In this document: positions 1 to 64,000 of the stretch, piece after piece
Layout of the letters: every line of letters begins with the position of its first letter
Position numbering within the stretch: position 1 is the first letter of the stretch
NCBI GenBank assembly: GCA_944325635.1
Contig: CALVBD010000002.1
Span: 62,001-126,000 of the forward strand
Direction: 5' to 3'
Length of the DNA stretch: 64,000 nt
Source: Candidatus Gastranaerophilales bacterium
GTDB lineage: Bacteria > Cyanobacteriota > Vampirovibrionia > Gastranaerophilales > Gastranaerophilaceae
Made by a program: the position numbers and the translations under genes
Notes under the pieces: model-generated
Databases searched by the model: none
The model's input: the letters and a program-made list of their open reading frames with translations, nothing else
Told to the model about the DNA's origin: nothing

Positions 1-164
<164 letters not shown>

Positions 165-181
165 TCATAACACAAAAATAC

Positions 182-210
182 TTGACAATTTGTCAGGCAT
201 GCCTTACAAT
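182..210 (+). promoter_or_regulatory. Promoter with DtxR-like operator between -35 and -10
   Basis: TTGACA (182-187), a 17-nt spacer and TACAAT (205-210) make a near-consensus sigma-70 promoter. The spacer and -10 contain the box TTGTCAGGCATGCCTTACAA (190-209), an imperfect inverted repeat resembling DtxR/IdeR/MntR sites. An almost identical box sits in the same position in the promoter of the DtxR-family gene at 3012. Confidence 0.75.
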
Positions 211-213
211 AAA

Positions 214-235
214 TTTGTTAGCTTAGCCTAACAAA
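214..235. promoter_or_regulatory. Second DtxR-like inverted repeat
   Basis: TTTGTTAG-N6-CTAACAAA is a perfect 8-bp inverted repeat lying just after the -10 box, where a repressor would block initiation or early elongation. The half-site TTAG/CTAA matches the core of DtxR/IdeR iron boxes. Confidence 0.6.
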
Positions 236-250
236 CCAAAGGACGAATCT

Positions 251-703
251 ATGAGAGTAAATACCGTAAGTCTGTATAGCAGTTTATATAGCGGAAGCAC
301 AGCCATCGCACTCCCTTTTGGTTCTTACCGTGCTGATACTCCGCTGGTAAAGGCTGAATATGCAGACTTACATGTTTTTCACCATCATATTTACGAATAT
401 AAAAAGGGGATAAGAAATCTTATTCTCACAACGGAAAAAGATAAATACAGGGATACAATTGAAAAGCGATTGCAGAACGAAAATATAAATTACGTAATTC
501 ACGAAGTAGGCAACGGGAAAATAAACGTATATTTCGGCGATAAACCCTGTATTGAGGTTGTGAAAAGATTAAATTCTAAATTAAACGAGCAGACTCCGGA
601 GGAGGATTTTATGCTCGGAATTATGCTCGGATATGACAAAGTCCGCCAGTGCGAACGATATCTGAGAAAGAAAGATAAAGTTGTTACATTGAAAAAATCC
701 TAA
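251..703 (+). CDS. DUF2023 family protein
   Basis: The core from residue 43 (HHHIYEYKKGIRNL, then VIHEVGNGKINVYFG and TPEEDFMLGIMLGYD..QCERYL near residues 115-137) matches the small DUF2023 family of unknown function, which in other bacteria is often next to flavodoxin and iron-related genes. The first ~38 residues are an extension not expected in the family. The ATG at 251 follows GGACG at suitable distance; an internal start cannot be excluded. Its promoter carries two DtxR-like boxes, so metal (probably iron or manganese) control by the regulator at 3012 is inferred. A terminator follows at 740. Confidence 0.75.
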   Translation: MRVNTVSLYSSLYSGSTAIALPFGSYRADTPLVKAEYADLHVFHHHIYEYKKGIRNLILTTEKDKYRDTIEKRLQNENINYVIHEVGNGKINVYFGDKPCIEVVKRLNSKLNEQTPEEDFMLGIMLGYDKVRQCERYLRKKDKVVTLKKS

Positions 704-739
704 CTTATTGTTTATCATATTATTAACACTATTGATTGC

Positions 740-771
740 GCTTGTTTGAGAAATCGGACAAGCTTTTTATT
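740..771 (+). terminator. Rho-independent terminator after the DUF2023 gene
   Basis: GCTTGT/ACAAGC stem with a 12-nt loop followed by TTTTTATTTT. Confidence 0.65.
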
Positions 772-792
772 TTCTTATGTTAAAATAAATTT

Positions 793-1533
793 ATGATAGA
801 AAACGGTTATGTTGAAAATATTAATGTTAAATATTCGGAAATGGATTATAATCAGGCTTTAAAACCTTTTTCCATGCTGAATTATCTTCAGGATATTGCA
901 AGTAAAAATGCGGAGGATTGCGGATTCGGGTATTCTTTTATTACGCCGAAAAATATCGCCTGGTTTCTTTTAAAATACAGAATGGAATTTAACGATTATC
1001 CTGTCGGGGTTCACGATTTGATTTTGAAAACTCAACCTCGCGGGTATAATAAACTTTTTGCTTATCGTGATTTTGAATTTTTTGAGGGAACAAAACTTCT
1101 CGGACGTGTTGCAAGTATCTGGGCGCTTGCAGATATTACTACACGTGCTATGATTCCTGTAAATTCGGTATTGCAGGATAATCCAAAAATGCCGCCTTAT
1201 GTAAAGCGTTCTGATGATTTGAATTTTGAAAAAATTCGTCCTGTTTTAAAGGTTGACTTTGAAAAAGAATTTGAAGTTCGTTACAACGATATTGATGTAA
1301 ATAAGCATGCCAATAACGGAAATTATATTATCTGGGCCTTTGAACCGCTGAGCTTTGAATTTAAATCTCAAAAGAAAATTAAAACGCTTGATATGGTTTA
1401 CAAAAAAGAGATAAAAATTGGTGAAAAATTAATTTCTCAGGTAGAATTAAAAGAGGATAATACGACAGTCCATGTGCTGAAAAATGTTGAAAGCGGGGAT
1501 GAATTATGTCTGATTCAATGCAAATGGGTGTAG
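793..1533 (+). CDS. Acyl-ACP thioesterase (double hotdog)
   Basis: A 246-residue protein with the layout of bacterial/plant FatA-type acyl-ACP thioesterases: a first hotdog domain (about 1-125, with the NYLQDIASKNAEDCGFG helix) and a second (about 155-245) holding DIDVNKHANNGNY near residues 167-180, the counterpart of the conserved DxNxHVNN..Y catalytic segment. It would release free fatty acids from acyl-ACP in the cytoplasm. The start codon is preceded by TAAAAT (781-786) exactly 6 nt upstream and no Shine-Dalgarno, suggesting a leaderless mRNA. The 3' end overlaps the acetyltransferase gene, so the two are translationally coupled. Confidence 0.85.
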   Translation: MIENGYVENINVKYSEMDYNQALKPFSMLNYLQDIASKNAEDCGFGYSFITPKNIAWFLLKYRMEFNDYPVGVHDLILKTQPRGYNKLFAYRDFEFFEGTKLLGRVASIWALADITTRAMIPVNSVLQDNPKMPPYVKRSDDLNFEKIRPVLKVDFEKEFEVRYNDIDVNKHANNGNYIIWAFEPLSFEFKSQKKIKTLDMVYKKEIKIGEKLISQVELKEDNTTVHVLKNVESGDELCLIQCKWV

Positions 1534-2003
1534 AGTTTGTAAAAGTTGAGAATATAAAAGAGCTTGCAGAGCTTGCCTCAAAAATCTGGCATGAATACTG
1601 GCCCGTACTTTTATCTCCGGAGCAGATAGATTATATGGTAGAGAATTTCCAATCGGAAAAAGCTATTGCAGACCAGATTGAAAATGAAAACTATGAATAT
1701 TATTTTATAAGGTCGGGCGGGGAAAATGTCGGTTATTTCGGGCTATCGGATAAAGAAGAGTATATATTTCTTTCAAAGTTGTATATTTATGGTACTTACC
1801 GTCACAGAGGACTTGGGACAAAAGCCTTTGAGAAAATTAAATCTCTCTCAAAAGGTAAAAATATACGTCTTACAGTAAATAAACAGAACAAAAATTCTAT
1901 CGCAGCTTACGAAAAATGGGGTTTTAAAACAATTGATGCTGTCGTAACCGATATTGGCAATAATTTTGTGATGGACGATTATATAATGGAGTATTGCAAA
2001 TAG
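1506..2003 (+). CDS. GNAT family N-acetyltransferase
   Basis: The central part reads as a GNAT fold: YFGLSDKEEYIFLSKLYIYGTYRHRGLGTKAFE contains the acetyl-CoA loop (R-H-R-G-L-G-T) and is followed by RLTVNKQNKNSIAAYEKWGF, the typical beta5/alpha4 element with N and Y. The substrate is not predictable. The reading frame opens inside the thioesterase gene; possible ATGs are at 1506, 1518 and 1524, and 1506 is chosen because GGGGAT lies just upstream. Only 3 nt separate it from the amidohydrolase, so 793-2948 looks like one operon. Confidence 0.85.
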   Translation: MSDSMQMGVEFVKVENIKELAELASKIWHEYWPVLLSPEQIDYMVENFQSEKAIADQIENENYEYYFIRSGGENVGYFGLSDKEEYIFLSKLYIYGTYRHRGLGTKAFEKIKSLSKGKNIRLTVNKQNKNSIAAYEKWGFKTIDAVVTDIGNNFVMDDYIMEYCK

Positions 2004-2006
2004 GTT

Positions 2007-2948
2007 ATGAAAATTATTGATGCACATGCTCATGTCGGAATTTTTGCCGACGGATTGAATAATACTTGTGACAAGTTTGAGGCATATCATTTAGAACGGA
2101 TACGCTCAATTCTTTTTAAAAATGACGGTATTTTGATAGAAAAATTTCTGGTGTCAAATCTAAACTGTATAGATAATGTAAGTCCGCAAATGTATGGAAA
2201 ACTTAGAGAAAAAGGGCTTGAAAAAATATTTCTGAATGAACTTGATGGTAACAGGGAAATGCTGGCAATTGCAGATAAACATTCGATATTGAAACCGCTT
2301 GTTGTATGTCAGCCGGATAGGACAGAGAATGCTGATAACATAAGAAAAATATTAAAAGAGGGTAAATTCTACGGGTTAAAATTTCATCCGATGCACATGA
2401 AGCTTGAAGCAAGTAATCCAAGGTATGATGATTACTTAAAAGTTGCACAAGAAAATCAACTTCCATGTCTTTTTCATTGTGATGCGGCCGGTTGTCAATA
2501 TTCCTCTCCTGAAGAGATCTATACACTTGCAAAACGCCATCCAAAAGTACCTCTAATACTTGCTCATCTTGGAGGCGGCGAGCCTACTCATTCAAGAGCC
2601 ATAAATGTTCTTTTAGAAGCAATAGAAAAAGATGATGCAGCTTTGTACGCGGATATTTCCTGGGTTGATTGTAATTCTCCGGATAGACCGCATATAATAG
2701 ATGTCATCCGAAAACTACAAAATACCCCAAAAGGTGATATGACATCCAGACTGCTTTTTGGTACGGATGCTCCTATTGGAAAATTTGGAGCTGATAGTAT
2801 GTATGAACCGAATTATTACGGAGAAACAATATTGCAGATTAAATCTGCTATTAAGGAAGCTTTTAAAGAACATAGCAGTTCAATAATAAAAAATCTGTTT
2901 TACAATAACACAGAAAACCTCTTTTTTAAGAAAAAGTTAAATAAATAG
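2007..2948 (+). CDS. Amidohydrolase-family TIM-barrel hydrolase
   Basis: 313 residues starting MKIIDAHAHVG, the metal-binding HxH of the amidohydrolase superfamily (amidohydrolase_2/TatD-like). Further ligands expected for the barrel are seen in order: KFHPMHMK (~130), LFHCDAAG (~160), LILAHLGGG (~187) and LLFGTDAP with the catalytic Asp (~249). It is a cytoplasmic metal-dependent hydrolase; the substrate is unknown. It is third in a tight operon after a thioesterase and an acetyltransferase, which may point to acyl or amide chemistry but this is only context. Confidence 0.8.
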   Translation: MKIIDAHAHVGIFADGLNNTCDKFEAYHLERIRSILFKNDGILIEKFLVSNLNCIDNVSPQMYGKLREKGLEKIFLNELDGNREMLAIADKHSILKPLVVCQPDRTENADNIRKILKEGKFYGLKFHPMHMKLEASNPRYDDYLKVAQENQLPCLFHCDAAGCQYSSPEEIYTLAKRHPKVPLILAHLGGGEPTHSRAINVLLEAIEKDDAALYADISWVDCNSPDRPHIIDVIRKLQNTPKGDMTSRLLFGTDAPIGKFGADSMYEPNYYGETILQIKSAIKEAFKEHSSSIIKNLFYNNTENLFFKKKLNK

Positions 2949-2950
2949 GG

Positions 2951-2979
2951 TTGACAAATTGTTAGGCTTGCCTTACAAT
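2951..2979 (+). promoter_or_regulatory. Promoter and autoregulatory box of the DtxR-family gene
   Basis: TTGACA (2951-2956), 17-nt spacer, TACAAT (2974-2979). The box TTGTTAGGCTTGCCTTACAA (2959-2978) differs at only two positions from the one at 190-209 and has the same offset from -35 and -10. This sets the translation start downstream at 3012, since an upstream TTG at 2979 would lie in the -10 box. Confidence 0.75.
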
Positions 2980-3011
2980 TGCTTTGTGACTTAATTTGGA
3001 GAAATAAACAG

Positions 3012-3437
3012 ATGCAGGAAAAACTGACATCAAGTCTCGAAGATTACCTTGAAGTAATCTGCAATTATATAGATAAAAATGATAAGGTACGTGCTATTGA
3101 TATATCACGTGAATTGGGTGTAAGCAGAGCTTCTGTCAGTGAAGCATTGAAAAGGCTTGCAGAAAAAAATCTTATTAATTACGGCAGATATGATATGATT
3201 TCTCTGACAGATGAGGGCAAAATGCAGGCTCTTAAAGTAATAGAAAAACATCAGGCACTTCAGTATTTTTTTGAGGAGATAATGGGGCTTGACTCTAATG
3301 AAGCTGCTCAGACAGCATGTAAAATAGAACATATAATATCTGAAAATGTTCTTGAAAAATTTACTGCATTAAAAGATTTTCATAAAACACACCCCGAATA
3401 TGCACAATCGTTTCAGAAATATTGTAGAGAAAAATAA
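3012..3437 (+). CDS. DtxR-family metal-dependent transcriptional repressor
   Basis: 141 residues. Residues 1-65 form a winged helix-turn-helix (SLEDYLEVICNYI; IDISRELGVSRASVSEALKRL), and residues 66-125 the metal-binding dimerisation domain (SLTDEGKMQALKVIEKHQAL..FFEEIMG, TACKIEHIIS), with the E/H ligands typical of MntR/IdeR. The C-terminal SH3-like domain is absent, as in MntR-type proteins. Start chosen at the ATG with GGAG 10 nt upstream. Its promoter holds the same box as the DUF2023 promoter, so autoregulation and a shared small regulon are inferred. Iron versus manganese is undecided. Confidence 0.88.
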   Translation: MQEKLTSSLEDYLEVICNYIDKNDKVRAIDISRELGVSRASVSEALKRLAEKNLINYGRYDMISLTDEGKMQALKVIEKHQALQYFFEEIMGLDSNEAAQTACKIEHIISENVLEKFTALKDFHKTHPEYAQSFQKYCREK

Positions 3438-3439
3438 AG

Positions 3440-4450
3440 ATGAATACCTTAAAAGTAGCAGGAAAATTTCTCGACCAGCCAATGTTGGTCGCCAAATTTC
3501 ATAATGCAGTCCCCGCAGTTTTATCTTCGGCAGGAGGAGCGTTTGTTTTAAAGGAAACATATTCCGCGCCTGAAGGAAAACGTAAAAAAACATTTATCAG
3601 AACGGGAGCAACAATGGCAGTTACCATTGCCTCTGCATTGTCAGCACCAAAAATTACCGATAAACTTTTCAGACACTCGGATGAGGTTTCAAAGCCTATA
3701 AAAGAATTAAAAAAACATTCATCAGAGCTCATTGATGTCTTTCTGAAAAATAATAAAGTGGATGAGAATGCTAAAGATATTCTAAAGAAAGCCAGAACAA
3801 AAATTTTAAAATTCAAAGAAGTGAAAATGCTTTTTAAAAATTTCGATAAAGATTTTCAGGGGCAAAAATTGTTGAATGAACTTATTCCTGATCCGGAAAA
3901 TATAAATTCAAAAGAAATATTTTCGGAAATAGGGAGACTGTCGGTGTTTGGATTAATTCCTGTTATTGGTGGTATTACCGGAGGTATTATCGGTGATAAG
4001 CTTACAAACGGCAGATGGAAAAAGCGAATTCCGGATAAAATAAAAGAGGGAGCATATCAGTATCTTGCAAATATTTTTCTATGTAACGTAGGCGCTGGTG
4101 CTGCGCTTGCGATAATGGAAAAATGTAATATAAAATCAAAATCCGCACGGGCTTGTGGTATGATTACCGGGATAATCTTGACTGGTGTAATAGGCGGGAG
4201 TGCAATTGCAAATCTTATCGGTAATAAGATAATTAATCCAATGTTTGAACACGGCCACGGGCGAAAACACAAGAAAGAACATTTGTTTGAAGAAAGAAAA
4301 CCGGAACCTTTGGATATTGGATTGCATACTGATGATATCGCGACAGTTGCCGTAATGTCCGGACTGAAGTGGATAGAGCCCGCGCTTCCTATAATGTACT
4401 CTATTTCAGGATATAGGGCGGGAATAGGTTATCGTAATGGTAAAAAGTAA
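3440..4450 (+). CDS. Hypothetical membrane-associated protein
   Basis: 336 residues starting 2 nt after the DtxR-family stop, so likely cotranscribed with it. I do not recognise a family. Seen: a Gly/Ala-rich N-terminal hydrophobic stretch (VLSSAGGAFVL, ATMAVTIASALSAP), then a charged region (60-160), then three hydrophobic glycine-rich segments near 170-190 (GLIPVIGGITGGIIG), 210-228 and 238-262, and a His/Lys-rich stretch (HGHGRKHKKEH, ~270). This pattern suggests an integral or peripheral membrane protein. Clade-specific proteins of this style are common in Gastranaerophilales (inference). Confidence 0.6.
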   Translation: MNTLKVAGKFLDQPMLVAKFHNAVPAVLSSAGGAFVLKETYSAPEGKRKKTFIRTGATMAVTIASALSAPKITDKLFRHSDEVSKPIKELKKHSSELIDVFLKNNKVDENAKDILKKARTKILKFKEVKMLFKNFDKDFQGQKLLNELIPDPENINSKEIFSEIGRLSVFGLIPVIGGITGGIIGDKLTNGRWKKRIPDKIKEGAYQYLANIFLCNVGAGAALAIMEKCNIKSKSARACGMITGIILTGVIGGSAIANLIGNKIINPMFEHGHGRKHKKEHLFEERKPEPLDIGLHTDDIATVAVMSGLKWIEPALPIMYSISGYRAGIGYRNGKK

Positions 4451-4467
4451 AACTGTTTTTAATTTAT

Positions 4468-4479
4468 ACCCGATCGGGT
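4468..4479. repeat. 12-bp perfect palindrome
   Basis: ACCCGATCGGGT, followed by TATTATAATT. It could be an operator or a weak terminator stem after the preceding gene. Confidence 0.35.
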
Positions 4480-4514
4480 TATTATAATTATTTTTTCACC
4501 TTTGTATAATATTT

Positions 4515-4700
4515 GAAGTGCGAGAAAATTTCGTGATAAGGTAGTAAAGCGAAATTTTTGAGGGGCCGTTTGAAAAGCGGCTTGCGAGCTGAAGGCGAAC
4601 AGGCTTGCTGGAGAGCAAGACTGTGCAGCCTGTTAAACGCGAGCAAACAAGCAGGTGAGCCGCTGCACGGCGGCGTTGATCCTGCGGAAAGCGGCGACAC
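4515..4700 (+). repeat. Intergenic repeat family R1, copy A
   Basis: Holds TTCGTGATAAGGTAGT (about 4530), GCGAGCTGAAGGCG (4584-4597) and GTTAAACGCGAGCAAACAAG (4632-4651). Between these motifs is a hairpin: outer stem AACAGGC/GCCTGTT (4598-4604/4628-4634) and inner CTTGCT/AGCAAG (4604-4609/4614-4619). Related blocks with different hairpins lie at 8651-8734, 13190-13290 and 56942-57028. The short open frames here look accidental. Confidence 0.7.
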
Positions 4701-4775
4701 TAGATTAGAAAAAGGATTTTATAACAGAACCGTTTGCGCGAGATGCGTATAAGCGGTTAAATGAGGGTTAAAGTT

Positions 4776-5498
4776 ATGGTTTCAAATTTAATTAAAAGTG
4801 TAAAACACAATATTCAGGAATTTTCTCTTATTCCAAAATCTGTATTTGTGGAGTTTCAAGATATTTACAAAGATGAGATTAAATATCGTAAAAATACAAA
4901 CAAAGTAGAATCAATTACAAAATTCAGCCAGAAAACAGGAACAAAGATTAAAGTAATAAAATATGATTATTTTGATGATTCAAAGATAAAATCAATTGAT
5001 GAGTTTGACGAAAATTCCGGGAAAATAATTAGGACAACAAATTTTACATTGTTCAAAGCCGTTACCGAATATGATATAGAGTCAGGTAAAAAACTTCGAA
5101 CATTAAATTATCATTACCGTGACGAAAACAGACTTTCTTCAATACATGAATACAACCTTCAATATGAAAAAGTATGTAAAATAACCGTTTTTAGAAATGA
5201 CGGTAAAAGTATCAGTATGATTAAAGAATTAAATCCAAAAACAGAAATGATTGAAAAATGTATAAGTTATAAACGTGATTCAAATACAATAAGTTCTGTT
5301 TCAAAGTATGATTTTGACGGTAATAAAACAGTCAAAACAACAATGTATTATAACGGTCTGCGATTTAATAAAATGAAAGATATAAAGAAATCTGTTCTTA
5401 GCGACTTTAAACCGCTCAGTGTTGCTGAAAAAATTAAAAAAGATAAATTGATTGATAATCTTTTTAAAAACGGACTGTCATTTTCCATGCTGTCGTGA
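4776..5498 (+). CDS. Tandem-repeat protein, DUF2963-like
   Basis: About 240 residues built of imperfect repeats of 20-30 residues with the pattern I.S/T-I-x-E-Y/F-D-x-x-x-G-K/T-x-x-R/K-x-T-x-x (e.g. KSIDEFDENSGKIIRTTNF, VTEYDIESGKKLRTLNYHY, SSVSKYDFDGNKTVKTTMYY). This resembles the DUF2963 repeat known from phytoplasma and some gut bacteria; function unknown. No signal peptide or membrane segment is visible. The ATG at 4776 is preferred over one at 4761 because GAGGG lies 8 nt upstream. The C-terminal 35 residues are Lys-rich and outside the repeats. Confidence 0.6.
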   Translation: MVSNLIKSVKHNIQEFSLIPKSVFVEFQDIYKDEIKYRKNTNKVESITKFSQKTGTKIKVIKYDYFDDSKIKSIDEFDENSGKIIRTTNFTLFKAVTEYDIESGKKLRTLNYHYRDENRLSSIHEYNLQYEKVCKITVFRNDGKSISMIKELNPKTEMIEKCISYKRDSNTISSVSKYDFDGNKTVKTTMYYNGLRFNKMKDIKKSVLSDFKPLSVAEKIKKDKLIDNLFKNGLSFSMLS

Positions 5499-5527
5499 TA
5501 GAATTATACAAACAGGAGGTTTGAATA

Positions 5528-6334
5528 ATGGCAGGAATTTTGAATTTACAATTTACTCCAACGGCAGGTGACAAACGGGCAAACCTGGAAAAAGTCCGTG
5601 ATATGATAAGCGGATACCGTGATAAACCTCTTGATCTTGTGATTATGCCGGAATTCTTTTCAACATCCATTGATGATAAATCAATGGTTAATGATCCCGA
5701 AGATGAAAAAGGCGGATGTGTGACGGAATTTTTGTCCGATGTTGCAAAAACATACAACACTAATATTATCTGCGGGTCTGTTATGGAAAAATCCGAAGCA
5801 GGATTATATAACACTTCATTTGTACTGGACAGAAACGGTAAAATCACAGGCAAATACAGAAAAATTCACCTTTATAATTATTTTGGCGGAAACGAGGGCA
5901 CCTATTCAATCCCGGGAAATACTCCGCTTGTTGTTGATATGGATTTCGCAAAAGTCGGTGTTACTTTGTGTTTTGATATAAAATTCCCTATGCTTTACCG
6001 TGAACTCATCAAACAGGGCGCGGAAATTATTGTTTCACCTTCTGCGTGGAGTATTCCGAAAAAAGCTGCAGCAAAAGAAAAAGAGATTTTCAAAAACACA
6101 TGGCAGGCTATGAATATTTGCCGCGCAACAGAAAGCCTTGTTTATTTTGTTACATCAAACCTTGTCGGAGACACAAATCCTTTTGTCGAAAGTATAGGAA
6201 ATTCTATGATAACAGGTCCAATGGGAGAGGTTATCTCTAATCTTGAGGATAAAGAAGCTGCAGCTTATGCGGATTTGGATATGAAGATTGTAAAAGATTT
6301 AAAAGGCAGAGTCCCTGTTGCGCTTATTGACTAG
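5528..6334 (+). CDS. Carbon-nitrogen hydrolase (nitrilase superfamily)
   Basis: 268 residues with the full catalytic triad of the superfamily: Glu42 in IMPEFF, Lys112 in GKYRKIHL and Cys148 in VTLCFDIKFP, in the expected order and spacing. The superfamily hydrolyses amides or nitriles in the cytoplasm; the closest-looking groups are omega-amidase/N-carbamoyl-type enzymes, but the substrate cannot be read from sequence alone. A strong AGGAGG lies 8 nt before the ATG. It is convergent with the gene at 6336, with a 1-nt gap and no visible terminator. Confidence 0.88.
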   Translation: MAGILNLQFTPTAGDKRANLEKVRDMISGYRDKPLDLVIMPEFFSTSIDDKSMVNDPEDEKGGCVTEFLSDVAKTYNTNIICGSVMEKSEAGLYNTSFVLDRNGKITGKYRKIHLYNYFGGNEGTYSIPGNTPLVVDMDFAKVGVTLCFDIKFPMLYRELIKQGAEIIVSPSAWSIPKKAAAKEKEIFKNTWQAMNICRATESLVYFVTSNLVGDTNPFVESIGNSMITGPMGEVISNLEDKEAAAYADLDMKIVKDLKGRVPVALID

Positions 6335-6335
6335 A

Positions 6336-6746
6336 TTATCGGAAAAGTTTATTCTTGCCTAAATAAATATTATTCATACGTTTTAAGGTCTTAGAATTAA
6401 TTTTTTTAGGAGCTGATTTAAGAAGTTGTTTTACATTTGGATTGTTAAAGGCTGTTTTGTTGTAAGATTTATAAATAAATCCCGTGTTTGTGTTCTCTCG
6501 CCTGCTGCTATTTAAAATACATACATTTGTTTTCTTAATCTGCGTTTTTTCAAATAAATCTCCGCAGTCTAAAACCGGATGTGAGGGCTTTTTCATCTGA
6601 GGCGCAGTGCTTTTAAACAATTTCGCAGGTGATAATTTATCTAATATGTTTGGGAGCTTATTTAAAAAAGAAGGTGTGCTCTTATTTTGGTGTTTGCCTT
6701 TATAAAAATATAGGGTAAAAATAAATGTGAGTAAGGCAATTAACAT
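6336..6746 (-). CDS. Hypothetical single-pass membrane protein
   Basis: 136 residues: an N-terminal hydrophobic helix (MLIALLTFIFTLYFY) followed by a basic, Lys/Asn/Ser-rich soluble part without a recognisable domain. Its ATG overlaps the stop of der (TAATG), so it is probably translated by coupling in the der transcript. The overlap supports it as a real gene; function unknown. Confidence 0.5.
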   Translation of the reverse strand: MLIALLTFIFTLYFYKGKHQNKSTPSFLNKLPNILDKLSPAKLFKSTAPQMKKPSHPVLDCGDLFEKTQIKKTNVCILNSSRRENTNTGFIYKSYNKTAFNNPNVKQLLKSAPKKINSKTLKRMNNIYLGKNKLFR

Positions 6747-8083
6747 TATTTTTTATCTTTATCGCTCCGCTCTCTGACAAAAATCCTTATCGGTGTTCCG
6801 AAAAAGCCGAATGCCTCACGCAGTTTATTCTCAATATAACGTTTGTAATGATCTTTCAATAAATCTGCATTATTAGCAAACAGCACAAATGTTGGCGGCT
6901 GAACATCCGATTGGGTCGAATAAAGGATTTTTAAGCGTTTGCCTTTAATGGATGTCGGCGGGTTTAGAGCATAGAGTTCTTTTACAACTTTATTCAATAA
7001 TCCTGTAGAAACACGTTTTGTACACTGTTCATAAACTTCAGCAGCTTGTTCAAAAATTTTATTCAGCCTTTGTTTTGTTTTAGCACTTATGTAAATTTTT
7101 GGCGCGAATTCCAAAAACGGAATATCATTTGATAATTTTTTATCAAACTGATTGATAGTATTGGATTTTTTGTCCTCTATCAAGTCCCATTTGTTAATTG
7201 CTATAATTAAGCCCTTTCCGGCTTCAGTTATAATTGAAGAAATTTTCTTATCCTGATCGGAAATCCCTTCTGTAGCATCAATTACAAGAAGTGCAACGTC
7301 ACAATCTCTGATTGAGCGGATTGCGCGGTCAACCGCAAATTTTTCGACACCATAATCGACTTTTGATTTTTTCCTGATACCTGCCGTATCGACGATAGTA
7401 AATTCACGATTGTTATATGTAACATAACTATCAATACTGTCACGGGTAGTTCCCGAAACATCAGAAACTATCACGCGCTCCTCATTCAGCAATGCATTAA
7501 CAATAGACGATTTGCCTGCATTCGGACGTCCTACAATCGCGATTTTAATCCTTTTTTCTTCTTCGGGAAGTTCATCTGTAGCCTCAAAATCTTCCGTAAT
7601 AATATCCAGTAAATCACCGACTCCGCCGCTTCCGTGAAGTGCCGAGATTCCAAGAGGCTCGCCGAGTGCAAGCGAATAAAAATCGTTCACCATAAGATAG
7701 GATTCAGGATTATCGAGTTTATTTACGGCTAGGAATACCGGTTTCCCTGATTGTCTTAGAATTTTTGCAATATCGTAATCCACAGGGTTAACGCCGTCTT
7801 TTCCATCAACCAGAAAAACTATCTTATCAGCCTCTTCACAGGCAATTTTTGCCTGATCAAAGATGGATACCATAATTTCATCTTCATCACTCGGAATAAT
7901 ACCGCCGGTGTCGATTACCGTAAAAACTTTGTTCTGCCATTCAACGTCAAAGTAAATTCTGTCGCGCGTAACCCCGGGCAAATCATCCACGATAGAATTT
8001 CTAGAACCTACAAGGCGATTCACGAGGGTTGATTTACCTACATTTGGTCTGCCGACTATTGCAACTATTGGTTTTCTTTCCAT
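6746..8083 (-). CDS. der: Ribosome-assembly GTPase Der (EngA)
   Basis: 445 residues with two consecutive G domains and a KH-like C-terminal domain. G1 motifs are GRPNVGKS (11-18) and GRPNAGKS (~185), G3 DTGGI and DTAGI, G4 NKLD (~121) and NKWD (~297). Der acts in 50S subunit assembly. Length is normal for the family. The start has TATAGT (8090-8095) exactly 6 nt upstream, extended by TG, and no Shine-Dalgarno, suggesting a leaderless transcript, separate from the rpsR operon terminated just upstream. Confidence 0.97.
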   Translation of the reverse strand: MERKPIVAIVGRPNVGKSTLVNRLVGSRNSIVDDLPGVTRDRIYFDVEWQNKVFTVIDTGGIIPSDEDEIMVSIFDQAKIACEEADKIVFLVDGKDGVNPVDYDIAKILRQSGKPVFLAVNKLDNPESYLMVNDFYSLALGEPLGISALHGSGGVGDLLDIITEDFEATDELPEEEKRIKIAIVGRPNAGKSSIVNALLNEERVIVSDVSGTTRDSIDSYVTYNNREFTIVDTAGIRKKSKVDYGVEKFAVDRAIRSIRDCDVALLVIDATEGISDQDKKISSIITEAGKGLIIAINKWDLIEDKKSNTINQFDKKLSNDIPFLEFAPKIYISAKTKQRLNKIFEQAAEVYEQCTKRVSTGLLNKVVKELYALNPPTSIKGKRLKILYSTQSDVQPPTFVLFANNADLLKDHYKRYIENKLREAFGFFGTPIRIFVRERSDKDKK

Positions 8084-8130
8084 ACGACAACTATAACATG
8101 AAAACGTTTGTACTACAAATTAAAAGTATA

Positions 8131-8162
8131 CAAAAAAGGAACCGTTTTTAAAAACGATTCCT
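8131..8162 (-). terminator. Terminator of the rpsF-ssb-rpsR transcript
   Basis: Read on the minus strand: AGGAATCGTTTTT/AAAAACGGTTCCT stem followed by TTTTTTG. It lies between rpsR and der. Confidence 0.7.
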
Positions 8163-8188
8163 CTTTTGTCAATTTCCTTTTGATATTA

Positions 8189-8422
8189 TTAATCAAAAGT
8201 ATATCCGATAATAGCAGCTTCTCTAGCGCGTTTGATTGCTTTTGCAATCATTCTCTGGTGTTCTGCGCAGTTACCTGTAATACGGCGAGGAATAATTTTT
8301 CCTGCTTCTGTCAGGTATCTTTTCAATTTTGCTGCATCTTTGTAATCAATTGAAGTTACTTTGTCTGCACAAAGACTGCAATTTTTACGTTTTTTCTTAT
8401 CTGATGCGTCTTGTCTTGCCAT
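8189..8422 (-). CDS. rpsR: 30S ribosomal protein bS18
   Basis: 77 residues with the S18 core ([26 protein letters not shown]) and the C-terminal [22 protein letters not shown]. An N-terminal NCSLC (Cys15, Cys18) gives it the zinc-binding look of the Cys-containing S18 paralogue type. It should follow rpsF and ssb in an operon, but 429 nt of repeat DNA separate it from ssb. GAAAGGT serves as a weak ribosome binding site. Confidence 0.95.
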
Positions 8423-8851
8423 TTTTTATTGTTACCTTTCTATTGTGCCGGAAAACCGGCTCGACCTTATTTGTGTTTCTAGTTGTGTAATTCGTTTGCT
8501 TGCACTGTCTTGGATTTGCTCCACGCTCGGAAAGTTTCGCTTTTGAACCTACGGTTCAACTCCGCTCAATTTCCTCGCTGTCCGGACTGTCGTCCCCTCT
8601 CACAAAACAATTCACCGGATTGTTTTGTTTGGCAGAGTGCAAATCCGCTTCTTGCATCGCTCGCGATTAATGGGTCTCCGCTCTCCAACGCCACACACTT
8701 CAGTGTGTCGTTTCGAGCTGCGCCCTCAGCTCGCTTGCACTGTCTTGGATTTGCTCCACGCTCGGAAAGTTTCGCTTTTGAACCTGCGGTTCAACTCCGC
8801 TCAATTTCCTCGCTGTCCGGACTATCTTCGTTTCGTCCGTCCGCAAATCCG
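8423..8851. repeat. Repeat block inside the rpsF-ssb-rpsR operon (R1 copy B and a 91-nt direct repeat)
   Basis: Two direct copies of a 91-nt unit (8498-8588 and 8733-8823) differ at one base (A/G in CCTACGG/CCTGCGG). Between them, on the minus strand, are the R1 motifs GCGAGCTGAGGGCG (8721-8734) and an ATTAATCGCGAGCGATGCAA arm (8651-8672), with the hairpin ACACAC-TTCA-GTGTGT (8693-8708). A further hairpin is formed by ACAAAACAAT/ATTGTTTTGT near 8600-8630. Open frames through this block on the plus strand look non-coding. Confidence 0.8.
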
Positions 8852-9274
8852 CTAAAACGGGATTTCGTCCTCTCCGATTAATTCGTTTGAAAAATCATCT
8901 GATTCAAATTTGACGATTTCCTCAGTTCCGAATTTACCTGAAGAAGATGAACTTCCTGAACTTACAGAACCTGAGCCGCCTTCGCCTATTTTTTCGATTG
9001 CATTGGCGTCGATTTCGTAAATTCTTTTTTCGGTTCCGTCATCCATTTTTACTGCAGCTGTTTGAAGTCTGCCTTCAACAAGTACATTATCGCCTTTATC
9101 AAGTGATGAAACAATTTCATCAAGTGATGTCCTTTTGGAAAGTACTCTGATAAGCATTTCGTCTCTGTCTGCAATGTTCAATATAAAGCCGGTCACCGCT
9201 ACGTTATTCTGTGTATAACGTTTTTCCGGTGCTCTGTATATTGTACCTGTGACTACTGCTTTTGCTAATGACAT
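8852..9274 (-). CDS. ssb: Single-stranded DNA-binding protein
   Basis: 140 residues: an OB-fold (1-~105; AKAVVTGTIYRAPEKRYTQNNVAVTGF, then GDNVLVEGRLQ), a Gly/Ser-rich linker (GSGSVSSGSSSSSG) and the acidic tip GEDEIPF that recruits replication and repair partners. It sits between rpsF and rpsR, the canonical bacterial order. AAAGGGA precedes the ATG. Confidence 0.95.
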   Translation of the reverse strand: MSLAKAVVTGTIYRAPEKRYTQNNVAVTGFILNIADRDEMLIRVLSKRTSLDEIVSSLDKGDNVLVEGRLQTAAVKMDDGTEKRIYEIDANAIEKIGEGGSGSVSSGSSSSSGKFGTEEIVKFESDDFSNELIGEDEIPF

Positions 9275-9321
9275 TTAATTCCCTTTCTTGATTTACTGCC
9301 ATTTCTATAAGGTGGAAATGA

Positions 9322-9603
9322 CTAGGCAGCCATAAACATCGTTCTGATAATGTTATCGCTTAATCTCAGTTGTCTTTTGAATTCTGCAACTTTATCAGCA
9401 GGTAATTTCAGAGCTGAAGAAACTAAAAATCCGTCTCTAAAGTTCTGAATGTCATAAGCAAGTTTTTTTCTTCCGATTTTGTCTGTAGATTCAACTTCTC
9501 CGCCAAAACCAACGATTGTTTCGTTCATTTTTGCGATTAATTTATCTACTTCTTCTGCATCTAAGTTCGGCTTAAACACAGTTAAAAGTTCATAAGTTTT
9601 CAT
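9322..9603 (-). CDS. rpsF: 30S ribosomal protein bS6
   Basis: 93 residues, MKTYELLTVFKPNLDAEEVDKL start and the GRKKLAYDIQNFRDGFLV segment typical of S6, ending in LRLSDNIIRTM. First gene of the rpsF-ssb-rpsR operon, with AGGAGA 9 nt before the ATG. S6 binds the S18/S15 region of 16S rRNA. Confidence 0.96.
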   Translation of the reverse strand: MKTYELLTVFKPNLDAEEVDKLIAKMNETIVGFGGEVESTDKIGRKKLAYDIQNFRDGFLVSSALKLPADKVAEFKRQLRLSDNIIRTMFMAA

Positions 9604-9703
9604 TTAAAAATTCTCCTTTTCTACTCAGCCGACACCAATTTTGGGCATAATCAGCCGATTTAATCTAGTGTATGTTTTGATAATATCATGAAAATCTGAA
9701 TTT

Positions 9704-10537
9704 TTACAACATGTATTCTGCAGTAAATGTATAATTTGCAGGGCCGATTAAGAAAATATCTTTTTGTGTATCAGCCTGATTTCCTTGCCATTCAACGAAT
9801 ACAGACCCGCCAAGCAGATTTACTTTTACTTTTTGTTCTGTTAAGTTATTTAAAACGCATGCCACAACTGACGCACAGGCACCTGTTCCGCATGCAAGGG
9901 TAATTCCGCAGCCGCGTTCATAAACTCGCATATCTATTTCGTCGCGTGCAAGAATTTTTACAAATTCAGTGTTTGTTTTTTCAGGAAAATATTCGTGTTT
10001 TTCAATCACAGGCCCGTATTTTAAAGCCATTTCCATAGGGTCATCTTCCCCTATTATTACGCAGTGAGGGTTCCCCATTGAAACTGGTGTAATTTCAAAC
10101 TTTCTGTCAAGAGCCGTCAAATTATGAGTGCCCTTAAACGGTATTTTCGCATCTTCCAAAATAGGAATACCCATATTAACTTTTACGTTTCCGTCATCAA
10201 GAAGTTGTGGTTTAATGACTCCTGCGCCTGTCATAACGGAAAATTCTTTCTTGTCTACAAGCCCTTTGTCATAAACATACTTTGCAAAACACCTCATTCC
10301 GTTGCCGCACATCTGGGCGACAGAGCCGTCCGAGTTATAGAAAAACCATCCGATATCTGTGTCTTTAGCCTTTGTATAAGGTATAATCATTCCGTCCGCA
10401 CCAATTCCGAAATGTCTGTCACAGAGTTTTTTGGCAAGTTCTTCCATTGGCAGATTTGTTTTTTCATATTCTTGGTAATCAAGGATTACAAAATCATTCC
10501 CACACCCTTGCATTTTTGTAATATTAATAATTGTCAT
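9704..10537 (-). CDS. dapF: Diaminopimelate epimerase
   Basis: 277 residues. The two catalytic cysteines are visible: Cys77 in AQMCGNGMRC and Cys216 in LACGTGACA; FNSDGS-like WFFYNSDGS and FGIGADGM are also conserved. It interconverts LL- and meso-diaminopimelate for lysine and peptidoglycan synthesis, consistent with a DAP-type cell wall. The ATG at 10537 is preferred because AGAGG lies just upstream and MTIINITKMQGCGNDF matches the family start; the frame stays open further upstream without homology. Confidence 0.96.
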   Translation of the reverse strand: MTIINITKMQGCGNDFVILDYQEYEKTNLPMEELAKKLCDRHFGIGADGMIIPYTKAKDTDIGWFFYNSDGSVAQMCGNGMRCFAKYVYDKGLVDKKEFSVMTGAGVIKPQLLDDGNVKVNMGIPILEDAKIPFKGTHNLTALDRKFEITPVSMGNPHCVIIGEDDPMEMALKYGPVIEKHEYFPEKTNTEFVKILARDEIDMRVYERGCGITLACGTGACASVVACVLNNLTEQKVKVNLLGGSVFVEWQGNQADTQKDIFLIGPANYTFTAEYML

Positions 10538-10766
10538 AAAAACCTCTTTCAGCTCTATTATAACATGGATTTTTAAATGTTTAAGTATCGAAAAAGAGGT
10601 GGGAAGGCAACACTGGATTAATAGGGACAAGATTGTTAATTTTTGGTTAAAAAAATACGTTTTTTTGAAAAACGGGTAAATAATATAAGTGTGGTTGATG
10701 AGAGCCATAAAAAAGATAAGTTGACTCGGCAGACCGGTTAGATAGAAACTGAAAGGAGTGTTGAGT

Positions 10767-11222
10767 ATGAGATTTTTAGTAAAGAAAGCACCGGACAATT
10801 TTATAAAATCGGTTAATGATGAAATTAATTCAATATTAAGCAGACATTTTGATAATTACTATCCTGATTACGGATTTGAGGAAGATGTAGATAAACTGTC
10901 AATGCCTGTAGAAATTACGGAAAAGGAAAAGGATTATGAGGTACGTGCAGAACTTCCGGGCGTAAAGAAAGAGGATTTGGATATTGATATTGAGAAGAAT
11001 TCAATAACAATAAACGCTAAGAAAGAAGAAGAATCCAAAGAGGATGCAAAAGGTTATAAAAAATCCGAATTCAGATACGGCGAATTTTCAAGAACGGTAT
11101 ATTTCCCTCAGGAGATTGATATTGATAAGGCAGAAGCAAAACTTGAACACGGCGTATTAAAAATTCACGCACCGAAACGTTATGCGGAAAAAGAATCAGT
11201 TAAGAAATTGACTGTTAAATAA
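10767..11222 (+). CDS. Small heat-shock protein, Hsp20 family
   Basis: 151 residues with an alpha-crystallin domain (about 45-140): MPVEITEKEKDYEVRAELPGVKKEDLDIDIEKN, then the FSRTVYFPQEID strand and GVLKIHAPK, the conserved GxLxIxxPK ending. ATP-independent holdase chaperone. Start chosen at the ATG with AAGGAG 10 nt upstream. No CIRCE element was seen. A strong terminator follows. A second Hsp20 is at 15919. Confidence 0.92.
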   Translation: MRFLVKKAPDNFIKSVNDEINSILSRHFDNYYPDYGFEEDVDKLSMPVEITEKEKDYEVRAELPGVKKEDLDIDIEKNSITINAKKEEESKEDAKGYKKSEFRYGEFSRTVYFPQEIDIDKAEAKLEHGVLKIHAPKRYAEKESVKKLTVK

Positions 11223-11244
11223 TATCTTCCTTCAAGCAATGGTA

Positions 11245-11280
11245 AAAGCGGGGCTTTTTGGAAAGCCCCGCTTTATTTAT
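11245..11280 (+). terminator. Strong Rho-independent terminator
   Basis: AAAGCGGGGCTTT/AAAGCCCCGCTTT 13-bp stem, loop TTGG, then a T-rich tail; ends the Hsp20 transcript. Confidence 0.9.
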
Positions 11281-11402
11281 TTTATAAAGCCCTTTTGTAG
11301 TGCGAGTATAACTCCGTGAGTGCGGTTTTTTCAAATAAGTTCCTATACTCCGAAAAATCCGATTAGCAAAAAAATTCTTTTTCGGGTATTATATTATTTG
11401 CA

Positions 11403-11837
11403 ATGATTACATTATCCCAAAATTTTCATAACAGATATACCCCGTCATTTCAAGCATATCAAAAGACTTTTGTTATGTTGAAGCCCGATTCTTTTGAACG
11501 TCATCTTGACGGCGTTATTATGAACAAACTTGCAGATAAACATCTTCAGGTTATCAAGCAGTGGGAAGGCATTGCCCCACGTGAAAAACTTGAAGAAAAT
11601 TACGTTCAGCATAAGAATAAATCTTTCTTTCCGGCATGGATTGATTTTCTGCAATCAGGCAAAATCAGGGCAATGCTGGTTGGTGGCGAGGATGCAATAG
11701 ATGTGGTGAATGCCTTGAAAAAATCTGTTCGTCAGGAACTTGCGCCTGGCGAAAAACGTTTTAACTTAATTCATTCGTCAGACGATGTTGAATCTGCAAA
11801 CCGAGAAATTCACAATTTTTTCGATGTGGAAGTCTAA
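11403..11837 (+). CDS. Divergent nucleoside diphosphate kinase-like protein
   Basis: 144 residues. KTFVMLKPDSFERHLDGVIMNKL (21-43) matches the NDK start including the phosphate-contacting Lys27; FFPAWIDFLQSGKIRAMLVGGEDA (~75-98) matches the central strand, and IHSSDDVESANREI (123-136) keeps the catalytic His (His124) and the HxSDxxxxAxxEI motif. Compared with normal NDK the segment before the His (NPADSLPGTIRGDF region) is altered, and a 20-residue N-terminal extension is present. It may be a divergent NDK or a related enzyme. The gene lacks a Shine-Dalgarno; TATTAT boxes lie 5-10 nt upstream. Confidence 0.7.
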   Translation: MITLSQNFHNRYTPSFQAYQKTFVMLKPDSFERHLDGVIMNKLADKHLQVIKQWEGIAPREKLEENYVQHKNKSFFPAWIDFLQSGKIRAMLVGGEDAIDVVNALKKSVRQELAPGEKRFNLIHSSDDVESANREIHNFFDVEV

Positions 11838-12751
11838 TACCTCAGAGGTATTCTTGAACGGTTAATAGTTTTCTTTTCATAACCAAAGTTTGCAAGCATA
11901 CGGCAGGTGCTTGTGTAAAAGATGTTTTCATCGAGTGTCGGGCCGATATTTATAGAACTTACGGTTCTCTTCAAAAATCTGTATTCAATATACGGGATAA
12001 AAAGCCCGTTTTTTTCGAATATTTTAGTTTGTTTATATGTTCCAGGGCTGAAATGACTTATGAAAATTATTCTGTACTCCTTTTCATCTTTGAAATACGG
12101 GTTTTTGAAAAATAAGCTTATAATACTCAGAATATCTGTCAGTTCAAATAATATATCCTGTTGTTTTTCTATATTTTTACGTGTTTGTTTAAGCTTAAGA
12201 TGTTTCTCAAACTCTCTGTTCCACTTTTCAAAAATAAGTTTTAGTATTGTAACCTGTGTATCATGACTGTAGATAATGTTTCCGTAAACAGAATGAAATC
12301 CCTGTTTTTCCATATCGGCAATTAAGTCTTTTTTGCAGAAACCTATATTGTATCCTGTATAAGTCTGACCTTTTGAATAGTTGTTCCAGAGGGTAAGATT
12401 GTCGCTGTCTGTCGAAAATGAGATTGTGTAATACTCATATTTGTTTAAAAAGCTGTCATTTCCGTCAACAATATTTTTGTATTTTTTGTAAAAATGTTCT
12501 TTGATTTTTCCGAACAAGTCCTTATTAAGCATAGGCATTTCGTCAATAAGATTAACGATAAGCCTGTAGGAGTAGGTCACTTCTTCCTTATCGTTAAGAT
12601 AGAGTGCATTCGAAAACCTTATCGTCCCGGATTCTAAGATGCTCAAAAGTTTCTCCGGTTTTGTATAGTGGTAAAGGTTTGTATTTGAGCCGTTATCAAG
12701 GATTTTCTTAACCTTTGGGATTTTTTTTAACAAACTGTCGTAATCAATCAT
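11834..12751 (-). CDS. DUF2971 family protein
   Basis: 305 residues. LYHYTKPEKLLSILESGTIRFSNALYLND, then ISFSTDSDNLTLWNNYSKGQTYTGYNIGF and EKEYRIIFIS match the DUF2971 family, which recalls ART-like folds with the H-Y/S-W pattern; role unknown, often in mobile or defence-type islands. The gene ends convergently with a 4-nt overlap on the NDK-like gene. GGAG lies upstream of the ATG. Lys/Tyr/Phe-rich composition is typical of accessory genes. Confidence 0.7.
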   Translation of the reverse strand: MIDYDSLLKKIPKVKKILDNGSNTNLYHYTKPEKLLSILESGTIRFSNALYLNDKEEVTYSYRLIVNLIDEMPMLNKDLFGKIKEHFYKKYKNIVDGNDSFLNKYEYYTISFSTDSDNLTLWNNYSKGQTYTGYNIGFCKKDLIADMEKQGFHSVYGNIIYSHDTQVTILKLIFEKWNREFEKHLKLKQTRKNIEKQQDILFELTDILSIISLFFKNPYFKDEKEYRIIFISHFSPGTYKQTKIFEKNGLFIPYIEYRFLKRTVSSINIGPTLDENIFYTSTCRMLANFGYEKKTINRSRIPLRY

Positions 12752-12837
12752 TTTTCATAAACTCCGCAACAAAATCACTACTTATATTATAACATATAAT
12801 AGAAGTTTAGGAGATTATTAAAAAGTTCTTGATTTTA

Positions 12838-13007
12838 AAAAATGTTCGTGATAGAGTAGTTCATGCAGACAAACTGCAGTTTGCAGCAGCTTAAATGGGG
12901 CTGTTAGTTCTGGCAGTTAGAGTACTCTGTCAAACGAGACAACTGAGTGTTGTCGAGTGAGAGACCTGATAAGGGTTTCAACCCGTAATTTGATTTTCGA
13001 ACATTTT
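12838..13007. repeat. R1-related repeat with outer inverted repeat
   Basis: Bounded by AAATGTTCG and CGAACATTT (about 12840-12848 and 12997-13005). Inside are TTCGTGATAGAGTAGT (12845-12860, 15/16 like copy A), the perfect palindrome CAAACTGCAGTTTG (12870-12883), and GACAAC-TGA-GTGTTGTC with GTCAAACGAG, which resembles the R1 arm GTTAAACGCGAG. It also contains a stretch like the neighbouring tRNA-Ile. Confidence 0.55.
12897..12976 (+). pseudogene. Possible degenerate tRNA-Ile fragment
   Basis: From 12898, the sequence beginning GGGCTGTTAGTT matches the first 28 nt of the tRNA-Ile at 13036 at 22 of 28 positions, and CCTGATAAGGGT (12965-12976) is identical to its anticodon arm core. About 39 unrelated nt lie between the two parts and no T arm follows, so it cannot fold as a tRNA. 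It may be a decayed duplicate, or the likeness may come from the R1 repeat it lies in. Confidence 0.35.
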
Positions 13008-13035
13008 TACAATATTATAAAATTTACATGTTTAA

Positions 13036-13109
<74 letters not shown>

Positions 13110-13112
13110 TAT

Positions 13113-13148
13113 AAAAGAGAGGTAAGGTTTTCCTTTACCTCTCTTTTA
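13113..13148 (+). terminator. Terminator of tRNA-Ile
   Basis: AAAAGAGAGGTAAGG paired with CCTTTACCTCTCTTTT (one bulge), followed by ATTTT. Confidence 0.85.
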
Positions 13149-13149
13149 T

Positions 13150-13300
13150 TTTGCTGTAGCAGGACGAGAACCATTTTTTGTGGTTTGAGTGCGAACCAGC
13201 TGAGGCTGGAGCAGTTTTGTTTGAAGTGATTTAATCACTTCAAACAAAATGCGGAATTGCCGTTAAATGCGAGTGAGAAAGACAGTTCGCTGTGATCCAA
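13150..13300 (+). repeat. Intergenic repeat family R1, copy D
   Basis: CCAGCTGAGGCTGG (13196-13209) and GTTAAATGCGAGTGAGAAAG (13262-13281) flank a perfect 17-bp hairpin, TTTTGTTTGAAGTGATT (13215-13231) with its complement (13233-13249). The flanks match copies A, B and C, the hairpin does not. Confidence 0.7.
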
Positions 13301-13302
13301 AT

Positions 13303-13340
13303 AAAAAGGATGATGACTTTTGTTATCATCCTTTTTATTT
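13303..13340 (+). terminator. Hairpin terminator
   Basis: AAAAAGGATGAT/ATCATCCTTTTT stem with inner AC-TTTT-GT, followed by ATTTTTG; no clear gene upstream other than the repeat and tRNA. Confidence 0.7.
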
Positions 13341-13470
13341 TTGTTGTTTGTGTTTAAAAGAGTTTATATGGAAGGTTTATTTATAAATATTAACAAGTGT
13401 TACAAATTATCTATTTTATGAAATACGTTTAATTGGAAAACGTTATTATATTTAAGAGAGGCTGTTTATT

Positions 13471-14376
13471 ATGATAGTTATTGATTCCGATTTAACCACC
13501 TTAATGCTAAAATTGAATATTTCACAGGCACAGATGCTGCAATACGGCAATATGTCTGTAGAAGATATTGTTGAGGCTGAGGCTGAAAAAGGTAATACTC
13601 AGGCGGTTGAATATGCTGCTGAATTATTTACTAATGTCGAAAAATTGGTTAAAATATTTAAACTGTCCGATCCTAATAATAAACTTGAAATTCTAAACGA
13701 AATGACGGCACAGCAGTTATACCTGTTTTTGCCGGAAATGGACGAAACGGATTTGTCTGAAGGGTTGAAGTACTTTACACAGGATAAACTTCTTGCAATG
13801 CTTGAGGAAATTCCTCCTGAACAACTTGTAAATACGGTATTTGAACTTTTTTCCAAAGAAGAGATTATTCAGCATATGCCGGAAGATGAATTAAATCAAT
13901 TCCTGACCAGTACGGATATTGAAAAGAATAAGGTTCTTGAACATATGAAAGAAATTCCGCCGGAATACATCGCTCAGATGATAGAAAATGTTACCGGGGA
14001 AGAAGTCAAAGATATGGATCAAAAAAAGATGCTGGATCAGGTAGAAGGGTTTAACCCTCTGGATTTCAAGAATGCATTGATAAGTTTGCAGCCGGTTGCA
14101 AAGCAGCAGCTTACACTCGGGCTTGCAAAAGAACATACGGAATTGTTCCAGCTTTTTGACCCGAGAGCTTATACTAATATGATTAACACATATAAACAGC
14201 AGCCAGAATTAGTTAAGGCTATGTCAGTTATAGAAGAGGAAGAAAAGATTAAAATGTTGAAAGAACTTCCGAATGATCTTCTGGCAATTGTTATAACTCA
14301 GATTGATGCAGAGGATTTTGCTGATATATTGATTAATAAGTGTCCTGAGATTCTTGCCGAGATTGTTGCGAGATAA
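13471..14376 (+). CDS. MgtE N-domain-like helical repeat protein
   Basis: 301 acidic residues made of short helical repeats such as LLAMLEEIPPEQLVNTVFELFSK and HMKEIPPEYIAQMIENV, LPNDLLAIVITQIDAEDFADIL. These resemble the superhelical N domain of MgtE magnesium channels and FliG-like repeats. No membrane segments or CBS domains are present, so it is not a channel. Probably a cytoplasmic scaffold; function unknown. It has no close homologue I can name. The 3' end overlaps pncC by 44 nt on the other strand. Confidence 0.6.
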   Translation: MIVIDSDLTTLMLKLNISQAQMLQYGNMSVEDIVEAEAEKGNTQAVEYAAELFTNVEKLVKIFKLSDPNNKLEILNEMTAQQLYLFLPEMDETDLSEGLKYFTQDKLLAMLEEIPPEQLVNTVFELFSKEEIIQHMPEDELNQFLTSTDIEKNKVLEHMKEIPPEYIAQMIENVTGEEVKDMDQKKMLDQVEGFNPLDFKNALISLQPVAKQQLTLGLAKEHTELFQLFDPRAYTNMINTYKQQPELVKAMSVIEEEEKIKMLKELPNDLLAIVITQIDAEDFADILINKCPEILAEIVAR

Positions 14377-14845
14377 GTTCAAGCGCAGTCTCAATAGCTT
14401 TTTGCGTGAACATGAATTTCATAAGCTTACGCGGGAGTTTTTGCGGAAGGTGATAATCCTTTACAAGGAGTTTTCCTTTGTAAAATGCCGAGATAAATAC
14501 TGTTCCGACGGGTTTTTCTTTGGAACCTCCGGTCGGCCCTGCAATTCCTGTAGTACAAAGCGCCAAATCACAGTTTGTACGGTTGTGTAAGCCTTCTGCC
14601 ATTGCTTTTGCACATTCATAGCTTACTGCGGAATATTTAACCAGCGTTTCATGAGGAACGCCGAGAGCTGTTTCTTTAGCTTCATAGGCATAAGTCACAA
14701 AATTCAGCTTTACAAAATCGGAACTTCCTGAGATATCAGTAAGACGTGAGCTTAAAAGCCCGCCTGTACAGGATTCTGCCGTAGCTATTGTAAGATTGTT
14801 TTCTTTTAAAAATTTTGCCAGTTTATTTAAATTCTTATCAAACAT
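14333..14845 (-). CDS. pncC: Nicotinamide-nucleotide amidohydrolase (CinA C-terminal type)
   Basis: 170 residues: LTIATAESCTGGLLSSRLTDISGSSDF with the catalytic Ser in ESCTGG, then TYAYEAKETALGV, VSYECAKAMAEG and TTGIAGPTGGSKEKPVGTVFI. This is the stand-alone CinA C domain that deamidates NMN in pyridine nucleotide recycling. The ATG at 14845 is supported by TACAAT (rc of 14852-14857) exactly 6 nt upstream, a leaderless arrangement; no Shine-Dalgarno is present. Confidence 0.92.
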   Translation of the reverse strand: MFDKNLNKLAKFLKENNLTIATAESCTGGLLSSRLTDISGSSDFVKLNFVTYAYEAKETALGVPHETLVKYSAVSYECAKAMAEGLHNRTNCDLALCTTGIAGPTGGSKEKPVGTVFISAFYKGKLLVKDYHLPQKLPRKLMKFMFTQKAIETALELISQQSRQESQDTY

Positions 14846-14919
14846 ATTTTTATTGTAAATCAAAAAGGTTGAAATAGAACAGAAAATAGTTTATAATTTA
14901 TATACAGGAGGATAAAAGT

Positions 14920-15727
14920 ATGAAAACTATTGATATGACTGGATTTACGGGGGGGGGGGCAGCCTGATTTAAAGCTTAAGTGTGCATTTACTCTCGCCGA
15001 AGTATTAATTACGCTGGGGATTATAGGTATAGTTGCGGCAATGACACTGCCGTCCTTAATTCAGAAAAATCACGATAAAGAGATAATCGTGAGAGTTCGG
15101 AAGCTTTATTCGGATATAAGTAACGCTGCAATGAAAGCTCAGGCGGATTCCGGCGTTATTGGCGATAATTCTGTTTTATTCAATCCTAACCAGACGCATG
15201 CGGAAACCGCAAAAAAGTTGGTCAAGTATTTTAACGGGGCAAAGTTTTGCCAAAGTTCAAATCAGAAAGGTTGTTATAATTATTACTATGATATAAAGTA
15301 TGCACAATTTTACACAAACGATGCTTCCACAGGTGGAAAATGGACTGCTGGTGATGGGTGGCTTCCTGCTATAATTCTGAACAACGGCGGAATAGTTTAT
15401 GTGCATCAGCGCAACAACCCTGATTGTTATGCTGAAGAAAGTTATACCGTAAGAGATGAGTATGGTTATCCGATTTTGGACGAAAACGGTAAGGAGCAGG
15501 TGAGGACAAGTTATGTCAGTATATGCTCGGTTATAACTTTTGATGTAAATGGAAAGAAATTGCCCAACAGATTTGGTCAAGATGTGCAACAGGTTATTAT
15601 ATATAAAGATAAGATAACTCCAAGCTATCAAAAACATACCGGGAGTGAAAGCATAAAGGGCATTCTTTCAGGAAGCGATAAATTCATATACAGCGACTAT
15701 TCTGTCGGGGCTGAACAGGGCAAATAA
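14920..15727 (+). CDS. Type IV pilin-like protein, out of frame at an 11-G tract (putatively phase-variable)
   Basis: ATG at 14920 follows AGGAGG at good spacing and starts MKTIDMTGFTGGG; the 11-G run at 14949-14959 then leads to TGA at 14965. Reading 10 Gs instead joins it in frame to QPDLKLKCA, then FTLAEVLITLGIIGIVAAMT, the prepilin cleavage and hydrophobic helix with Glu5, and a globular part to 15727 (~268 residues in all, with Cys pairs such as KFCQSSNQKGC). No alternative start lies between the G tract and the pilin helix. As assembled the gene would be off. Whether this is slippage-based switching or an assembly error is not decidable here. A twin locus lies at 50483. Confidence 0.75.
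14949..14959 (+). repeat. 11-nt poly-G tract
   Basis: Eleven consecutive Gs in the 5' coding part of the pilin gene, in an AT-rich region. The count decides the frame: 10 (or 7, 13) opens it, 11 closes it. Confidence 0.9.
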
Positions 15728-15728
15728 A

Positions 15729-15763
15729 AAGAGGCAGGCACTTTTACGTGCCGCCTCTTCTCT
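15729..15763. terminator. Bidirectional terminator
   Basis: AAGAGGCAGGCAC paired with GTGCCGCCTCTT around TTTTAC, directly after the pilin stop; A-rich on the left and T-rich on the right. Confidence 0.8.
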
Positions 15764-15918
15764 TAACCGGATACAATCGGCTTTTTCTCCGGTTTCTCCG
15801 AACCCCGCCGCTCATTTACCGTGAACCAAAGGCCGACTTCGTTCACCACCGCATCGTTTTTCGGATTTCCCTGAACATATCCCAGGTGGATTCGGCTGTT
15901 TGGGTACGAAGAAAGTTT
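15764..15918 (-). other. Open but unassigned stretch downstream of hsp20
   Basis: On the minus strand the frame of the Hsp20 gene stays open for about 50 codons beyond its TAA stop (ending at a TAA near 15764) and is rich in charged residues (e.g. NPKNDAVVNEVGLWF). It has no ATG or ribosome binding site. It may be non-coding, a decayed tail, or readthrough sequence. Confidence 0.3.
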
Positions 15919-16407
15919 TTATTCTTCATCGTCTTTGATTTCGAGGACTTTTTTGGTATTTGTTTCAATCTGTTGTTTTGGAATTGTGATTGTTAGAATT
16001 CCGTCTTTGTATTTAGCTTTTGCCTCATCAGTTTTAACAGGCTGGTCAAAAGATATTGTTCTGACGTATTTACCATAACGAAATTCACTTGTTTGATATC
16101 GTTCATTTTTTTCTTCTTCTTTCTTTTCTTCTTTTTCTTCGTGAGTTTCGGCGGTAATTGTCATGAAATCATTATCAAGTTCAATGTTAATATTATCTTT
16201 TTTAATACCAGGGAGCTGGACTTTTACTTTGTAATTTGCATCATTTTGTTTGACTTCAATTGCAGGGCGCCAGACAGATGCTTTTTTAATATTTAGCGGA
16301 TTTGCAAAAGCATTTGTGAGGAAAGTGTCTCTGAGGAAATTATTCAATTCCTGATGAATGCTGTCGAAGTATAGCTCCGGTTCTCTAATCATTATATCGT
16401 TTTTCAT
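15919..16407 (-). CDS. Small heat-shock protein, Hsp20 family (second copy)
   Basis: 162 residues; alpha-crystallin domain about 48-150 (WRPAIEVKQNDANYKVKVQLPGIKKDNINIEL, YGKYVRTISFDQPV, KYKDGILTITIPK). A highly charged Glu/Lys insertion (EEKEEKKEEEKNE, ~93-105) sits between two strands and is not present in the paralogue at 10767. Cytoplasmic holdase. AAGGAAT lies upstream of the ATG at a long distance. Confidence 0.92.
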   Translation of the reverse strand: MKNDIMIREPELYFDSIHQELNNFLRDTFLTNAFANPLNIKKASVWRPAIEVKQNDANYKVKVQLPGIKKDNINIELDNDFMTITAETHEEKEEKKEEEKNERYQTSEFRYGKYVRTISFDQPVKTDEAKAKYKDGILTITIPKQQIETNTKKVLEIKDDEE

Positions 16408-16560
16408 TTGAGAAAATTCCTTTCTTGTATTAGCAGGATACAGTTTTTTTTCATGTGTTTCATTCCCCTAAAGTATAGTCGGCATTTTTAAAAAGTATAG
16501 ACTTTAGTGTAATAGAATTAATTTTTCAGCAGTGAATAATATTTGCAAAAGGAGAGAATA

Positions 16561-17592
16561 ATGGCAATTAATATGATTATATTTGAGTACCGTGACAGTG
16601 AGAAGAAATTTTTTGCGGACAATAAGTTTGACAATTTTAATATAATGTTTTATTCGGAATGCCTGAACGAGGAGTTTTTAAAGACTCTTCCGTCGGACAT
16701 TATTGATAACGCAAATATAATCAGTGTTTTTATAAATTCTGAAGTTACAGAAGAGGTGATAAATTCTTTTAAGAATTTGCGTATAATTTCAACCCGTTCA
16801 ACCGGTTATGACCATATTAATATAGATGTTGCAAGACAACGTAATATAGCTGTTGTAAATGTTGAAAATTACGGGTCTACATCAGTAGCGCAATTTACGA
16901 TGGGGCTTTTGATCGCGCTTGTCAGAAAGATTATTCCGGCGGCGGCGTGTATAAAAAATGTGAAAGAGTATGGAGCAAACGAATTTTCAGGTCGGGATAT
17001 CTCAAAATTAACACTTGGGGTAATTGGTACAGGCGCCATCGGGGCAGCTGTATGCAGGGCGGCGCATTGTTTAGGCATGACTGTTGCAGGATATGACTTG
17101 ACTGAACGTAAGGAGCTTGTTGATGAAATAGAACTCAAATATATGAGCCTGGATGATTTGTTACAGACTTGTGATATTATTTCTGTACATATACCTTATA
17201 CGGGCAATAATTATCATATGCTTAGCAAGCCTCAATTTGATATTATGAAAGAAGGTGCAATATTGATAAACACCTCCAGGGGAGAAATTGTTGATTTATC
17301 TGCTATCTATGATGCGCTTGAACATAACAAACTTAAAGGAGCAGCGTTGGATGTGCTGACATGTGAGAGTATAAATTTGAGCTGTAAAAATCTTGCGGAA
17401 AAATTGCACTCAGCACCGATGGATTGCTTGAATGAAGCAATATATGTCGGCAAACTTGCGAAGTTTGATAATGTAATTATAACTCCGCATATAGCTTATG
17501 ACACTCAGGATTCTGTAGATTATATCCTTGATAAGACGATGCGTGCAATAATGAATGTTATAAACGGCGGCAAAGTCGAAAGGATTGTGTAA
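16561..17592 (+). CDS. D-isomer-specific 2-hydroxyacid dehydrogenase (D-lactate dehydrogenase-like)
   Basis: 343 residues. Substrate domain with STRSTGYDHINID (~75-90), Rossmann motif LGVIGTGAIG (~153-162), INTSRGEIVD with the catalytic-region Arg, and the ITPHIAYDT His near the C-terminus. The pattern fits fermentative D-lactate dehydrogenase (LdhA-like), reducing pyruvate with NADH. The ATG with AAAGGAGAGAATA upstream is chosen. Monocistronic by context. Confidence 0.85.
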   Translation: MAINMIIFEYRDSEKKFFADNKFDNFNIMFYSECLNEEFLKTLPSDIIDNANIISVFINSEVTEEVINSFKNLRIISTRSTGYDHINIDVARQRNIAVVNVENYGSTSVAQFTMGLLIALVRKIIPAAACIKNVKEYGANEFSGRDISKLTLGVIGTGAIGAAVCRAAHCLGMTVAGYDLTERKELVDEIELKYMSLDDLLQTCDIISVHIPYTGNNYHMLSKPQFDIMKEGAILINTSRGEIVDLSAIYDALEHNKLKGAALDVLTCESINLSCKNLAEKLHSAPMDCLNEAIYVGKLAKFDNVIITPHIAYDTQDSVDYILDKTMRAIMNVINGGKVERIV

Positions 17593-17901
17593 CACATCTT
17601 TGTTATTCCGCAGGGGACGGTGTGCAACCGTCATAGCCAGCAATAACGTAAGGATGAGGGATAAGTGAAAACATCTTTTCTACCATCTCCCTTTGGAACA
17701 CAAAAGGAGCAGGCAAGGAATGAACCTTGCGACCCTGTATGCCTTGTGCTGGGAGAGACTGGGGTTTTCTTTTTCCCTCTCCCTACGGGAGAGGGGTAGG
17801 GTGAGGGGGCGGAAATTAAGTCTCTGTAGGTTGGGCATACTTGCCCAACAACTATCTACATTATTAAAAAAGAAAAGAAATAAACATAGTAAAATTTATG
17901 T
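17593..17901. repeat. Intergenic repeat mosaic
   Basis: No credible gene. Contains an AACGTAAGGATGAG module, CTTGCGACCCTGTATGCCTT (17726-17745) continuing GTGCTGGGAG, a CCCTCTCCCTACGGGAGAGG hairpin module (17775-17810) and the palindrome GTTGGGCA-N6-TGCCCAAC (17830-17849). The same modules recur at 22500-22720 in another order, and in part at 57129. Confidence 0.75.
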
Positions 17902-17913
17902 TATAATCGTGGC

Positions 17914-19248
17914 ATGAAGATAGGATTTTTACCGATTGATAACCGCCCTGTGTGCTATACTTTGCCACAGCAGATTGCGCAAATCGACGGCAGTGTGGAG
18001 TTATTCATTCCGGAGCGCAGGCTTCTGGGGGATTTGATAAAGTATGCTGATGTTCAAGGAATTTTTGATTGGCTTGAAAACCTTCCGCCTGTTGATGCCC
18101 TGATAATTCCCCTTGATACCGCGGCATACGGGGGACTTATTTCTTCAAGAAGGTGTCCTGAAACTTTTGAGGAAATAAAAACTCGTATTGAGCGTTTAAA
18201 AGAGATTTTAGAGAAGAAAAATGCCAGAATTTACGCATTTTCAAGCATAATGAGAATTTCCAATAATAATATTAATGAAGAGGAGAAAGAATACTGGAAC
18301 AGGTGGGGGAAAAAGATTTTTGATTACTCTTATCAGACTCATAAAAACGGTCAGGAAAGCTGTATTTCCAACATAATCCCGTCTGACATCCTTGATGATT
18401 ATCTTGCGACCCGCAGACGAAATTTTGAGATTAATAAAATTTATCTTGAATGGCAGAAAGAGGGATTGTTTGAAACTTTAATTTTTTCAAAAGACGATTG
18501 TGCTGAATACGGGTTTAATGTGCAGGAGGCGCAGACGCTTGAAAAACTCGGCGGGTTTGTAAAAACCGGTGCTGATGAAATTCCGCTCACCCTTCTTGCA
18601 AGGGCGCTGTCAGGTGACATTTCCATATCACCGGTGTTTTCTGAACCTGATGAAAAGGATTTAATTTCAAACTATGAAGATGTGCCAATTGAAAAATCAG
18701 TACAGGGACAGCTTGAACTTGCTGGCTGTAAAATAGCAGAGGAAGGCGATATTCGATTATTTGTGAATAATTTCCGAACCGCTCAGGGTGAAATTGTTAT
18801 GAAGCGTCCGACAGAACCTTTTACAGACAACTGGGTGCGTCCTGAGGGAAATTATATGATTGCGGATGTAAGGTTTGCAAACGGCGCGGATAACGCTTTT
18901 GTGGAAAAGTTTCTGGAAGCCGGTACAGGCGAAAATTTCTACGGATATTCCGCGTGGAATACCTCAGCAAACTCTCTCGGGAGCCTTATTTGCGCTGCGA
19001 AATTTAAATTCCTCGCTAAAGAATATAATGATATGGCATTCAAACGCTTGCAGGCAGTGAGACTTCTGGACGACTGGGCATATCAGGCAAATGTCAGACA
19101 AATGCTTTCCTCTCCGGACACTGAAAAAATTACGGAACTTATGAAGCCGTATGAAAAGAGAGTCGCAGAATTTTTGGGAATTGATATCAGGGCAAAGTAT
19201 TCTTTCCCGTGGAACAGACTGTTTGAGGTGGAAATTGAGCTTATTTGA
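17914..19248 (+). CDS. DUF4127 family protein
   Basis: 444 residues beginning MKIGFLPIDNRPVCYTLPQQIA, with LIIPLDTAAYGGLISSRR and IYAFSSIMRISNNN, all characteristic of DUF4127, a family of unknown function that may carry glycosidase- or hydrolase-like chemistry. No signal peptide. TATAAT (17902-17907) stands exactly 6 nt before the ATG without a ribosome binding site, predicting a leaderless message. It overlaps mntP by 14 nt. Confidence 0.85.
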   Translation: MKIGFLPIDNRPVCYTLPQQIAQIDGSVELFIPERRLLGDLIKYADVQGIFDWLENLPPVDALIIPLDTAAYGGLISSRRCPETFEEIKTRIERLKEILEKKNARIYAFSSIMRISNNNINEEEKEYWNRWGKKIFDYSYQTHKNGQESCISNIIPSDILDDYLATRRRNFEINKIYLEWQKEGLFETLIFSKDDCAEYGFNVQEAQTLEKLGGFVKTGADEIPLTLLARALSGDISISPVFSEPDEKDLISNYEDVPIEKSVQGQLELAGCKIAEEGDIRLFVNNFRTAQGEIVMKRPTEPFTDNWVRPEGNYMIADVRFANGADNAFVEKFLEAGTGENFYGYSAWNTSANSLGSLICAAKFKFLAKEYNDMAFKRLQAVRLLDDWAYQANVRQMLSSPDTEKITELMKPYEKRVAEFLGIDIRAKYSFPWNRLFEVEIELI

Positions 19249-19774
19249 GGTAATTTTACTGGCGCTTGCGCTCGGAGTTGATTGTCTTGTGGTATCGTTT
19301 TCACAGGGGCTTATTTTTACTAAAAACCGCACGCGAAACTCTCTTATGCTGGCAGCTACCATGGGGATTTTTCAGGGGGTAATGCCTGTTATAGGATATT
19401 TTTGCGCGGGGGCTGTGAGTGCTTATGTTGAGAAATTCTCTCACTGGCTCGTTTTTGCAATTTTTCTTGTGCTCGGGATTAAATTTATCGCGGAAGCTTT
19501 TGAGAAAAAAGAAGATACAATTTGCTGTATAGGTTTCAAGTGCCTGATTTCTATGGGTTTTGCAACAAGTATAGACGCACTTGCCGCAGGTGTAAGCCTT
19601 AATTTCAGCGGAACTAAGCTTCTCCTGCCGTCTATTATTATAGGTGCGGCGTCATTTTTAATGTCCATTTGCGGCTTCTGGTCAGGAAACTGCTTCAAAA
19701 AATTCCCTTCACGCATACTGGAAATCTCGGGCGGCGTAATCTTAATTCTTCTTGCCATTAAGGCTGTCATTTAA
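19235..19774 (+). CDS. mntP: Putative manganese efflux pump MntP
   Basis: About 179 residues with six hydrophobic helices in two repeats. The conserved acidic residues are seen in LALGVDCLVVSFSQG (helix 1) and GFATSIDALAAGVSL (helix 4). It exports Mn2+ across the inner membrane. Start chosen at TTG 19235, which has GAGGTGG upstream and begins MSLFEVILLALALGVD like the family; the frame continues upstream in the DUF4127 gene. No yybP-ykoY riboswitch or DtxR-like box was found near it. Confidence 0.85.
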   Translation: MSLFEVILLALALGVDCLVVSFSQGLIFTKNRTRNSLMLAATMGIFQGVMPVIGYFCAGAVSAYVEKFSHWLVFAIFLVLGIKFIAEAFEKKEDTICCIGFKCLISMGFATSIDALAAGVSLNFSGTKLLLPSIIIGAASFLMSICGFWSGNCFKKFPSRILEISGGVILILLAIKAVI

Positions 19775-20716
19775 AAAACAAGCACTGATGTGGTCTTTTC
19801 CGACATTGAATTCAGGCGGAATTTTCTCTTTACAAATATCCATGCACTTTTTGCAGCGCGGATGGAATTTGCACCCCTCTATAATCTGCTGTATGGAAGG
19901 CGGCTGACCTGTTATTGTTTCCAGAGATTTTTCTCTGTTTGCAGGAATAGAATTTAAAAGCGCAATCGAATAAGGATGACTTGGATTTTCAAAGAATTCT
20001 TTTGCAGGTGCGCTTTCGACAATTCTGCCGGCGTACATAACCGCAACCTTATCCGCATGCTCTCTCACAAGCGCTAAATCATGCGTAATAAGAAGTATTG
20101 CAGTATTTCGTTCTTTTTTAATTTTTTCGAGAAGATTCATTATCTGCGCCTGAATTGTCACATCCAGCGCGGTTGTAGGTTCATCCGCAATCAAAACTTC
20201 CGCGTTACATGCAAGCGCCATTGCAATAATTGCGCGCTGTTTCATTCCGCCTGAAAACTCGTGCGGGTATGCTTTTAACCTTTCCTCTGCACACGGAATT
20301 TGCACCGCTTCAAACGCTTCCGCCGCTTTTTGCCATGCGTCTTTACCTTTAAGGTGCTGGTGAATACGGATAACCTCTAAAAGCTGCTCCCCAACAGTAA
20401 ACAGCGGATTTAAAGAGGTCATCGGATCCTGCGGAATAAGTGCAATCTTTGCACCGCGAATTCCCTCCAAATCTTTCTTTGGGGATTTTAAAAGCTCTTT
20501 CCCGTCAAAGGTTATTATACCGGATGTAATTCTTGCGTTTTTCGGCAAAAGCTGCAGAACACTCATTGCGCTCATCGTCTTTCCGCAGCCTGATTCTCCT
20601 ACAAGCGCAAGCATTTCGCCTCTTTCTACAGAAAACGAAACGTCGAACAACGCCTGATTGAATCCGTTCTCGCACATAAATCCCAAATTTAAATTTTCCA
20701 CATCCAAAATTTTCAT
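19742..20716 (-). CDS. Oligopeptide/dipeptide-type ABC transporter ATPase
   Basis: About 324 residues: Walker A GESGCGKT, Q-loop ALIPQDPMTSLNP, signature EFSGGMKQR, Walker B VLIADEPTTALD and the C-terminal CKFHPRCKKCMDIC cysteine cluster typical of OppD/DppD-type ATPases (oligopeptide_HPY domain). No permease is next to it, so its partners are elsewhere. TATAAT (rc of 20723-20728) is exactly 6 nt before the ATG, suggesting a leaderless mRNA. The 3' end overlaps mntP by 33 nt convergently. Confidence 0.88.
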   Translation of the reverse strand: MKILDVENLNLGFMCENGFNQALFDVSFSVERGEMLALVGESGCGKTMSAMSVLQLLPKNARITSGIITFDGKELLKSPKKDLEGIRGAKIALIPQDPMTSLNPLFTVGEQLLEVIRIHQHLKGKDAWQKAAEAFEAVQIPCAEERLKAYPHEFSGGMKQRAIIAMALACNAEVLIADEPTTALDVTIQAQIMNLLEKIKKERNTAILLITHDLALVREHADKVAVMYAGRIVESAPAKEFFENPSHPYSIALLNSIPANREKSLETITGQPPSIQQIIEGCKFHPRCKKCMDICKEKIPPEFNVGKDHISACFLNDSLNGKKN

Positions 20717-20924
20717 AGAAAAATTATACACTACAAATCGGTTAATGTATAATGCCCGATTGTATATTTTGTTAAGGAATATTACTCATCTGTATTCCTG
20801 AAATAACAAAGATTTCAGAAAATATTCTATAAATAGTATATAAAATATAGGCAATTTTTAAATATATAAATCGTTTATAAATACATATAATGAAACTTTT
20901 AACTAATATTGAAAGGATATTATT

Positions 20925-22286
20925 ATGAGTGATGAAATGAAAGTGGGTGCTGCCGGCAATCAGGGACAGCAGGTCGGACAGGTTGACGGTGAAAATTACG
21001 ACAAGAAAAAAGCTGAGGCCGAGCAACAGCAGCTGACAGAAGGTCTTGCAGGTAAGAAAGATAAACCTGCAGCAGCTGATGACGAAACTGTTTCCGTTAC
21101 AGTATTAAATGGTGAATCAATTGCAGTGATTGCCAAAAAATATGGTGTTTCCGCTCAGGAAATAATGGACTTGAACCAGAAACAACTGAAATATTTTAAA
21201 AGTGCAACCGACTGTGATGGTGAAAAAGTCGCCGGTTTTCTTGTCGGGGCGAAGATTAAGCTTCCTGCCAAAGCTAATATGAAAGCCGTTGAAGAAAATT
21301 TAAAAACAACTTCCGAGCAGGAACGTAAAAAGTATGAAGATTCCATGAAAAATCTTGATACAAAACTTTGCGATGACAGAACCCAATCTTACAAAGTAAT
21401 GGATGAAAATTTCAGAAAAGAGCATAATATAAGAACCAAAGGCGAATATGAAGCCGGAAGAAATGCCGGTGGAGAAGAAACACCGGAAGTCACACCAAAA
21501 GGCGGGGCAGAAAATCCGAAAGGTTCTGAGGAAACTCCAAAAGGCGGAGCAGTTAATCCGGGAAATGCGGATGATAAAGGAGGAGAAAAAGCTCCTGAAA
21601 TAACGGATGAAGAATTCAGAAAAGAATATCCTTACATTGCACGTCCTGAGGAAAAACCAATAGAATTAAATCCTCCAAAATGGGAACTTCCTGAGTTTAA
21701 ACCTGATATTCCATGGGCAAATGAACAGGGTGATGATGATATACAGGTACCTTTCAGACCGAAAGACGAAGTTAATGACGCTCCTGCAGCCCCGAAACAG
21801 GAGGCTCCAAAGGCTCCTGAAAAACCGGAAGCTCAGGAAGAAAATCCTGATTATCAAGTTCCGGAAAGACCAACTCCTTTAGCGCCGGATGAAAACACTC
21901 CTAAATGGGAACTCCCTCAATTTGAACCGGATATGCCATGGGCTAAGGAGCAAGGCGAAGACGACACTCAGGTCCCATTTAGACCAAAAGACGAAGTTGA
22001 CGAAGCCCCGGAAGCTGCAAAAGCCCCGGAAGCACCTAAGTCTGAGAAACAAGATCCTGATTATCAAGTTCCGGAAAGACCGACTCCTTTAGCACCGGAT
22101 GAAAATACACCTGCATACGAGGTACCTTCATTTGAAATTCCGTCATTTGTTCCGGATACGGCTTCCGCAGAACAGCCAGATACTCAAAAAGCTGAAGAAA
22201 AACAACAGATGCCGTCAATTCAGGAAATGTATGACGCAGCGAAAAAAAGACGAGAAGAAAATAAACCTTGGTGGAAATTCTGGTAA
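20925..22286 (+). CDS. LysM-domain protein with proline-rich tandem repeats
   Basis: 453 residues. No signal peptide is visible (MSDEMKVGAAGNQGQQ). Residues 55-115 form one LysM-like domain (VTVLNGESIAVIAKKYGVSAQEIMDLNQ, ending VGAKIKLP). A Gly/Pro/Glu-rich stretch follows, then two copies of a ~60-residue unit: PKWELPEFKPDIPWANEQGD... and NPDYQVPERPTPLAPDENTP..., with near-identical DNA. The C-terminus is KPWWKFW, an unusual aromatic tag. It may bind peptidoglycan or act as a structural protein; export route unclear. A perfect terminator follows. Confidence 0.65.
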   Translation: MSDEMKVGAAGNQGQQVGQVDGENYDKKKAEAEQQQLTEGLAGKKDKPAAADDETVSVTVLNGESIAVIAKKYGVSAQEIMDLNQKQLKYFKSATDCDGEKVAGFLVGAKIKLPAKANMKAVEENLKTTSEQERKKYEDSMKNLDTKLCDDRTQSYKVMDENFRKEHNIRTKGEYEAGRNAGGEETPEVTPKGGAENPKGSEETPKGGAVNPGNADDKGGEKAPEITDEEFRKEYPYIARPEEKPIELNPPKWELPEFKPDIPWANEQGDDDIQVPFRPKDEVNDAPAAPKQEAPKAPEKPEAQEENPDYQVPERPTPLAPDENTPKWELPQFEPDMPWAKEQGEDDTQVPFRPKDEVDEAPEAAKAPEAPKSEKQDPDYQVPERPTPLAPDENTPAYEVPSFEIPSFVPDTASAEQPDTQKAEEKQQMPSIQEMYDAAKKRREENKPWWKFW

Positions 22287-22292
22287 TCATAT

Positions 22293-22333
22293 AAACAAAA
22301 AATCCCTTCTTTTGCCGGAGGGATTTTTTGTTT
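22293..22333 (+). terminator. Rho-independent terminator
   Basis: AAACAAAAAATCCC (22293-22306) perfectly complementary to GGGATTTTTTGTTT (22320-22333). Confidence 0.9.
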
Positions 22334-22339
22334 ATGAAA

Positions 22340-23060
22340 GAACAGCACGTCATTCCGGAAGTTTAGAAGAACTGATCGAGGCGTGTCTGTTTAAATCACG
22401 CTTTTCAAGCTATGCAAAATCGCATTACCGTAAATCGCAACGGCAGTGCGATCCCGGGTCAAAGCCAGGGATGACGTAAGCATGAGTGATGAGTGAAAGG
22501 CTCTCTTATCACCTCTCCCTTTGGGATACAAAGGGAGCAGACGAGGTAACGAGTCTTGCGACCCTGTATGCCTTGGGTTGAGGTGTCCGAAGGACGGGTG
22601 AGTGGTTAAAAAGTAGGTTGGGCATACCTGCCCAACAAAAATACTCTGTATGCCTTGTGCTGAGGGTCGTTTTTTCTCCCCTCTCCCTACGGGAGAGGGT
22701 TAGGGTGAGGGGGCTGCATGTGAATAAGACTAATAATAAATTCAGTACAGTTGGATTTATTTTCTCAACACGCTCCCGCCCTGCTCCCGCTATGGTTTCG
22801 AAAACAAATCCAACTGTACTGTGAAAAGATGTTAAGGCTTATGATATAAAAAGTTACGTACAATAGAGTCCATCTTCCCTTGAGAGGGTAAGAGGAATAG
22901 TGTCATTCTGGAAGCGTAGAAAAACCGATTGAAGCGTTAGCTGAAATCATGTTTTTCAAGCTATGCAGAATCGCATTACCGTAAATCGCAACGGCAATGC
23001 GATTCCGGGTCGTTGCCCACAATGACGTAAGGATGAGTGGTAAGTGAAATCTAACGTCTT
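22340..23060. repeat. Repeat cluster, about 0.7 kb without genes
   Basis: Two copies of a CATTC-GGAAG...GATGACGTAAG element (about 22347-22485 and 22898-23035), sharing a 51-nt core with two differences (22402-22452 and 22953-23003). Between them lie a 53-nt segment identical to 57129-57181 (22523-22575), GTTGGGCATACCTGCCCAAC (22617-22636) and a CCCTCTCCCTACGGGAGAGG hairpin (22678-22714). Small open frames here (LSLRERVRVRG-like peptides) are translations of the repeats. Confidence 0.8.
22743..22821. repeat. 16-bp inverted repeat with 47-nt loop
   Basis: CAGTACAGTTGGATTT (22743-22758) and its exact complement (22806-22821). This could be a cruciform or a tiny mobile-element remnant. Confidence 0.6.
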
Positions 23061-23068
23061 TTCCCTAC

Positions 23069-23872
23069 TTACTGCCTTACTTCCTTAGTAACTTCTTTTA
23101 TCCCGAACGGAACCGATTTCAACCCGTTTTGCAGCCAGTAACCCTCTAACGGCTCAAATTCTTTGTCGATTATGTAATACGTAGAGCCTGAACCGGACAT
23201 AATTGAATCCGGATAAAGTTGTTTTATCGTTTGGAGTTCCTTATAATCGTCAATTATAGCCCATTCCAAATCATTGACAAAATCCTCGCGTCCGATTTTT
23301 TCTTTAGCGGCAAATTTTGTATAGGCTTCTTTTGCACTAATTCCGAGTTTTTCAGGTTTAATCAGCGAGAGTGAAAATTCTTCAAACGGTAATTCTTCCA
23401 GAATTTCTCCTCTTCCGCGTGTCATCTGTCTGCCGCCTTCAAGGCAGAAATTCAAATCGGAGCCGAGTTTTGCGCAAAGTTCGTGGAGTTCTTTTTGACT
23501 AAGCGGGTTTTGAAAAATTTTGTTCAGCCCGTAAAGTGTTCCTGCGGCGTCCGTGCTTCCGCCGGCAAGTCCTGCCGCTACAGGAATATTTTTTTCTATA
23601 AAGATATCAATTTTATGCGGTGTAAGATTTGTCAGCTCGATAAAAAGCATTGCCGCTTTATAGACAAGATTTTTTTCATTATACGGAATTTCTTTGCTTG
23701 TTCCGGAAAGCTTTATTTCGAATTTTTCTGACGGCACGGCGGAAATCGTCAGGTAATCATAAAGACTGATTGTCTGCATAATGCTTTCAATATTATGAAA
23801 CCCGTCAGGGCGTTTCCCTGTGACTTTTAGAGTAAGGTTTATCTTTGCCGGACACTGGATTTTAATTACCAT
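23069..23872 (-). CDS. ispE: 4-(cytidine 5'-diphospho)-2-C-methyl-D-erythritol kinase
   Basis: 267 residues of the GHMP kinase family: IQCPAKINLTLKVTGKRPDGFHNI at the N-terminus, the ATP-binding PVAAGLAGGSTDAAG (~92-106) and IMSGSGSTYY near the C-terminus. Catalyses the ATP-dependent step of the MEP isoprenoid pathway. The start overlaps the end of rsmA by 11 nt, the common rsmA-ispE pairing. Confidence 0.93.
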   Translation of the reverse strand: MVIKIQCPAKINLTLKVTGKRPDGFHNIESIMQTISLYDYLTISAVPSEKFEIKLSGTSKEIPYNEKNLVYKAAMLFIELTNLTPHKIDIFIEKNIPVAAGLAGGSTDAAGTLYGLNKIFQNPLSQKELHELCAKLGSDLNFCLEGGRQMTRGRGEILEELPFEEFSLSLIKPEKLGISAKEAYTKFAAKEKIGREDFVNDLEWAIIDDYKELQTIKQLYPDSIMSGSGSTYYIIDKEFEPLEGYWLQNGLKSVPFGIKEVTKEVRQ

Positions 23873-24701
23873 GGAGTAGTGCCTCCGAGAGTCTGCCGAA
23901 ATCCTCTATGGAAAGTTTTTCTCCGCGCGTATTCTCGTCAAGTCCGAGTTTTTGCATGGCGTTCTGAATTGCTTCTTTTGAAAATCCGCCGCTTAAAAGA
24001 CAGTTTTTAATATTTTTTCTGCGCTGTGCGAACGCTGCTTTTACAGTCTTTCTAAAATGAGTGTAATCTGTAAGTTTAAGTTTTGGCGTTTCTCTCACAA
24101 CCAGCTTAACGAGTGCGGAATTAACTTTCGGTGCAGGGAAAAATGAACGCCGTCCGACTAGTTCTTTAATTTCCACATCTGCCCAAAATTGCGAAAGTAT
24201 CGTCAAAAGCCCGTATTGTTTGGAAGGTGATTTTTCGGTTGCAACCATTCTCCTTGCAACTTCCTCCTGCACCATTAGAAGAATATCCGTAATCTTATTG
24301 CGGTTTTTATTATCCAGGTCGTCAACCTCCCCGAGAAGATGCGCGATAATCGGGCTTGTTATGTAGTATGGAATATTTGCAACAACCTTGACTTTCCCTT
24401 CACAAAGTTCTGATAAATCTGTTTTTAATATGTCTTTATGGATTATGGTTAAATTTGGCGCATTTAGTTTTTCGAGTTCCTTAATCGCTTCTTCATCAAG
24501 TTCTATTGCAATAACATGTTTGGCATGCTTTATCAACTGTTCTGTCACAAATCCTACACCCGGTCCGATTTCTATAACGGTATCCTCAGGCGAAATTTCC
24601 GCATAATCCAGAATATTCGCAATAACTTCCCCGTTTATCAGGAAGTTCTGTCCGAGTCTTTTTTTTGTTTTAAAGTATTTTGCCCTGCTGTAGTAGTCCA
24701 T
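23862..24701 (-). CDS. rsmA: 16S rRNA (adenine1518/1519-N6) dimethyltransferase
   Basis: 279 residues. TKKRLGQNFLIN, the SAM motif VIEIGPGVGFVTEQL and the NIPYYITSPI catalytic motif IV identify KsgA/RsmA, followed by the helical C-terminal domain (FAQRRKNIKNCL). It methylates the 3' hairpin of 16S rRNA. TATTAT is 10 nt and a weak GGTAAG a few nt before the ATG. Confidence 0.95.
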   Translation of the reverse strand: MDYYSRAKYFKTKKRLGQNFLINGEVIANILDYAEISPEDTVIEIGPGVGFVTEQLIKHAKHVIAIELDEEAIKELEKLNAPNLTIIHKDILKTDLSELCEGKVKVVANIPYYITSPIIAHLLGEVDDLDNKNRNKITDILLMVQEEVARRMVATEKSPSKQYGLLTILSQFWADVEIKELVGRRSFFPAPKVNSALVKLVVRETPKLKLTDYTHFRKTVKAAFAQRRKNIKNCLLSGGFSKEAIQNAMQKLGLDENTRGEKLSIEDFGRLSEALLHGN

Positions 24702-24795
24702 CTTACCTACTATAATACCACAAGCAGGTAAATGTTTTGTAAAATCTTCTTTGATATTTTAAATGATGTTATAATAATAAACGCGGAGGTAAATT

Positions 24796-26121
24796 TTGAA
24801 TAGTCTTAAAACAAAAGAACGTCTCGAATATCAGGATATTTTAAACATCTATACATCGGGCTGTAAGGAAAAATCTCTCCACAAAATCGGTATAGAGTAT
24901 GAGAGGCTGCCTGTTTCGATTGTTACGAACAAGGCTGTTGATTACGGGACGGAATTCGGGGTTTGTAATTTTTTAAGAGAATTTGCAAAAGCCGAAAACT
25001 GGGATTACATAACAGATGACTATAATATTATAGGGCTTAAGCAGGGGCATGATACTATTACTCTTGAACCCGGATGCCAGATGGAACTCAGTATTGAGCC
25101 GGAAAATTCGATTGCCGCTCTGGAGAAAAAAATTAACCGTCTTGATAAATTGATGGAGCCTATACTTGACAAAATGGGTATAAGCCTTCTCGGTTACGGT
25201 GTTTCTCCGCTTTCTACACATAAAAATATTAACCTTCTTCCAAAACGCCGCTATGCACTTATGGCAAAATATCTCTGGGGAATTTTGTCTGATGTCATGA
25301 TGCGGGAAACCGCAGGTATTCAGGCATGCTTTGACTTTGAATCAGAAGAAGATGCTGTCAGAAAATTTAAACTTGCAAATAAATTGACACCTTTTGCGAC
25401 TGCTATGTTTGCAAATTCTCCGATAAGAGGAGGAGTGGACACTGGCTACAAGTCTTTCCGCGCGCTGAGCTGGCTTAACACCGATAATGACCGCTGCGGC
25501 TTTGCATACAGGTTGAGGGATGATTATTCCTTTGATGAATATATTGATTATGTTATGAATACCCCGGTTATCTTCATCAACCGCGAAGATTTACCTGTTA
25601 ATATCAACGGGAAAATCAATTTTAAAGACTTTATGCAAAACGGCTGGGAAGGGTTTGAACCGACTCTTGATGACTATTTATTGCAAGCAAATTTATGCTT
25701 CCCGGAAGTTCGTCTGCGCAACTTTATAGAAATCCGTAATCACGATTGCGGCAGAAAAGGTACGCCTTATGCAATTCTTGCTTTTTATAAGGGTATTTTG
25801 CAAAGTTCTTCTGCCATGGATGAACTTGAAGAACTCTTCAAACCATACAATTACAATGATTTTGCAGAATTACGTTATAATGTTCCGCGCTGCGGTCTTG
25901 AATGCAAAATAGGCGCCGACCATGTTAAATCAGTTGTAAAAGAACTGTTATATATTTCTGAAAAATCGCTTATAGAACAAAATTCAGGCGATGAAAAATA
26001 CCTTGATTTTATTAAAGAATACGCAATGCAGGGAATAACACCTGCGGACGTAATTATCCGCAACTGGTACGGAATTTGGGATAAAAATATTAAAAAGCTC
26101 GTAAACTATCTCGCTTCTTGA
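24796..26121 (+). CDS. Glutamate-cysteine ligase, plant/cyanobacterial-type (GCS2)
   Basis: 441 residues. IGIEYERLPVS (~33-43), LEPGCQMELSIEPE, RYALMAKYL, MRETAGIQACFDF and LRNFIEIRNHDCGRKGTPYA are the conserved blocks of GCS2-type gamma-glutamylcysteine synthetases found in plants, alphaproteobacteria and some cyanobacteria. It would make gamma-Glu-Cys for glutathione; no gshB-like partner is in the window. The start is TTG with GGAGGT 5 nt upstream; no ATG is nearby in frame. An EgtA-like role (ergothioneine) is an alternative. Confidence 0.82.
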   Translation: MNSLKTKERLEYQDILNIYTSGCKEKSLHKIGIEYERLPVSIVTNKAVDYGTEFGVCNFLREFAKAENWDYITDDYNIIGLKQGHDTITLEPGCQMELSIEPENSIAALEKKINRLDKLMEPILDKMGISLLGYGVSPLSTHKNINLLPKRRYALMAKYLWGILSDVMMRETAGIQACFDFESEEDAVRKFKLANKLTPFATAMFANSPIRGGVDTGYKSFRALSWLNTDNDRCGFAYRLRDDYSFDEYIDYVMNTPVIFINREDLPVNINGKINFKDFMQNGWEGFEPTLDDYLLQANLCFPEVRLRNFIEIRNHDCGRKGTPYAILAFYKGILQSSSAMDELEELFKPYNYNDFAELRYNVPRCGLECKIGADHVKSVVKELLYISEKSLIEQNSGDEKYLDFIKEYAMQGITPADVIIRNWYGIWDKNIKKLVNYLAS

Positions 26122-26181
26122 ATTTAAGACCATGCCAACCAGTTCCTTCGGTTAAATATTTTACATAACTTAATAATATCT

Positions 26182-26224
26182 AAAACCATGAAAAACCATG
26201 CTCTGAGCATGATTTCATGGTTTT
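26182..26224 (+). terminator. Nested hairpin terminator
   Basis: AAAACCATGAAA/TTTCATGGTTTT (26182-26193/26213-26224) encloses CATGCTC-T-GAGCATG, followed by AATTTG. CCATGTCATGG follows shortly after. Confidence 0.7.
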
Positions 26225-26338
26225 AATTTGCTAAACCATGTCATGGTGCATGATTTGGGACGATTGACCTGTGAAAAATCGCAGAAGCGGCGTATTTAAA
26301 GGGTTTGTTACAAATGTTCACATACTCATGTTCGTCTC

Positions 26339-26366
26339 TTGAAAATGTAGAAGGATTTTCTATAAT
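26339..26366 (+). promoter_or_regulatory. Promoter upstream of the small Cys-rich gene
   Basis: TTGAAA (26339-26344), 16-nt spacer, TATAAT (26361-26366). Predicted start near 26373, giving a leader of about 145 nt before the ATG at 26519. Confidence 0.65.
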
Positions 26367-26372
26367 GTAATT

Positions 26373-26518
26373 AAGGACAGGCGGCACACCGCCGGGGGAG
26401 GGACGACAGGCAGATTTGCCCGGGCGAACCTATAACGGCAATAAGTGATGATTAATTTTGCTGTTTAATTAGTAGATAGTTGAATTTGGAGATTATAAAA
26501 TTGTTTAGAAGTAGGGAT
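26373..26518 (+). promoter_or_regulatory. GC-rich structured 5' leader, unidentified
   Basis: In an AT-rich region this leader has an unusually G-rich part: hairpin GGCGG-CACA-CCGCC (26380-26393), GGGGGAGGGACGACA, then hairpin GGCA-GATT-TGCC (26409-26420) and CGGGCGAACC. I compared it mentally with common riboswitch, SRP, tmRNA and RNase P cores and found no match. It may be a cis-regulatory RNA or an independent small RNA. Confidence 0.45.
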
Positions 26519-26722
26519 ATGGGTAGAGCAGTAGCAGTCAGAAGATGGACGCCAACCGCTCTTGAATGTTACAAACGCGGTTGTAACTGCGAAGGATGTT
26601 TTTACAGAGATTTTTTCAGCGGTTCATCTCAAAAATGTCAAATGAAAGCATCTGTACTTGAATTGGTCAGAGTTATCGGCACTCCTAACGTTGAATTACA
26701 ACAATTTCTTATTGAAGATTAA
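26519..26722 (+). CDS. Small conserved-looking cysteine-rich protein
   Basis: 67 residues starting MGRAVAVRRWTPTALECYKR, followed by GCNCEGCFYRDFF (a C-x4-C-x-C-x2-C cluster with the preceding Cys), another Cys near SQKCQMK and a helix LELVRVIGTP. The cysteines could bind zinc or an Fe-S cluster, and the WTPTALECY start suggests a short helix-turn-helix or RNA/DNA-binding knuckle. Family not named with confidence. The ATG at 26519 with AGTAGGG upstream is preferred over upstream TTGs. A long leader precedes it and hpf follows. Confidence 0.65.
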   Translation: MGRAVAVRRWTPTALECYKRGCNCEGCFYRDFFSGSSQKCQMKASVLELVRVIGTPNVELQQFLIED

Positions 26723-26730
26723 CATAGGCT

Positions 26731-26758
26731 TTTAAATTTGCGTAACTTGTGCTATAAT
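26731..26758 (+). promoter_or_regulatory. Promoter of hpf
   Basis: TTTAAA (26731-26736), then extended -10 TGCTATAAT with TATAAT at 26753-26758. Confidence 0.55.
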
Positions 26759-26788
26759 ATATAGGCAGTATATTATATGGAGGTTCAC

Positions 26789-27163
26789 ATGCACATTTAC
26801 GTAAACGGAAGAAACATTGAAATTACTGACGCTATCAAGGCTTATGTAAAAGAGAAAATGGGAAAAGTGGCAGCCCACTATGACCAAATTCAGGGAATTG
26901 ATGTAGTTTTATCGGTTATTAAAAATCCGTCAGCTTCCGGTAAACACGTTGCAGAAGTTTCCTGTAAAATGAATACAGGTGTTGTTCGTTGCGAAGAAGC
27001 AGGCGAATCTATGTATGAAAGCATTGATTTGCTCGCTGATAAACTTGCAAGACAGGTTCAAAAGTTTAAAGATAAATCCCTTGGTACTGATAAAACCTCT
27101 ATCAGAACTGATAACAAAGAATCTGTTGCAGTTGAAGAAAATGCTGAAACTGTAGAAGAATAA
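26789..27163 (+). CDS. hpf: Ribosome hibernation promoting factor, short form
   Basis: 124 residues. MHIYVNGRNIEITDAIKAYVKEKMGKVAAHYDQI and HVAEVSCKMNTGVVRCEEAGESMYESIDLLADKLARQVQKFKDK are the S30AE/YfiA domain. A long-form C-terminal dimerisation domain is missing; the acidic tail is short. It inactivates 70S ribosomes in stationary phase. The ATG at 26789 with GGAGG upstream is chosen over an in-frame ATG at 26777 that overlaps the ribosome binding site. Confidence 0.9.
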   Translation: MHIYVNGRNIEITDAIKAYVKEKMGKVAAHYDQIQGIDVVLSVIKNPSASGKHVAEVSCKMNTGVVRCEEAGESMYESIDLLADKLARQVQKFKDKSLGTDKTSIRTDNKESVAVEENAETVEE

Positions 27164-27173
27164 TTTTATAAAA

Positions 27174-27959
27174 ATGATTAACGGAAAAAAAGTCGTCGTA
27201 ATTATGCCCGCTTATAATGCGGAAAAAACTTTAAAACAAACTTATGACGAAATCTATAAAGATTTTGTCGACGAGGTTATACTTGTAGACGACCACTCTC
27301 AGGACAATACAAAAATTGTATCTAAAGAGTTAAATATAAAAACTATTGTCCATAAAGAGAATAAAGGTTACGGCGGGAACCAGAAATCATGTTATAAAGC
27401 AGCTTTGAAATCCGGGGCAGACATCGTTGTGATGCTGCATCCGGATTATCAATATACGCCGAAGTTAATTCCGGCAATTGTGTGTATGATGGCATTTGAA
27501 CAGTATGATGCCGTTCTTGCCTCACGTATGCTCGGAAATTCTGCGCTTAAAGGCGGTATGCCTTTATATAAATTTATAGCAAACCATTTTTTAACCTGGT
27601 TTGAAAACCTTTTTACGGGTGAAAAATTATCTGAATATCATACTGGATTTCGCGGTTTTACACGTGAAGTTCTTGAAAATTTGCCGCTTGCTGATTGCGA
27701 CGATGACTTTATTTTTGATAACGAAATTATCGCACTGATGTTTTACTATAAATATCATATCGGAGAGCTTTCCTGCCCGACAAAATATTTTAAGGAAGCC
27801 TCATCAATTAATTTTGTCCGCTCATGCAAATACGGACTAGGGGTTTTGCGTCTTAGTATTCTCTACCGTCTGGCTAAATTGGGATTGAAATCAAAAATAT
27901 TCAAACCTGACGCAAAAAAGCTGGACTTGTCCGATGAACTTGAATATTACTATCAATAA
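27174..27959 (+). CDS. Family 2 glycosyltransferase
   Basis: 261 residues with the GT-A fold of DPM/polyisoprenyl-phosphate type enzymes: VVVIMPAYNAEKTL, EVILVDDHSQDNT (nucleotide-binding Asp pair), NKGYGGNQKSCYKAAL and the VMLHPDYQYTP metal site. GFRGFTREVLENL is also typical. Likely transfers a sugar to a lipid carrier or surface polymer at the membrane. It starts 10 nt after hpf and is followed 26 nt later by a polytopic membrane protein, so the two may work together. Confidence 0.85.
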   Translation: MINGKKVVVIMPAYNAEKTLKQTYDEIYKDFVDEVILVDDHSQDNTKIVSKELNIKTIVHKENKGYGGNQKSCYKAALKSGADIVVMLHPDYQYTPKLIPAIVCMMAFEQYDAVLASRMLGNSALKGGMPLYKFIANHFLTWFENLFTGEKLSEYHTGFRGFTREVLENLPLADCDDDFIFDNEIIALMFYYKYHIGELSCPTKYFKEASSINFVRSCKYGLGVLRLSILYRLAKLGLKSKIFKPDAKKLDLSDELEYYYQ

Positions 27960-27985
27960 TTTAAAAAATTTTACGGGGGAGCGTA

Positions 27986-30475
27986 ATGAAAAAGTTAAGA
28001 GAATGGGTGAACAGTATTTCGTGGGTAGAAATATTGTCTGCTCTATGTCTGGCATTTATTAATTATATTGTTATCCACAGATTATTTTTTAAACATATAA
28101 AATATCCGTTTTTAAATGACTTTTATGCCGGTATAAGCATATATGCCAATGTAAATAAGTATAGCGATATTTTATTTATATTTTTATATTTTTTACTTTT
28201 TTTCGTTTATCTGTATTTTATAAAAGAAATTAAAAAGCTGGATTTTAATAATATAAAATCGTATTTGCAATCAGCCGCTTTCATTACGATTACAGTAGCA
28301 TCTGTTTTGTCCGGAATGAGCGTATTTGTCCCGTTTAGTCCGGAATTTGCAGATAAAATACCGCTTTTAATTACATGTATATTTTTAATAAGTTATTTAT
28401 TACATATTCATTTAAAACGATTACCGATTGTAATATTGCAAATAGCCTGTCTTTTCGGCTTTATAAGCCTGACTCCCTTCTCATTGAATTCCCATAAAAT
28501 CACTCTTTTGGGCTATTTCTTGTTTATTTTGCTTATCGGAGTTTCATTATTTGATATTTTAAGGAGACGAAAGGCTGCGGTATTTAAAAATCGAATTTCG
28601 CCTTTTGCTCTTTTGCCTGTCATAATACTGTTATTTGGAGTCACAACCAGATCTTATTCAAATATTGACTTTCATCATCTGGGTGAGATGGTTTCGACTT
28701 TCTGGTCTGTAGATAATTTCGGGGCAAAGTATTATAAAGATATAATGCTTGTACACGGCTTTGCTGATGTCCTGCCGTTTTATCTGGGAAAATATGTATT
28801 AGGAGATTCAACTCTTTCTGGGTTTTATGACGGGTATACTCTTTTAGAAAATATAAGAGTTTCTTTTACATTTATACTCTTATATTTATTATTTTGCGGC
28901 AGGATGGCTTTTATTTTTCCCGCAATGTGTTTTTTGTGTTCGATTTCATTTATGATTCCGGGATATCTTTTGATTATAAAAAATTATATTTTTAATAAAA
29001 GATATTTATTTATATCATTGTTTATATTTTTTGCGTTATTGTTTGCAAACTACAGAACCAGTCTGGGTTCTGCCTGGATTGTAGCGGGATTGCCTGTACT
29101 CGGGTATGCGGTTTATGAGTTGTGCAGAGACAAAAAGTATTCTCTTAGGGGTAAGATTTGTTATTTGTGTGCTCTAATGCTTGCCTTGACCCTTGGGATT
29201 TGTATCTTTAGAGAAGAAATTGCAGGATATCTTGCAAAGGCTGTATATTATTTAAAAGGAAATCTTATTGTTTTCGGAACAATGATGAGAACTGATATAT
29301 TTTATCCTTTACCTTTGAGAATTTTCCAGTATGTTATCTGGCCTGTAATCCTTTTTATTTTTATTAAGGGTATTTTAAATAAAGATTTAAAAAGAGAACA
29401 ATTTTTTATGATTATTTTTGCTCTTTTATATCCTCTTTTAATTATGAGCTATGCCCTTGGGCGTGTTGACGGTGAATATTTGACAAGATCTGTTGATATG
29501 GCATATCAATACTTGCTGGTTCTTGTCCCTTGTTATCTTTTATCCTGTGGATTAAAATATAAAAAAGCCTTAAAATTACTTTCCGTGGCATTAATATTCC
29601 TGAGTTTTTGTATAGTTATACAAAGAGTCTCTTGCTTAAACAGAAAGTTTGTACACACTTCAATTCCAAATAATAATCAGTCATATAATATCGGAAATAT
29701 CCGTGTTTTGGAAGAAGAGACTGATTTGATAAAAAATGTTGATTCTGTTTTAGAAAAATATTCTTCCGCAAACGATGATTTTCTGGATTTGACAAATCAC
29801 GGAGCATTATATTTCTTCCTTAATAAAAAAATGCCTATTCCTTATGTTTCTTTTTATAATGCAATTTCGCCTGAATTAACGGAAGAATATGCCCAAAACT
29901 TCAATCCGGAAAAACTAAAAGTTATCATGATATCCCCAACTATTCAGTATGATGCGGTATATGCTTCTTTGAGACTGCCTTTGCTTTATAGAAAAATTCT
30001 TTTATCAGGAAAATATTCCCTTGTTAGTGAAAACGGAAATGATTATTTAGTATATTCCGAGCAGAAGAAGTCTTTTACTGACAAAGAACTGACAACTATT
30101 GACAAATATCTTGGTGCGCATAATTTAAGTCGTTTACCGGAAAGTTGGTGTAATTCGCATCTTTTGAGAAAATTAAAAACAATAAATATTAATTATAAGA
30201 TTGAAAAAGTTTCGGACGGATACAGAATTATATTTGAAGATAAAATTAAAGGCTGCGATATTGATTATATTAAGCTTGAACTGAGTCCTTCCGTAGACAA
30301 ATCAATTTATCTAAAATTAAATGATATTCCAACCGAAATTATGTATTCTTCGGATTCCGGAAAAGCTCTTGTGCCGTTTGCAAACTATCCGTCCTGGCTT
30401 TTGGCGGACAATGTATCTGAAATTATGATACGTACAAAATCAGATAAAATTAAAATCTCTTTTTTAAAGAAATAA
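27986..30475 (+). CDS. Large polytopic membrane protein, GT-C-like or O-antigen-type, unassigned
   Basis: 829 residues: about 12-13 hydrophobic helices in the first ~540 residues and a soluble C-terminal part of ~290 residues. The first extracytoplasmic segment (FHHLGEMVSTFWSVDNFGAKYYKDIMLVHGFADV, ~228-260) has acidic and His residues like those in membrane glycosyltransferases of the GT-C class. I cannot assign a family from motifs. GGGGGAG lies before the ATG. Following a GT2 gene, a role in adding sugars from lipid carriers at the outer face of the membrane is inferred. Confidence 0.6.
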   Translation: MKKLREWVNSISWVEILSALCLAFINYIVIHRLFFKHIKYPFLNDFYAGISIYANVNKYSDILFIFLYFLLFFVYLYFIKEIKKLDFNNIKSYLQSAAFITITVASVLSGMSVFVPFSPEFADKIPLLITCIFLISYLLHIHLKRLPIVILQIACLFGFISLTPFSLNSHKITLLGYFLFILLIGVSLFDILRRRKAAVFKNRISPFALLPVIILLFGVTTRSYSNIDFHHLGEMVSTFWSVDNFGAKYYKDIMLVHGFADVLPFYLGKYVLGDSTLSGFYDGYTLLENIRVSFTFILLYLLFCGRMAFIFPAMCFLCSISFMIPGYLLIIKNYIFNKRYLFISLFIFFALLFANYRTSLGSAWIVAGLPVLGYAVYELCRDKKYSLRGKICYLCALMLALTLGICIFREEIAGYLAKAVYYLKGNLIVFGTMMRTDIFYPLPLRIFQYVIWPVILFIFIKGILNKDLKREQFFMIIFALLYPLLIMSYALGRVDGEYLTRSVDMAYQYLLVLVPCYLLSCGLKYKKALKLLSVALIFLSFCIVIQRVSCLNRKFVHTSIPNNNQSYNIGNIRVLEEETDLIKNVDSVLEKYSSANDDFLDLTNHGALYFFLNKKMPIPYVSFYNAISPELTEEYAQNFNPEKLKVIMISPTIQYDAVYASLRLPLLYRKILLSGKYSLVSENGNDYLVYSEQKKSFTDKELTTIDKYLGAHNLSRLPESWCNSHLLRKLKTININYKIEKVSDGYRIIFEDKIKGCDIDYIKLELSPSVDKSIYLKLNDIPTEIMYSSDSGKALVPFANYPSWLLADNVSEIMIRTKSDKIKISFLKK

Positions 30476-30480
30476 AATAA

Positions 30481-30510
30481 AAAAATACCGCAATTCCTGC
30501 GGTATTTTTT
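30481..30510. terminator. Bidirectional terminator between convergent genes
   Basis: AAAAATACCGCA-ATTCC-TGCGGTATTTTTT. Confidence 0.9.
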
Positions 30511-30511
30511 A

Positions 30512-32065
30512 TTATGAAATCTTTGGTTTTTTGATAAATACAAGAAGCGGAATAAGCATAAATGTTGCAAACGCAAACCATCTGAAGGTGTCTATGTATG
30601 CCCAGAGATGAGATTGTTGTACAAGTTGTGAATAAATCTGGCTTTGAGCCATTGTGTGCGCTGTAAAGGTATCAGTCATAGATGAAAATGTTCCGCTTAA
30701 TGCATTAACACGATCAACAAAAACATTATTCGTATCGTGAAGATGATTAATCAGCATATTCTGATGTACCTGCGAAAATCTTGATACCATTGTTGTCCCA
30801 AGAGAAGTTCCGATTGCACCGCCTATATTTTTTACAAGGTTTTGGAGTCCTGTTGCGTTTGTCATCTGTTCGTTTTTAATTGTCGAGAATGAAAGCGGGA
30901 TCAATGGCGTCAATGCAAGGAACAGACCTGAACCGTAGAGAATGTTAGGAAGTGCAATTGTTGTAAGGTTTATCTGTAAGTTTATATCGCCAAAAAATAC
31001 ACTTCCAAGTCCCAAAAGGATTAATCCAATCATTACAATACGTCTGTCTCCGAGTTTTTTGGATAATGTAAGATAAAGTGCAACCCCGATAAAACTTCCG
31101 ACGCCTCTTGAACCCATTGAAAGGCCGCTTAAATAAGCAGTGTATCCCAGAAGATTTTGCAGCATTGAAGGAAGAAGCGCTGCAGATGACAGGAATACTC
31201 CCATTAATATTACCTGAACAAGTGTTCCGAAAAAGTATGTCCTATCTTTTAGTACCCTAAGGTTAATAAGCGGTTCCTTTCCTTTTGCCTGGGAAATAAA
31301 AAACAGTATCGCAAAGATTATGGAAAATGTTGTAAGCCATCGAACCCACACCGCTCCGAACCAGTCTGCATCATTCCCTTTGTCCAGTACAACCTGTAAG
31401 CATATCAGCCACCCTGATAAAAACGCCATTCCCTTAAAGTCAAAATGAACATTTTTTTGTTTTTTTGCATAAGGGGGTTCCTGTAATAAATTTTTTGCCA
31501 GAAAAACACATAAAAATCCTAGCGGAACATTTATCAAATAAATCCAAGGCCACGACCAGTTTTCAGTAATCCATCCGCCTAGTACAGGTCCGATTAGAGG
31601 TGCAAAAATTACTGCGATTCCGAAAATGGCCATTGATTTTGGTCTGTCTTTCTTCGGAAAACTTTCAAGCATTATTGATTGTCCGAGCGGAAGCAATCCT
31701 CCTCCGCCGAGACCTTGTAAAAATCTTGCCAATACGATTTCTATCATAGAATGTGATATTGCACAAAGAAACGACGAGATTGTAAATACTATTGTACATA
31801 TCATAAAATAGTTTTTACGTCCGAAAAGTCTTGATGCGGCTGATACAAGAGGTATGGCAATACCGCTCGCAATCAGGTAACTGGTTAAAACCCAGGTCGA
31901 TTCATTTAAACTTACTGACATTGAACCAGCAATATAAGTCAATGCTACGTTTGATATGGTTTCATCCAGTACAAACATAAATATGGCAAGCATTACCGGC
32001 GTAATCATCAGCCAGGGGTTAATCGTGGGGTGCCATTCTTCTTGTGTATTTATATTTTCGGTCAT
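30512..32065 (-). CDS. DHA2-family MFS drug efflux transporter (EmrB/QacA type)
   Basis: 517 residues with 14 predicted membrane helices. Start PWLMITPVMLAIFMFVLDETISNVALTYIAGSM carries the motif D1 (LD-T-x-x-NVAL), followed by LVSAASRLFGRKN (motif A) and ARFLQGLGGGGLLPL (motif B), then GPVLGGW (motif C). It exports hydrophobic compounds using the proton gradient. No EmrA or outer-membrane partner is adjacent. GAGGAAAGAGA precedes the ATG. Confidence 0.9.
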   Translation of the reverse strand: MTENINTQEEWHPTINPWLMITPVMLAIFMFVLDETISNVALTYIAGSMSVSLNESTWVLTSYLIASGIAIPLVSAASRLFGRKNYFMICTIVFTISSFLCAISHSMIEIVLARFLQGLGGGGLLPLGQSIMLESFPKKDRPKSMAIFGIAVIFAPLIGPVLGGWITENWSWPWIYLINVPLGFLCVFLAKNLLQEPPYAKKQKNVHFDFKGMAFLSGWLICLQVVLDKGNDADWFGAVWVRWLTTFSIIFAILFFISQAKGKEPLINLRVLKDRTYFFGTLVQVILMGVFLSSAALLPSMLQNLLGYTAYLSGLSMGSRGVGSFIGVALYLTLSKKLGDRRIVMIGLILLGLGSVFFGDINLQINLTTIALPNILYGSGLFLALTPLIPLSFSTIKNEQMTNATGLQNLVKNIGGAIGTSLGTTMVSRFSQVHQNMLINHLHDTNNVFVDRVNALSGTFSSMTDTFTAHTMAQSQIYSQLVQQSHLWAYIDTFRWFAFATFMLIPLLVFIKKPKIS

Positions 32066-32089
32066 TTAATCTCTTTCCTCGTTTAAAAA

Positions 32090-32215
32090 AAACTCCCAAA
32101 TTACTAAATTCATTGCGTTCATTAAGTAATTCTACTCTCAGCACAAGGCATATAGTGTCACACGCCTCGCCCTGCTAAGCGGTTCCGTTTGTATGACACA
32201 AAGAGAGAAGGGGAT
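32090..32215 (-). repeat. Diverged copy of the TATGCCTTGTGCTGAG repeat
   Basis: On the minus strand, a TTTGTGTCATACAAACGG segment leading into ATATGCCTTGTGCTGAGAG resembles the module at 22515-22600 and 57129-57205. No gene is seen. Confidence 0.5.
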
Positions 32216-32221
32216 TAATTG

Positions 32222-32473
32222 CTATTTTCCTGTCAATTTCTTATCCAGCCCTTTTACAAATCCTAAGTGTAAAAATGACGTTATACCTGCAAGGTATGCT
32301 GAATATTTATGGACATTTCTTTTCTGCGGAATTTTTACTTTTTTAAAAGCGGTTACTCCGCAGATTGTTCCAAACCCAAGTGCGCCGTAACCTGACCAGT
32401 CAACAAATTTTTTGTGCCGCTGCCAGTTTGTTCCTGTTGTTTTGTGTGGTTGTACTGCTGTTACTTGGGGCAT
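32222..32473 (-). CDS. Small hypothetical membrane protein
   Basis: 83 residues with two short hydrophobic segments (YGALGFGTICGVTAF and AYLAGITSFLHLGF) and basic ends. AGGT upstream of the ATG. Ten nt downstream of the TonB-C gene on the same strand, so likely in its operon. Family not recognised. Confidence 0.5.
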   Translation of the reverse strand: MPQVTAVQPHKTTGTNWQRHKKFVDWSGYGALGFGTICGVTAFKKVKIPQKRNVHKYSAYLAGITSFLHLGFVKGLDKKLTGK

Positions 32474-32482
32474 AAATATTAC

Positions 32483-33190
32483 CTATCTTAAAAGCATTTT
32501 TCCTAATGATACTACTGAGTTCATTAATATTACGGATTTATCTTTTCCGAAAGTTACATCAATCCATAATATTGCAAATGTTTTATCATAATCTTCCGGC
32601 AGCGGATCAAACGGAGCAGAGAGTTCTACTGCTTTTATTAAAGCTTTATTCAGCCTTTGATTACCCGAAGATTTTTGTATGTAGATTTTTTTCAACTCGC
32701 CATTTTTGTTTATTTTTACCATTACACTGGCTGAGCTGTTTCTATACCAAAATCTGTATTTTAAATTCCCTTTTACTTTTGCTATTACGCTTTCAGCATA
32801 TGGTTCGAGGTTTGTCAGCAAATAATTTAAATCATTATCCTCACTGATTTCAGGTATATATTTATCTTTAATGAATTCCATAACTTTATCGTTTACGGAA
32901 TTTATACTTCCCATAAAGTAGTTGTTTTTATACGCGATAGGGTCTCCGACTACAAACGGATGATTTCCTTCAGACATTATAAGAACTTTACTGTTATTTT
33001 TTATTTGTTCTTCATAATATTTTATGTAATAAAAAATTTTGTTGTCTTTTTTCTGAATGCTGTCAGTATCAACATACATAATATTCCCGAGTATATTATT
33101 AGCAGGAACCCAGTTTGCGGCGTTAGCACTCAAACCTGTATAAAATACTGCCGATAAAATTAAAATAAAATTTAAGAATTTTTTATACAT
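32483..33190 (-). CDS. Secreted protein with TonB C-terminal-like domain
   Basis: 235 residues. Signal peptide MYKKFLNFILILSAVFYTGLSANA. A central region of unknown fold, then a TonB_C-like domain (~145-225): ASVMVKINKNGELKKIYIQK..GNQRLNKALIKAVELSAPFDPLPED. As it has a cleavable signal instead of an anchor, it is not a canonical TonB and may be a periplasmic or surface protein using this fold. AAAGGAG precedes the start. It is followed by a small membrane protein gene and preceded by another secreted protein gene on the same strand. Confidence 0.72.
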   Translation of the reverse strand: MYKKFLNFILILSAVFYTGLSANAANWVPANNILGNIMYVDTDSIQKKDNKIFYYIKYYEEQIKNNSKVLIMSEGNHPFVVGDPIAYKNNYFMGSINSVNDKVMEFIKDKYIPEISEDNDLNYLLTNLEPYAESVIAKVKGNLKYRFWYRNSSASVMVKINKNGELKKIYIQKSSGNQRLNKALIKAVELSAPFDPLPEDYDKTFAILWIDVTFGKDKSVILMNSVVSLGKMLLR

Positions 33191-33207
33191 ATTTCTCCTT
33201 TAACAAT

Positions 33208-33618
33208 TTAAAACATCAAATTGCCCATAGGCATCATCATATTTTGCATCATCATAGAATCTCCGTTGCCGTAATTTTGCGGAAATTTATCATAAGTCAT
33301 CGGAGTGCTTTGCGGTGCGGTCTTAGGCTGACCATCAGAATCTTTCAATGATTTAATTACCTTTTTCCCTGTTTTTATCGGTTCATCATTATCTATTTTG
33401 TATCCGTATTCGTCATAATCAGCATATTCATCATTATTGGAAGGGGCAGTAAATTTAGTATTTTTTTCGAGATTTTTGAAGGAATTTTCCTGCGGCAGAG
33501 AACGGTTAAATCCTGAAAATCCCTGTGACTGGTTCATATATTCGATATTTGCATCATTATTTGCAAATGCAGGAACTGCAAGTATTATCATACAAACCGC
33601 CATTAAAAATTTTTTCAT
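33208..33618 (-). CDS. Small secreted protein with methionine-rich tail
   Basis: 136 residues. Signal peptide MKKFLMAVCMIILAVPAFA, then a disordered, polar chain with DDEYADYDEYGYKID, and a C-terminus DSMMMQNMMMPMGNLMF with eight Met in 17 residues. Such Met clusters can bind Cu(I) or serve as oxidant traps, but there is no direct evidence. GGAGGG precedes the ATG. Upstream gene of the same likely operon as the TonB-C protein. Confidence 0.6.
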   Translation of the reverse strand: MKKFLMAVCMIILAVPAFANNDANIEYMNQSQGFSGFNRSLPQENSFKNLEKNTKFTAPSNNDEYADYDEYGYKIDNDEPIKTGKKVIKSLKDSDGQPKTAPQSTPMTYDKFPQNYGNGDSMMMQNMMMPMGNLMF

Positions 33619-33722
33619 AACTTCCCTCCAGTTTTATGTTAATAATTTAACACAAATTTTCAGGCTGTTCAATAAATTGTTACATTTTCGTGATTTCCGA
33701 TTTTTGTTGTATTATTCATTTT

Positions 33723-35366
33723 ATGATAATTTATTCAAATAAACTTTTTGAGAATCCTGTTGAAGTTATAAAAGCATTTGACAGTCAAGAATTTCTAATC
33801 TGTTTTAAAAAGATTGAATCTCTGCGTGAAAAATATTTTCTTGTCGGTTATATCAGATATGAGGCAAAGGATATTTTTCTCGGAAAATCTGTTAAATCTG
33901 AACTTCCGCTTTTATATTTTGAGGTTTTTGACGGATTTAAAGAATACCAACCGAAGAAGGGTGTTTATGCTAAATTGAATACTGCACCAGATATTACATT
34001 TAATGAATACAAAAATGCTTTGACTCAGATTAAAGAGGAAATTGCGGACGGAAATACGTATGAGGTTAATTATACTTACGATTGGGATGTAGATTATTCG
34101 GGAAGTGAATTAAAGCTTTACGAATACCTGTTGCATAAACAAACAACACCGTATAATGCATTTTTTAAAAATGAATACGATACGGTGTTGTCATTTTCTC
34201 CGGAATTGTTTTTTGAACTTGAGGGAAGTCATATTCTTACAAAACCGATGAAGGGTACAATGCCGCGCGGGGAAACTTATGAAAAAGACAGAGAAAATAT
34301 AGAATTTTTGAAAAACGATATAAAAAATCGTGCTGAAAACGTAATGATTGTCGATTTGCTCAGAAATGATCTCGGCAGAATTGCAAAAACAGGATCTGTT
34401 AAGGTAAGTAAACTTTTTGATGTTGAAACGCATAAAACACTGCATCAGATGACATCACAGATTGAAGCCGATTTGGAAGATGATGTAAGTTTATATGAGA
34501 TTTTTAAGGCAATTTTCCCGTGCGGCTCTATTACCGGCGCCCCGAAAATAAGTACCATGGAAATAATTGACCGGGTTGAGAAAGGAAACAGAAATGTTTA
34601 TTGTGGTGCAATAGGAATAATTTCTCCTGACAGAACGGTTTTCAGTGTACCTATTAGAATATTGCAAAAATCAATCGGACAGAATAGTTATAAATACCGT
34701 GTTGGCGGTGCTGTTGTTTGGGATTCCGATATAAAAGACGAATGGGATGAAACTTTTACAAAAGCAGGGTTTTTAACTGATGAATTTCGTCTTGTTGAGA
34801 CAATTAAAGTTCAGAATAAATCAATGTTTTTAAAAGAGGAGCATTTTAAACGTTTGCGGGAAAGTGCTGAACATTTCGGATTTACGATTGATGAAAGTTT
34901 ATTTAAACTTGAACCGGAAAAAAACGGAATTATGCGTATTCTTCTTTCAAAGAACGGCAATTACAAGATACAATATCTTCCATACTCACGTACTCCTGTA
35001 AATCATATAGAGATTTCTGATATTATTCTGGATAGTACAAATGAACTTTTGAGATATAAAACAACACTTAAACCATGGTATGAAAAAAGTTATGAACGAA
35101 TTCGGCGTGAAGAAGTTTATGATGAAATTTTCTTTAACGAGCGAGGAGAACTTTGTGAAGGGGCAAGGACAAATATTTTGCTGGAAATTGACGGGAAGTT
35201 TTATACACCGCCTCTATCCTCAGGATTGCTTAACGGAGTTTTGAGACAAAATCTTCTCGATAGCGGAGTTTGTGTCGAAAAGATTTTGTATAAAAAAGAT
35301 TTACTTGAAGCGGATAATATTTACTGTATCAATTCCGTACGTGGGATTAAAAGGGTTGAATTATGA
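33723..35366 (+). CDS. pabBC: Fused aminodeoxychorismate synthase component I and 4-amino-4-deoxychorismate lyase
   Basis: About 547 residues. Residues ~85-340 form the chorismate-binding domain (FSPELFFELEG, TKPMKGTMPRG, FPCGSITGAPKISTMEIID, GAIGIISPD). Residues ~345-545 form a class IV aminotransferase-like lyase (LRYKTTLKPWYEKSYE, EIFFNERGELCEGARTNILLEI, TPPLSSGLLNGVLR). Together they convert chorismate to p-aminobenzoate for folate, with the amidotransferase downstream (4-nt ATGA overlap). The ATG at 33723 is chosen; TATTAT is 7 nt upstream and there is no Shine-Dalgarno. Confidence 0.9.
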   Translation: MIIYSNKLFENPVEVIKAFDSQEFLICFKKIESLREKYFLVGYIRYEAKDIFLGKSVKSELPLLYFEVFDGFKEYQPKKGVYAKLNTAPDITFNEYKNALTQIKEEIADGNTYEVNYTYDWDVDYSGSELKLYEYLLHKQTTPYNAFFKNEYDTVLSFSPELFFELEGSHILTKPMKGTMPRGETYEKDRENIEFLKNDIKNRAENVMIVDLLRNDLGRIAKTGSVKVSKLFDVETHKTLHQMTSQIEADLEDDVSLYEIFKAIFPCGSITGAPKISTMEIIDRVEKGNRNVYCGAIGIISPDRTVFSVPIRILQKSIGQNSYKYRVGGAVVWDSDIKDEWDETFTKAGFLTDEFRLVETIKVQNKSMFLKEEHFKRLRESAEHFGFTIDESLFKLEPEKNGIMRILLSKNGNYKIQYLPYSRTPVNHIEISDIILDSTNELLRYKTTLKPWYEKSYERIRREEVYDEIFFNERGELCEGARTNILLEIDGKFYTPPLSSGLLNGVLRQNLLDSGVCVEKILYKKDLLEADNIYCINSVRGIKRVEL

Positions 35367-35917
35367 TACTGATTGATAATTATGATTCTTTTACATACAA
35401 CATTGTACAATACCTGAAAGAACTCGGAATAACTCCTAAAGTTTTTGAAAACGATAAGATTACTATAGAGCAGTTACGTGATTTGGATTTTGAACATATA
35501 ATAATCTCTCCTGGTGCCGGTAATCCTGATACAGCCGGGATTTCCATGGAAGTTATAAGAGAATTCTACAAAGATAAGAAAATTCTCGGAGTATGTCTGG
35601 GGCATCAGTGCATCGCACAATTTTTCGGCGCAAAAATCGTCAAGGCAAAAGAACCCTGCCATGGAAAAATATCTGAAATTATCCATACAAAATCAAGATT
35701 GTTTAAAGACATTCCGGAAAAATTTGAAGTTACAAGATACCATTCTCTCCTTGTTGAAGATTTGCCGGATTTATTAATCGAAACTGCCAAAACTTCCGAC
35801 GGGATTTGTATGGCGTTTGAACATAAATCACTTCCTATTTACGGTGTTCAATTTCATCCGGAAGCTATCCTGTCTCAATACGGGCACAAGATTTTTGAGA
35901 ATTTTATCTCAATTTGA
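35363..35917 (+). CDS. pabA: Aminodeoxychorismate/anthranilate synthase glutamine amidotransferase subunit
   Basis: 184 residues of a class I amidotransferase: ILIDNYDSFTYNIVQYL, ISPGAGNPDTAG, GVCLGHQCIAQFFG with the catalytic Cys, and GVQFHPEAILS with the His/Glu. It supplies ammonia to the PabB domain encoded just upstream; overlap by ATGA indicates coupling. It could also serve TrpE elsewhere. The end overlaps pgeF by 14 nt convergently. Confidence 0.93.
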   Translation: MILIDNYDSFTYNIVQYLKELGITPKVFENDKITIEQLRDLDFEHIIISPGAGNPDTAGISMEVIREFYKDKKILGVCLGHQCIAQFFGAKIVKAKEPCHGKISEIIHTKSRLFKDIPEKFEVTRYHSLLVEDLPDLLIETAKTSDGICMAFEHKSLPIYGVQFHPEAILSQYGHKIFENFISI

Positions 35918-36632
35918 GAACAGCGCTGTGGCGGTTTGTGGTAGCATTTTCTTTTCTGTATGAGAAAAATAAATCGTTATCACATACTGTACAATATGGG
36001 CAAACATCAATTTCTTTGACTCCGCATTCTTCAATCTGGCGCTTATTGATTTCTTTTAAGTCCACAAAAATTTCTCCGTTACGCCGCTCGTATAATCCTT
36101 CAAAATTTTTTACCGTAGCTTTTAGTTTTTCGAAAACTTCATCCCCGACATTATAACAGCATATCGAAATTGCAGGTCCTATTACAGCAGTTAAATTTTG
36201 AGGTTTTGAGCCGAAATCCGTTATCATTTTTTCAATTGTTTTTGCCGAAATTCTTCCAGCTGTACCGCGCCAGCCGGCATGAGATACCGCACCTATATTT
36301 TGTTTTTTGTCATAAATAATCACTGGTGTGCAGTCTGCAAAGTTTAGAAAAATTGCATTTTCTTTATCTGTTAAAATTAATCCGTCAGTATCGGGATAAG
36401 ATGTTTTTCCTGCTGTAACATTTTCAACATTAGATGTGTGTGTTTGGCTCGGGGATATAAGGTTTTTTACGCCTAAATATTCCGTAATTTCACGACGGTT
36501 TTCCTGTGTAATTTTTTCGAATTCAGGTTCTTTGGTTTTTATAAAGCTTTCTCTTGTTGTGAAAAAATGTTCCGCTTTAATCAAATCCGAACGAAGTATT
36601 TTTTTCCCGTTAATTTCATCAAAATAAAACAT
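35904..36632 (-). CDS. pgeF: Peptidoglycan editing factor / multicopper-like polyphenol oxidase family (YfiH)
   Basis: 242 residues. FFTTRES, PSQTHTSNV (His), FADCTPVIIYD (Cys) and AVSHAGWRGTAGRI (His) are the zinc-site motifs of the PF02578 family, shown elsewhere to act in cell-wall precursor quality control and as a purine nucleoside phosphorylase. TAAAAT (rc of 36639-36644) lies exactly 6 nt before the ATG, leaderless style. Confidence 0.92.
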   Translation of the reverse strand: MFYFDEINGKKILRSDLIKAEHFFTTRESFIKTKEPEFEKITQENRREITEYLGVKNLISPSQTHTSNVENVTAGKTSYPDTDGLILTDKENAIFLNFADCTPVIIYDKKQNIGAVSHAGWRGTAGRISAKTIEKMITDFGSKPQNLTAVIGPAISICCYNVGDEVFEKLKATVKNFEGLYERRNGEIFVDLKEINKRQIEECGVKEIDVCPYCTVCDNDLFFSYRKENATTNRHSAVLKLR

Positions 36633-36773
36633 ATCTATATTTTACTATGAAAATTATTATGGAGCAAAAAAGTGAGGTGGCAGCGCCAGATTAGATTGGA
36701 AGGTTGTCGGATGAAAAGATTTTCGGTAGAGGATTAAATTTTAGTATATGTTGGTTTGTTAAAGGAGAAAATA

Positions 36774-37415
36774 ATGAAAGAAAATTTAAGAAAGTATCTG
36801 GTAGAATTTATCGGAACTTTTTTCCTTGTATTTACTGTCGGCAGTACAATTTTGTTTGGTGCAAGCGGTGTAATTCCTCCGATTGCAATCGGGTTTGCTC
36901 TGATGGTAATGGTATATGCGGGAGGGCATATTTCAGGCGGTCACTATAATCCGGCCGTATCTCTTGCCGCAGTAATCCGCGGTGCGCTTCCGGCTTCCCA
37001 GTGGCTGCCTTATACTGTTGCACAGGTGGTTGGCGGAGTTGCTGCATCGTTTCTTGTTAATTATATTGTTGCACCGCAAAATTATTCGCAAGGTGCTGAT
37101 TTTAATATTTTGGGGCTTATAATAGGTGAATTTTTATTTACTTTTGCATTATGTTATGTGGTTTTATTAACTGCAACCTCGAGACCTGTGAGCGGAAATT
37201 CTTATTACGGTCTTGCTATTGGTTCAGCTGTAACTGTCGGGGCGTTTTCTGTCGGCGGGATTATTTGTCCGGGGGCGTTTAATCCTGCCGTTGCAATTTC
37301 CCTGGGGATTATGCATGCAGCGTTTTGGAAGATTGCAGGCATTACTGTTCTTGTAAACCTTATTGCGGCTGTTGCGGCAGGTTTGACGTTTAAGGCTGTT
37401 ACATATAATGAATAG
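36774..37415 (+). CDS. MIP-family channel (aquaporin-like)
   Basis: 213 residues with six membrane helices and two half-helix motifs, HYNPAVSL (~60) and AFNPAVAISL (~173). In classical AqpZ/GlpF the second NPA is followed by Arg of the selectivity filter; here it is Val, so permeability may differ from plain water or glycerol. Length is close to AqpZ. The ATG with AAAGGAGAAAATA upstream is chosen. It stands alone between convergent/divergent genes. Confidence 0.85.
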   Translation: MKENLRKYLVEFIGTFFLVFTVGSTILFGASGVIPPIAIGFALMVMVYAGGHISGGHYNPAVSLAAVIRGALPASQWLPYTVAQVVGGVAASFLVNYIVAPQNYSQGADFNILGLIIGEFLFTFALCYVVLLTATSRPVSGNSYYGLAIGSAVTVGAFSVGGIICPGAFNPAVAISLGIMHAAFWKIAGITVLVNLIAAVAAGLTFKAVTYNE

Positions 37416-37485
37416 TGAGTGGTGAGGAGTGAGGAGTGAAGGGTTCAATAATAATCAGACCCTTCGCATCTCACTCTTCACTTTT
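37416..37485. repeat. GTGAGTGGTGAG repeat forming a terminator-like hairpin
   Basis: GTGAGTGGTGAGGAGTGAGG and AGTGAAGGGT (37416-37444) pair imperfectly with ACCCTTCGCATCTCACTCTT (37459-37478). The same GAGTGGTGAG motif occurs at 42270-42300 and inverted at 42540-42565. Confidence 0.6.
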
Positions 37486-39447
37486 AGAAAACCCGAATTC
37501 TTTTCTTAATTTGTCTCTGCCGCCACACAAATAGAAGATTTTGTTTGCAATGTCTTTTGCGTAATTCTCGCAATCATTGATTTCGCCATTTATGGAGTAT
37601 TCATTAATTTTTCTAAGATAATTTGCCATATAATCTTCAATTTCAGGATTTTTTCTAAGCCATGTTGAGGGAGATTGACGTCCTTTAAGCTGATTACATT
37701 CTCTGTGAAGCCCGATTTTGTTGTTCAAGTCATCAGTACCGCCATTGTTTCTTGCTATAAAATGGTCTTTTGTAAAAACTGATTTTCTGAAAATTCTTTC
37801 AGTAAATACTTTGCTCCAGCTGTAATTTTCTTTTTCCGAAATTTGTTTAGAGTGGTATACAGGTCCTTGAAGAATTTCAATTTTTGCCATCAATTCTTCC
37901 GCCCTTTCACTAAGCCGGAACCTGTCTTCGTCTTTTATTTCCATTGCGGTAAGAAGTATGTCCTTTAATCGTGTGGAATTGTAGAAGAGTTGAGTATTTT
38001 TATCATAGTCTTTTAGTGTATTTGCAAGTTTCGCCAGTTTGTTTTTTTCAGTTTCGGAATATGAAGGGTCACCTAATTTTTTTGAGGCTGCTCTTATGAA
38101 TGTGTTAATTTCATGGTGGCATAATTTTTTCACATAGGCTGAAATTTTTCTTTTCATCAGAGTCTCGGTAATATAAGGATCTCGGATAAAATTGTCACGG
38201 AAGTTTTCTGCGAGAATCTTTGTCATAGGCGGAAAATTTTCCTTATGTTGTTTTATAATATCGCTCAATTCTTTTATTGATGACGATTCGTTAATTTGTT
38301 TGAATATTTTTTCCCGTTGCTCATGAGTCAGCATAATGGCATTACATTTAGGGCAGGGAAGTCCTTCGATATTTTCAAACGGTAAATCCGTAAAGTTTTT
38401 CTTGTATTCTAAAAAGCTCCAATCGTTTCCGTTGAGAGATATTTTTTTGTTGGATATGTTTTGAATATTTTTTATCAGACTATTGATATAGCTGCTGTTT
38501 GTATGCAGTTCATTGTTATTTATTGCACCGTTAATATCCTGAAGATATTGTGTAAGATTATCTTTTAATACTGCAGGATTGTCAGAAGTTTTATAATAGC
38601 GGCTGTTAGTTTGTGTTTTATTGTCACAATCTCTGCAGATTAATATTTTATTTGCCGGATCATTGATATCTTGATAGTTTGCAACATTGCGGAGTTCTGA
38701 GACAGAACGTCTGAATAAGGCTTTGCCGAGAGTCCTCAGACCTTTATCAGGTCTTGTATCAGAAAGATGTTTTGTTGAAATATTTTTGTAATAATTGTAT
38801 GCTCTGCTTTGATGAAGCATTACTTTCCGATAAAGTTTTTCTTTCCGCGGATAATCCGTATTCCTAAGTGTTGCCGTCATTATTTCATTAAATTTATATA
38901 GTTCATAGGGTTGAAAATCTTTATGAATCTTTAATGCATCAACAGCTTTTAAATATTCATTTTTGTTTTTGTCTGACATAAAAAGTTTTTCGGTTACAAG
39001 TGTTATAAGATTAATATTATTCCGGCAGGTGTCAGCGTATATTTTAGGAGCATCTTCATAGATTTTTTGCAGAACAGTTTTTATATCAGCGTCAGGATAT
39101 TCTGAATTAATATTATGTAGATCTTTCAGTATTATGGAATTATTGTCATTAAGATATTGTTTATTTTCGGTAAGTATTTTCTCAAGTTCTTTACCGTTTT
39201 TAACCTGAGACATACTTTCGAGAAGACTGTTGTATTTTTCTTCTGAAAGCATTTTTTGATTACATCTGGCGCATCGTACACCGTTAAGCTTTTTTAGTTC
39301 ATTGTCAAATTCTGAGACAGGTTGCTCTCCGGTAAATGCAGGAATAAAAATATCTTTTTGGGTACCTGTATGTAAGTGTGGGGAAGGGTTTGAGAAAACT
39401 TGCTGGATATTTTTTCTAAAATTAATGATATTAATCGGGGTAATCAT
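37471..39447 (-). CDS. HNH endonuclease-domain protein with two homologous halves
   Basis: 658 residues. The C-terminal HNH motif is clear: FTKDHFIARNNGGTDDLNNK then GLHRECNQLKG (~575-610). Two similar zinc-knuckle segments occur, CARCNQKMLSEEKYNSL (~57-73) and CPKCNAIMLTHEQREKI (~366-382), and each is followed by a long helical region. The first half ends in RRSVSELRNVANYQDINDP..ILICRDCDN, which looks like a degenerate copy of the HNH ending, so the protein seems to be an internal duplication with one dead and one live half. Lys/Asn-rich; no signal peptide. A TTTAAT box lies 6 nt before the ATG. Target unknown. Confidence 0.72.
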   Translation of the reverse strand: MITPINIINFRKNIQQVFSNPSPHLHTGTQKDIFIPAFTGEQPVSEFDNELKKLNGVRCARCNQKMLSEEKYNSLLESMSQVKNGKELEKILTENKQYLNDNNSIILKDLHNINSEYPDADIKTVLQKIYEDAPKIYADTCRNNINLITLVTEKLFMSDKNKNEYLKAVDALKIHKDFQPYELYKFNEIMTATLRNTDYPRKEKLYRKVMLHQSRAYNYYKNISTKHLSDTRPDKGLRTLGKALFRRSVSELRNVANYQDINDPANKILICRDCDNKTQTNSRYYKTSDNPAVLKDNLTQYLQDINGAINNNELHTNSSYINSLIKNIQNISNKKISLNGNDWSFLEYKKNFTDLPFENIEGLPCPKCNAIMLTHEQREKIFKQINESSSIKELSDIIKQHKENFPPMTKILAENFRDNFIRDPYITETLMKRKISAYVKKLCHHEINTFIRAASKKLGDPSYSETEKNKLAKLANTLKDYDKNTQLFYNSTRLKDILLTAMEIKDEDRFRLSERAEELMAKIEILQGPVYHSKQISEKENYSWSKVFTERIFRKSVFTKDHFIARNNGGTDDLNNKIGLHRECNQLKGRQSPSTWLRKNPEIEDYMANYLRKINEYSINGEINDCENYAKDIANKIFYLCGGRDKLRKEFGFSKSEE

Positions 39448-39501
39448 AAAACTATTAAACCCCGAAAATAAATTTTTTGCTATTTGTGGTAATATTTTGT
39501 T

Positions 39502-40668
39502 ATGAAAAAGATTTTATTTTTAATTACGGCGTTAATGCTATTACAGGGAGTCTCTTTTGCACAGGAGAATATTAGTTTTATATACATAAACGGTTCAAAC
39601 AACAATGATGAAAAGATGAAAAACTGGTTTGAAAAAGGTGTTACCAAACTTCATCCGGTTATGAAAAAGAGTTTTGAGGATAATGAGGAAGCTGCGTCAT
39701 TATTTTTAAAAAACGGTGAATATGCCATAAACTCTGATGCGAGAATGTTTTTCTGGGGTGACAAGAGTAAGGCTGATTTGGAATTTGTTGAACAGCAGCT
39801 TGATTTATCAAAAGCATTCAGTCCGACAATTGCCTATGGTGTCCGCTCTCTTCTTGCAAGCTGTTTGCATGATGCAATCTGGGTTCAAAAATCTCATCAC
39901 ATGCTGCCTATACTTGAAGATTTGCATAAAACTGTGATGGAAGAATATTCGCAGGGAAATAAGGTTGTGCTTTTCGGATATTCTGCCGGAAGCTTTATTA
40001 CGTATGAATATCTTTTCAATAAACTTCCGTATCTTAATGCGCCTGATTTAATGAAATCTGAAAAAGTTGACGACGATATCAGGAATTTTATACTTCAAAA
40101 TCCGCGGAAAAATTCCTGTATTTCAGCAATTTCAAAGGCCGGAATAGGGGCTGTGACATCTGACGGACGTTTGAGATTTATCCCTGATATAGAAAAGTTT
40201 AAAAAAGCCTACCTTAAACTTGATGAATATACCGATGCCGCATGTATCCCTGAAAATGCTGTCCGCGGGATTGTCAATTTTGCAAGTCCTCTGGTGCTTT
40301 TTTATTCGGATATCGCGGATCCTGATTATGAACTCACATACTATAACAGGTTTATGCTCAAATACATGTTGGAAAATGATTTTTTTATGCTGACGGTTAA
40401 TTTCAAGGAAGATCCTATGGGGTTCCCGACAACAAGAAATCTCAAACCCTCTGAACTTGCACAAAAGGCTAAGATTGATATAACTAATCCGAAAGGTTTT
40501 GTATATGATAATTCGACGGTATGGAGTATGAGAACTTTTTTTCTCGCCCACACTTCATACTGGTCGGCAAGAAAAATTTTCTCTAAAGCAGTTGCAAAAT
40601 CCTTTGTTGACGGATATAAATTTATGCAGCAATCTTTAAATAACGATATTGAAAAAGAAGATTTATAA
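39502..40668 (+). CDS. Secreted alpha/beta hydrolase-like protein
   Basis: 388 residues with signal peptide MKKILFLITALMLLQGVSFA. FIYINGSNNNDEKM (~27-40) resembles a first strand with oxyanion loop, and VVLFGYSAGSFITYEYL (~154-170) is a G-x-S-x-G nucleophile elbow of lipases/esterases. Acid and His partners are not assigned. TAATAT (39490-39495) lies 6 nt before the ATG, leaderless style. It precedes a hypothetical gene and nagZ on the same strand with short gaps. Confidence 0.65.
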   Translation: MKKILFLITALMLLQGVSFAQENISFIYINGSNNNDEKMKNWFEKGVTKLHPVMKKSFEDNEEAASLFLKNGEYAINSDARMFFWGDKSKADLEFVEQQLDLSKAFSPTIAYGVRSLLASCLHDAIWVQKSHHMLPILEDLHKTVMEEYSQGNKVVLFGYSAGSFITYEYLFNKLPYLNAPDLMKSEKVDDDIRNFILQNPRKNSCISAISKAGIGAVTSDGRLRFIPDIEKFKKAYLKLDEYTDAACIPENAVRGIVNFASPLVLFYSDIADPDYELTYYNRFMLKYMLENDFFMLTVNFKEDPMGFPTTRNLKPSELAQKAKIDITNPKGFVYDNSTVWSMRTFFLAHTSYWSARKIFSKAVAKSFVDGYKFMQQSLNNDIEKEDL

Positions 40669-40684
40669 AAAGGAGATAAGAAAA

Positions 40685-41263
40685 ATGAATTTTGAAGAAG
40701 GAGTACAGTTTGATCCGGGATTCGTTGCCCACATTTCTGCTTTCATACCGAATATTGAATATCTTTATGACTCGATTGACCGTTATAAAAATTTCGGACA
40801 GAAGAAAAATCATTTTAAGATGTTTTATCCGAAATTGATAAAATTATTTGATGACTATATTGCATTTTACTTAGGCTGTATGCTCTGGGCGGCTGCTGTT
40901 AAGACTATCAAAGGCAAACCTATTTTGAATAATTTCTGCTGCGGCTCTGAATATAATGAGGAAGAAACCGTATCCGAGGTTAATTTTGTATCTTCATACT
41001 ATGAATACTTGCCGCGGGATGTGAAGTATTATACCGGTAAAGACTTTATTCCCGATGAAAAAAAGATGGATATTTTAAGGAATTATAAGGCTTTTCTTAT
41101 TGAAAATAAAGGCTTTACCGAACTCAAAACAACTGATGACATAAAGCTTCCGCCGAACTTTAAGGAGTTGAAAAATCCTGAAGCAATAATTAAGGAGATA
41201 GAAGAAGTTGTTGCAAGCGGAAATCTTCTGGCATTATACGATTTTTACAGTGAGATTTTGTAA
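40685..41263 (+). CDS. Hypothetical protein in the nagZ operon
   Basis: 192 residues, start chosen at ATG 40685 with AAAGGAGATAAG upstream. Acidic and aromatic (NIEYLYDSIDRYKNFGQKKNHFKMFYPK; FDDYIAFYLGCMLWAAAVKTIKG), with one short amphipathic hydrophobic segment. No recognised domain. Its TAA abuts the ATG of nagZ (TAAATG), so translation is coupled. Confidence 0.6.
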   Translation: MNFEEGVQFDPGFVAHISAFIPNIEYLYDSIDRYKNFGQKKNHFKMFYPKLIKLFDDYIAFYLGCMLWAAAVKTIKGKPILNNFCCGSEYNEEETVSEVNFVSSYYEYLPRDVKYYTGKDFIPDEKKMDILRNYKAFLIENKGFTELKTTDDIKLPPNFKELKNPEAIIKEIEEVVASGNLLALYDFYSEIL

Positions 41264-42238
41264 ATGGAGATAAGAGAAAAACTTTATCAAATGTTTATTC
41301 TGGGGCTTGAAGGCGGCGGGTATAAAAAGGCGCTGGAAGAAGGGCTAGGCGGTATAATTTTTTTTACAAAAGATATAAAATCCGCTGAACAATTCAGCGA
41401 GATGACATTCGGCATAAAATCTCTTGCAATGGTTCCTCCGTTTCTTTCTATAGATCAAGAGGGCGGTAGGGTTGAGCGGACAGAAAATATTCATCATGGT
41501 AAAAAGTATTTGTCAGCAAAATTTGCCTTTGAAAAAGGCGAAGATTTTTTGCGTAAGCAGACGGATGAGATTGCACGGGAATTGAAAAGTTACGGTATAA
41601 ATCTTAACTTTGCCCCCTGTATTGATGTAAATACAAATCCTGCAAATCCGATTATTGGCGAGCGCGCTTTTTCTGATAAACCGGAAGATGTAATAATGGG
41701 CAGCAGAATTGTCTGTGAAGCTTATCGCAAAAATGCGATTATTCCATGTGTAAAACACTACCCCGGACATGGCGACGCGAATGCTGACAGTCATTTGACT
41801 CTTCCGCGGATTGATTTAAGTCTTGAAGAGATGGAAAAATCTCATATTGCCCCATTTGCCGCAGCCGTAAAAGACGGAATAGAAATGGTTATGGCAGCGC
41901 ATCTTCACTGTACCTGTTTTGATAAAGAGGTTATCCCTGCAAGTTTAAGCCGGAATGCAATCTCTTATTTACGTGAGGCTTTAGGTTTCAAAGGCGTTAT
42001 AATTTCAGACGATATGATGATGAAGGGAGTTTCTCAATTCGGGCTTTCAGCTGCGATTGAAAAAGGTATCAGAGCCGGCTTAAATATGTTTATCCACAGA
42101 AATTCCACTCCTGATGTGATTGAGGCGATTGAAGAAGTTGCCCAAAAAGCTAAAAACGATGTTGAGCTTTATGAAAAAATAGAAGAGTCTTACGAAAAGA
42201 TTATGCAACTAAAATATACTAAGAAGTTAGGGGACTAA
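41264..42238 (+). CDS. nagZ: Beta-N-acetylhexosaminidase (GH3)
   Basis: 324 residues. SIDQEGGRVERT, CIDVNTNPANPIIGERAF, the catalytic-dyad motif KHYPGHGDANADSHLTLP (~165-182, Asp/His acid-base) and GVIISDDMMMKGV with the nucleophile Asp (~247) identify GH3 NagZ. It trims GlcNAc from muropeptides in cell-wall recycling. No signal peptide, so cytoplasmic. Confidence 0.93.
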   Translation: MEIREKLYQMFILGLEGGGYKKALEEGLGGIIFFTKDIKSAEQFSEMTFGIKSLAMVPPFLSIDQEGGRVERTENIHHGKKYLSAKFAFEKGEDFLRKQTDEIARELKSYGINLNFAPCIDVNTNPANPIIGERAFSDKPEDVIMGSRIVCEAYRKNAIIPCVKHYPGHGDANADSHLTLPRIDLSLEEMEKSHIAPFAAAVKDGIEMVMAAHLHCTCFDKEVIPASLSRNAISYLREALGFKGVIISDDMMMKGVSQFGLSAAIEKGIRAGLNMFIHRNSTPDVIEAIEEVAQKAKNDVELYEKIEESYEKIMQLKYTKKLGD

Positions 42239-42578
42239 GTGGAAAGATGTTAGGTCGTTAAGTGCGATTAAGTGAGTGGTGAGTAGTGAATAGTTCAACA
42301 ATGATTAGTTAGCACCTCCTTTTTTTGTAAGGGAGGTGATGCATTAGTGATGGATGGTTTTCGTTCCCTCCCCACTTCTCATTTTGGGAGAAGGCATGTG
42401 ATTGTAAACCCCAAAATCCACCCTCTATCCCACATTTACAAAGGGGGGAAGTTTAGGTCATTCTGATGGCGAAGCCCGAAAGAATCCAGCTTTTGAAAAA
42501 GTGAAGAGTGATGAGTGAAAATACTTATTATTAATTGAACCACTCACTACTCACCATTCACTTTTTCTCAGTATCTTT
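42239..42578. repeat. Cluster of intergenic repeats and hairpins
   Basis: No gene. Holds GAGTGGTGAGTAGTGAATAG (about 42275), hairpin CACCTCC/GGGAGGTG (about 42317-42340), a CATTCTGATGGCGAAGCCCG module (42460) and a long imperfect inverted repeat, AAAAAGTGAAGAGTGATGAG (about 42497) against CTACTCACCATTCACTTTTT (about 42547-42566). The last may terminate both flanking transcripts. Confidence 0.65.
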
Positions 42579-42580
42579 CC

Positions 42581-42859
42581 TTAAACCATGTGCATATTAT
42601 CGAAAATTTCTTTTCGCTGAACCCAGATTTCCATACCGAGTTCTTTACCGGTTTCAGTGAGCGCTTCTTTGATTTCTTTGAAAGAATATTTTGATTTTTC
42701 AATATTTCCGAGAAGAAACATTACAAAGTGCCCCTGCATCAGGGTTTGTTTGATGTCTTCGATATTGACCTCGTATTTTGCAAGTACTGCCGTAACTTTT
42801 GCGACAATCCCGACTTTATCTACGCCTGAAACTGTAACGATTATTTGCTGGTCGGACAT
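42581..42859 (-). CDS. ACT domain protein (UPF0237 type)
   Basis: 92 residues, a single ACT domain: IIVTVSGVDKVGIVAKVTAVLAKYEVNIEDIKQTLMQGHFVMF. Matches the stand-alone ACT/GcvR-like UPF0237 proteins, presumed amino-acid sensors. Its start overlaps the end of the AGCS symporter gene by 19 nt, which suggests a link to amino-acid uptake. Confidence 0.85.
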   Translation of the reverse strand: MSDQQIIVTVSGVDKVGIVAKVTAVLAKYEVNIEDIKQTLMQGHFVMFLLGNIEKSKYSFKEIKEALTETGKELGMEIWVQRKEIFDNMHMV

Positions 42860-44430
42860 GGTGTTTCCCCGCTTTCTTCTTCAACAGTAACAGGAACCGG
42901 CACAGGTTTCATTTCTGCAAACCAGTCTCTGTTCACCCATTTACCTAAATTGTATTTCTGGCAGTATGCTTTCAAATCTTTTTTTACTTCAGGTGCCAGA
43001 ATGTACATTGCAATAATGTTCGGAACAGACATTGCAATCATCATCGCATCCGTAATATTAATAACTGATGTTACGTTTAAAACAGAACCTATTACAATGA
43101 AAGAACAGTAAATCAATTGGAATGCAAGGCTTCTTTTCTTGCCTTCTCCGAACAAGAAGTTCCATGATTTTTGACCGTAATAAGCCCAGCTTATAATTGT
43201 TGATAATGCGTACAATAAAACTATACCGGCAAGCAGTGTCGGGAAAAACGGCATTACAGATGAAATTGCATCAGATGTCATTTCAATACCGGATGTGTGC
43301 CCGGCATGGGTTTTGTAAACCCCTGTAATTACGATTGCAAAAGCTGTCATTGTACACATAAAACCTGTCAAAAACGGATCAAGAAGTGCAACAAACCCTT
43401 GTGAAAGCGGCTCATCCGTTTTTACGGTTGCATAAACAATCGGTGCAGACCCTGTTCCTGCTTCATTTGATTGAACAGAACGACGCAGACCCATAATCAT
43501 TGCAACAAACATTCCGCCGTAGATTGATTCAGGTTTGAATGCTTCTTTCACAATAACCCATGCTGCATGCGGAACTAATTTAATATTGCAGATTATGACT
43601 GCAGCGGCTGCAAACAAATAGATAAATATTTTTAACGGAACGATTTTTTCGGTAACTTTAACGATATTTTTAATACCGCCAATAACGATTAACCCGACAA
43701 CGATTGCCATTCCGAGCCCGATTACCCAGTGGAAGTTATGTAAAAATCCGTTTTCGCCGCCGCAGACATTAACAAACTGGTTTGCGGCCTGGTTTATCTG
43801 AATCATGTTTCCGCCCGTAATACCTCCGCAGATACAGAGTATTGCAAACATAACAGAAAGCGGCTGACCGAGCCATCTCATTTTTTTTCTTGTCAATCCG
43901 TGTGCCATATAATGCATAGGTCCGCCTGATATTGAACCGTCAAGGTTAAATCTTCTGTATTTAACAGCAAGTGAAGCTTCCACAAATTTTAAAGACATAC
44001 CGAGGATTGCGCCGACTATAATCCAGAAAGCTGCCCCCGGGCCGCCCATTGAGATTGCTATTGCAACACCGGCAATACTTCCGAGTCCGATAGTCCCGGA
44101 TAATGCTGTCATAAGCGCCTGAAATGCCGAAACTTCACCGGTATCGGAAGATGCGCTTTTTTTCGGTTTAAAAACGTTTTCAAATGCATGGACAAAACCC
44201 CAAATAGCAATTCCTCTAAGGTAGAATGTGAAAAACAATCCCGCAAATAATATCCAGAAAATAATTATCGGCACATCAGCCCCGAACACATGTATCGGGA
44301 AAAATATTATGTCCGCTATCTTGTCGGAAATCGGCGCAATATTTTTGTCCATAAACGCGTCAATACTGAATGCGTTTGCCTGTTGTACGGATAATAAAAG
44401 TGTAAAAAGTACGGTTAAAAGTTTTCTCAT
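42841..44430 (-). CDS. Sodium/alanine (glycine) symporter, AGCS family
   Basis: 529 residues, about 11 membrane helices. LMTALSGTIGLGSIAGVAIAISMGGPGAAFW, MRRSVQSNEAGTGSAPIVYA-like MGLRRSVQSNEAGTGSAPI and EAGHTSGIEMTSDAI-like THAGHTSGIEMTSDAI are AGCS hallmarks. Na+-coupled uptake of alanine/glycine. An N-terminal MRKLLTVLFTLLLSVQQANA looks like a signal peptide before the usual first helix, which is atypical for bacterial AlsT and may serve N-out topology. AAGGAAGAGA precedes the ATG. Confidence 0.9.
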   Translation of the reverse strand: MRKLLTVLFTLLLSVQQANAFSIDAFMDKNIAPISDKIADIIFFPIHVFGADVPIIIFWILFAGLFFTFYLRGIAIWGFVHAFENVFKPKKSASSDTGEVSAFQALMTALSGTIGLGSIAGVAIAISMGGPGAAFWIIVGAILGMSLKFVEASLAVKYRRFNLDGSISGGPMHYMAHGLTRKKMRWLGQPLSVMFAILCICGGITGGNMIQINQAANQFVNVCGGENGFLHNFHWVIGLGMAIVVGLIVIGGIKNIVKVTEKIVPLKIFIYLFAAAAVIICNIKLVPHAAWVIVKEAFKPESIYGGMFVAMIMGLRRSVQSNEAGTGSAPIVYATVKTDEPLSQGFVALLDPFLTGFMCTMTAFAIVITGVYKTHAGHTSGIEMTSDAISSVMPFFPTLLAGIVLLYALSTIISWAYYGQKSWNFLFGEGKKRSLAFQLIYCSFIVIGSVLNVTSVINITDAMMIAMSVPNIIAMYILAPEVKKDLKAYCQKYNLGKWVNRDWFAEMKPVPVPVTVEEESGETPCPTSK

Positions 44431-44541
44431 TAATTCTCTTCCTTTCGAGTAATGTTCGGCCGTTTATCCAAAGGGTAAATTAACCAACTAATTTATACTA
44501 GCAAAAACATGCACTACAAGTGTAAAATCTTTGTCAAATCT

Positions 44542-45651
44542 TTACATTATTTTAAAGATTTGTTGCAAATATTCTGCGCAAACCTTCTTTTTAGTGAACT
44601 GTTTAATGGTAGTGAAACTATTGTAAGACAATACTTTTAACCTGTCATCATCCATGTTTTTTATATTAAGAAGTATTTTTCTAATCTCCTTTGCAATCGG
44701 AAGAGTAAGAAAACCGTTTTCACCGTCGCGTATAATTCCGTCAATCCCGTCGTCTTTTGTTCCGATTGTAATACAGCCTGACGCCATCGCCTCTAAATAA
44801 ACCATACCAAAGGTTTCGCCGACGCTCGGCAGGATAAAAATGTCCGATTTTTTCATTTCTTCTATCACTTTTTCATGCGGCTGATAACCTTTAAAGTTTG
44901 CGTCAGGATTGATTTTACGTAATTTTTTGCAATCGGTTCCTTTTCCAATTACGGTTAATTCAAATCCTTCAAGTCCTTTTGTTGCTTCAAGAACTTTTTC
45001 AATATTTTTTCGTTTTTTATAATTCGCGCAGGTTAAAATTTTGAAAGGTGAATGGTGAGGGGGGGAACTTTTGGCCTGTTCGTTATTGCAGGCTTGACTC
45101 GCAATCGCTGGTGAAGCATTAAGGGATTGAATCAGTTTTTCGTCCACGCCTGAGGGTGCAACGAAAGTTTTAGTCTCAAATTCCGGATAAAGCGCAAGTA
45201 GTTTTCTTTGAATTACAAAAGAACGGCAGGCGATGGCTCTAGCATTCTTAAGTGCCGTTTCCAGACGCTTTTTAAAATGAAATTTATATAGATGACTTGA
45301 GAGAATTTCTAAATCCGAATTGTGTACCCCGGCGACAAAAGGAAGTCCGAGTTTATCTGCATACAAAATTCCTGATGGCATGTGCGCAATTACGATATCG
45401 TATTTCTTTGCAGGCGGTTTTATTTTACCCCAAAACGGAGTCCAAAAATTTAAATTCAGCACCCCATCATAGTTTCCCTGTTTATAAAAAGGTTTTCTCC
45501 GTAAAAAAGAATTTAAGATAAAATTCGGTTTTATAACATCAACTTCATTGCCTGCCGCCTTCCACTCCCGAACAAAATCAAAAAGCGTCCGCGGGGTTGT
45601 CTTTTCGTTTCCCTTTACCGGATATAAGTCTGTTATAAAAAGAATTTTCAT
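44542..45651 (-). CDS. Family 4 glycosyltransferase with an in-frame repeat insertion
   Basis: 369 residues, GT-B fold: N-terminal MKILFITDLYPVKGNEKTTPRT, VAPSGVDEKLI, then ILTCANYKKRKNIEKVLEA, FKGYQPHEKVIEEMKKSDIFILPSVGETFGMVYLEAMASGC with the nucleotide-sugar E-x7-E motif. Probably acts in surface glycan synthesis at the inner membrane. Residues about 179-202 (ASPAIASQACNNEQAKSSPP, then HHSP) are an insertion in the interdomain linker that resembles intergenic repeats. TATAAT (rc of 45658-45663) is 6 nt before the ATG, leaderless style. Confidence 0.85.
   Translation of the reverse strand: MKILFITDLYPVKGNEKTTPRTLFDFVREWKAAGNEVDVIKPNFILNSFLRRKPFYKQGNYDGVLNLNFWTPFWGKIKPPAKKYDIVIAHMPSGILYADKLGLPFVAGVHNSDLEILSSHLYKFHFKKRLETALKNARAIACRSFVIQRKLLALYPEFETKTFVAPSGVDEKLIQSLNASPAIASQACNNEQAKSSPPHHSPFKILTCANYKKRKNIEKVLEATKGLEGFELTVIGKGTDCKKLRKINPDANFKGYQPHEKVIEEMKKSDIFILPSVGETFGMVYLEAMASGCITIGTKDDGIDGIIRDGENGFLTLPIAKEIRKILLNIKNMDDDRLKVLSYNSFTTIKQFTKKKVCAEYLQQIFKIM
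45045..45115 (-). repeat. Repeat-like segment inside the GT4 coding sequence
   Basis: Plus strand reads GGTGAATGGTGAGGGGGGGA, like the GTGAGTGGTGAG family at 37416 and 42270, followed by a TTATTGCAGGCTTGACTCGC stretch. Length keeps the frame open. Proline/serine/Asn-rich translation differs from the rest of the protein. Confidence 0.5.
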
Positions 45652-45792
45652 ATTGTTATTATATATGAAAAAGGGTCAAAATGTCGTTTGTAAACTCAAT
45701 TTCTTCCAGATATAAAAATACATAAACATATCTCTCATGTTTGTGCTATTATATTGCCGTAAACGTATTACTAAAGATAAGGAAGGGAACTT

Positions 45793-47475
45793 ATGAAAAC
45801 ACTTTCACCTTTGCAAATCGAAAGATTAAAATATCAGCCGAAACTTCCGGCATGTCTTGCAAAAGGCATTAATTCGCTGGAATTGGTTGAAGGTTCCGCA
45901 ACTCAATCAGTCAGAGATCAGGAACAGATTAAAGAATTATTCAAAAATACTTACGGAAAACCTGTCGTAAGCTTTAAAAATTCAATTTCATTAACAGCAT
46001 CTGATGTTAAAAACGTCGGCGTAATCCTCTCAGGCGGACAGGCTCCTGGCGGACATAACGTTATCGCTGGGCTTTATGACGCTTTGAAACAGGCAAATTC
46101 ATCTAATAAATTATACGGCTTCCTCGGCGGACCTTCCGGTATCATCGACGGAAAATATATTGAGTTTACAGATGAATTTATTGACCAGTACAGAAACACT
46201 GGCGGTTTTGATATTATCGGTTCAGGCAGAACAAAACTTGAAACAGAAGATCAGTTCCAAAAATCGCTTGCAGTTTGTAAGAAATTGGGAATTTCTGCAG
46301 TCGTAATCATCGGCGGTGATGATTCAAACACAAACGCAGCACTTCTTGCGGAATGGTTTGTTAAAAATAACACAGGTATTCAGGTTATCGGTTGCCCTAA
46401 GACAATCGACGGCGATTTGAAAAACGATCAGATTGAAATTTCTTTCGGTTTTGATACTGCAACAAAAACTTATGCAGAATTAATCGGAAACATTCAGCGT
46501 GACGCAAATTCCGCTAAAAAATACTGGCACTTTATCAAGATTATGGGCAGAAGCGCATCACACGTTGCACTTGAAGCAGCTTTGCAGACCCAGCCTAATA
46601 TCACTTTGATTTCAGAAGAAGTTGAAGAAAAGAAAATGTCCCTCGAAAGCATTATCAATTATATGTGCGACATTATCGTGAAACGTGCCGACAAGGGTAA
46701 AAATTTCGGTATTGCTATTATTCCTGAAGGTTTGATTGAATTTATTCCTGAAATGAAATCAATGATTGCAAACCTTAACGATATTATGGCAACTCTGGAA
46801 AGCGATCCTGATTTTGTTAACGCAACAACAATCCGCGATAAATTTGATATCGTAGAAAACAGACTTGAACCTGCAAACGCAAAAGTTTACAATTCACTTC
46901 CTGTTTTAATCAAAGGTCAGCTTCTTGCAGACCGTGACCCTCACGGAAACGTTCAGGTTTCAAAAATTGAAACTGAAAAATTGTTAATCGAAATGATTGA
47001 AACAAGATTGGATGAATTAAAATCTCAAGGGGATTACATCGGTAAATTCTCGGCACAATCCCACTTCTTCGGCTATGAAGGCAGATGTGCATTCCCATCA
47101 AACTTTGATGCTGATTACTGCTATTCATTAGGCTACAATGCATTTGCATTGATTAACTTTGGATTAACTGGATATTTGTCATCTGTAAGAAATCTTACAG
47201 CTCCTGCATCGGAATGGATTGCAGGCGGTGTTCCTCTCACCATGATGATGAATATGGAAAGACGCCACGGCGAAATGAAACCTGTAATCCAGAAAGCCCT
47301 CGTTAAACTCGACGGACCTGTATTCAAACAATTGGAAGAAAACAGAGAAGACTGGGCTATGAATGACAGATACCTCTTCCCTGGGGCAATCCAATATTTT
47401 GGACCGTCTTGCGTATGCGACGTAACAACTTGCACACTTCAATTAGAAAGAAGTAAAGAGTTAATCAACGCATAA
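45793..47475 (+). CDS. pfp: Diphosphate-fructose-6-phosphate 1-phosphotransferase (PPi-PFK, long type)
   Basis: 560 residues. [16 protein letters not shown] (~77-92), [18 protein letters not shown] (GGDD instead of the GGDG of ATP enzymes, marking PPi use), [12 protein letters not shown] with the catalytic Asp and PPi-selecting Lys, and [19 protein letters not shown]. The long form resembles plant PFP beta and spirochaete/chlamydial enzymes. It makes glycolysis reversible at this step. AAGGAAGGGAA precedes the ATG. Confidence 0.93.
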
Positions 47476-47501
47476 CTCTGGCGGTACAATCTGTTATTTA
47501 C

Positions 47502-47530
47502 TTGACAAAAAACGAAAGATAGTAAATAAT
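47502..47530 (+). promoter_or_regulatory. Promoter of a predicted small RNA
   Basis: TTGACA (47502-47507), 17-nt spacer, AATAAT (47525-47530), or TAATAT two bases later. No open reading frame with a ribosome binding site follows on this strand. Confidence 0.65.
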
Positions 47531-47536
47531 ATAGAC

Positions 47537-47650
47537 ACAGGGGGAAGCCCTAAAGAAGTTGGATTTCCTTAGAGCTTCGCTTAGTACCCTATAGGATTAT
47601 GATTTTAAGAAAAGTTCCAGTATCTCAAGTGCTGGAGCTTTTTCTTTTAA
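47537..47650 (+). ncRNA. Predicted structured antisense RNA, possible type I antitoxin
   Basis: About 110 nt from the promoter to a terminator. The 5' half folds into a long hairpin in which GAAGCCCTAAAGAA pairs with TTTCCTTAGAGCTTC (two mismatches). The 3' hairpin AAAGTTCCAG/CTGGAGCTTT (47611-47642) is followed by TTTCTTTT. Its last ~55 nt are fully complementary to the 3' part of the small minus-strand gene at 47597-47695. Confidence 0.6.
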
Positions 47651-47695
47651 TGCATTGACTAAAAAGTCAAGCATCATAAAAAAGCATAATCTCAT
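47597..47695 (-). CDS. 32-residue small protein, candidate type I toxin
   Basis: MRLCFFMMLDFLVNALKEKA followed by PALEILELFLKS. The ATG is preceded by AAAAGGAGGTGG with the AGGAGG 8 nt away, the strongest ribosome binding site type in the window. The N-terminal part is hydrophobic (possible short membrane-seeking helix) and the rest amphipathic. A TATAAT lies upstream on the minus strand (near 47773-47778). It converges with and overlaps a predicted antisense RNA, the layout of TxpA/RatA- and Fst-like type I systems. There is no named homologue; toxicity is a hypothesis. Confidence 0.6.
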   Translation of the reverse strand: MRLCFFMMLDFLVNALKEKAPALEILELFLKS

Positions 47696-47861
47696 ATTGA
47701 CCACCTCCTTTTCCGCCGTTTTCTTAGTAAGATACGTGTGCGGGCGAGGTGTGGTACTACCCTGAAATTATAATATCATAAAATTAATAATATTTCCAAT
47801 TATTTACAATAAAAAAGATCCGCCCTGCGTCCGGGCGGTTATTAATAGCTGAAATATATTT

Positions 47862-48056
47862 TTAAGGAATAATTTCTGTATCTTCAAGGAGTTTTTTAAG
47901 CCTTAAAGCCTGTTCGTAAATTTTATCCATCATAAGTCCGATGTGGAGCATTTTTTCATCATTAAAATAGGTGTCTGCATAATTTTTGGCAACTGTTGTG
48001 AGGCTGTATATTTGTATGGTTGTATCTGCCAGAGTGCCTAATTCTTCTTTGTTCAT
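47862..48056 (-). CDS. Small hypothetical protein
   Basis: 64 residues, alpha-helical (TIQIYSLTTVAKNYADTYF; MLHIGLMMDKIYEQALRLKKLLEDTE). GGAAGG just before the ATG. It is divergent from the XRE regulator at 48170 with 113 nt between, so it may be its partner or target. No family recognised. Confidence 0.55.
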   Translation of the reverse strand: MNKEELGTLADTTIQIYSLTTVAKNYADTYFNDEKMLHIGLMMDKIYEQALRLKKLLEDTEIIP

Positions 48057-48169
48057 TATACGCCTTCCAAGATTAAGTTATGTTGCTAGTTTTATCCTTA
48101 TATGTGGAATATTATACTAATATATGGATTTTGTCAACAAAGTCAGGAAAACTATATACAATTGGCTAT

Positions 48170-48394
48170 ATGATTATCAATGAAGTATCAACAATGATAG
48201 GCAAAAGAAAAACTACCGTGGCTGAGGTTGCACGTTCAATTCATGTTAAGTATGAGACAATACAGAATCTGTATATGGATAAGACTCAGGGAATTAAATT
48301 TAATATTTTAAATAAACTTTGTTGGTACCTTGAGTGTACACCTAATGATCTGCTCAGATATATTCCGGATGAGCAGCCGCCTGTTGAAAAATAA
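48170..48394 (+). CDS. Small XRE-family helix-turn-helix regulator
   Basis: 74 residues: a single Cro/C1-type HTH (MIGKRKTTVAEVARSIHVKYETIQNLYMDKTQGIKFNILNKLCWYLECTPNDLLRYIPDE), like YozG-type regulators with the W-Y-L-x-C-x-P-x-D-L ending. Probably a repressor of the divergent gene or of itself. The ATG at 48170 has no Shine-Dalgarno; TTGTCA (48131) and TATATA/TACAAT (48153-48162) suggest a very short leader. Confidence 0.8.
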   Translation: MIINEVSTMIGKRKTTVAEVARSIHVKYETIQNLYMDKTQGIKFNILNKLCWYLECTPNDLLRYIPDEQPPVEK

Positions 48395-48398
48395 AGTT

Positions 48399-48728
48399 CT
48401 AACCGTTTAGTTTCAATTGCTGTTTAGCGCGTTCTATCTTTGCCAGTCTAATTAATTCTTTTTCCTCAGGGCTTTTTATTCTGAATTTGTTTAAGAACCA
48501 TATTTTAAGGGCACTTAATCCTACTTTTGAAAATATAGGCGCTTTTATAACAGGTGTGTTTTTCTGAACCTGTTTTGCGGTTTCAAAATCGTTGACTGCT
48601 GCTTTTGCGTATTCTTTTGACGCTTTTTTAAATCCTTTGTAATCGCCTGTTACGTATGACCAGAATTTGTCGTTTTGCAAGCGTTTTAATGTTTCATAAC
48701 TGCTGTTGATTTTTGGAATTTTTGCCAT
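48399..48728 (-). CDS. Hypothetical basic protein
   Basis: 109 residues, Lys-rich (FKKASKEYAKAAVNDFETAKQVQKN) with one short hydrophobic stretch (VGLSALKIWFLNKF). AAGGGATA precedes the ATG. Two nt downstream of the TIGR02757 gene on the same strand, so cotranscribed. Family unknown. Confidence 0.55.
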   Translation of the reverse strand: MAKIPKINSSYETLKRLQNDKFWSYVTGDYKGFKKASKEYAKAAVNDFETAKQVQKNTPVIKAPIFSKVGLSALKIWFLNKFRIKSPEEKELIRLAKIERAKQQLKLNG

Positions 48729-48730
48729 AT

Positions 48731-49483
48731 TTATCCCTTTTTGTTTTCATTGACGCCGTAGCCGAACATTGCAAAATCGTATTTAGCAGGGTCTTGCGGG
48801 TCAAATTGTTTTAAGTTTTCAGTGAGTTCTTTTACTGCTTTGAAGTCGTTTGCGTTTCGTGTAAGAAGCCCCATTTCTCTTGAAATTCTTGCAACATGTA
48901 CATCAAGCGGAATATATAAATCCGATGCCGGCATAAATTTCCACAATCCGAAATCTACGGGACCTTTTCTTACCATCCAGCGAAGAAACATACACATACG
49001 TTTCATAGCACCGCCTTTTCTCGGGTCAGGTATCATGAAATAAAACCCCTGAGCAGCATTTTTTGCGCGTGAATAAAAATAATCCGTCACTGGTATAAAC
49101 ATATTTTTTTTGTAGGCGGTTTCGTAGCCGTATTTAAAAAGTTCTTCTAATCCGCCGTCTTTTGTATAAAGTTCACGCACAATAGAAAATATCTGTGCAA
49201 AATCCTCAGGCTTTCCAAATCTGTAGTTGAAATCGCCAAGAATTGCCGGTTCAAAATTCAGAATAAAATTCAGCGGTTCGTTTTGCGCTATATTAAAAAG
49301 AGCGTCCAGTTTTTTTGTAAAAACATCACGTCTGCCGTATGCTACAAGTGATGCCATAAATCCCGCAATTTCAATGTCTTTTTTATCTCTAAATCTGTTA
49401 GGAAATCTTACCGGATCATCTTTTATAAAATCTTCTGTCTCAAATTTTGCAACAAGACTGTCTATTTCTGTTTTCGTAATCAT
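48731..49483 (-). CDS. TIGR02757/DUF2400 family protein
   Basis: 250 residues. DPVRFPNRFRDKKDIEIAGFMASLVAYGRRDVFTKKLD and LRWMVRKGPVDFGLW..LYIPLDVHVARISREMGLL are typical of the DUF2400 family (HhH-GPD-like helical fold with LDVHV), of unknown role, perhaps DNA-related. TATAAT (rc of 49490-49495) lies exactly 6 nt before the ATG, predicting a leaderless mRNA. Confidence 0.85.
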   Translation of the reverse strand: MITKTEIDSLVAKFETEDFIKDDPVRFPNRFRDKKDIEIAGFMASLVAYGRRDVFTKKLDALFNIAQNEPLNFILNFEPAILGDFNYRFGKPEDFAQIFSIVRELYTKDGGLEELFKYGYETAYKKNMFIPVTDYFYSRAKNAAQGFYFMIPDPRKGGAMKRMCMFLRWMVRKGPVDFGLWKFMPASDLYIPLDVHVARISREMGLLTRNANDFKAVKELTENLKQFDPQDPAKYDFAMFGYGVNENKKG

Positions 49484-49522
49484 ACGATTATTATATTATA
49501 AAATAATTTTGCAGCAAATTTT

Positions 49523-49846
49523 TTAGTATTGAAAATATCTGTCAAAATCTACATCATCAAAACTGCAGAGAAGTTTAAACGTATCGTTATCCTCATCCAT
49601 TCTCTGAAAAGTATAATTGTCAAATTTCCAATATTTAGGTCTGATGCCTATAACACGAACAATCCCTTCATCTTTAAGAATTTGTAGTTTTTTCTTAACT
49701 GTTTCGAGCGGAAGTTCTACGAGTTTTGCCAGTTCCACCGCAGTAATTCCTTTTTCCGATGAACATTTTTCGGGCGTCATAAACATAAGTTCAAGCCCGA
49801 CTTTTTTTAGTTCTTTGTCCTCTTCTTCAAGTTCGTAGTCATACAT
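49523..49846 (-). CDS. Winged helix-turn-helix protein
   Basis: 107 residues. KGITAVELAKLVELPLETVKKKLQILKDEGIVRVIGI is a wHTH; the acidic N-terminus and C-terminal DEDNDTFKLLCSFDDVDFDRYF are unassigned. Possibly a DNA-binding regulator; targets unknown. A TAATAT box is 6 nt before the ATG and no ribosome binding site is seen. Confidence 0.65.
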   Translation of the reverse strand: MYDYELEEEDKELKKVGLELMFMTPEKCSSEKGITAVELAKLVELPLETVKKKLQILKDEGIVRVIGIRPKYWKFDNYTFQRMDEDNDTFKLLCSFDDVDFDRYFQY

Positions 49847-49921
49847 ATTATTATATTATAAGAAAAATATTAATATTAGCTCATATTTTTACTGTATTTG
49901 CAGGAAAAATATTTTTTGTTT

Positions 49922-50431
49922 ATGCTTTATTATGTAAACAAAGCTGGTGCTCCTCATACGGTAAACGTAAGCCGGCTAGGCGGCACCGGATTAGAAAAAA
50001 CTATGGGTAATAAGAAATTCGGATCAATAACAAATATAGAAGCTGTAAAATCCATCAATAACCAGATAGATGCCCTTTCAAAACTTACGGCAAACCCTCA
50101 TAAAATTAATGAACTTGATTCAAAAATGCTTGAAGGCACTATAAAATCTGATTCAGTTCCGCAGGTTCATAAGAGAACATTTCCTGCAATTGACAGGGCA
50201 ATTGTATTTGTAAAACGTTATATCTTGGCAAAAGTCTCGCGTAAATTTAATTCTCTTGTGGAAATGAGTGACTCACTTGAATCACTTGCCAGTATAAATA
50301 AGAATGTTGATGAATTGATGAAAATTCGTGCTCCATATCGTGAGGCTTCACAAAATTACGAGATTTTGACTGAATATCTTTATAAAGCAAACAAAATTCA
50401 TTCCCAGATAAGTAAGTCCATGAAACGCTGA
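49922..50431 (+). CDS. Hypothetical helical protein
   Basis: 169 residues from the ATG at 49922 (an upstream TTG at 49898 is possible). Mostly helical with SLVEMSDSLESLASINKNVDELMKI and a basic C-terminus (HSQISKSMKR). No signal peptide or known domain. It lies 51 nt upstream of the second poly-G pilin on the same strand. Confidence 0.5.
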   Translation: MLYYVNKAGAPHTVNVSRLGGTGLEKTMGNKKFGSITNIEAVKSINNQIDALSKLTANPHKINELDSKMLEGTIKSDSVPQVHKRTFPAIDRAIVFVKRYILAKVSRKFNSLVEMSDSLESLASINKNVDELMKIRAPYREASQNYEILTEYLYKANKIHSQISKSMKR

Positions 50432-50482
50432 ACTTGAAATATTAATACATATAGTATATAATTAATAAAAAAGGAGGAAGTT

Positions 50483-51286
50483 ATGAAAACTATTGCTATG
50501 ACTGAGTTTACGGGGGGGGGGGCAGCATAGTTTCCTCTCAGGGAAAAGCTTTAAAGGATATTCTGGATTTACATTAGCGGAAGTTCTGATTACATTGGGG
50601 ATAATAGGCATCGTTGCAGCAATGACATTACCTGCATTAATCCAGAAGAATAACAACAGAGTTGTTGAGACACGTCTGATGAAATTTTATTCTGCAATAA
50701 ATCAAGCAATATTGATGGCGGAAAAAGATTACGGAGATAAAAAATATTGGTATGAAGATCTTGCAGGTGCAGAAATAGATAAGGACGGAAATGTTGTTCC
50801 CGGAAGTTCTCAGCAAGAAAAATGGTTTAGAAAATATCTTGCCCCGTATTTAAAAATAACTAAAATAGAAACTGTAACATCTGGTTCTCCGAAAGGATCG
50901 CTGATTGTTTATTTTGCCGATGGAAGTGCTTTAAGGCCAAGAAGAGCTGATTTTCTACCCGCGATTGGGATTTTTATCCTGGAAATGTAGATAAGTGCCT
51001 AAAACAACTTGAAAATTCATCAGCATACAGAGATGTAGGCGGTAAATGTGCATTTGCCTTTAATTTTAATCCGTCAAATAGTAGTTCTAGCTGGAAATAT
51101 CATTATAATAAAGGTTTTGAACCATATAAATTTAACTGGGACGGAAGCATCGAGATAATTTATAACGATAGTCAATATGGCTGTAATTCTACTAATAGCA
51201 GCAGTTGGCGGCAATACTGCACGGCAATAATCCAGATGAACGGCTGGAAAATACCTGATGATTACCCGTATAAAGTTAGTTATTAA
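50483..51286 (+). pseudogene. Second poly-G type IV pilin-like gene, with an additional internal frameshift
   Basis: ATG with AAGGAGG upstream begins MKTIAMTEFTGGG, the twin of the gene at 14920. The 11-G run (50512-50522) leads to TAG at 50528; 10 Gs would continue QHSFLSGKSFKGYSG then FTLAEVLITLGIIGIVAAMT. A second break lies between about 50951 and 50985: the frame ends at 50990, while another frame reads on as RDWDFYPGNVDKCLKQLE to TAA at 51286, with the Cys-rich C-terminal part of a pilin. So restoring the G tract alone gives a truncated product. Either a decayed gene or a two-point switch. Confidence 0.75.
50512..50522 (+). repeat. 11-nt poly-G tract
   Basis: Same length, codon position and surrounding sequence (TTTAC before, CAGC after) as the tract at 14949-14959. 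Confidence 0.9.
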
Positions 51287-51381
51287 TGTTAACATAGTCT
51301 TGCTTATTGGAGATGTTTATTCTAAAATTTTGCTATAAGCCCTGTTGCGGGTGTTTAGGAATGACTAGCTAAGGAGATACT

Positions 51382-52845
51382 ATGAACGAGCTTTTGAAAA
51401 AATCGGCTGCCGAACAAAGCAAAGCCCTAAAAAATAAAGAAATTTCCGCTGTTGAATTGACAAATGCGGCTTTTGAAAGAATTACAGAACTCGATGAAAA
51501 ACTCGGGGCTTTTAATTCTCTTACAAAAGAAACAGCACTTGAAACAGCTAAAAAAGTTGATGAAAAAATTGCAAAAGGTGAAGATTTACCGCTTCTTGCC
51601 GGTATTCCTCTTGCCTTAAAAGATAATATGAACCTCAAAGGCTCAAGAACAACTGCTTCAAGCAAAATTTTGGAAAACTTTGTATCGCCTTTCAATGCAA
51701 CAGTAACCGAAAAACTCCTCGGCAACCTTGTTCCGATACTCGGAAAAGCAAATCTTGATGAATTTGCAATGGGTTCTTCAAACGAAAACTCTGCTTTCAA
51801 AAAAGTTCATAACCCTTGGAATTTGAGTAAAGTTCCTGGCGGTTCCTCAGGCGGTTCGGCTGCTTCTGTTTCTTCATGCGAAGCAACACTTGCGCTCGGC
51901 TCTGATACAGGTGGTTCTATCAGACTTCCTGCTTCTTTCTGCGGCATTGTAGGTATGAAACCTACCTACGGCAGAGTTTCCCGCTACGGCTTAATTGCGT
52001 TTGCGTCATCTCTTGACCAGATAGGCCCTTTTGCAAGAACTGTTGAAGATGCAGCTAACCTTCTTGAAGTTATCTCCGGTCATGACCCGAAAGACAGCAC
52101 CTCTTTAAATCTGCCTGTGGAACATTACGCGGCACATTTGAATGACGATATTAAAGGCTTAAAAGTCGGTGTTATTAAAGAACTTATGTCGGAAGGTCTT
52201 TCTGAAGATGTTCAAAAGGCTATGGAAAAGGCTATTGAGGACTACAAAAAACTCGGCGCTGAAATCGTTGAAGTTTCTTTGCCTAAGTTAAAATATTCTA
52301 TCGGAATTTATTATATTTTGGCAACTGCTGAATGTTCTTCAAACTTAGCAAGATTTGACGGCGTAAGATACGGTTATAGAACTCCTGATGCGAAAAATCT
52401 TATGGAAATGTACACAAAGACAAGAGCGGAAGGTTTCGGCCCTGAAGTTAAACGTCGTATAATGCTCGGTACTTACGCACTATCATCAGGTTATTATGAT
52501 GCATATTACAAAAAAGCACAGCAGATGCGTGCACTGGTAACTCAGGACTTTATTGAAGCATTCAAAAAAGTAGATATCCTGATTTCGCCGACTTGCCCGA
52601 ATACAGCGTTTGATTTGGGTGCAAAAGCATCTGATCCGCTGCAAATGTATTTAACAGATATTGCAACGATTTCCGCAAACCTTGCGGGAATTCCGGGGAT
52701 GAGCGTTCCTGCCGGATTTGACTGTGACGGTATGCCTATAGGTTTGCAAATTCTTGCGCCTCAACTGCAGGAAAGCAGATTATTCAATGCGGCTCACAAG
52801 TTTGAACGTGCAAACGACTATTATTTGCAGCTTGCAAAGATATAA
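51382..52845 (+). CDS. gatA: Aspartyl/glutamyl-tRNA amidotransferase subunit A
   Basis: 487 residues of the amidase signature family. Catalytic Lys in GIPLALKDNMNLKG (~76), cis-Ser and nucleophile Ser in VPGGSSGGSAASV and LGSDTGGSIRLPASFCG (~152-182). Standard GatA length; it releases ammonia from Gln to convert Glu-tRNA(Gln)/Asp-tRNA(Asn). gatB/gatC are not adjacent. AAGGAGATA precedes the ATG. Confidence 0.96.
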   Translation: MNELLKKSAAEQSKALKNKEISAVELTNAAFERITELDEKLGAFNSLTKETALETAKKVDEKIAKGEDLPLLAGIPLALKDNMNLKGSRTTASSKILENFVSPFNATVTEKLLGNLVPILGKANLDEFAMGSSNENSAFKKVHNPWNLSKVPGGSSGGSAASVSSCEATLALGSDTGGSIRLPASFCGIVGMKPTYGRVSRYGLIAFASSLDQIGPFARTVEDAANLLEVISGHDPKDSTSLNLPVEHYAAHLNDDIKGLKVGVIKELMSEGLSEDVQKAMEKAIEDYKKLGAEIVEVSLPKLKYSIGIYYILATAECSSNLARFDGVRYGYRTPDAKNLMEMYTKTRAEGFGPEVKRRIMLGTYALSSGYYDAYYKKAQQMRALVTQDFIEAFKKVDILISPTCPNTAFDLGAKASDPLQMYLTDIATISANLAGIPGMSVPAGFDCDGMPIGLQILAPQLQESRLFNAAHKFERANDYYLQLAKI

Positions 52846-52849
52846 CAGG

Positions 52850-53060
52850 TCTGCTTCCCTTGTAAAGGGAATTGTTAATTTTTCATTGCAATGAATTTAT
52901 TTTTGTCCTCCCCTTGAGACTCTGCCGAACAAAAGGTGACTAAATGTCACGTTTTGTGAGAGGTAACGAAATCTTTGATTTCGAGGAGGGGTTATCAATG
53001 AGAAGTTAACATACACCTTCTAAAGGGTGGGGCACCACAAAGTAGTGGAGAGGGGATATT
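52850..53060. repeat. Nested palindromic intergenic repeat
   Basis: Outer arms CCTCCCCTT (about 52908) and GAGGAGGGG (about 52981); inner hairpin ACAAAAGGTGAC-TAAAT-GTCACGTTTTGT (about 52929-52957), and GAAATC-TTT-GATTTC (52968-52982). No gene. It directly precedes the HEPN-MNT pair. Confidence 0.65.
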
Positions 53061-53061
53061 A

Positions 53062-53472
53062 TTGCTTAATACGGAATATCTTGAAAGGAATATGCAAACG
53101 CTTGAAAAAGCTTTTGAATGTTTAAAATCAGCCGAAGAAGGTTCGGTTGATTACGAGATGTATAGAAATTCCCTCGTGAAAAGTTTTGAAATGACTCTTG
53201 AACAAAGCGGGAAGTTATTAAAAAAGAAGCTTGTTCCATATTTCCCGTCAAAAAAAGCTGCGGATATGCTTACTTTTAAAGATATTTTCAGATATGCCGC
53301 AAAATATTCTCTAATTACGGAAGAAGAAGCTGAAAGATGGTTTAAATACAGGGATAATCGGAATAATACAGCACACGATTACGGCAGAGCCTTTGCAGAG
53401 GAAACCTTGTCATTGATAGATGATTTTCTAAAAGATGTCGGCCGCTTGAAGGAAGTTATTGAGCATGAATAA
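53062..53472 (+). CDS. HEPN-domain protein (HI0074-like), toxin half of a HEPN-MNT pair
   Basis: 136 residues, all-helical. RWFKYRDNRNNTAHDYG (~91-107) has the R-x4-6-H HEPN motif; the N-terminal NSLVKSFEMTLEQSGKLLKK fits the nucleotidyltransferase substrate-binding HI0074 family. In known pairs the HEPN protein is a ribonuclease toxin silenced by AMPylation by the MNT partner. TTG start at 53062 with GAGGGG upstream; an ATG at 53092 is the alternative. Overlaps the MNT gene by 8 nt. Confidence 0.85.
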   Translation: MLNTEYLERNMQTLEKAFECLKSAEEGSVDYEMYRNSLVKSFEMTLEQSGKLLKKKLVPYFPSKKAADMLTFKDIFRYAAKYSLITEEEAERWFKYRDNRNNTAHDYGRAFAEETLSLIDDFLKDVGRLKEVIEHE

Positions 53473-53767
53473 ACTTTTTATAAAACCGGAACACTTCAAA
53501 ATGTTGACGGATATTTTTGACAGTTACTGTCCTGATGCCGAAATCTGGGCCTACGGAAGTAGAGTGAACGGCGACGCCCATGACGGCAGTGATTTAGACT
53601 TAACAGTGAAAAGTTTCAACTCGGATAATAAAGATATCCCTACTCTTAAAAGAGTACTTTCTGAGAGCAATATTCCATTTCTTATTGATATTACTGAATT
53701 TGACACGTTACCGTCAACTTTTCAAAAAGAAATTGTAAAAAATTATATTAAAATTTATGGTATCTAA
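53465..53767 (+). CDS. MNT-type minimal nucleotidyltransferase, antitoxin half
   Basis: 100 residues. EIWAYGSRVNGDAHDGSDLDLTV has the GSR-x-N-G and D-x-D motifs of minimal nucleotidyltransferases; a third Asp is in FLIDITEFD. In HEPN-MNT systems it AMPylates the HEPN partner near its active site. The overlap with the HEPN gene supports coupled expression. Confidence 0.88.
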   Translation: MNKLFIKPEHFKMLTDIFDSYCPDAEIWAYGSRVNGDAHDGSDLDLTVKSFNSDNKDIPTLKRVLSESNIPFLIDITEFDTLPSTFQKEIVKNYIKIYGI

Positions 53768-53946
53768 AAAATACTTGAATTTTTTAATATTACGAAATGT
53801 AAACAATATTTTGGAAGGCCTGAAACCTTTATATATTTTTTTTTCGCCTTTTAATGCTAATAGTGTTGTCAATTTTTCCGTAGAAAAATATTTAAACTAT
53901 ATATAAGCAATGCGTGCTTAAGATATAAAATACAGAAAGGAGATTT

Positions 53947-54930
53947 ATGGGTATAGAGTTCAATGGCAACAAGGAGATTCGTATTAGCAATCCTGATGTA
54001 GATCCAAAAAGTAAAGAGTTGATTGCACAGGATACTGTAAAGTTGAATCCTTCCGAAATCGGAGATTTGTTAAGAAGTCGAGGGGCTCAATCTTTTGATT
54101 ATATTGATGAGGATAAAATATTTAATTTAGCTGAATCAATGGGACTCGTCAAACGTCACGAGCCAACTCCGGAAGAACTTGAAGCAAGGGCGCAATTGGA
54201 TGAAAAAGCTTCATCAACAGGAATTTCCTACGGTGATGCTAACAAGAAAATAGATGAAATTCGTGAGAAATATAATGACGATAAATATTATACGGAAGTC
54301 ATTGAAGAAAGACAACAGCCTCGTGGTACGTTGATTTATTACCCGCCTGTAAAACGAAGAGTTTTTGATGAATCAAAACTTCCGGAGCCGGCAAGAACAG
54401 AATATAGAGAAGCAATGGATGCGCAGGAAGAAATATTAAATAATAATGCAGCTCTTGCGAGAAAAGCCGGTCTGCAGCCTCAGGGCAGAAAAGAGCCGCC
54501 GGTTTCTACCGGAGGGAATGTATTTCTTGAAGAGGCAATAGCTAAACTTACCGGTAATAATAAGCTTGAACTTACTGAAAAACAAAAAGCCGCACGGGCG
54601 AAACTTGATGAAAAACAGTCTTCAACAGGTGTATCATATAAAGATGCTAATGCTCTAATTACTCAATTAACAGAAAAATATAAAGATTCTTGTATTTCGA
54701 AATTTGAATCTCCGCAACCTAAAGATTTAGCTATATATATGGCTCCATATGAAGCATTTGACCCGTATAAAATTCCGGAACCTGACAGGACTGCATATTT
54801 TGATGCACTTGCTTCAGTGCATGAAATAGAAGCCGAAAATTCAGCGCTAGTTAAGCAAGGAGGACTTCCAATGACGCCGCAGCCTTCACAGAATTATGCA
54901 GGTATGCGGAATCATATAAGATATGACTAA
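53947..54930 (+). CDS. Hypothetical protein with a duplicated domain
   Basis: 327 residues. After an N-terminal 70-residue part (MGIEFNGNKEIRISNPDVDP), two homologous halves follow: ARAQLDEKASSTGISYGDAN...LPEPARTEYREAMDAQEEI (~78-160) and ARAKLDEKQSSTGVSYKDAN...IPEPDRTAYFDALASVHEI (~217-298). No known domain, signal or membrane segment. AAAGGAG precedes the ATG and a strong terminator follows. Probably clade-specific. Confidence 0.65.
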   Translation: MGIEFNGNKEIRISNPDVDPKSKELIAQDTVKLNPSEIGDLLRSRGAQSFDYIDEDKIFNLAESMGLVKRHEPTPEELEARAQLDEKASSTGISYGDANKKIDEIREKYNDDKYYTEVIEERQQPRGTLIYYPPVKRRVFDESKLPEPARTEYREAMDAQEEILNNNAALARKAGLQPQGRKEPPVSTGGNVFLEEAIAKLTGNNKLELTEKQKAARAKLDEKQSSTGVSYKDANALITQLTEKYKDSCISKFESPQPKDLAIYMAPYEAFDPYKIPEPDRTAYFDALASVHEIEAENSALVKQGGLPMTPQPSQNYAGMRNHIRYD

Positions 54931-54935
54931 TAAAT

Positions 54936-54968
54936 AAAAAAAGCGAGCCTATTCGGGCTCGCTTTTTT
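54936..54968. terminator. Bidirectional terminator between the duplicated-domain gene and dnaK
   Basis: AAAAAGCGAGCC-TATTC-GGGCTCGCTTTTTT. Confidence 0.9.
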
Positions 54969-54988
54969 ACCGCTAAACAGTTAATCTG

Positions 54989-56833
54989 TTATTCTTTTGT
55001 ATATTCAGCGTCGATAACGTCGTCATCTCCGCCTTTTTTATCTTCGGAAGCCGCACTTTCGCTTGAAGCTGTTCCCTGATTTGCCTGTTCTTCTTTTTGA
55101 ACTGCTTCGTATGCTTTTTGCGAGATGCTGAACATTGTCTGCTGTAAATCATCCGATAATTTCTTCAATTCATCAGTTGGTTTATTTTCATCCAATGCTT
55201 TTTGTAATGCTGCTTTTTGTTCATCAAGTTTAGATTTATCAGCAGCGTCAATTTTACCTTCAAAATCTTTAACTATTCTGTCGGCAGAACCGATTAAGCT
55301 TGCTGCATTATTCTTGATTTCAGCTTCTTCTTTTTTCTTCTTATCCTCAGCAGCATTTGCTTCTGCTTCTTTAACCATTTTGTCGATATCTGCTTCTGAA
55401 AGGTTAGAAGAATTTGTGATGGTGATTTTTTGTTCTTTATTAGTAGCTTTATCTTTAGCAGATACGTTAACGATACCGTTAGCGTCGATATCAAATGTTA
55501 CTTCGATTTGAGGCAGACCTCTCATTGCAGGCGGAATACCGTCAAGTCTGAACATACCTAAAGATTTGTTATCTTTAGCCATAGGTCTTTCTCCCTGAAG
55601 TACGTGAATATCAACGGCAGTCTGGTTATTTTCGGCAGTTGAGAATACCTGAGATTTAGAAACAGGTATTGTCGTATTTCTTGGAACCAACGGAGTCATA
55701 ACGCCGCCGAGAGTTTCAATACCTAATGTCAGAGGGGTTACATCCAACAATACGATATCTTTAACTTCACCGGCAAGTACACCTGCCTGAATTGCTGCAC
55801 CAACCGCAACAACTTCATCAGGGTTAACTGACTGGTTAGGTTCTTTACCTGTGTATTCTTTAACTAACTGCTGAACGGCAGGGATTCTTGAAGAACCGCC
55901 GACCAGTACAACTTCGTTAATATCGGCTTTTGTAACGCCTGCATCTTTCAATGCTGTTTCAACAGGAGTTTTACATCTGTTCAAAAGGTCACGGCTTAAA
56001 TCTTCAAATTTAGCTCTTGTTAAGTTCAAGTCTAAGTGTTTAGGACCGTTAGCGTCAGCAGTGATGAACGGAAGGTTGATATTTGTTTCCATAACAGATG
56101 ACAATTCGCATTTAGCTTTTTCAGCGGCTTCTTTAACACGCTGCATAGCTTGTTTATCGTTACGGAGATCAATACCTTCTGATTTTTTAAATTCATCGCA
56201 CATCCAGTCCATGATTTTCTGGTCAAAGTCATCGCCGCCTAAGTGGGTATCACCTGATGTAGAAAGAACTTCGTGAACGCCGTCGCCGATTTCAAGGATA
56301 GATACATCAAATGTACCACCGCCTAAGTCGAATACAAGAACTTTTTCGGATTTTTCTTTTTCAAGACCGTAAGCGAGAGCTGCTGCAGTCGGTTCGTTAA
56401 CGATACGGAGAACGTCAAGTCCTGCAATTCTGCCGGCGTCTTTTGTAGCTTGTCTTTGAGCGTCGTTAAAGTAAGCAGGAACAGTGATAACTGCAGATGT
56501 AACTTTTTCACCCAAATAAGCGCTTGCATCATCAGCCAACTTTCTCAAAATCATAGCTGAGATTTCCTGCGGGGTGTAATCTTTGCCGTCGATGTTTACT
56601 TTATAATCTTCGCCCATGTGTCTTTTAATGGAAGCGATAGTTTTATCAGGGTTCAAAATTGCCTGACGTTTAGCCAATTGGCCGACTAATCTTTCGCCTG
56701 TTTTAGAGAAGCCAACGATAGAAGGGGTAGTTCTTGAACCTTCAGCGTTAGCGATAACGGTAGGCTTGCCGCCTTCCATGACTGCTACAACAGAGTTTGT
56801 TGTACCTAAGTCAATACCGATTGTTTTTGCCAT
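54989..56833 (-). CDS. dnaK: Chaperone DnaK (Hsp70)
   Basis: 614 residues. [48 protein letters not shown] (ATPase domain), [17 protein letters not shown] (substrate domain) and the helical lid with an Ala/Glu-rich tail ending [12 protein letters not shown]. grpE and dnaJ are not adjacent and no CIRCE site was seen upstream, so heat regulation is not evident here. AAGGAGA precedes the ATG. Confidence 0.98.
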
Positions 56834-56935
56834 AATTTATAATCTCCTTTACTTAAAATAATTTACTTATTTATACTATTATTTATAACACTGTTTTCAA
56901 CAAACCCTTAAAAAATAAACAAAAAATTAATATTT

Positions 56936-57240
56936 GCGCGAGCGAGCTGAGGGCGAAGGCTTGGCGACGAATATGGCAAAGCCATAGCAGTCGCCAACCG
57001 TAGACCCGTTAAACGCAAGCGAGCAAGACCCCGAGCCGAGGCAGGAGCGAAGCGAGAAACGAACACTCTCCTTTTACCCTCTCCCTCAAGTAGCGAAGGT
57101 GAAAACCGCTAATCTCCTCTCCCCTAGGGGGATACAAAGGGAGCAGACGAGGTAACGAGTCTTGCGACCCTGTATGCCTTGTGCTGAGGGTGTCCGCGTG
57201 ACGGGTGAGGGAACTGACCTCATTGTTAGTTTACTGATAA
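56936..57240 (+). repeat. Intergenic repeats: R1 copy C and the 53-nt module
   Basis: R1 copy C: GCGAGCTGAGGGCG (56942-56955), hairpin TTGGCGAC/GTCGCCAA (56961-56968/56990-56997) with inner TATGGC-AAA-GCCATA, and GTTAAACGCAAGCGAGCAAG (57008-57027). Then a 53-nt segment (57129-57181) identical to 22523-22575, followed by GTGTCCG-GACGGGTGAG. No gene. Confidence 0.8.
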
Positions 57241-57271
57241 TCAACGGGATTTTTTATGTTATAATCAAATT

Positions 57272-58312
57272 ATGAAAAAGGTTTTAATAATTAAACTTTC
57301 ATCTTTGGGTGATGTTGTTTTTACGGTTCCGCTTGCAAATAATCTTAAAAGCAACGGCTACGAAGTTCATTGGCTGACGACTGAAAAAGGAATTGATGTT
57401 GTAAAAGGCAACCCTTGCGCGGATAAAGTTTTTTTTGCCCCGCTTTATACGTGGCGGAAAAATCTGTTTAATTTGAAATACTTTTTTCAAATGGTTAAAT
57501 TAATATTTGATTTGCGCAAAGAAAAATACGATATCGCAATAGATTGCCAGCGACGGATAAAAAGTCTGCCTTTTATGCGGTTTTGCGGGGCTAAAAGAAG
57601 ATTAATTTCAAATTATTCATCAGAGGGTGCATCTTTAGGTGCAAATGAAATTCTTCCGCCATGTGCAAGCGGGCTTCACATGGTTATGTGGAATTTGGAT
57701 TACGCAAAGTATCTCGGGTATGATATTTCGGATATACAAATGTCTTTGCCGGAGCAGCCGGAAGCTGTAAAATCAAAAGTTGACGCGCTTTTAAACGGTG
57801 TTGATACATCAAAGCCTATGGTTGTGATTGCCCCTGCGACAACATGGGAGCCGAAGCACTGGGCGGTTGAAAACTGGCAGAAGGTTGTTGATGCATTGAA
57901 AGATAAATGCACTCTGATATTTACAGGCATGGAGCAGGATAAGAGTTTGATTTCTGCTATCGGCGGGGATAAGTTTTTAAATCTTGCAGGGAAAACCAAT
58001 CTTAATGATTTAATGGAGTTATTTACACGGGTTCAGCTTGTGATAGCACCGGATTCAGGTAGTGCGCACCTCGCCTGGGCGTCTGCAAACCCTGCGCTTA
58101 TTGAAATTTATTGCTGTACGGATACAAGACTTTTTGGCTGTTTTGGAAACGATGAAAAATATTTTGCACTGAGCGGAAATCTTTCCTGCCAGCCTTGCAA
58201 CAAACGCACCTGCCCTCGTGAAGCAGGTAAAAATGACTGTACAAAAAGTGTCAGCGCAGATGAAGTTATCCAGAAAGCCGAACAAATTCTTGGCTTGCGG
58301 GTTTTGCAATAA
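57272..58312 (+). CDS. Family 9 glycosyltransferase (heptosyltransferase-like)
   Basis: 346 residues of GT-B fold: MKKVLIIKLSSLGDVVFTVPLANNL, YDIAIDCQRRIKSLPFMRFCGAKRR, VVIAPATTWEPKHWAVENW and LVIAPDSGSAHLAWASANPALIEIYC are the ADP-heptose:LPS heptosyltransferase motifs. This points to an outer-membrane lipopolysaccharide-type glycan. The C-terminus has CQPCNKRTCP. TATAAT (57260-57265) is exactly 6 nt before the ATG, leaderless style. Confidence 0.9.
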   Translation: MKKVLIIKLSSLGDVVFTVPLANNLKSNGYEVHWLTTEKGIDVVKGNPCADKVFFAPLYTWRKNLFNLKYFFQMVKLIFDLRKEKYDIAIDCQRRIKSLPFMRFCGAKRRLISNYSSEGASLGANEILPPCASGLHMVMWNLDYAKYLGYDISDIQMSLPEQPEAVKSKVDALLNGVDTSKPMVVIAPATTWEPKHWAVENWQKVVDALKDKCTLIFTGMEQDKSLISAIGGDKFLNLAGKTNLNDLMELFTRVQLVIAPDSGSAHLAWASANPALIEIYCCTDTRLFGCFGNDEKYFALSGNLSCQPCNKRTCPREAGKNDCTKSVSADEVIQKAEQILGLRVLQ

Positions 58313-58328
58313 GTAAAAACGGTTGAGT

Positions 58329-59621
58329 TTATCTTAAAATCCTTTTATAAATAGTGTTTATATTTTCAAGAAACGCGTTTTTGTCAAAGATTTTGTCAAT
58401 TTCATCAGGTGTCAGACGTCCTGTGACATCAGTGTCTTTTAAAAGATTTGCTTTAAAATCTCCGTCGTTTTCAAATGCGTCGAGAGCGTTTCTTTGAACA
58501 ATCCTATAGGCTTCTTCTCTTGTTAAACCTTTTTCGACAAGTTCCAGCAGTACTTTCTGCGAGAAAACTATACCGCCGAATTTTTCGGTATTTTTAAGCA
58601 TATTTTTTTCATGAACCACAAGATTTTGTACAACACTATTGAATCTATGCAGCATAAAATCTACAAGAGTCAAACTGTCAGGGAAGATAATTCTTTCTGC
58701 AGAACTGTGTGAAATATCTCTCTCGTGCCAGAGCGGAATATTCTCAAGCGCAACAAGAGAATTTGCGCGGACAACTCGTGCAAGACCGCAGAGGTTTTCG
58801 CTCAAAACAGGGTTTTTCTTATGCGGCATAGCAGATGAGCCTTTTTGTTTTGCACCGAAACCTTCTTCCACTTCAAGAACTTCCGTTCTTTGGAGGTGTC
58901 TGATTTCGGTTGCAAACTGTTCAATTACGCTTGCAATAAGCGCCAACGACTGCATAAAATATGCATGATAATCACGTGCGATAATCTGGGTTGAAATCCG
59001 TGCAGGTTTAAGCCCGAGGTGCTTGCAGGTAATTTCTTCTATTTTTGGTGATATGTTGCTGTAAGTTCCTACAGGCCCCGAAATCTGTCCGACACGGATT
59101 TCTTCCAGCGCGTGTTTAAAATTATCAAACTGGCGTTCAAGAATATCTATCCAGGAACACATTTTTACGCCGAAGGTCATAATTTCCGCGTGAACTCCGT
59201 GCGAACGGCCAATGCAGACTGTATTTTTGTGTTTATTCGCTAAATCCTTTAATGATTTAATGGTTTCTTCTAAATCTGTTACAATAATTTTCCCGCTATC
59301 TTGAATTTGAAGCGCAAACGCTGTGTCAATCACATCGGAACTTGTCATTCCAACGTGCATGTATTTTGCTAAATCTCCCAGACTCTCATTCACGCAGGTT
59401 AAAAATGCAATCACATCGTGACGCACTTCTGCCTCAATTTCATCAATTCTTTCAATTGTAAACGAAGCCTTTTTCTTTAATTCTTCAATATCTTTTTTCG
59501 GAAATTTCCCTGTTTGGGCGTAAGCTTCGCATACTGCAATTTCAACCTTGAGATAGTACTCAAATTTTGAGTGTAAATCCCATATTTTTTTCATTTCTTC
59601 GCGTGAATATCTGTCAATCAT
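58329..59621 (-). CDS. purB: Adenylosuccinate lyase
   Basis: 430 residues. MTSSDVIDTAFALQ, GRSHGVHAEIMTFGVKM (catalytic His), GPVGTYSNISPKIEE and the signature GSSAMPHKKNPVLSENL identify PurB of the fumarase/ASL superfamily, acting twice in purine synthesis. A possible -10 box TAGCAT lies 6 nt before the ATG. Confidence 0.96.
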   Translation of the reverse strand: MIDRYSREEMKKIWDLHSKFEYYLKVEIAVCEAYAQTGKFPKKDIEELKKKASFTIERIDEIEAEVRHDVIAFLTCVNESLGDLAKYMHVGMTSSDVIDTAFALQIQDSGKIIVTDLEETIKSLKDLANKHKNTVCIGRSHGVHAEIMTFGVKMCSWIDILERQFDNFKHALEEIRVGQISGPVGTYSNISPKIEEITCKHLGLKPARISTQIIARDYHAYFMQSLALIASVIEQFATEIRHLQRTEVLEVEEGFGAKQKGSSAMPHKKNPVLSENLCGLARVVRANSLVALENIPLWHERDISHSSAERIIFPDSLTLVDFMLHRFNSVVQNLVVHEKNMLKNTEKFGGIVFSQKVLLELVEKGLTREEAYRIVQRNALDAFENDGDFKANLLKDTDVTGRLTPDEIDKIFDKNAFLENINTIYKRILR

Positions 59622-59754
59622 ATTTCCATGCTAACACAAAAATTATGCTGACTGGTTTTTCGTCGCAATTTAATGTAACGTTTTGTTAATTTAATTGAAG
59701 AACCTTCAACAAAATACCGTTATTAGTATTAATGGAAAAGGACAAGGAGTACCT

Positions 59755-61539
59755 ATGGGCTTAAGCGCATCACAGGCGAGATTATTAAGCATAACGGCGC
59801 GATTGTCGGATAACGAGTTGAGATCACAGACAATCACAACGGCAAAGATGTCTTTGGCGAATAAGACAAGCGAAGCCAGTGCCGCATACCTTGATGCGTT
59901 AAATGAGAGCGAGTTAATGTTTGCGACCTACGATGATGACGGCAACAAAACTCTTCAAAAATTAACGGGTACAAGCCTTACCCAGTACGGTGTGTTAAAA
60001 AATCAGTACGGAATAATAAATACAGACGGCCAAATAATGGTATCGGAGACGGATGCAACGAATTATCTGGATAGTGCGACGATGGGCGAATTTCTGGAGA
60101 AATACGGAGTTGCAACCGTAGAGGATGAAGAAAAAGAGAACCCTGAATACATAGATCAGGCAACATTAATCTACGGTTCAGACTGGCGGAACTGGGTCGG
60201 CGGCGGTGAAGGCACCGTCGGCGGTTTGATAGCAAAGGAACCTCAGCAAAAAGATTTTAATAAAGTGGAATATGTGGAAGAAACAAATGATGAATTGTAT
60301 CAATTGTTTGTGAAAGGTCAGGGTTCTTGCGGATCAGCAGCACAAGGCGGTGCGTGGGGCTGTTATTTGCATGTATTAGTGCATCTTTTAGATCAGATGT
60401 GGAACACACCAGAAGATCCGTATAATGACGCGAATTATCCAGGTCAGGCAACAACAACAACCGGTATTCCAGTAGAGATTGATCATCGGTATATTTCGCA
60501 GGCAGGTATTAGCTACACAGAGGATCTTATTCCAGTATCAGAAGCAATAATGGATACAAGTGATCCTGAAAATACTTATTATGCATCAGGTACAATGGGG
60601 GCAGATCTAAAACCTGATGCTTCATTGAAAGAAAAATTATTAAGTGACTACTATTATGATGAAAATGGTCAGTTACAGAAAAAATTGTTAAAAGATAAAA
60701 TAGTTGATATGTTTTATATTTTGAGAGATGTTGATACCTCTTATAACTATGATGGTCAATGGGGTAAAAATACTTTAGGAACTACACGAGAGGAGCTTCT
60801 TGCATTGTACGCCTCCTTCCAGGAAGATATGAAACTCAAAGAAAAAGTAGCCAAAACAGTTCCGGACGTAGAGGCGTGGGAGAAAGCGCACAAAGAATGG
60901 GAAGAGAAGGTAGCAGAAGAGGTAGAGAAACTGCACCAGATCGATCCAACGATAACCGAGCAGGTAATAGTATATACAGATAAAGACCAGGGGCAGTGGT
61001 ACGTAAACCTGTGGCACAGAATGAATGGTCCTAGCGAAGATAAAGTAGAGCTGGACGGAATAGAGAACGGCGAACACCCGGAACATGCAAACGGTAAAGA
61101 CGAGCCGTTAGATGATGATGCAAAAACTCCTGAAACCGGGTTGACAGCAAACGGCAAGATATTATGGACAGTGTTAGAAGACGGACTGATGAACAGTCAG
61201 GAATGGCTGAAATACGCACTGGATAACGGTTATGTAACGTTAGAAAGAGTAAATTATACAGAACCGACGGAGGATGGCAGCGGCTTAGCAGATGTAACGT
61301 GGACATCGATAATTTACACGAATGCAACAGATATAACGGAACAGGTAAATGAAGCCGCAATAACACGGGCAGAAGTAGAGTACCAGCAGACCGTACGAGA
61401 TATAGAGGCAAAAGATAAGCAGTACGATAACCTTCTGAAACGCTTAGATACAGAACACAATGCATTGCAAACAGAATATGATTCAATCAAGAGCGTAATA
61501 AGCAAGAATATAGAAAGAACTTTAAAAATGTATTCGTAA
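59755..61539 (+). CDS. Clade-typical large protein of unknown function (MGLSASQARLL family)
   Basis: 594 residues from the ATG at 59755, which has AAGGAGTACCT upstream; an upstream TTG frame is not needed. Begins MGLSASQARLLSITARLSDN and ends in a coiled coil (RAEVEYQQTVRDIEAKDKQ...LDTEHNALQTEYDSIKSVIS) with ISKNIERTLKMYS. The centre is acidic and Gly/Asn/Asp-rich with a CGSAAQGGAWGC segment. I know such starts only as recurrent hypothetical proteins of this clade (recollection, not checked). No signal peptide. Its ends resemble flagellin/secretion-type proteins in being helical, but function is unknown. Terminator directly after. Confidence 0.65.
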   Translation: MGLSASQARLLSITARLSDNELRSQTITTAKMSLANKTSEASAAYLDALNESELMFATYDDDGNKTLQKLTGTSLTQYGVLKNQYGIINTDGQIMVSETDATNYLDSATMGEFLEKYGVATVEDEEKENPEYIDQATLIYGSDWRNWVGGGEGTVGGLIAKEPQQKDFNKVEYVEETNDELYQLFVKGQGSCGSAAQGGAWGCYLHVLVHLLDQMWNTPEDPYNDANYPGQATTTTGIPVEIDHRYISQAGISYTEDLIPVSEAIMDTSDPENTYYASGTMGADLKPDASLKEKLLSDYYYDENGQLQKKLLKDKIVDMFYILRDVDTSYNYDGQWGKNTLGTTREELLALYASFQEDMKLKEKVAKTVPDVEAWEKAHKEWEEKVAEEVEKLHQIDPTITEQVIVYTDKDQGQWYVNLWHRMNGPSEDKVELDGIENGEHPEHANGKDEPLDDDAKTPETGLTANGKILWTVLEDGLMNSQEWLKYALDNGYVTLERVNYTEPTEDGSGLADVTWTSIIYTNATDITEQVNEAAITRAEVEYQQTVRDIEAKDKQYDNLLKRLDTEHNALQTEYDSIKSVISKNIERTLKMYS

Positions 61540-61574
61540 AATGCAGACCTTTCAGGAGCTGCATTTTATTTTTA
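61538..61574 (+). terminator. Rho-independent terminator
   Basis: AAAATGCAG/CTGCATTTT stem with a 12-nt loop, then ATTTTTATTT. Confidence 0.8.
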
Positions 61575-61675
61575 TTTAAATATTAATTATGTAAAAATTT
61601 TTATTATCAGCGCAATTCTAACTCAGAAAAATACTTTATATACATGTAAGGTAGTGTTTAAAAGGTTATAGTATT

Positions 61676-62335
61676 ATGTCAGTCTCAACAGCATTACTTG
61701 AAGTGTGTGTTCCAAGCGGAATATTCTGCTACAGGAATATTAAAAAGGTCGAAAACGGTGAACCTCAAAGAGGTACAGTTGCTTTTGCACAGGGCGCAAA
61801 AATAGTTCAGGCGCTGGCAAATTATAATGAAACCACTGCAAAGACCGCAGGTAATGCTATGAGTATTTTTAATGAGTATGCAAAAAAATATAAACCGGTT
61901 GACTATGCAGGAAAAGCCGTCAAATGGGCAACTAAAAATGTTAACCCCTTAATCTGTGCTTCAAGTGTTATAAAAACCGCAACCGCTGATGATAAAGTCG
62001 GTACAGGTATTACCGAAGCCGGTGCGCTTGCCGGAATGTTTGCCGGTGAAGGATTAATGAAGCTTCACCTTGATAAATTTATTAATGCGGAAAATGTTAC
62101 AAAAGCGGCAGGGCTGGCAGACAAAGCAAAATGGCTGAAACCTCTTGCAAAATTTATGAATAAAGCAGGCAACAACTCAAAGATAGCTGCTGTCATTAAG
62201 GGGATAGTGTTTGTCTGTGGTTCTATGGGCTCCTACTCTCTCGGACAACAATTGGCAGATCACTATTCAGATAAAGTCAAAGCCAGTTTAGGAATAGAAC
62301 CTGAGCCACAGCCAAAAATCAATCAAAAGGTCTAA
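61676..62335 (+). CDS. Hypothetical protein
   Basis: 219 residues, Ala/Lys-rich, helical, with weakly hydrophobic glycine-rich stretches (GITEAGALAGMFAGEGLM; AAVIKGIVFVCGSMGSYSLGQQL). It resembles in style the protein at 3440 and other clade-specific proteins. No domain recognised; AAAGG lies some 10 nt before the ATG. Confidence 0.55.
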   Translation: MSVSTALLEVCVPSGIFCYRNIKKVENGEPQRGTVAFAQGAKIVQALANYNETTAKTAGNAMSIFNEYAKKYKPVDYAGKAVKWATKNVNPLICASSVIKTATADDKVGTGITEAGALAGMFAGEGLMKLHLDKFINAENVTKAAGLADKAKWLKPLAKFMNKAGNNSKIAAVIKGIVFVCGSMGSYSLGQQLADHYSDKVKASLGIEPEPQPKINQKV

Positions 62336-62372
62336 TCCCTTTTTCGCGTAATATGTTATAATTTATATTGTA

Positions 62373-63251
62373 ATGCGAAAGATTAGTCTTGTATTTTTAA
62401 TATTTATTTTAACTATATTTATACCTAATCCGGCAAATGCTATTAAAATAGGCTTGCAGACAGGTGTTGACCGAATTGGTGTAGGCTCCTCCAATGCAAC
62501 CTCTCTCATAGATGCCAATACAAATAAAACTATTGTTAAAATTGATGCAATGAAAGGGTATGAGATAGTTCCTTACAAAAATACCATGGCCATTCGTCTT
62601 GACGGGAAATTTTACCAGATTTATTCGGATAATATTGTCCTGAAACCTGCCGAAGGCGGTTTTATAAGTGCAAAAAATAAATGGTACCGCGGTCATTTAA
62701 TTATTCAAAATAAAAATAAAAAATTAACAGTAATAAATGATGTCAGTTTAGAAGATTATATAAAAGGAGTGGTTCCCTCTGAAATGCCGTCAGGCTGGGA
62801 GTTGGAAGCCTTAAAAGCTCAGGCAATTGCCGCAAGAAGTTATGCTCTTGCAAATCTCGGTAAACGTGCCTCATTAGGGTATGACTTAAAAGATACTCCT
62901 GAAGACCAGGCGTACGGCGGAGCTTCTGCCGAAACCTCAAAAACAAACCGTGCGGTTGATGAAACAAGCGGCTTAGTCCTAACTTATAATTATAAAGTTG
63001 TATCAGCATTCTATTCTGCCTCTGCAGGCGGACAAACAGTTACGGCAAAAGAAGCCTGGGGAAATGATGTTCCTTATGTGCGTTCGGTTCCGTCTTTTGA
63101 TGACAATGTTAAAAAGAACGGGCACGGTATAGGTATGTCGCAGCATGGTGCAAATAACCTGGCAAAACAGGGATATAATGCTTATCAAATTTTAAATTAT
63201 TTCTATAAAAATATAAAATTTGCCCGTGCCAATAATACTTCTATAAATTAA
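62373..63251 (+). CDS. SpoIID/LytB-domain secreted protein
   Basis: 292 residues. Signal peptide RKISLVFLIFILTIFIPNPANA, then the SpoIID domain (~110-285): VSLEDYIKGVVPSEMPSGWELEALKAQAIAARSYAL, AYGGASAETSKTNRAVDETSGLVLTYN, FYSASAGGQTVTAKEAWG and KNGHGIGMSQHGANNLAKQG. SpoIID enzymes are lytic transglycosylases acting on stripped glycan strands; in non-sporulating cyanobacteria relatives they may remodel septal wall. TATAAT is 10 nt before the ATG, giving a leader of only a few nt. Confidence 0.9.
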   Translation: MRKISLVFLIFILTIFIPNPANAIKIGLQTGVDRIGVGSSNATSLIDANTNKTIVKIDAMKGYEIVPYKNTMAIRLDGKFYQIYSDNIVLKPAEGGFISAKNKWYRGHLIIQNKNKKLTVINDVSLEDYIKGVVPSEMPSGWELEALKAQAIAARSYALANLGKRASLGYDLKDTPEDQAYGGASAETSKTNRAVDETSGLVLTYNYKVVSAFYSASAGGQTVTAKEAWGNDVPYVRSVPSFDDNVKKNGHGIGMSQHGANNLAKQGYNAYQILNYFYKNIKFARANNTSIN

Positions 63252-63351
63252 CATAAGCGCCGTGCCTGCTGTCACAACGCTTTTTGAGTATGTATAGTGC
63301 TAAATTCCTTGTATATTAAGAAATTTTTTCTTTAAAAACCCTAAAACCCTC

Positions 63352-63379
63352 TTGTCAAAAACAAATAACGTGCTATAAT
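63352..63379 (+). promoter_or_regulatory. Promoter of the HU gene
   Basis: TTGTCA (63352-63357), 16-nt spacer, extended -10 TGCTATAAT with TATAAT at 63374-63379. Confidence 0.75.
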
Positions 63380-63456
63380 AAATCTGTCGAATACATAAGC
63401 ATGCGGAGAAAATGGTTTCTCTATTTACCGTTTGCTAAAGGAAGAAGGAGGTTCAG

Positions 63457-63729
63457 ATGAACAAAGAAGAATTAGTAAAAGAAGTATCCAAAAAAGCAAA
63501 AGTTTCTCAAAAAGCAACTGCTGATGTTGTAGCTGCTGTTTTGGAAACAATTGAAAAAACAGTTTCAAAAGGTAAAAAAGTTACTTTGGTTGGCTTCGGT
63601 ACATTTGAAGCTAGAAAAAGAGCTGCTAGAACTGGCCGTAACCCACAAACAGGTGCAGAATTAAAAATCGCTGCAAAAACAGTTCCGGCATTTTCTGCAG
63701 GTAAAAAATTCAAAGAACTTGTAAAATAG
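63457..63729 (+). CDS. hup: DNA-binding protein HU
   Basis: 90 residues: MNKEELVKEVSKKAKVSQKATADVV, VTLVGFGTFEARKRAARTGRNPQTG (the beta-arm signature) and AAKTVPAFSAGKKFKELVK. Histone-like dimer that bends DNA. GAAGGAGG lies before the ATG; the leader is about 70 nt. Confidence 0.96.
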   Translation: MNKEELVKEVSKKAKVSQKATADVVAAVLETIEKTVSKGKKVTLVGFGTFEARKRAARTGRNPQTGAELKIAAKTVPAFSAGKKFKELVK

Positions 63730-63745
63730 TTTTGAAAAAACAATT

Positions 63746-63779
63746 AAAAAAGAGTCTGACAGTGTTCAGGCTCTTTTTT
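63746..63779 (+). terminator. Terminator of the HU gene
   Basis: AAAAAAGAGTCTGA/TCAGGCTCTTTTTT stem with loop CAGTGT. Confidence 0.88.
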
Positions 63780-63896
63780 GTTGGAATATTTTTGAAAAGC
63801 TGGTCCTACCAACTTTGTATATTATTAAGATATGTAAAAGATATATGATATATATGTTATATGAATAAGGCAAAGTGGAATAGATATAATATAACC

Positions 63897-63967
63897 ATTT
63901 TCTTTATTTTCTCCTACACACTAACCTTTTACAAATTGAGATAAGCCGTCTTCGGATGGCTTTTTTT
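63897..63967 (+). ncRNA. Candidate CU-rich small RNA with UUCG terminator
   Basis: TATAAT at 63885-63890, then an unstructured stretch with TTTTCTCCTACACACTAACC (63907-63926), then the hairpin AGCCGTC-TTCG-GATGGCT (63944-63961) with a T run. No open frame with a ribosome binding site fits. TTTCTCCT could pair with AGGAG-type ribosome binding sites. It recalls cyanobacterial Yfr1 in plan, but the conserved Yfr1 core is not exact. A clear -35 is missing. Confidence 0.45.
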
Positions 63968-64000
63968 CTGTTTTGTATTACTTGAAAAAGTCTGAATAAT

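Follow-up and report, generated by a model that had tools for sequence, protein, structure and literature searches.

The window analyzed here is a stretch of 64,000 nucleotides from the genome of a Candidatus Gastranaerophilales bacterium. Its host belongs to the Candidatus Gastranaerophilales/Melainabacteria lineage, a group of gut bacteria closely related to Cyanobacteria but not photosynthetic, which agrees with the Melainabacteria-like organism proposed by a first-pass annotation made from the letters alone. That annotation had also described a pilin-like gene interrupted by a run of Gs, and its reading was exact: AGGAGG precedes an ATG at 14920, 11 Gs occupy 14949-14959, and a stop is reached six codons on (Table 1). 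Codon 10 of the leader is ACG, the G of which is the first of the 11, and GCA GCC TGA lies downstream of the tract, with the stop at 14964-14966. The homopolymer is situated within the coding region, and its length sets the frame. With 10 Gs, the frame reads MKTIDMTGFTGGGQPDLKLKCAFTLAEVLITLGIIG... and its stop ends at 15727; on removal of one G, reading continues as QPDLKLKCAFTLAEVLITLGIIG... without interruption to 15727, as had been claimed. The accompanying statement that no alternative start exists was borne out as well, in that no ATG, GTG, or TTG was found in the prepilin frame from the tract to 15041, a position already beyond the start of the hydrophobic helix. A start codon downstream of the tract was thus rejected, and because there is no start between tract and pilin, prepilin expression needs slippage.

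The prepilin identity assumed at the outset is upheld by TIGR02532, which scores 21.3 bits against a cut-off of 16.3; PF07963 falls just under its own cut-off (20.9 versus 21.2). A prepilin-type cleavage/methylation motif, the conserved E at +5, and a hydrophobic helix are all present in FTLAEVLITLGIIG. A search of the window for runs of at least nine Gs gave six overlapping matches, where shuffles predict 0.05, and these matches derive from two G11 tracts. The second tract follows a leader nearly identical to that at 14920. In this copy, which starts at 50483, there is an extra frame break near 50960, with the remaining protein in another frame to 51287; it is either a decaying copy or affected by a sequencing error. 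A tblastn search of the prepilin against 50,697 phage records yielded no match, on which basis a phage origin was rejected, and IMG/VR contained no match to the leader pattern. Hsp20-type small heat-shock-like genes closely flank the pilin locus at 14920 (10758-11222 and 15919-16407), and a tRNA-Ile is the sole tRNA within the window.

Table 1. Features of the two tract-bearing prepilin loci of the window
Feature	Position	Strand	Basis
Sigma-70-like promoter, TTGAAA-17-TATAAT	14869..14897	+	Agrees with the consensus at 11 of 12 positions; the second copy has an identical one
Shine-Dalgarno sequence, AGGAGG	14906..14911	+	Sequence
Leader ORF as sequenced, MKTIDMTGFTGGGAA*	14920..14966	+	Sequence
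G11 slippage tract, longer by one G than the prepilin frame requires	14949..14959	+	Sequence; G-run count
Prepilin frame, QPDLKLKCA / FTLAEVLITLGIIG..., open from tract to stop	14960..15727	+	TIGR02532 prepilin N terminus
Promoter of second copy, TTGAAA-17-TATAAT	50434..50462	+	Sequence
Second leader ORF, MKTIAMTEFTGGGAA*	50483..50529	+	Sequence
Second G11 tract, likewise one G too many	50512..50522	+	Sequence; G-run count
Second prepilin	50523..51287	+	155 open codons from tract to 50990, then a further frame break

In the source genome (G000; 2.01 Mb in 13 contigs), the leader TTTACGGGGGG is present at 13 loci, every one of them in the leader family of the 14920 locus (12 with G11 and one with G12), and the reversed pattern, used as a control over the whole genome, does not occur. 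Altogether, the genome contains 51 runs of nine or more Gs, 34 of which have exactly 11. A prepilin frame lies directly 3' of the tract and open to it at 39 of the 51 runs, and the tracts upstream of prepilin genes comprise 10 to 12 Gs. The majority of these 39 genes have their own -10 box, a Shine-Dalgarno sequence, and a leader of 9-11 codons. Of 35 strict tract-type genes, 31 have a TATAAT no more than 60 nt from the ATG, against a background of 0.05 per 55 nt. From such signals, the tract-type prepilin genes look like separate promoter-leader-gene units. We counted 92 prepilin-type N termini in this genome, of which ~40, about two in five, carry a tract and the others are ordinary; a prediction from this is that standard annotation overlooks or truncates ~40 prepilin genes. 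Two damaged copies were noted, L084, which lacks the ATG, and one copy of L095, which has an internal stop. The nearest relatives of the 14920 prepilin, at 53-54% identity (L166-L168), have a normal start. Homologs with a nonrepetitive leader had been named by the first-pass annotation as a finding that would speak against its idea; they do exist, but they do not refute the idea because one genome carries both kinds.

We scored the frame of strict genes, defined by a Shine-Dalgarno sequence, an ATG, and a prepilin in the open frame after the tract. Genes with one G too many, in the other wrong frame, and in frame numbered 27, 6, and 2 in the source genome, 23, 6, and 2 in G007, 14, 3, and 2 in G012, and 18, 1, and 1 in G010 (record CAOJDT). 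Pooled over these four species of the genus, the 105 prepilin genes divide into 82 with one G too many, 16 in the other wrong frame, and 7 in frame. Genes in the ON state are far fewer than the one-third expected (P = 7e-11), and one G too many is strongly preferred over the other wrong frame (P = 7e-12); as the loci are related, both P values overstate independence. Six loci of CATLFB all have one G too many and G12, as do three ATG-started prepilin loci of CALVAS.

Tract length covaries with the flanking frame, so that 10, 11, or 12 Gs are found as the frame demands. For required values of n modulo 3 of 0, 1, and 2, the tracts of G007 have 10, 11, and 12 Gs at 6 of 9, 10 of 13, and 7 of 9 loci, respectively. 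Shuffling the lengths among loci abolished this fit (P < 5e-5 in G007, 0.0025 in G012, and 0.0019 in G000, values that are not independent because paralogs share ancestry). The same phase is arrived at through differing flanks and lengths. Leaders of 33, 34, and 35 nt precede G12, G11, and G10 with a G/A difference at the tract edge, and between the flanks "G11 CAAGTAG" and "G10 CAAGGTAG" the tract is altered while the total phase is constant. In the one-too-many frame, a stop typically follows one codon past the tract, and in the other wrong frame the stop comes later. A usual, though not defining, hallmark of phase variation, namely that ON and OFF states are both common and no offset is fixed, was not observed in the prepilin tracts of the genus, and a near-uniform offset of one G too long is not predicted by independent ON/OFF switching alone. 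The ON/OFF pilin control suggested by the first-pass annotation stands with respect to a prepilin that requires slippage, but that proposal missed the scale (39 genes, family-wide) and the regular offset.

Among 286 genomes sampled from the order, 102 contain the architecture of a Shine-Dalgarno sequence, ATG, short leader, and G10. It was found in 101 of ~264 sampled genomes within the family, compared with 1 of 22 in other families, and in 22 of 50 genera; reversed-pattern controls were near zero in nearly all sampled genomes. Named matches are mainly metagenome-assembled genomes labelled Candidatus Gastranaerophilales or Melainabacteria. The leaders differ completely from genus to genus. 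Considering tracts of at least 10 Gs only, prepilin loci are mostly one G short in genera g7 and g20 (12 and 7 loci, respectively), mostly one too many in g9, and of mixed offset in g3, with about one-third in frame.

Comparison of tract length in related genomes, as advocated by the first-pass annotation, showed that it varies between related species. In G007 and G012 (~85-95% flank identity), the majority of orthologous tracts differ by 1-2 Gs; many keep the frame through compensating changes in the flanks, and some flip between ON and OFF. L209 has G11 and is OFF, whereas its ortholog L276, with the same leader, has G12 and is ON, and the pairs L240/L300 and L213/L292 likewise differ in length and have a flipped frame. 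L323 (G10) is 96% identical to L084 (G11), the copy in the source genome that lacks the ATG. For prepilin ORFs that are OFF in both species (L244/L284, L239/L311, L237/L208, and L263/L282), dN/dS is 0.14-0.31. Out-of-frame prepilin ORFs are thus under purifying selection, which argues that they are in use.

Of 22 tracts located amid long genes in this genus, 13 are in frame and the rest are off in both directions, as opposed to 7 of 105 prepilin tracts in frame (Fisher P = 1e-7). Tract-bearing genes other than those for prepilins include members of glycosyltransferase families 6 (GT6) and 17 (GT17), a Stealth protein, and the FkbM methyltransferase and RgpF families. GT6 orthologs flip from OFF with G14 (L261) to ON with G13 (L272), and tract length and frame differ between relatives in the GT17 pair L227/L309. 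Such flips are probably ordinary phase variation. Poly-G tracts occur in sugar-related or similar genes at L261/L272, L227/L309, L091, L280, L074, and L062 (GT6, GT17, Stealth, FkbM, RgpF, and DUF6492), and these genes probably form a second, more conventional phase-variable set in the genus. The tandem paralogs L105 (G000:C1:29971 and 30947) have G11 and G10 at one conserved site inside a long gene; one is in frame and the other is out.

Taken together, the data probably reflect a prepilin repertoire that is OFF by default and switched by slippage, most plausibly through phase variation by slippage in replication. Each locus looks like a stand-alone unit of promoter, Shine-Dalgarno sequence, translated leader of 9-11 codons, G10-G12 tract, short cleaved pre-sequence, and type IV-type prepilin. 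As stored, it has one G too many in the tract, and ribosomes would stop a few codons on without making pilin. Strand slippage during replication that removes one G, or adds two, would join the leader to the prepilin in a heritable ON state, and reverse slippage would turn the gene OFF again. With ~40 genes mostly OFF, a clonal population would display few pilins at once, in changing combinations. We infer that switching takes place within a population and acts on the DNA, and that these genes encode pilins of the cell surface. The excess of tracts with one G too many could have arisen because a stable ON state is selected against while slippage is biased toward contraction, because activation in one easy step is selected for, or because slippage in transcription renders this phase productive as it stands. 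In a toy simulation, selection against ON plus slippage could keep many tracts one G above the ON length (ON+1), and the ON share mostly stayed under 8%; the runs started at ON+1 and some settings drifted elsewhere, and they are illustrative only. Several observations count against this interpretation. Simple symmetric phase variation does not predict the preference for one extra G, and the offset differs in the genera g7, g20, and g3. MutS1 and MutL, which should lower replication slippage, were found in the genus, and their presence led us to reject the idea that slippage is caused by lost mismatch repair.

It is possible, though a good deal less probable, that the G tracts are fixed recoding elements subject to programmed transcriptional slippage. 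DNA length would then be stable, RNA polymerase would slip on the G run so that some mRNAs lose a G, and the paralogous repertoire would be decoded at the mRNA level into a low, noisy pilin mixture in every cell, with expression constantly low or noisy instead of heritably switched. Both a conserved out-of-frame offset and a downstream ORF under selection, as looked for in such a case, are found here: the one-too-many phase is held over lengths of 10, 11, and 12 via compensating flanks, and ORFs out of frame in both species compared are under purifying selection. The immediate stop in the default frame, the presence of MutS/MutL, and the position of the tract very early in the transcript also fit. 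Against it, tract lengths change among close relatives and frames flip, including to uninterrupted ON, the offset is different or mixed in other genera, and the slippage motifs known in bacteria usually consist of A or T (PMC3711429). We rejected an RNA stem-loop that stimulates slippage, as folds are no more stable than those of shuffles.

An alternative shift at translation, by programmed +1 ribosomal frameshifting on GGG-G codons into the prepilin frame, has very little probability even though the shift needed is indeed +1 and a zero-frame stop is nearby. GGGG suffices for +1 and 10-12 Gs are unneeded, the run begins at all three codon positions (leaders of 29, 30, and 33-35) with the same offset, and the stop does not adjoin the slip site. 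We also consider it quite unlikely that the pattern stems from sequencing or assembly artefacts or from decaying pseudogenes. Homopolymer lengths are hard to call, one G tract annotated in Bifidobacterium did not match the distribution actually present (PMC9187656), and damaged copies exist (L084, one L095 copy, and the second copy in the window). By contrast, the same phase recurs in several independently assembled genomes, and dN/dS is well below 1. The in-frame rate of the mid-gene tracts argues against a general one-base miscall behind the prepilin pattern, and a systematic miscall was rejected for this reason. Assembly gaps (N) lie inside G tracts at L430, L431, and L436-L438 (G058), and in G007, G012, and CAOJDT many tracts lie no more than ~300 nt from a contig end; this is to be expected if tract lengths are mixed or common leaders break the assembly graph.

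Phase-variable genes with poly-G tracts are known from Neisseria (pilC, porA) and Campylobacter, where slipped-strand mispairing controls surface structures. The G runs of Gastranaerophilales are of similar length. Those genes are commonly both ON and OFF, however, whereas the prepilins described here are overwhelmingly OFF with one defined offset; it is the mid-gene sugar-enzyme tracts of the genus that resemble the classical pattern. The prepilin set would, to our knowledge, be among the largest repertoires under slippage control within a single gene family. The closest known case is that of the sortase-dependent pili of Bifidobacterium. In the loci bbr_0113 and bbr_1889 of Bifidobacterium breve UCC2003, G10/G11 follows a short first ORF, and slippage of -1+3n, tested experimentally, restores the pilin gene; the ON length amounted to ~3% in culture at one locus (PMC9187656). 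Both systems are from gut bacteria, B. breve being a commensal, and both combine a short translated first ORF, a 5' coding G10/G11 tract, a second ORF without an active start, and fusion by -1+3n. In B. breve, slippage was measured and pilus-like structures were seen in in-frame strains. The B. breve pilins are sortase pilins that head gene clusters, at one or two loci per genome, unlike the ~40 type IV-type prepilins with their own promoter-like sites that extend across an uncultured family with MutS/MutL. Programmed transcriptional slippage has been discussed or cited for Shigella mxiE, dnaX in some species, and IS elements (PMC3711429). There, too, a conserved out-of-frame homopolymer joins two ORFs, but these are usually A/T runs in single genes or IS elements with a stable DNA length, as opposed to G runs in dozens of paralogs with a DNA length that varies between relatives.

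The principle is already known, and what is new is the lineage, the type IV-type prepilin class, the number per genome, and the flank-tuned offset. In a literature search confined largely to freely accessible papers, we found no description of phase variation in Gastranaerophilales or Melainabacteria. Existing metagenome reads make it possible to ask whether the pilins shown by a cell are set by a single altered base in the DNA or by slippage at the mRNA level. Two further arrangements were observed. An out-of-frame G17 lies at the 5' end of a gene for a repeat-rich, exported-looking protein of 497 amino acids with a signal-like segment (L059, G000:C1:99926). At L085 and at L446-L465 (the latter from genus g3), apparent dispersed repeats are translated as part of the segment that separates the G tract from the prepilin cleavage site, and they extend a pre-sequence that would be cleaved off.
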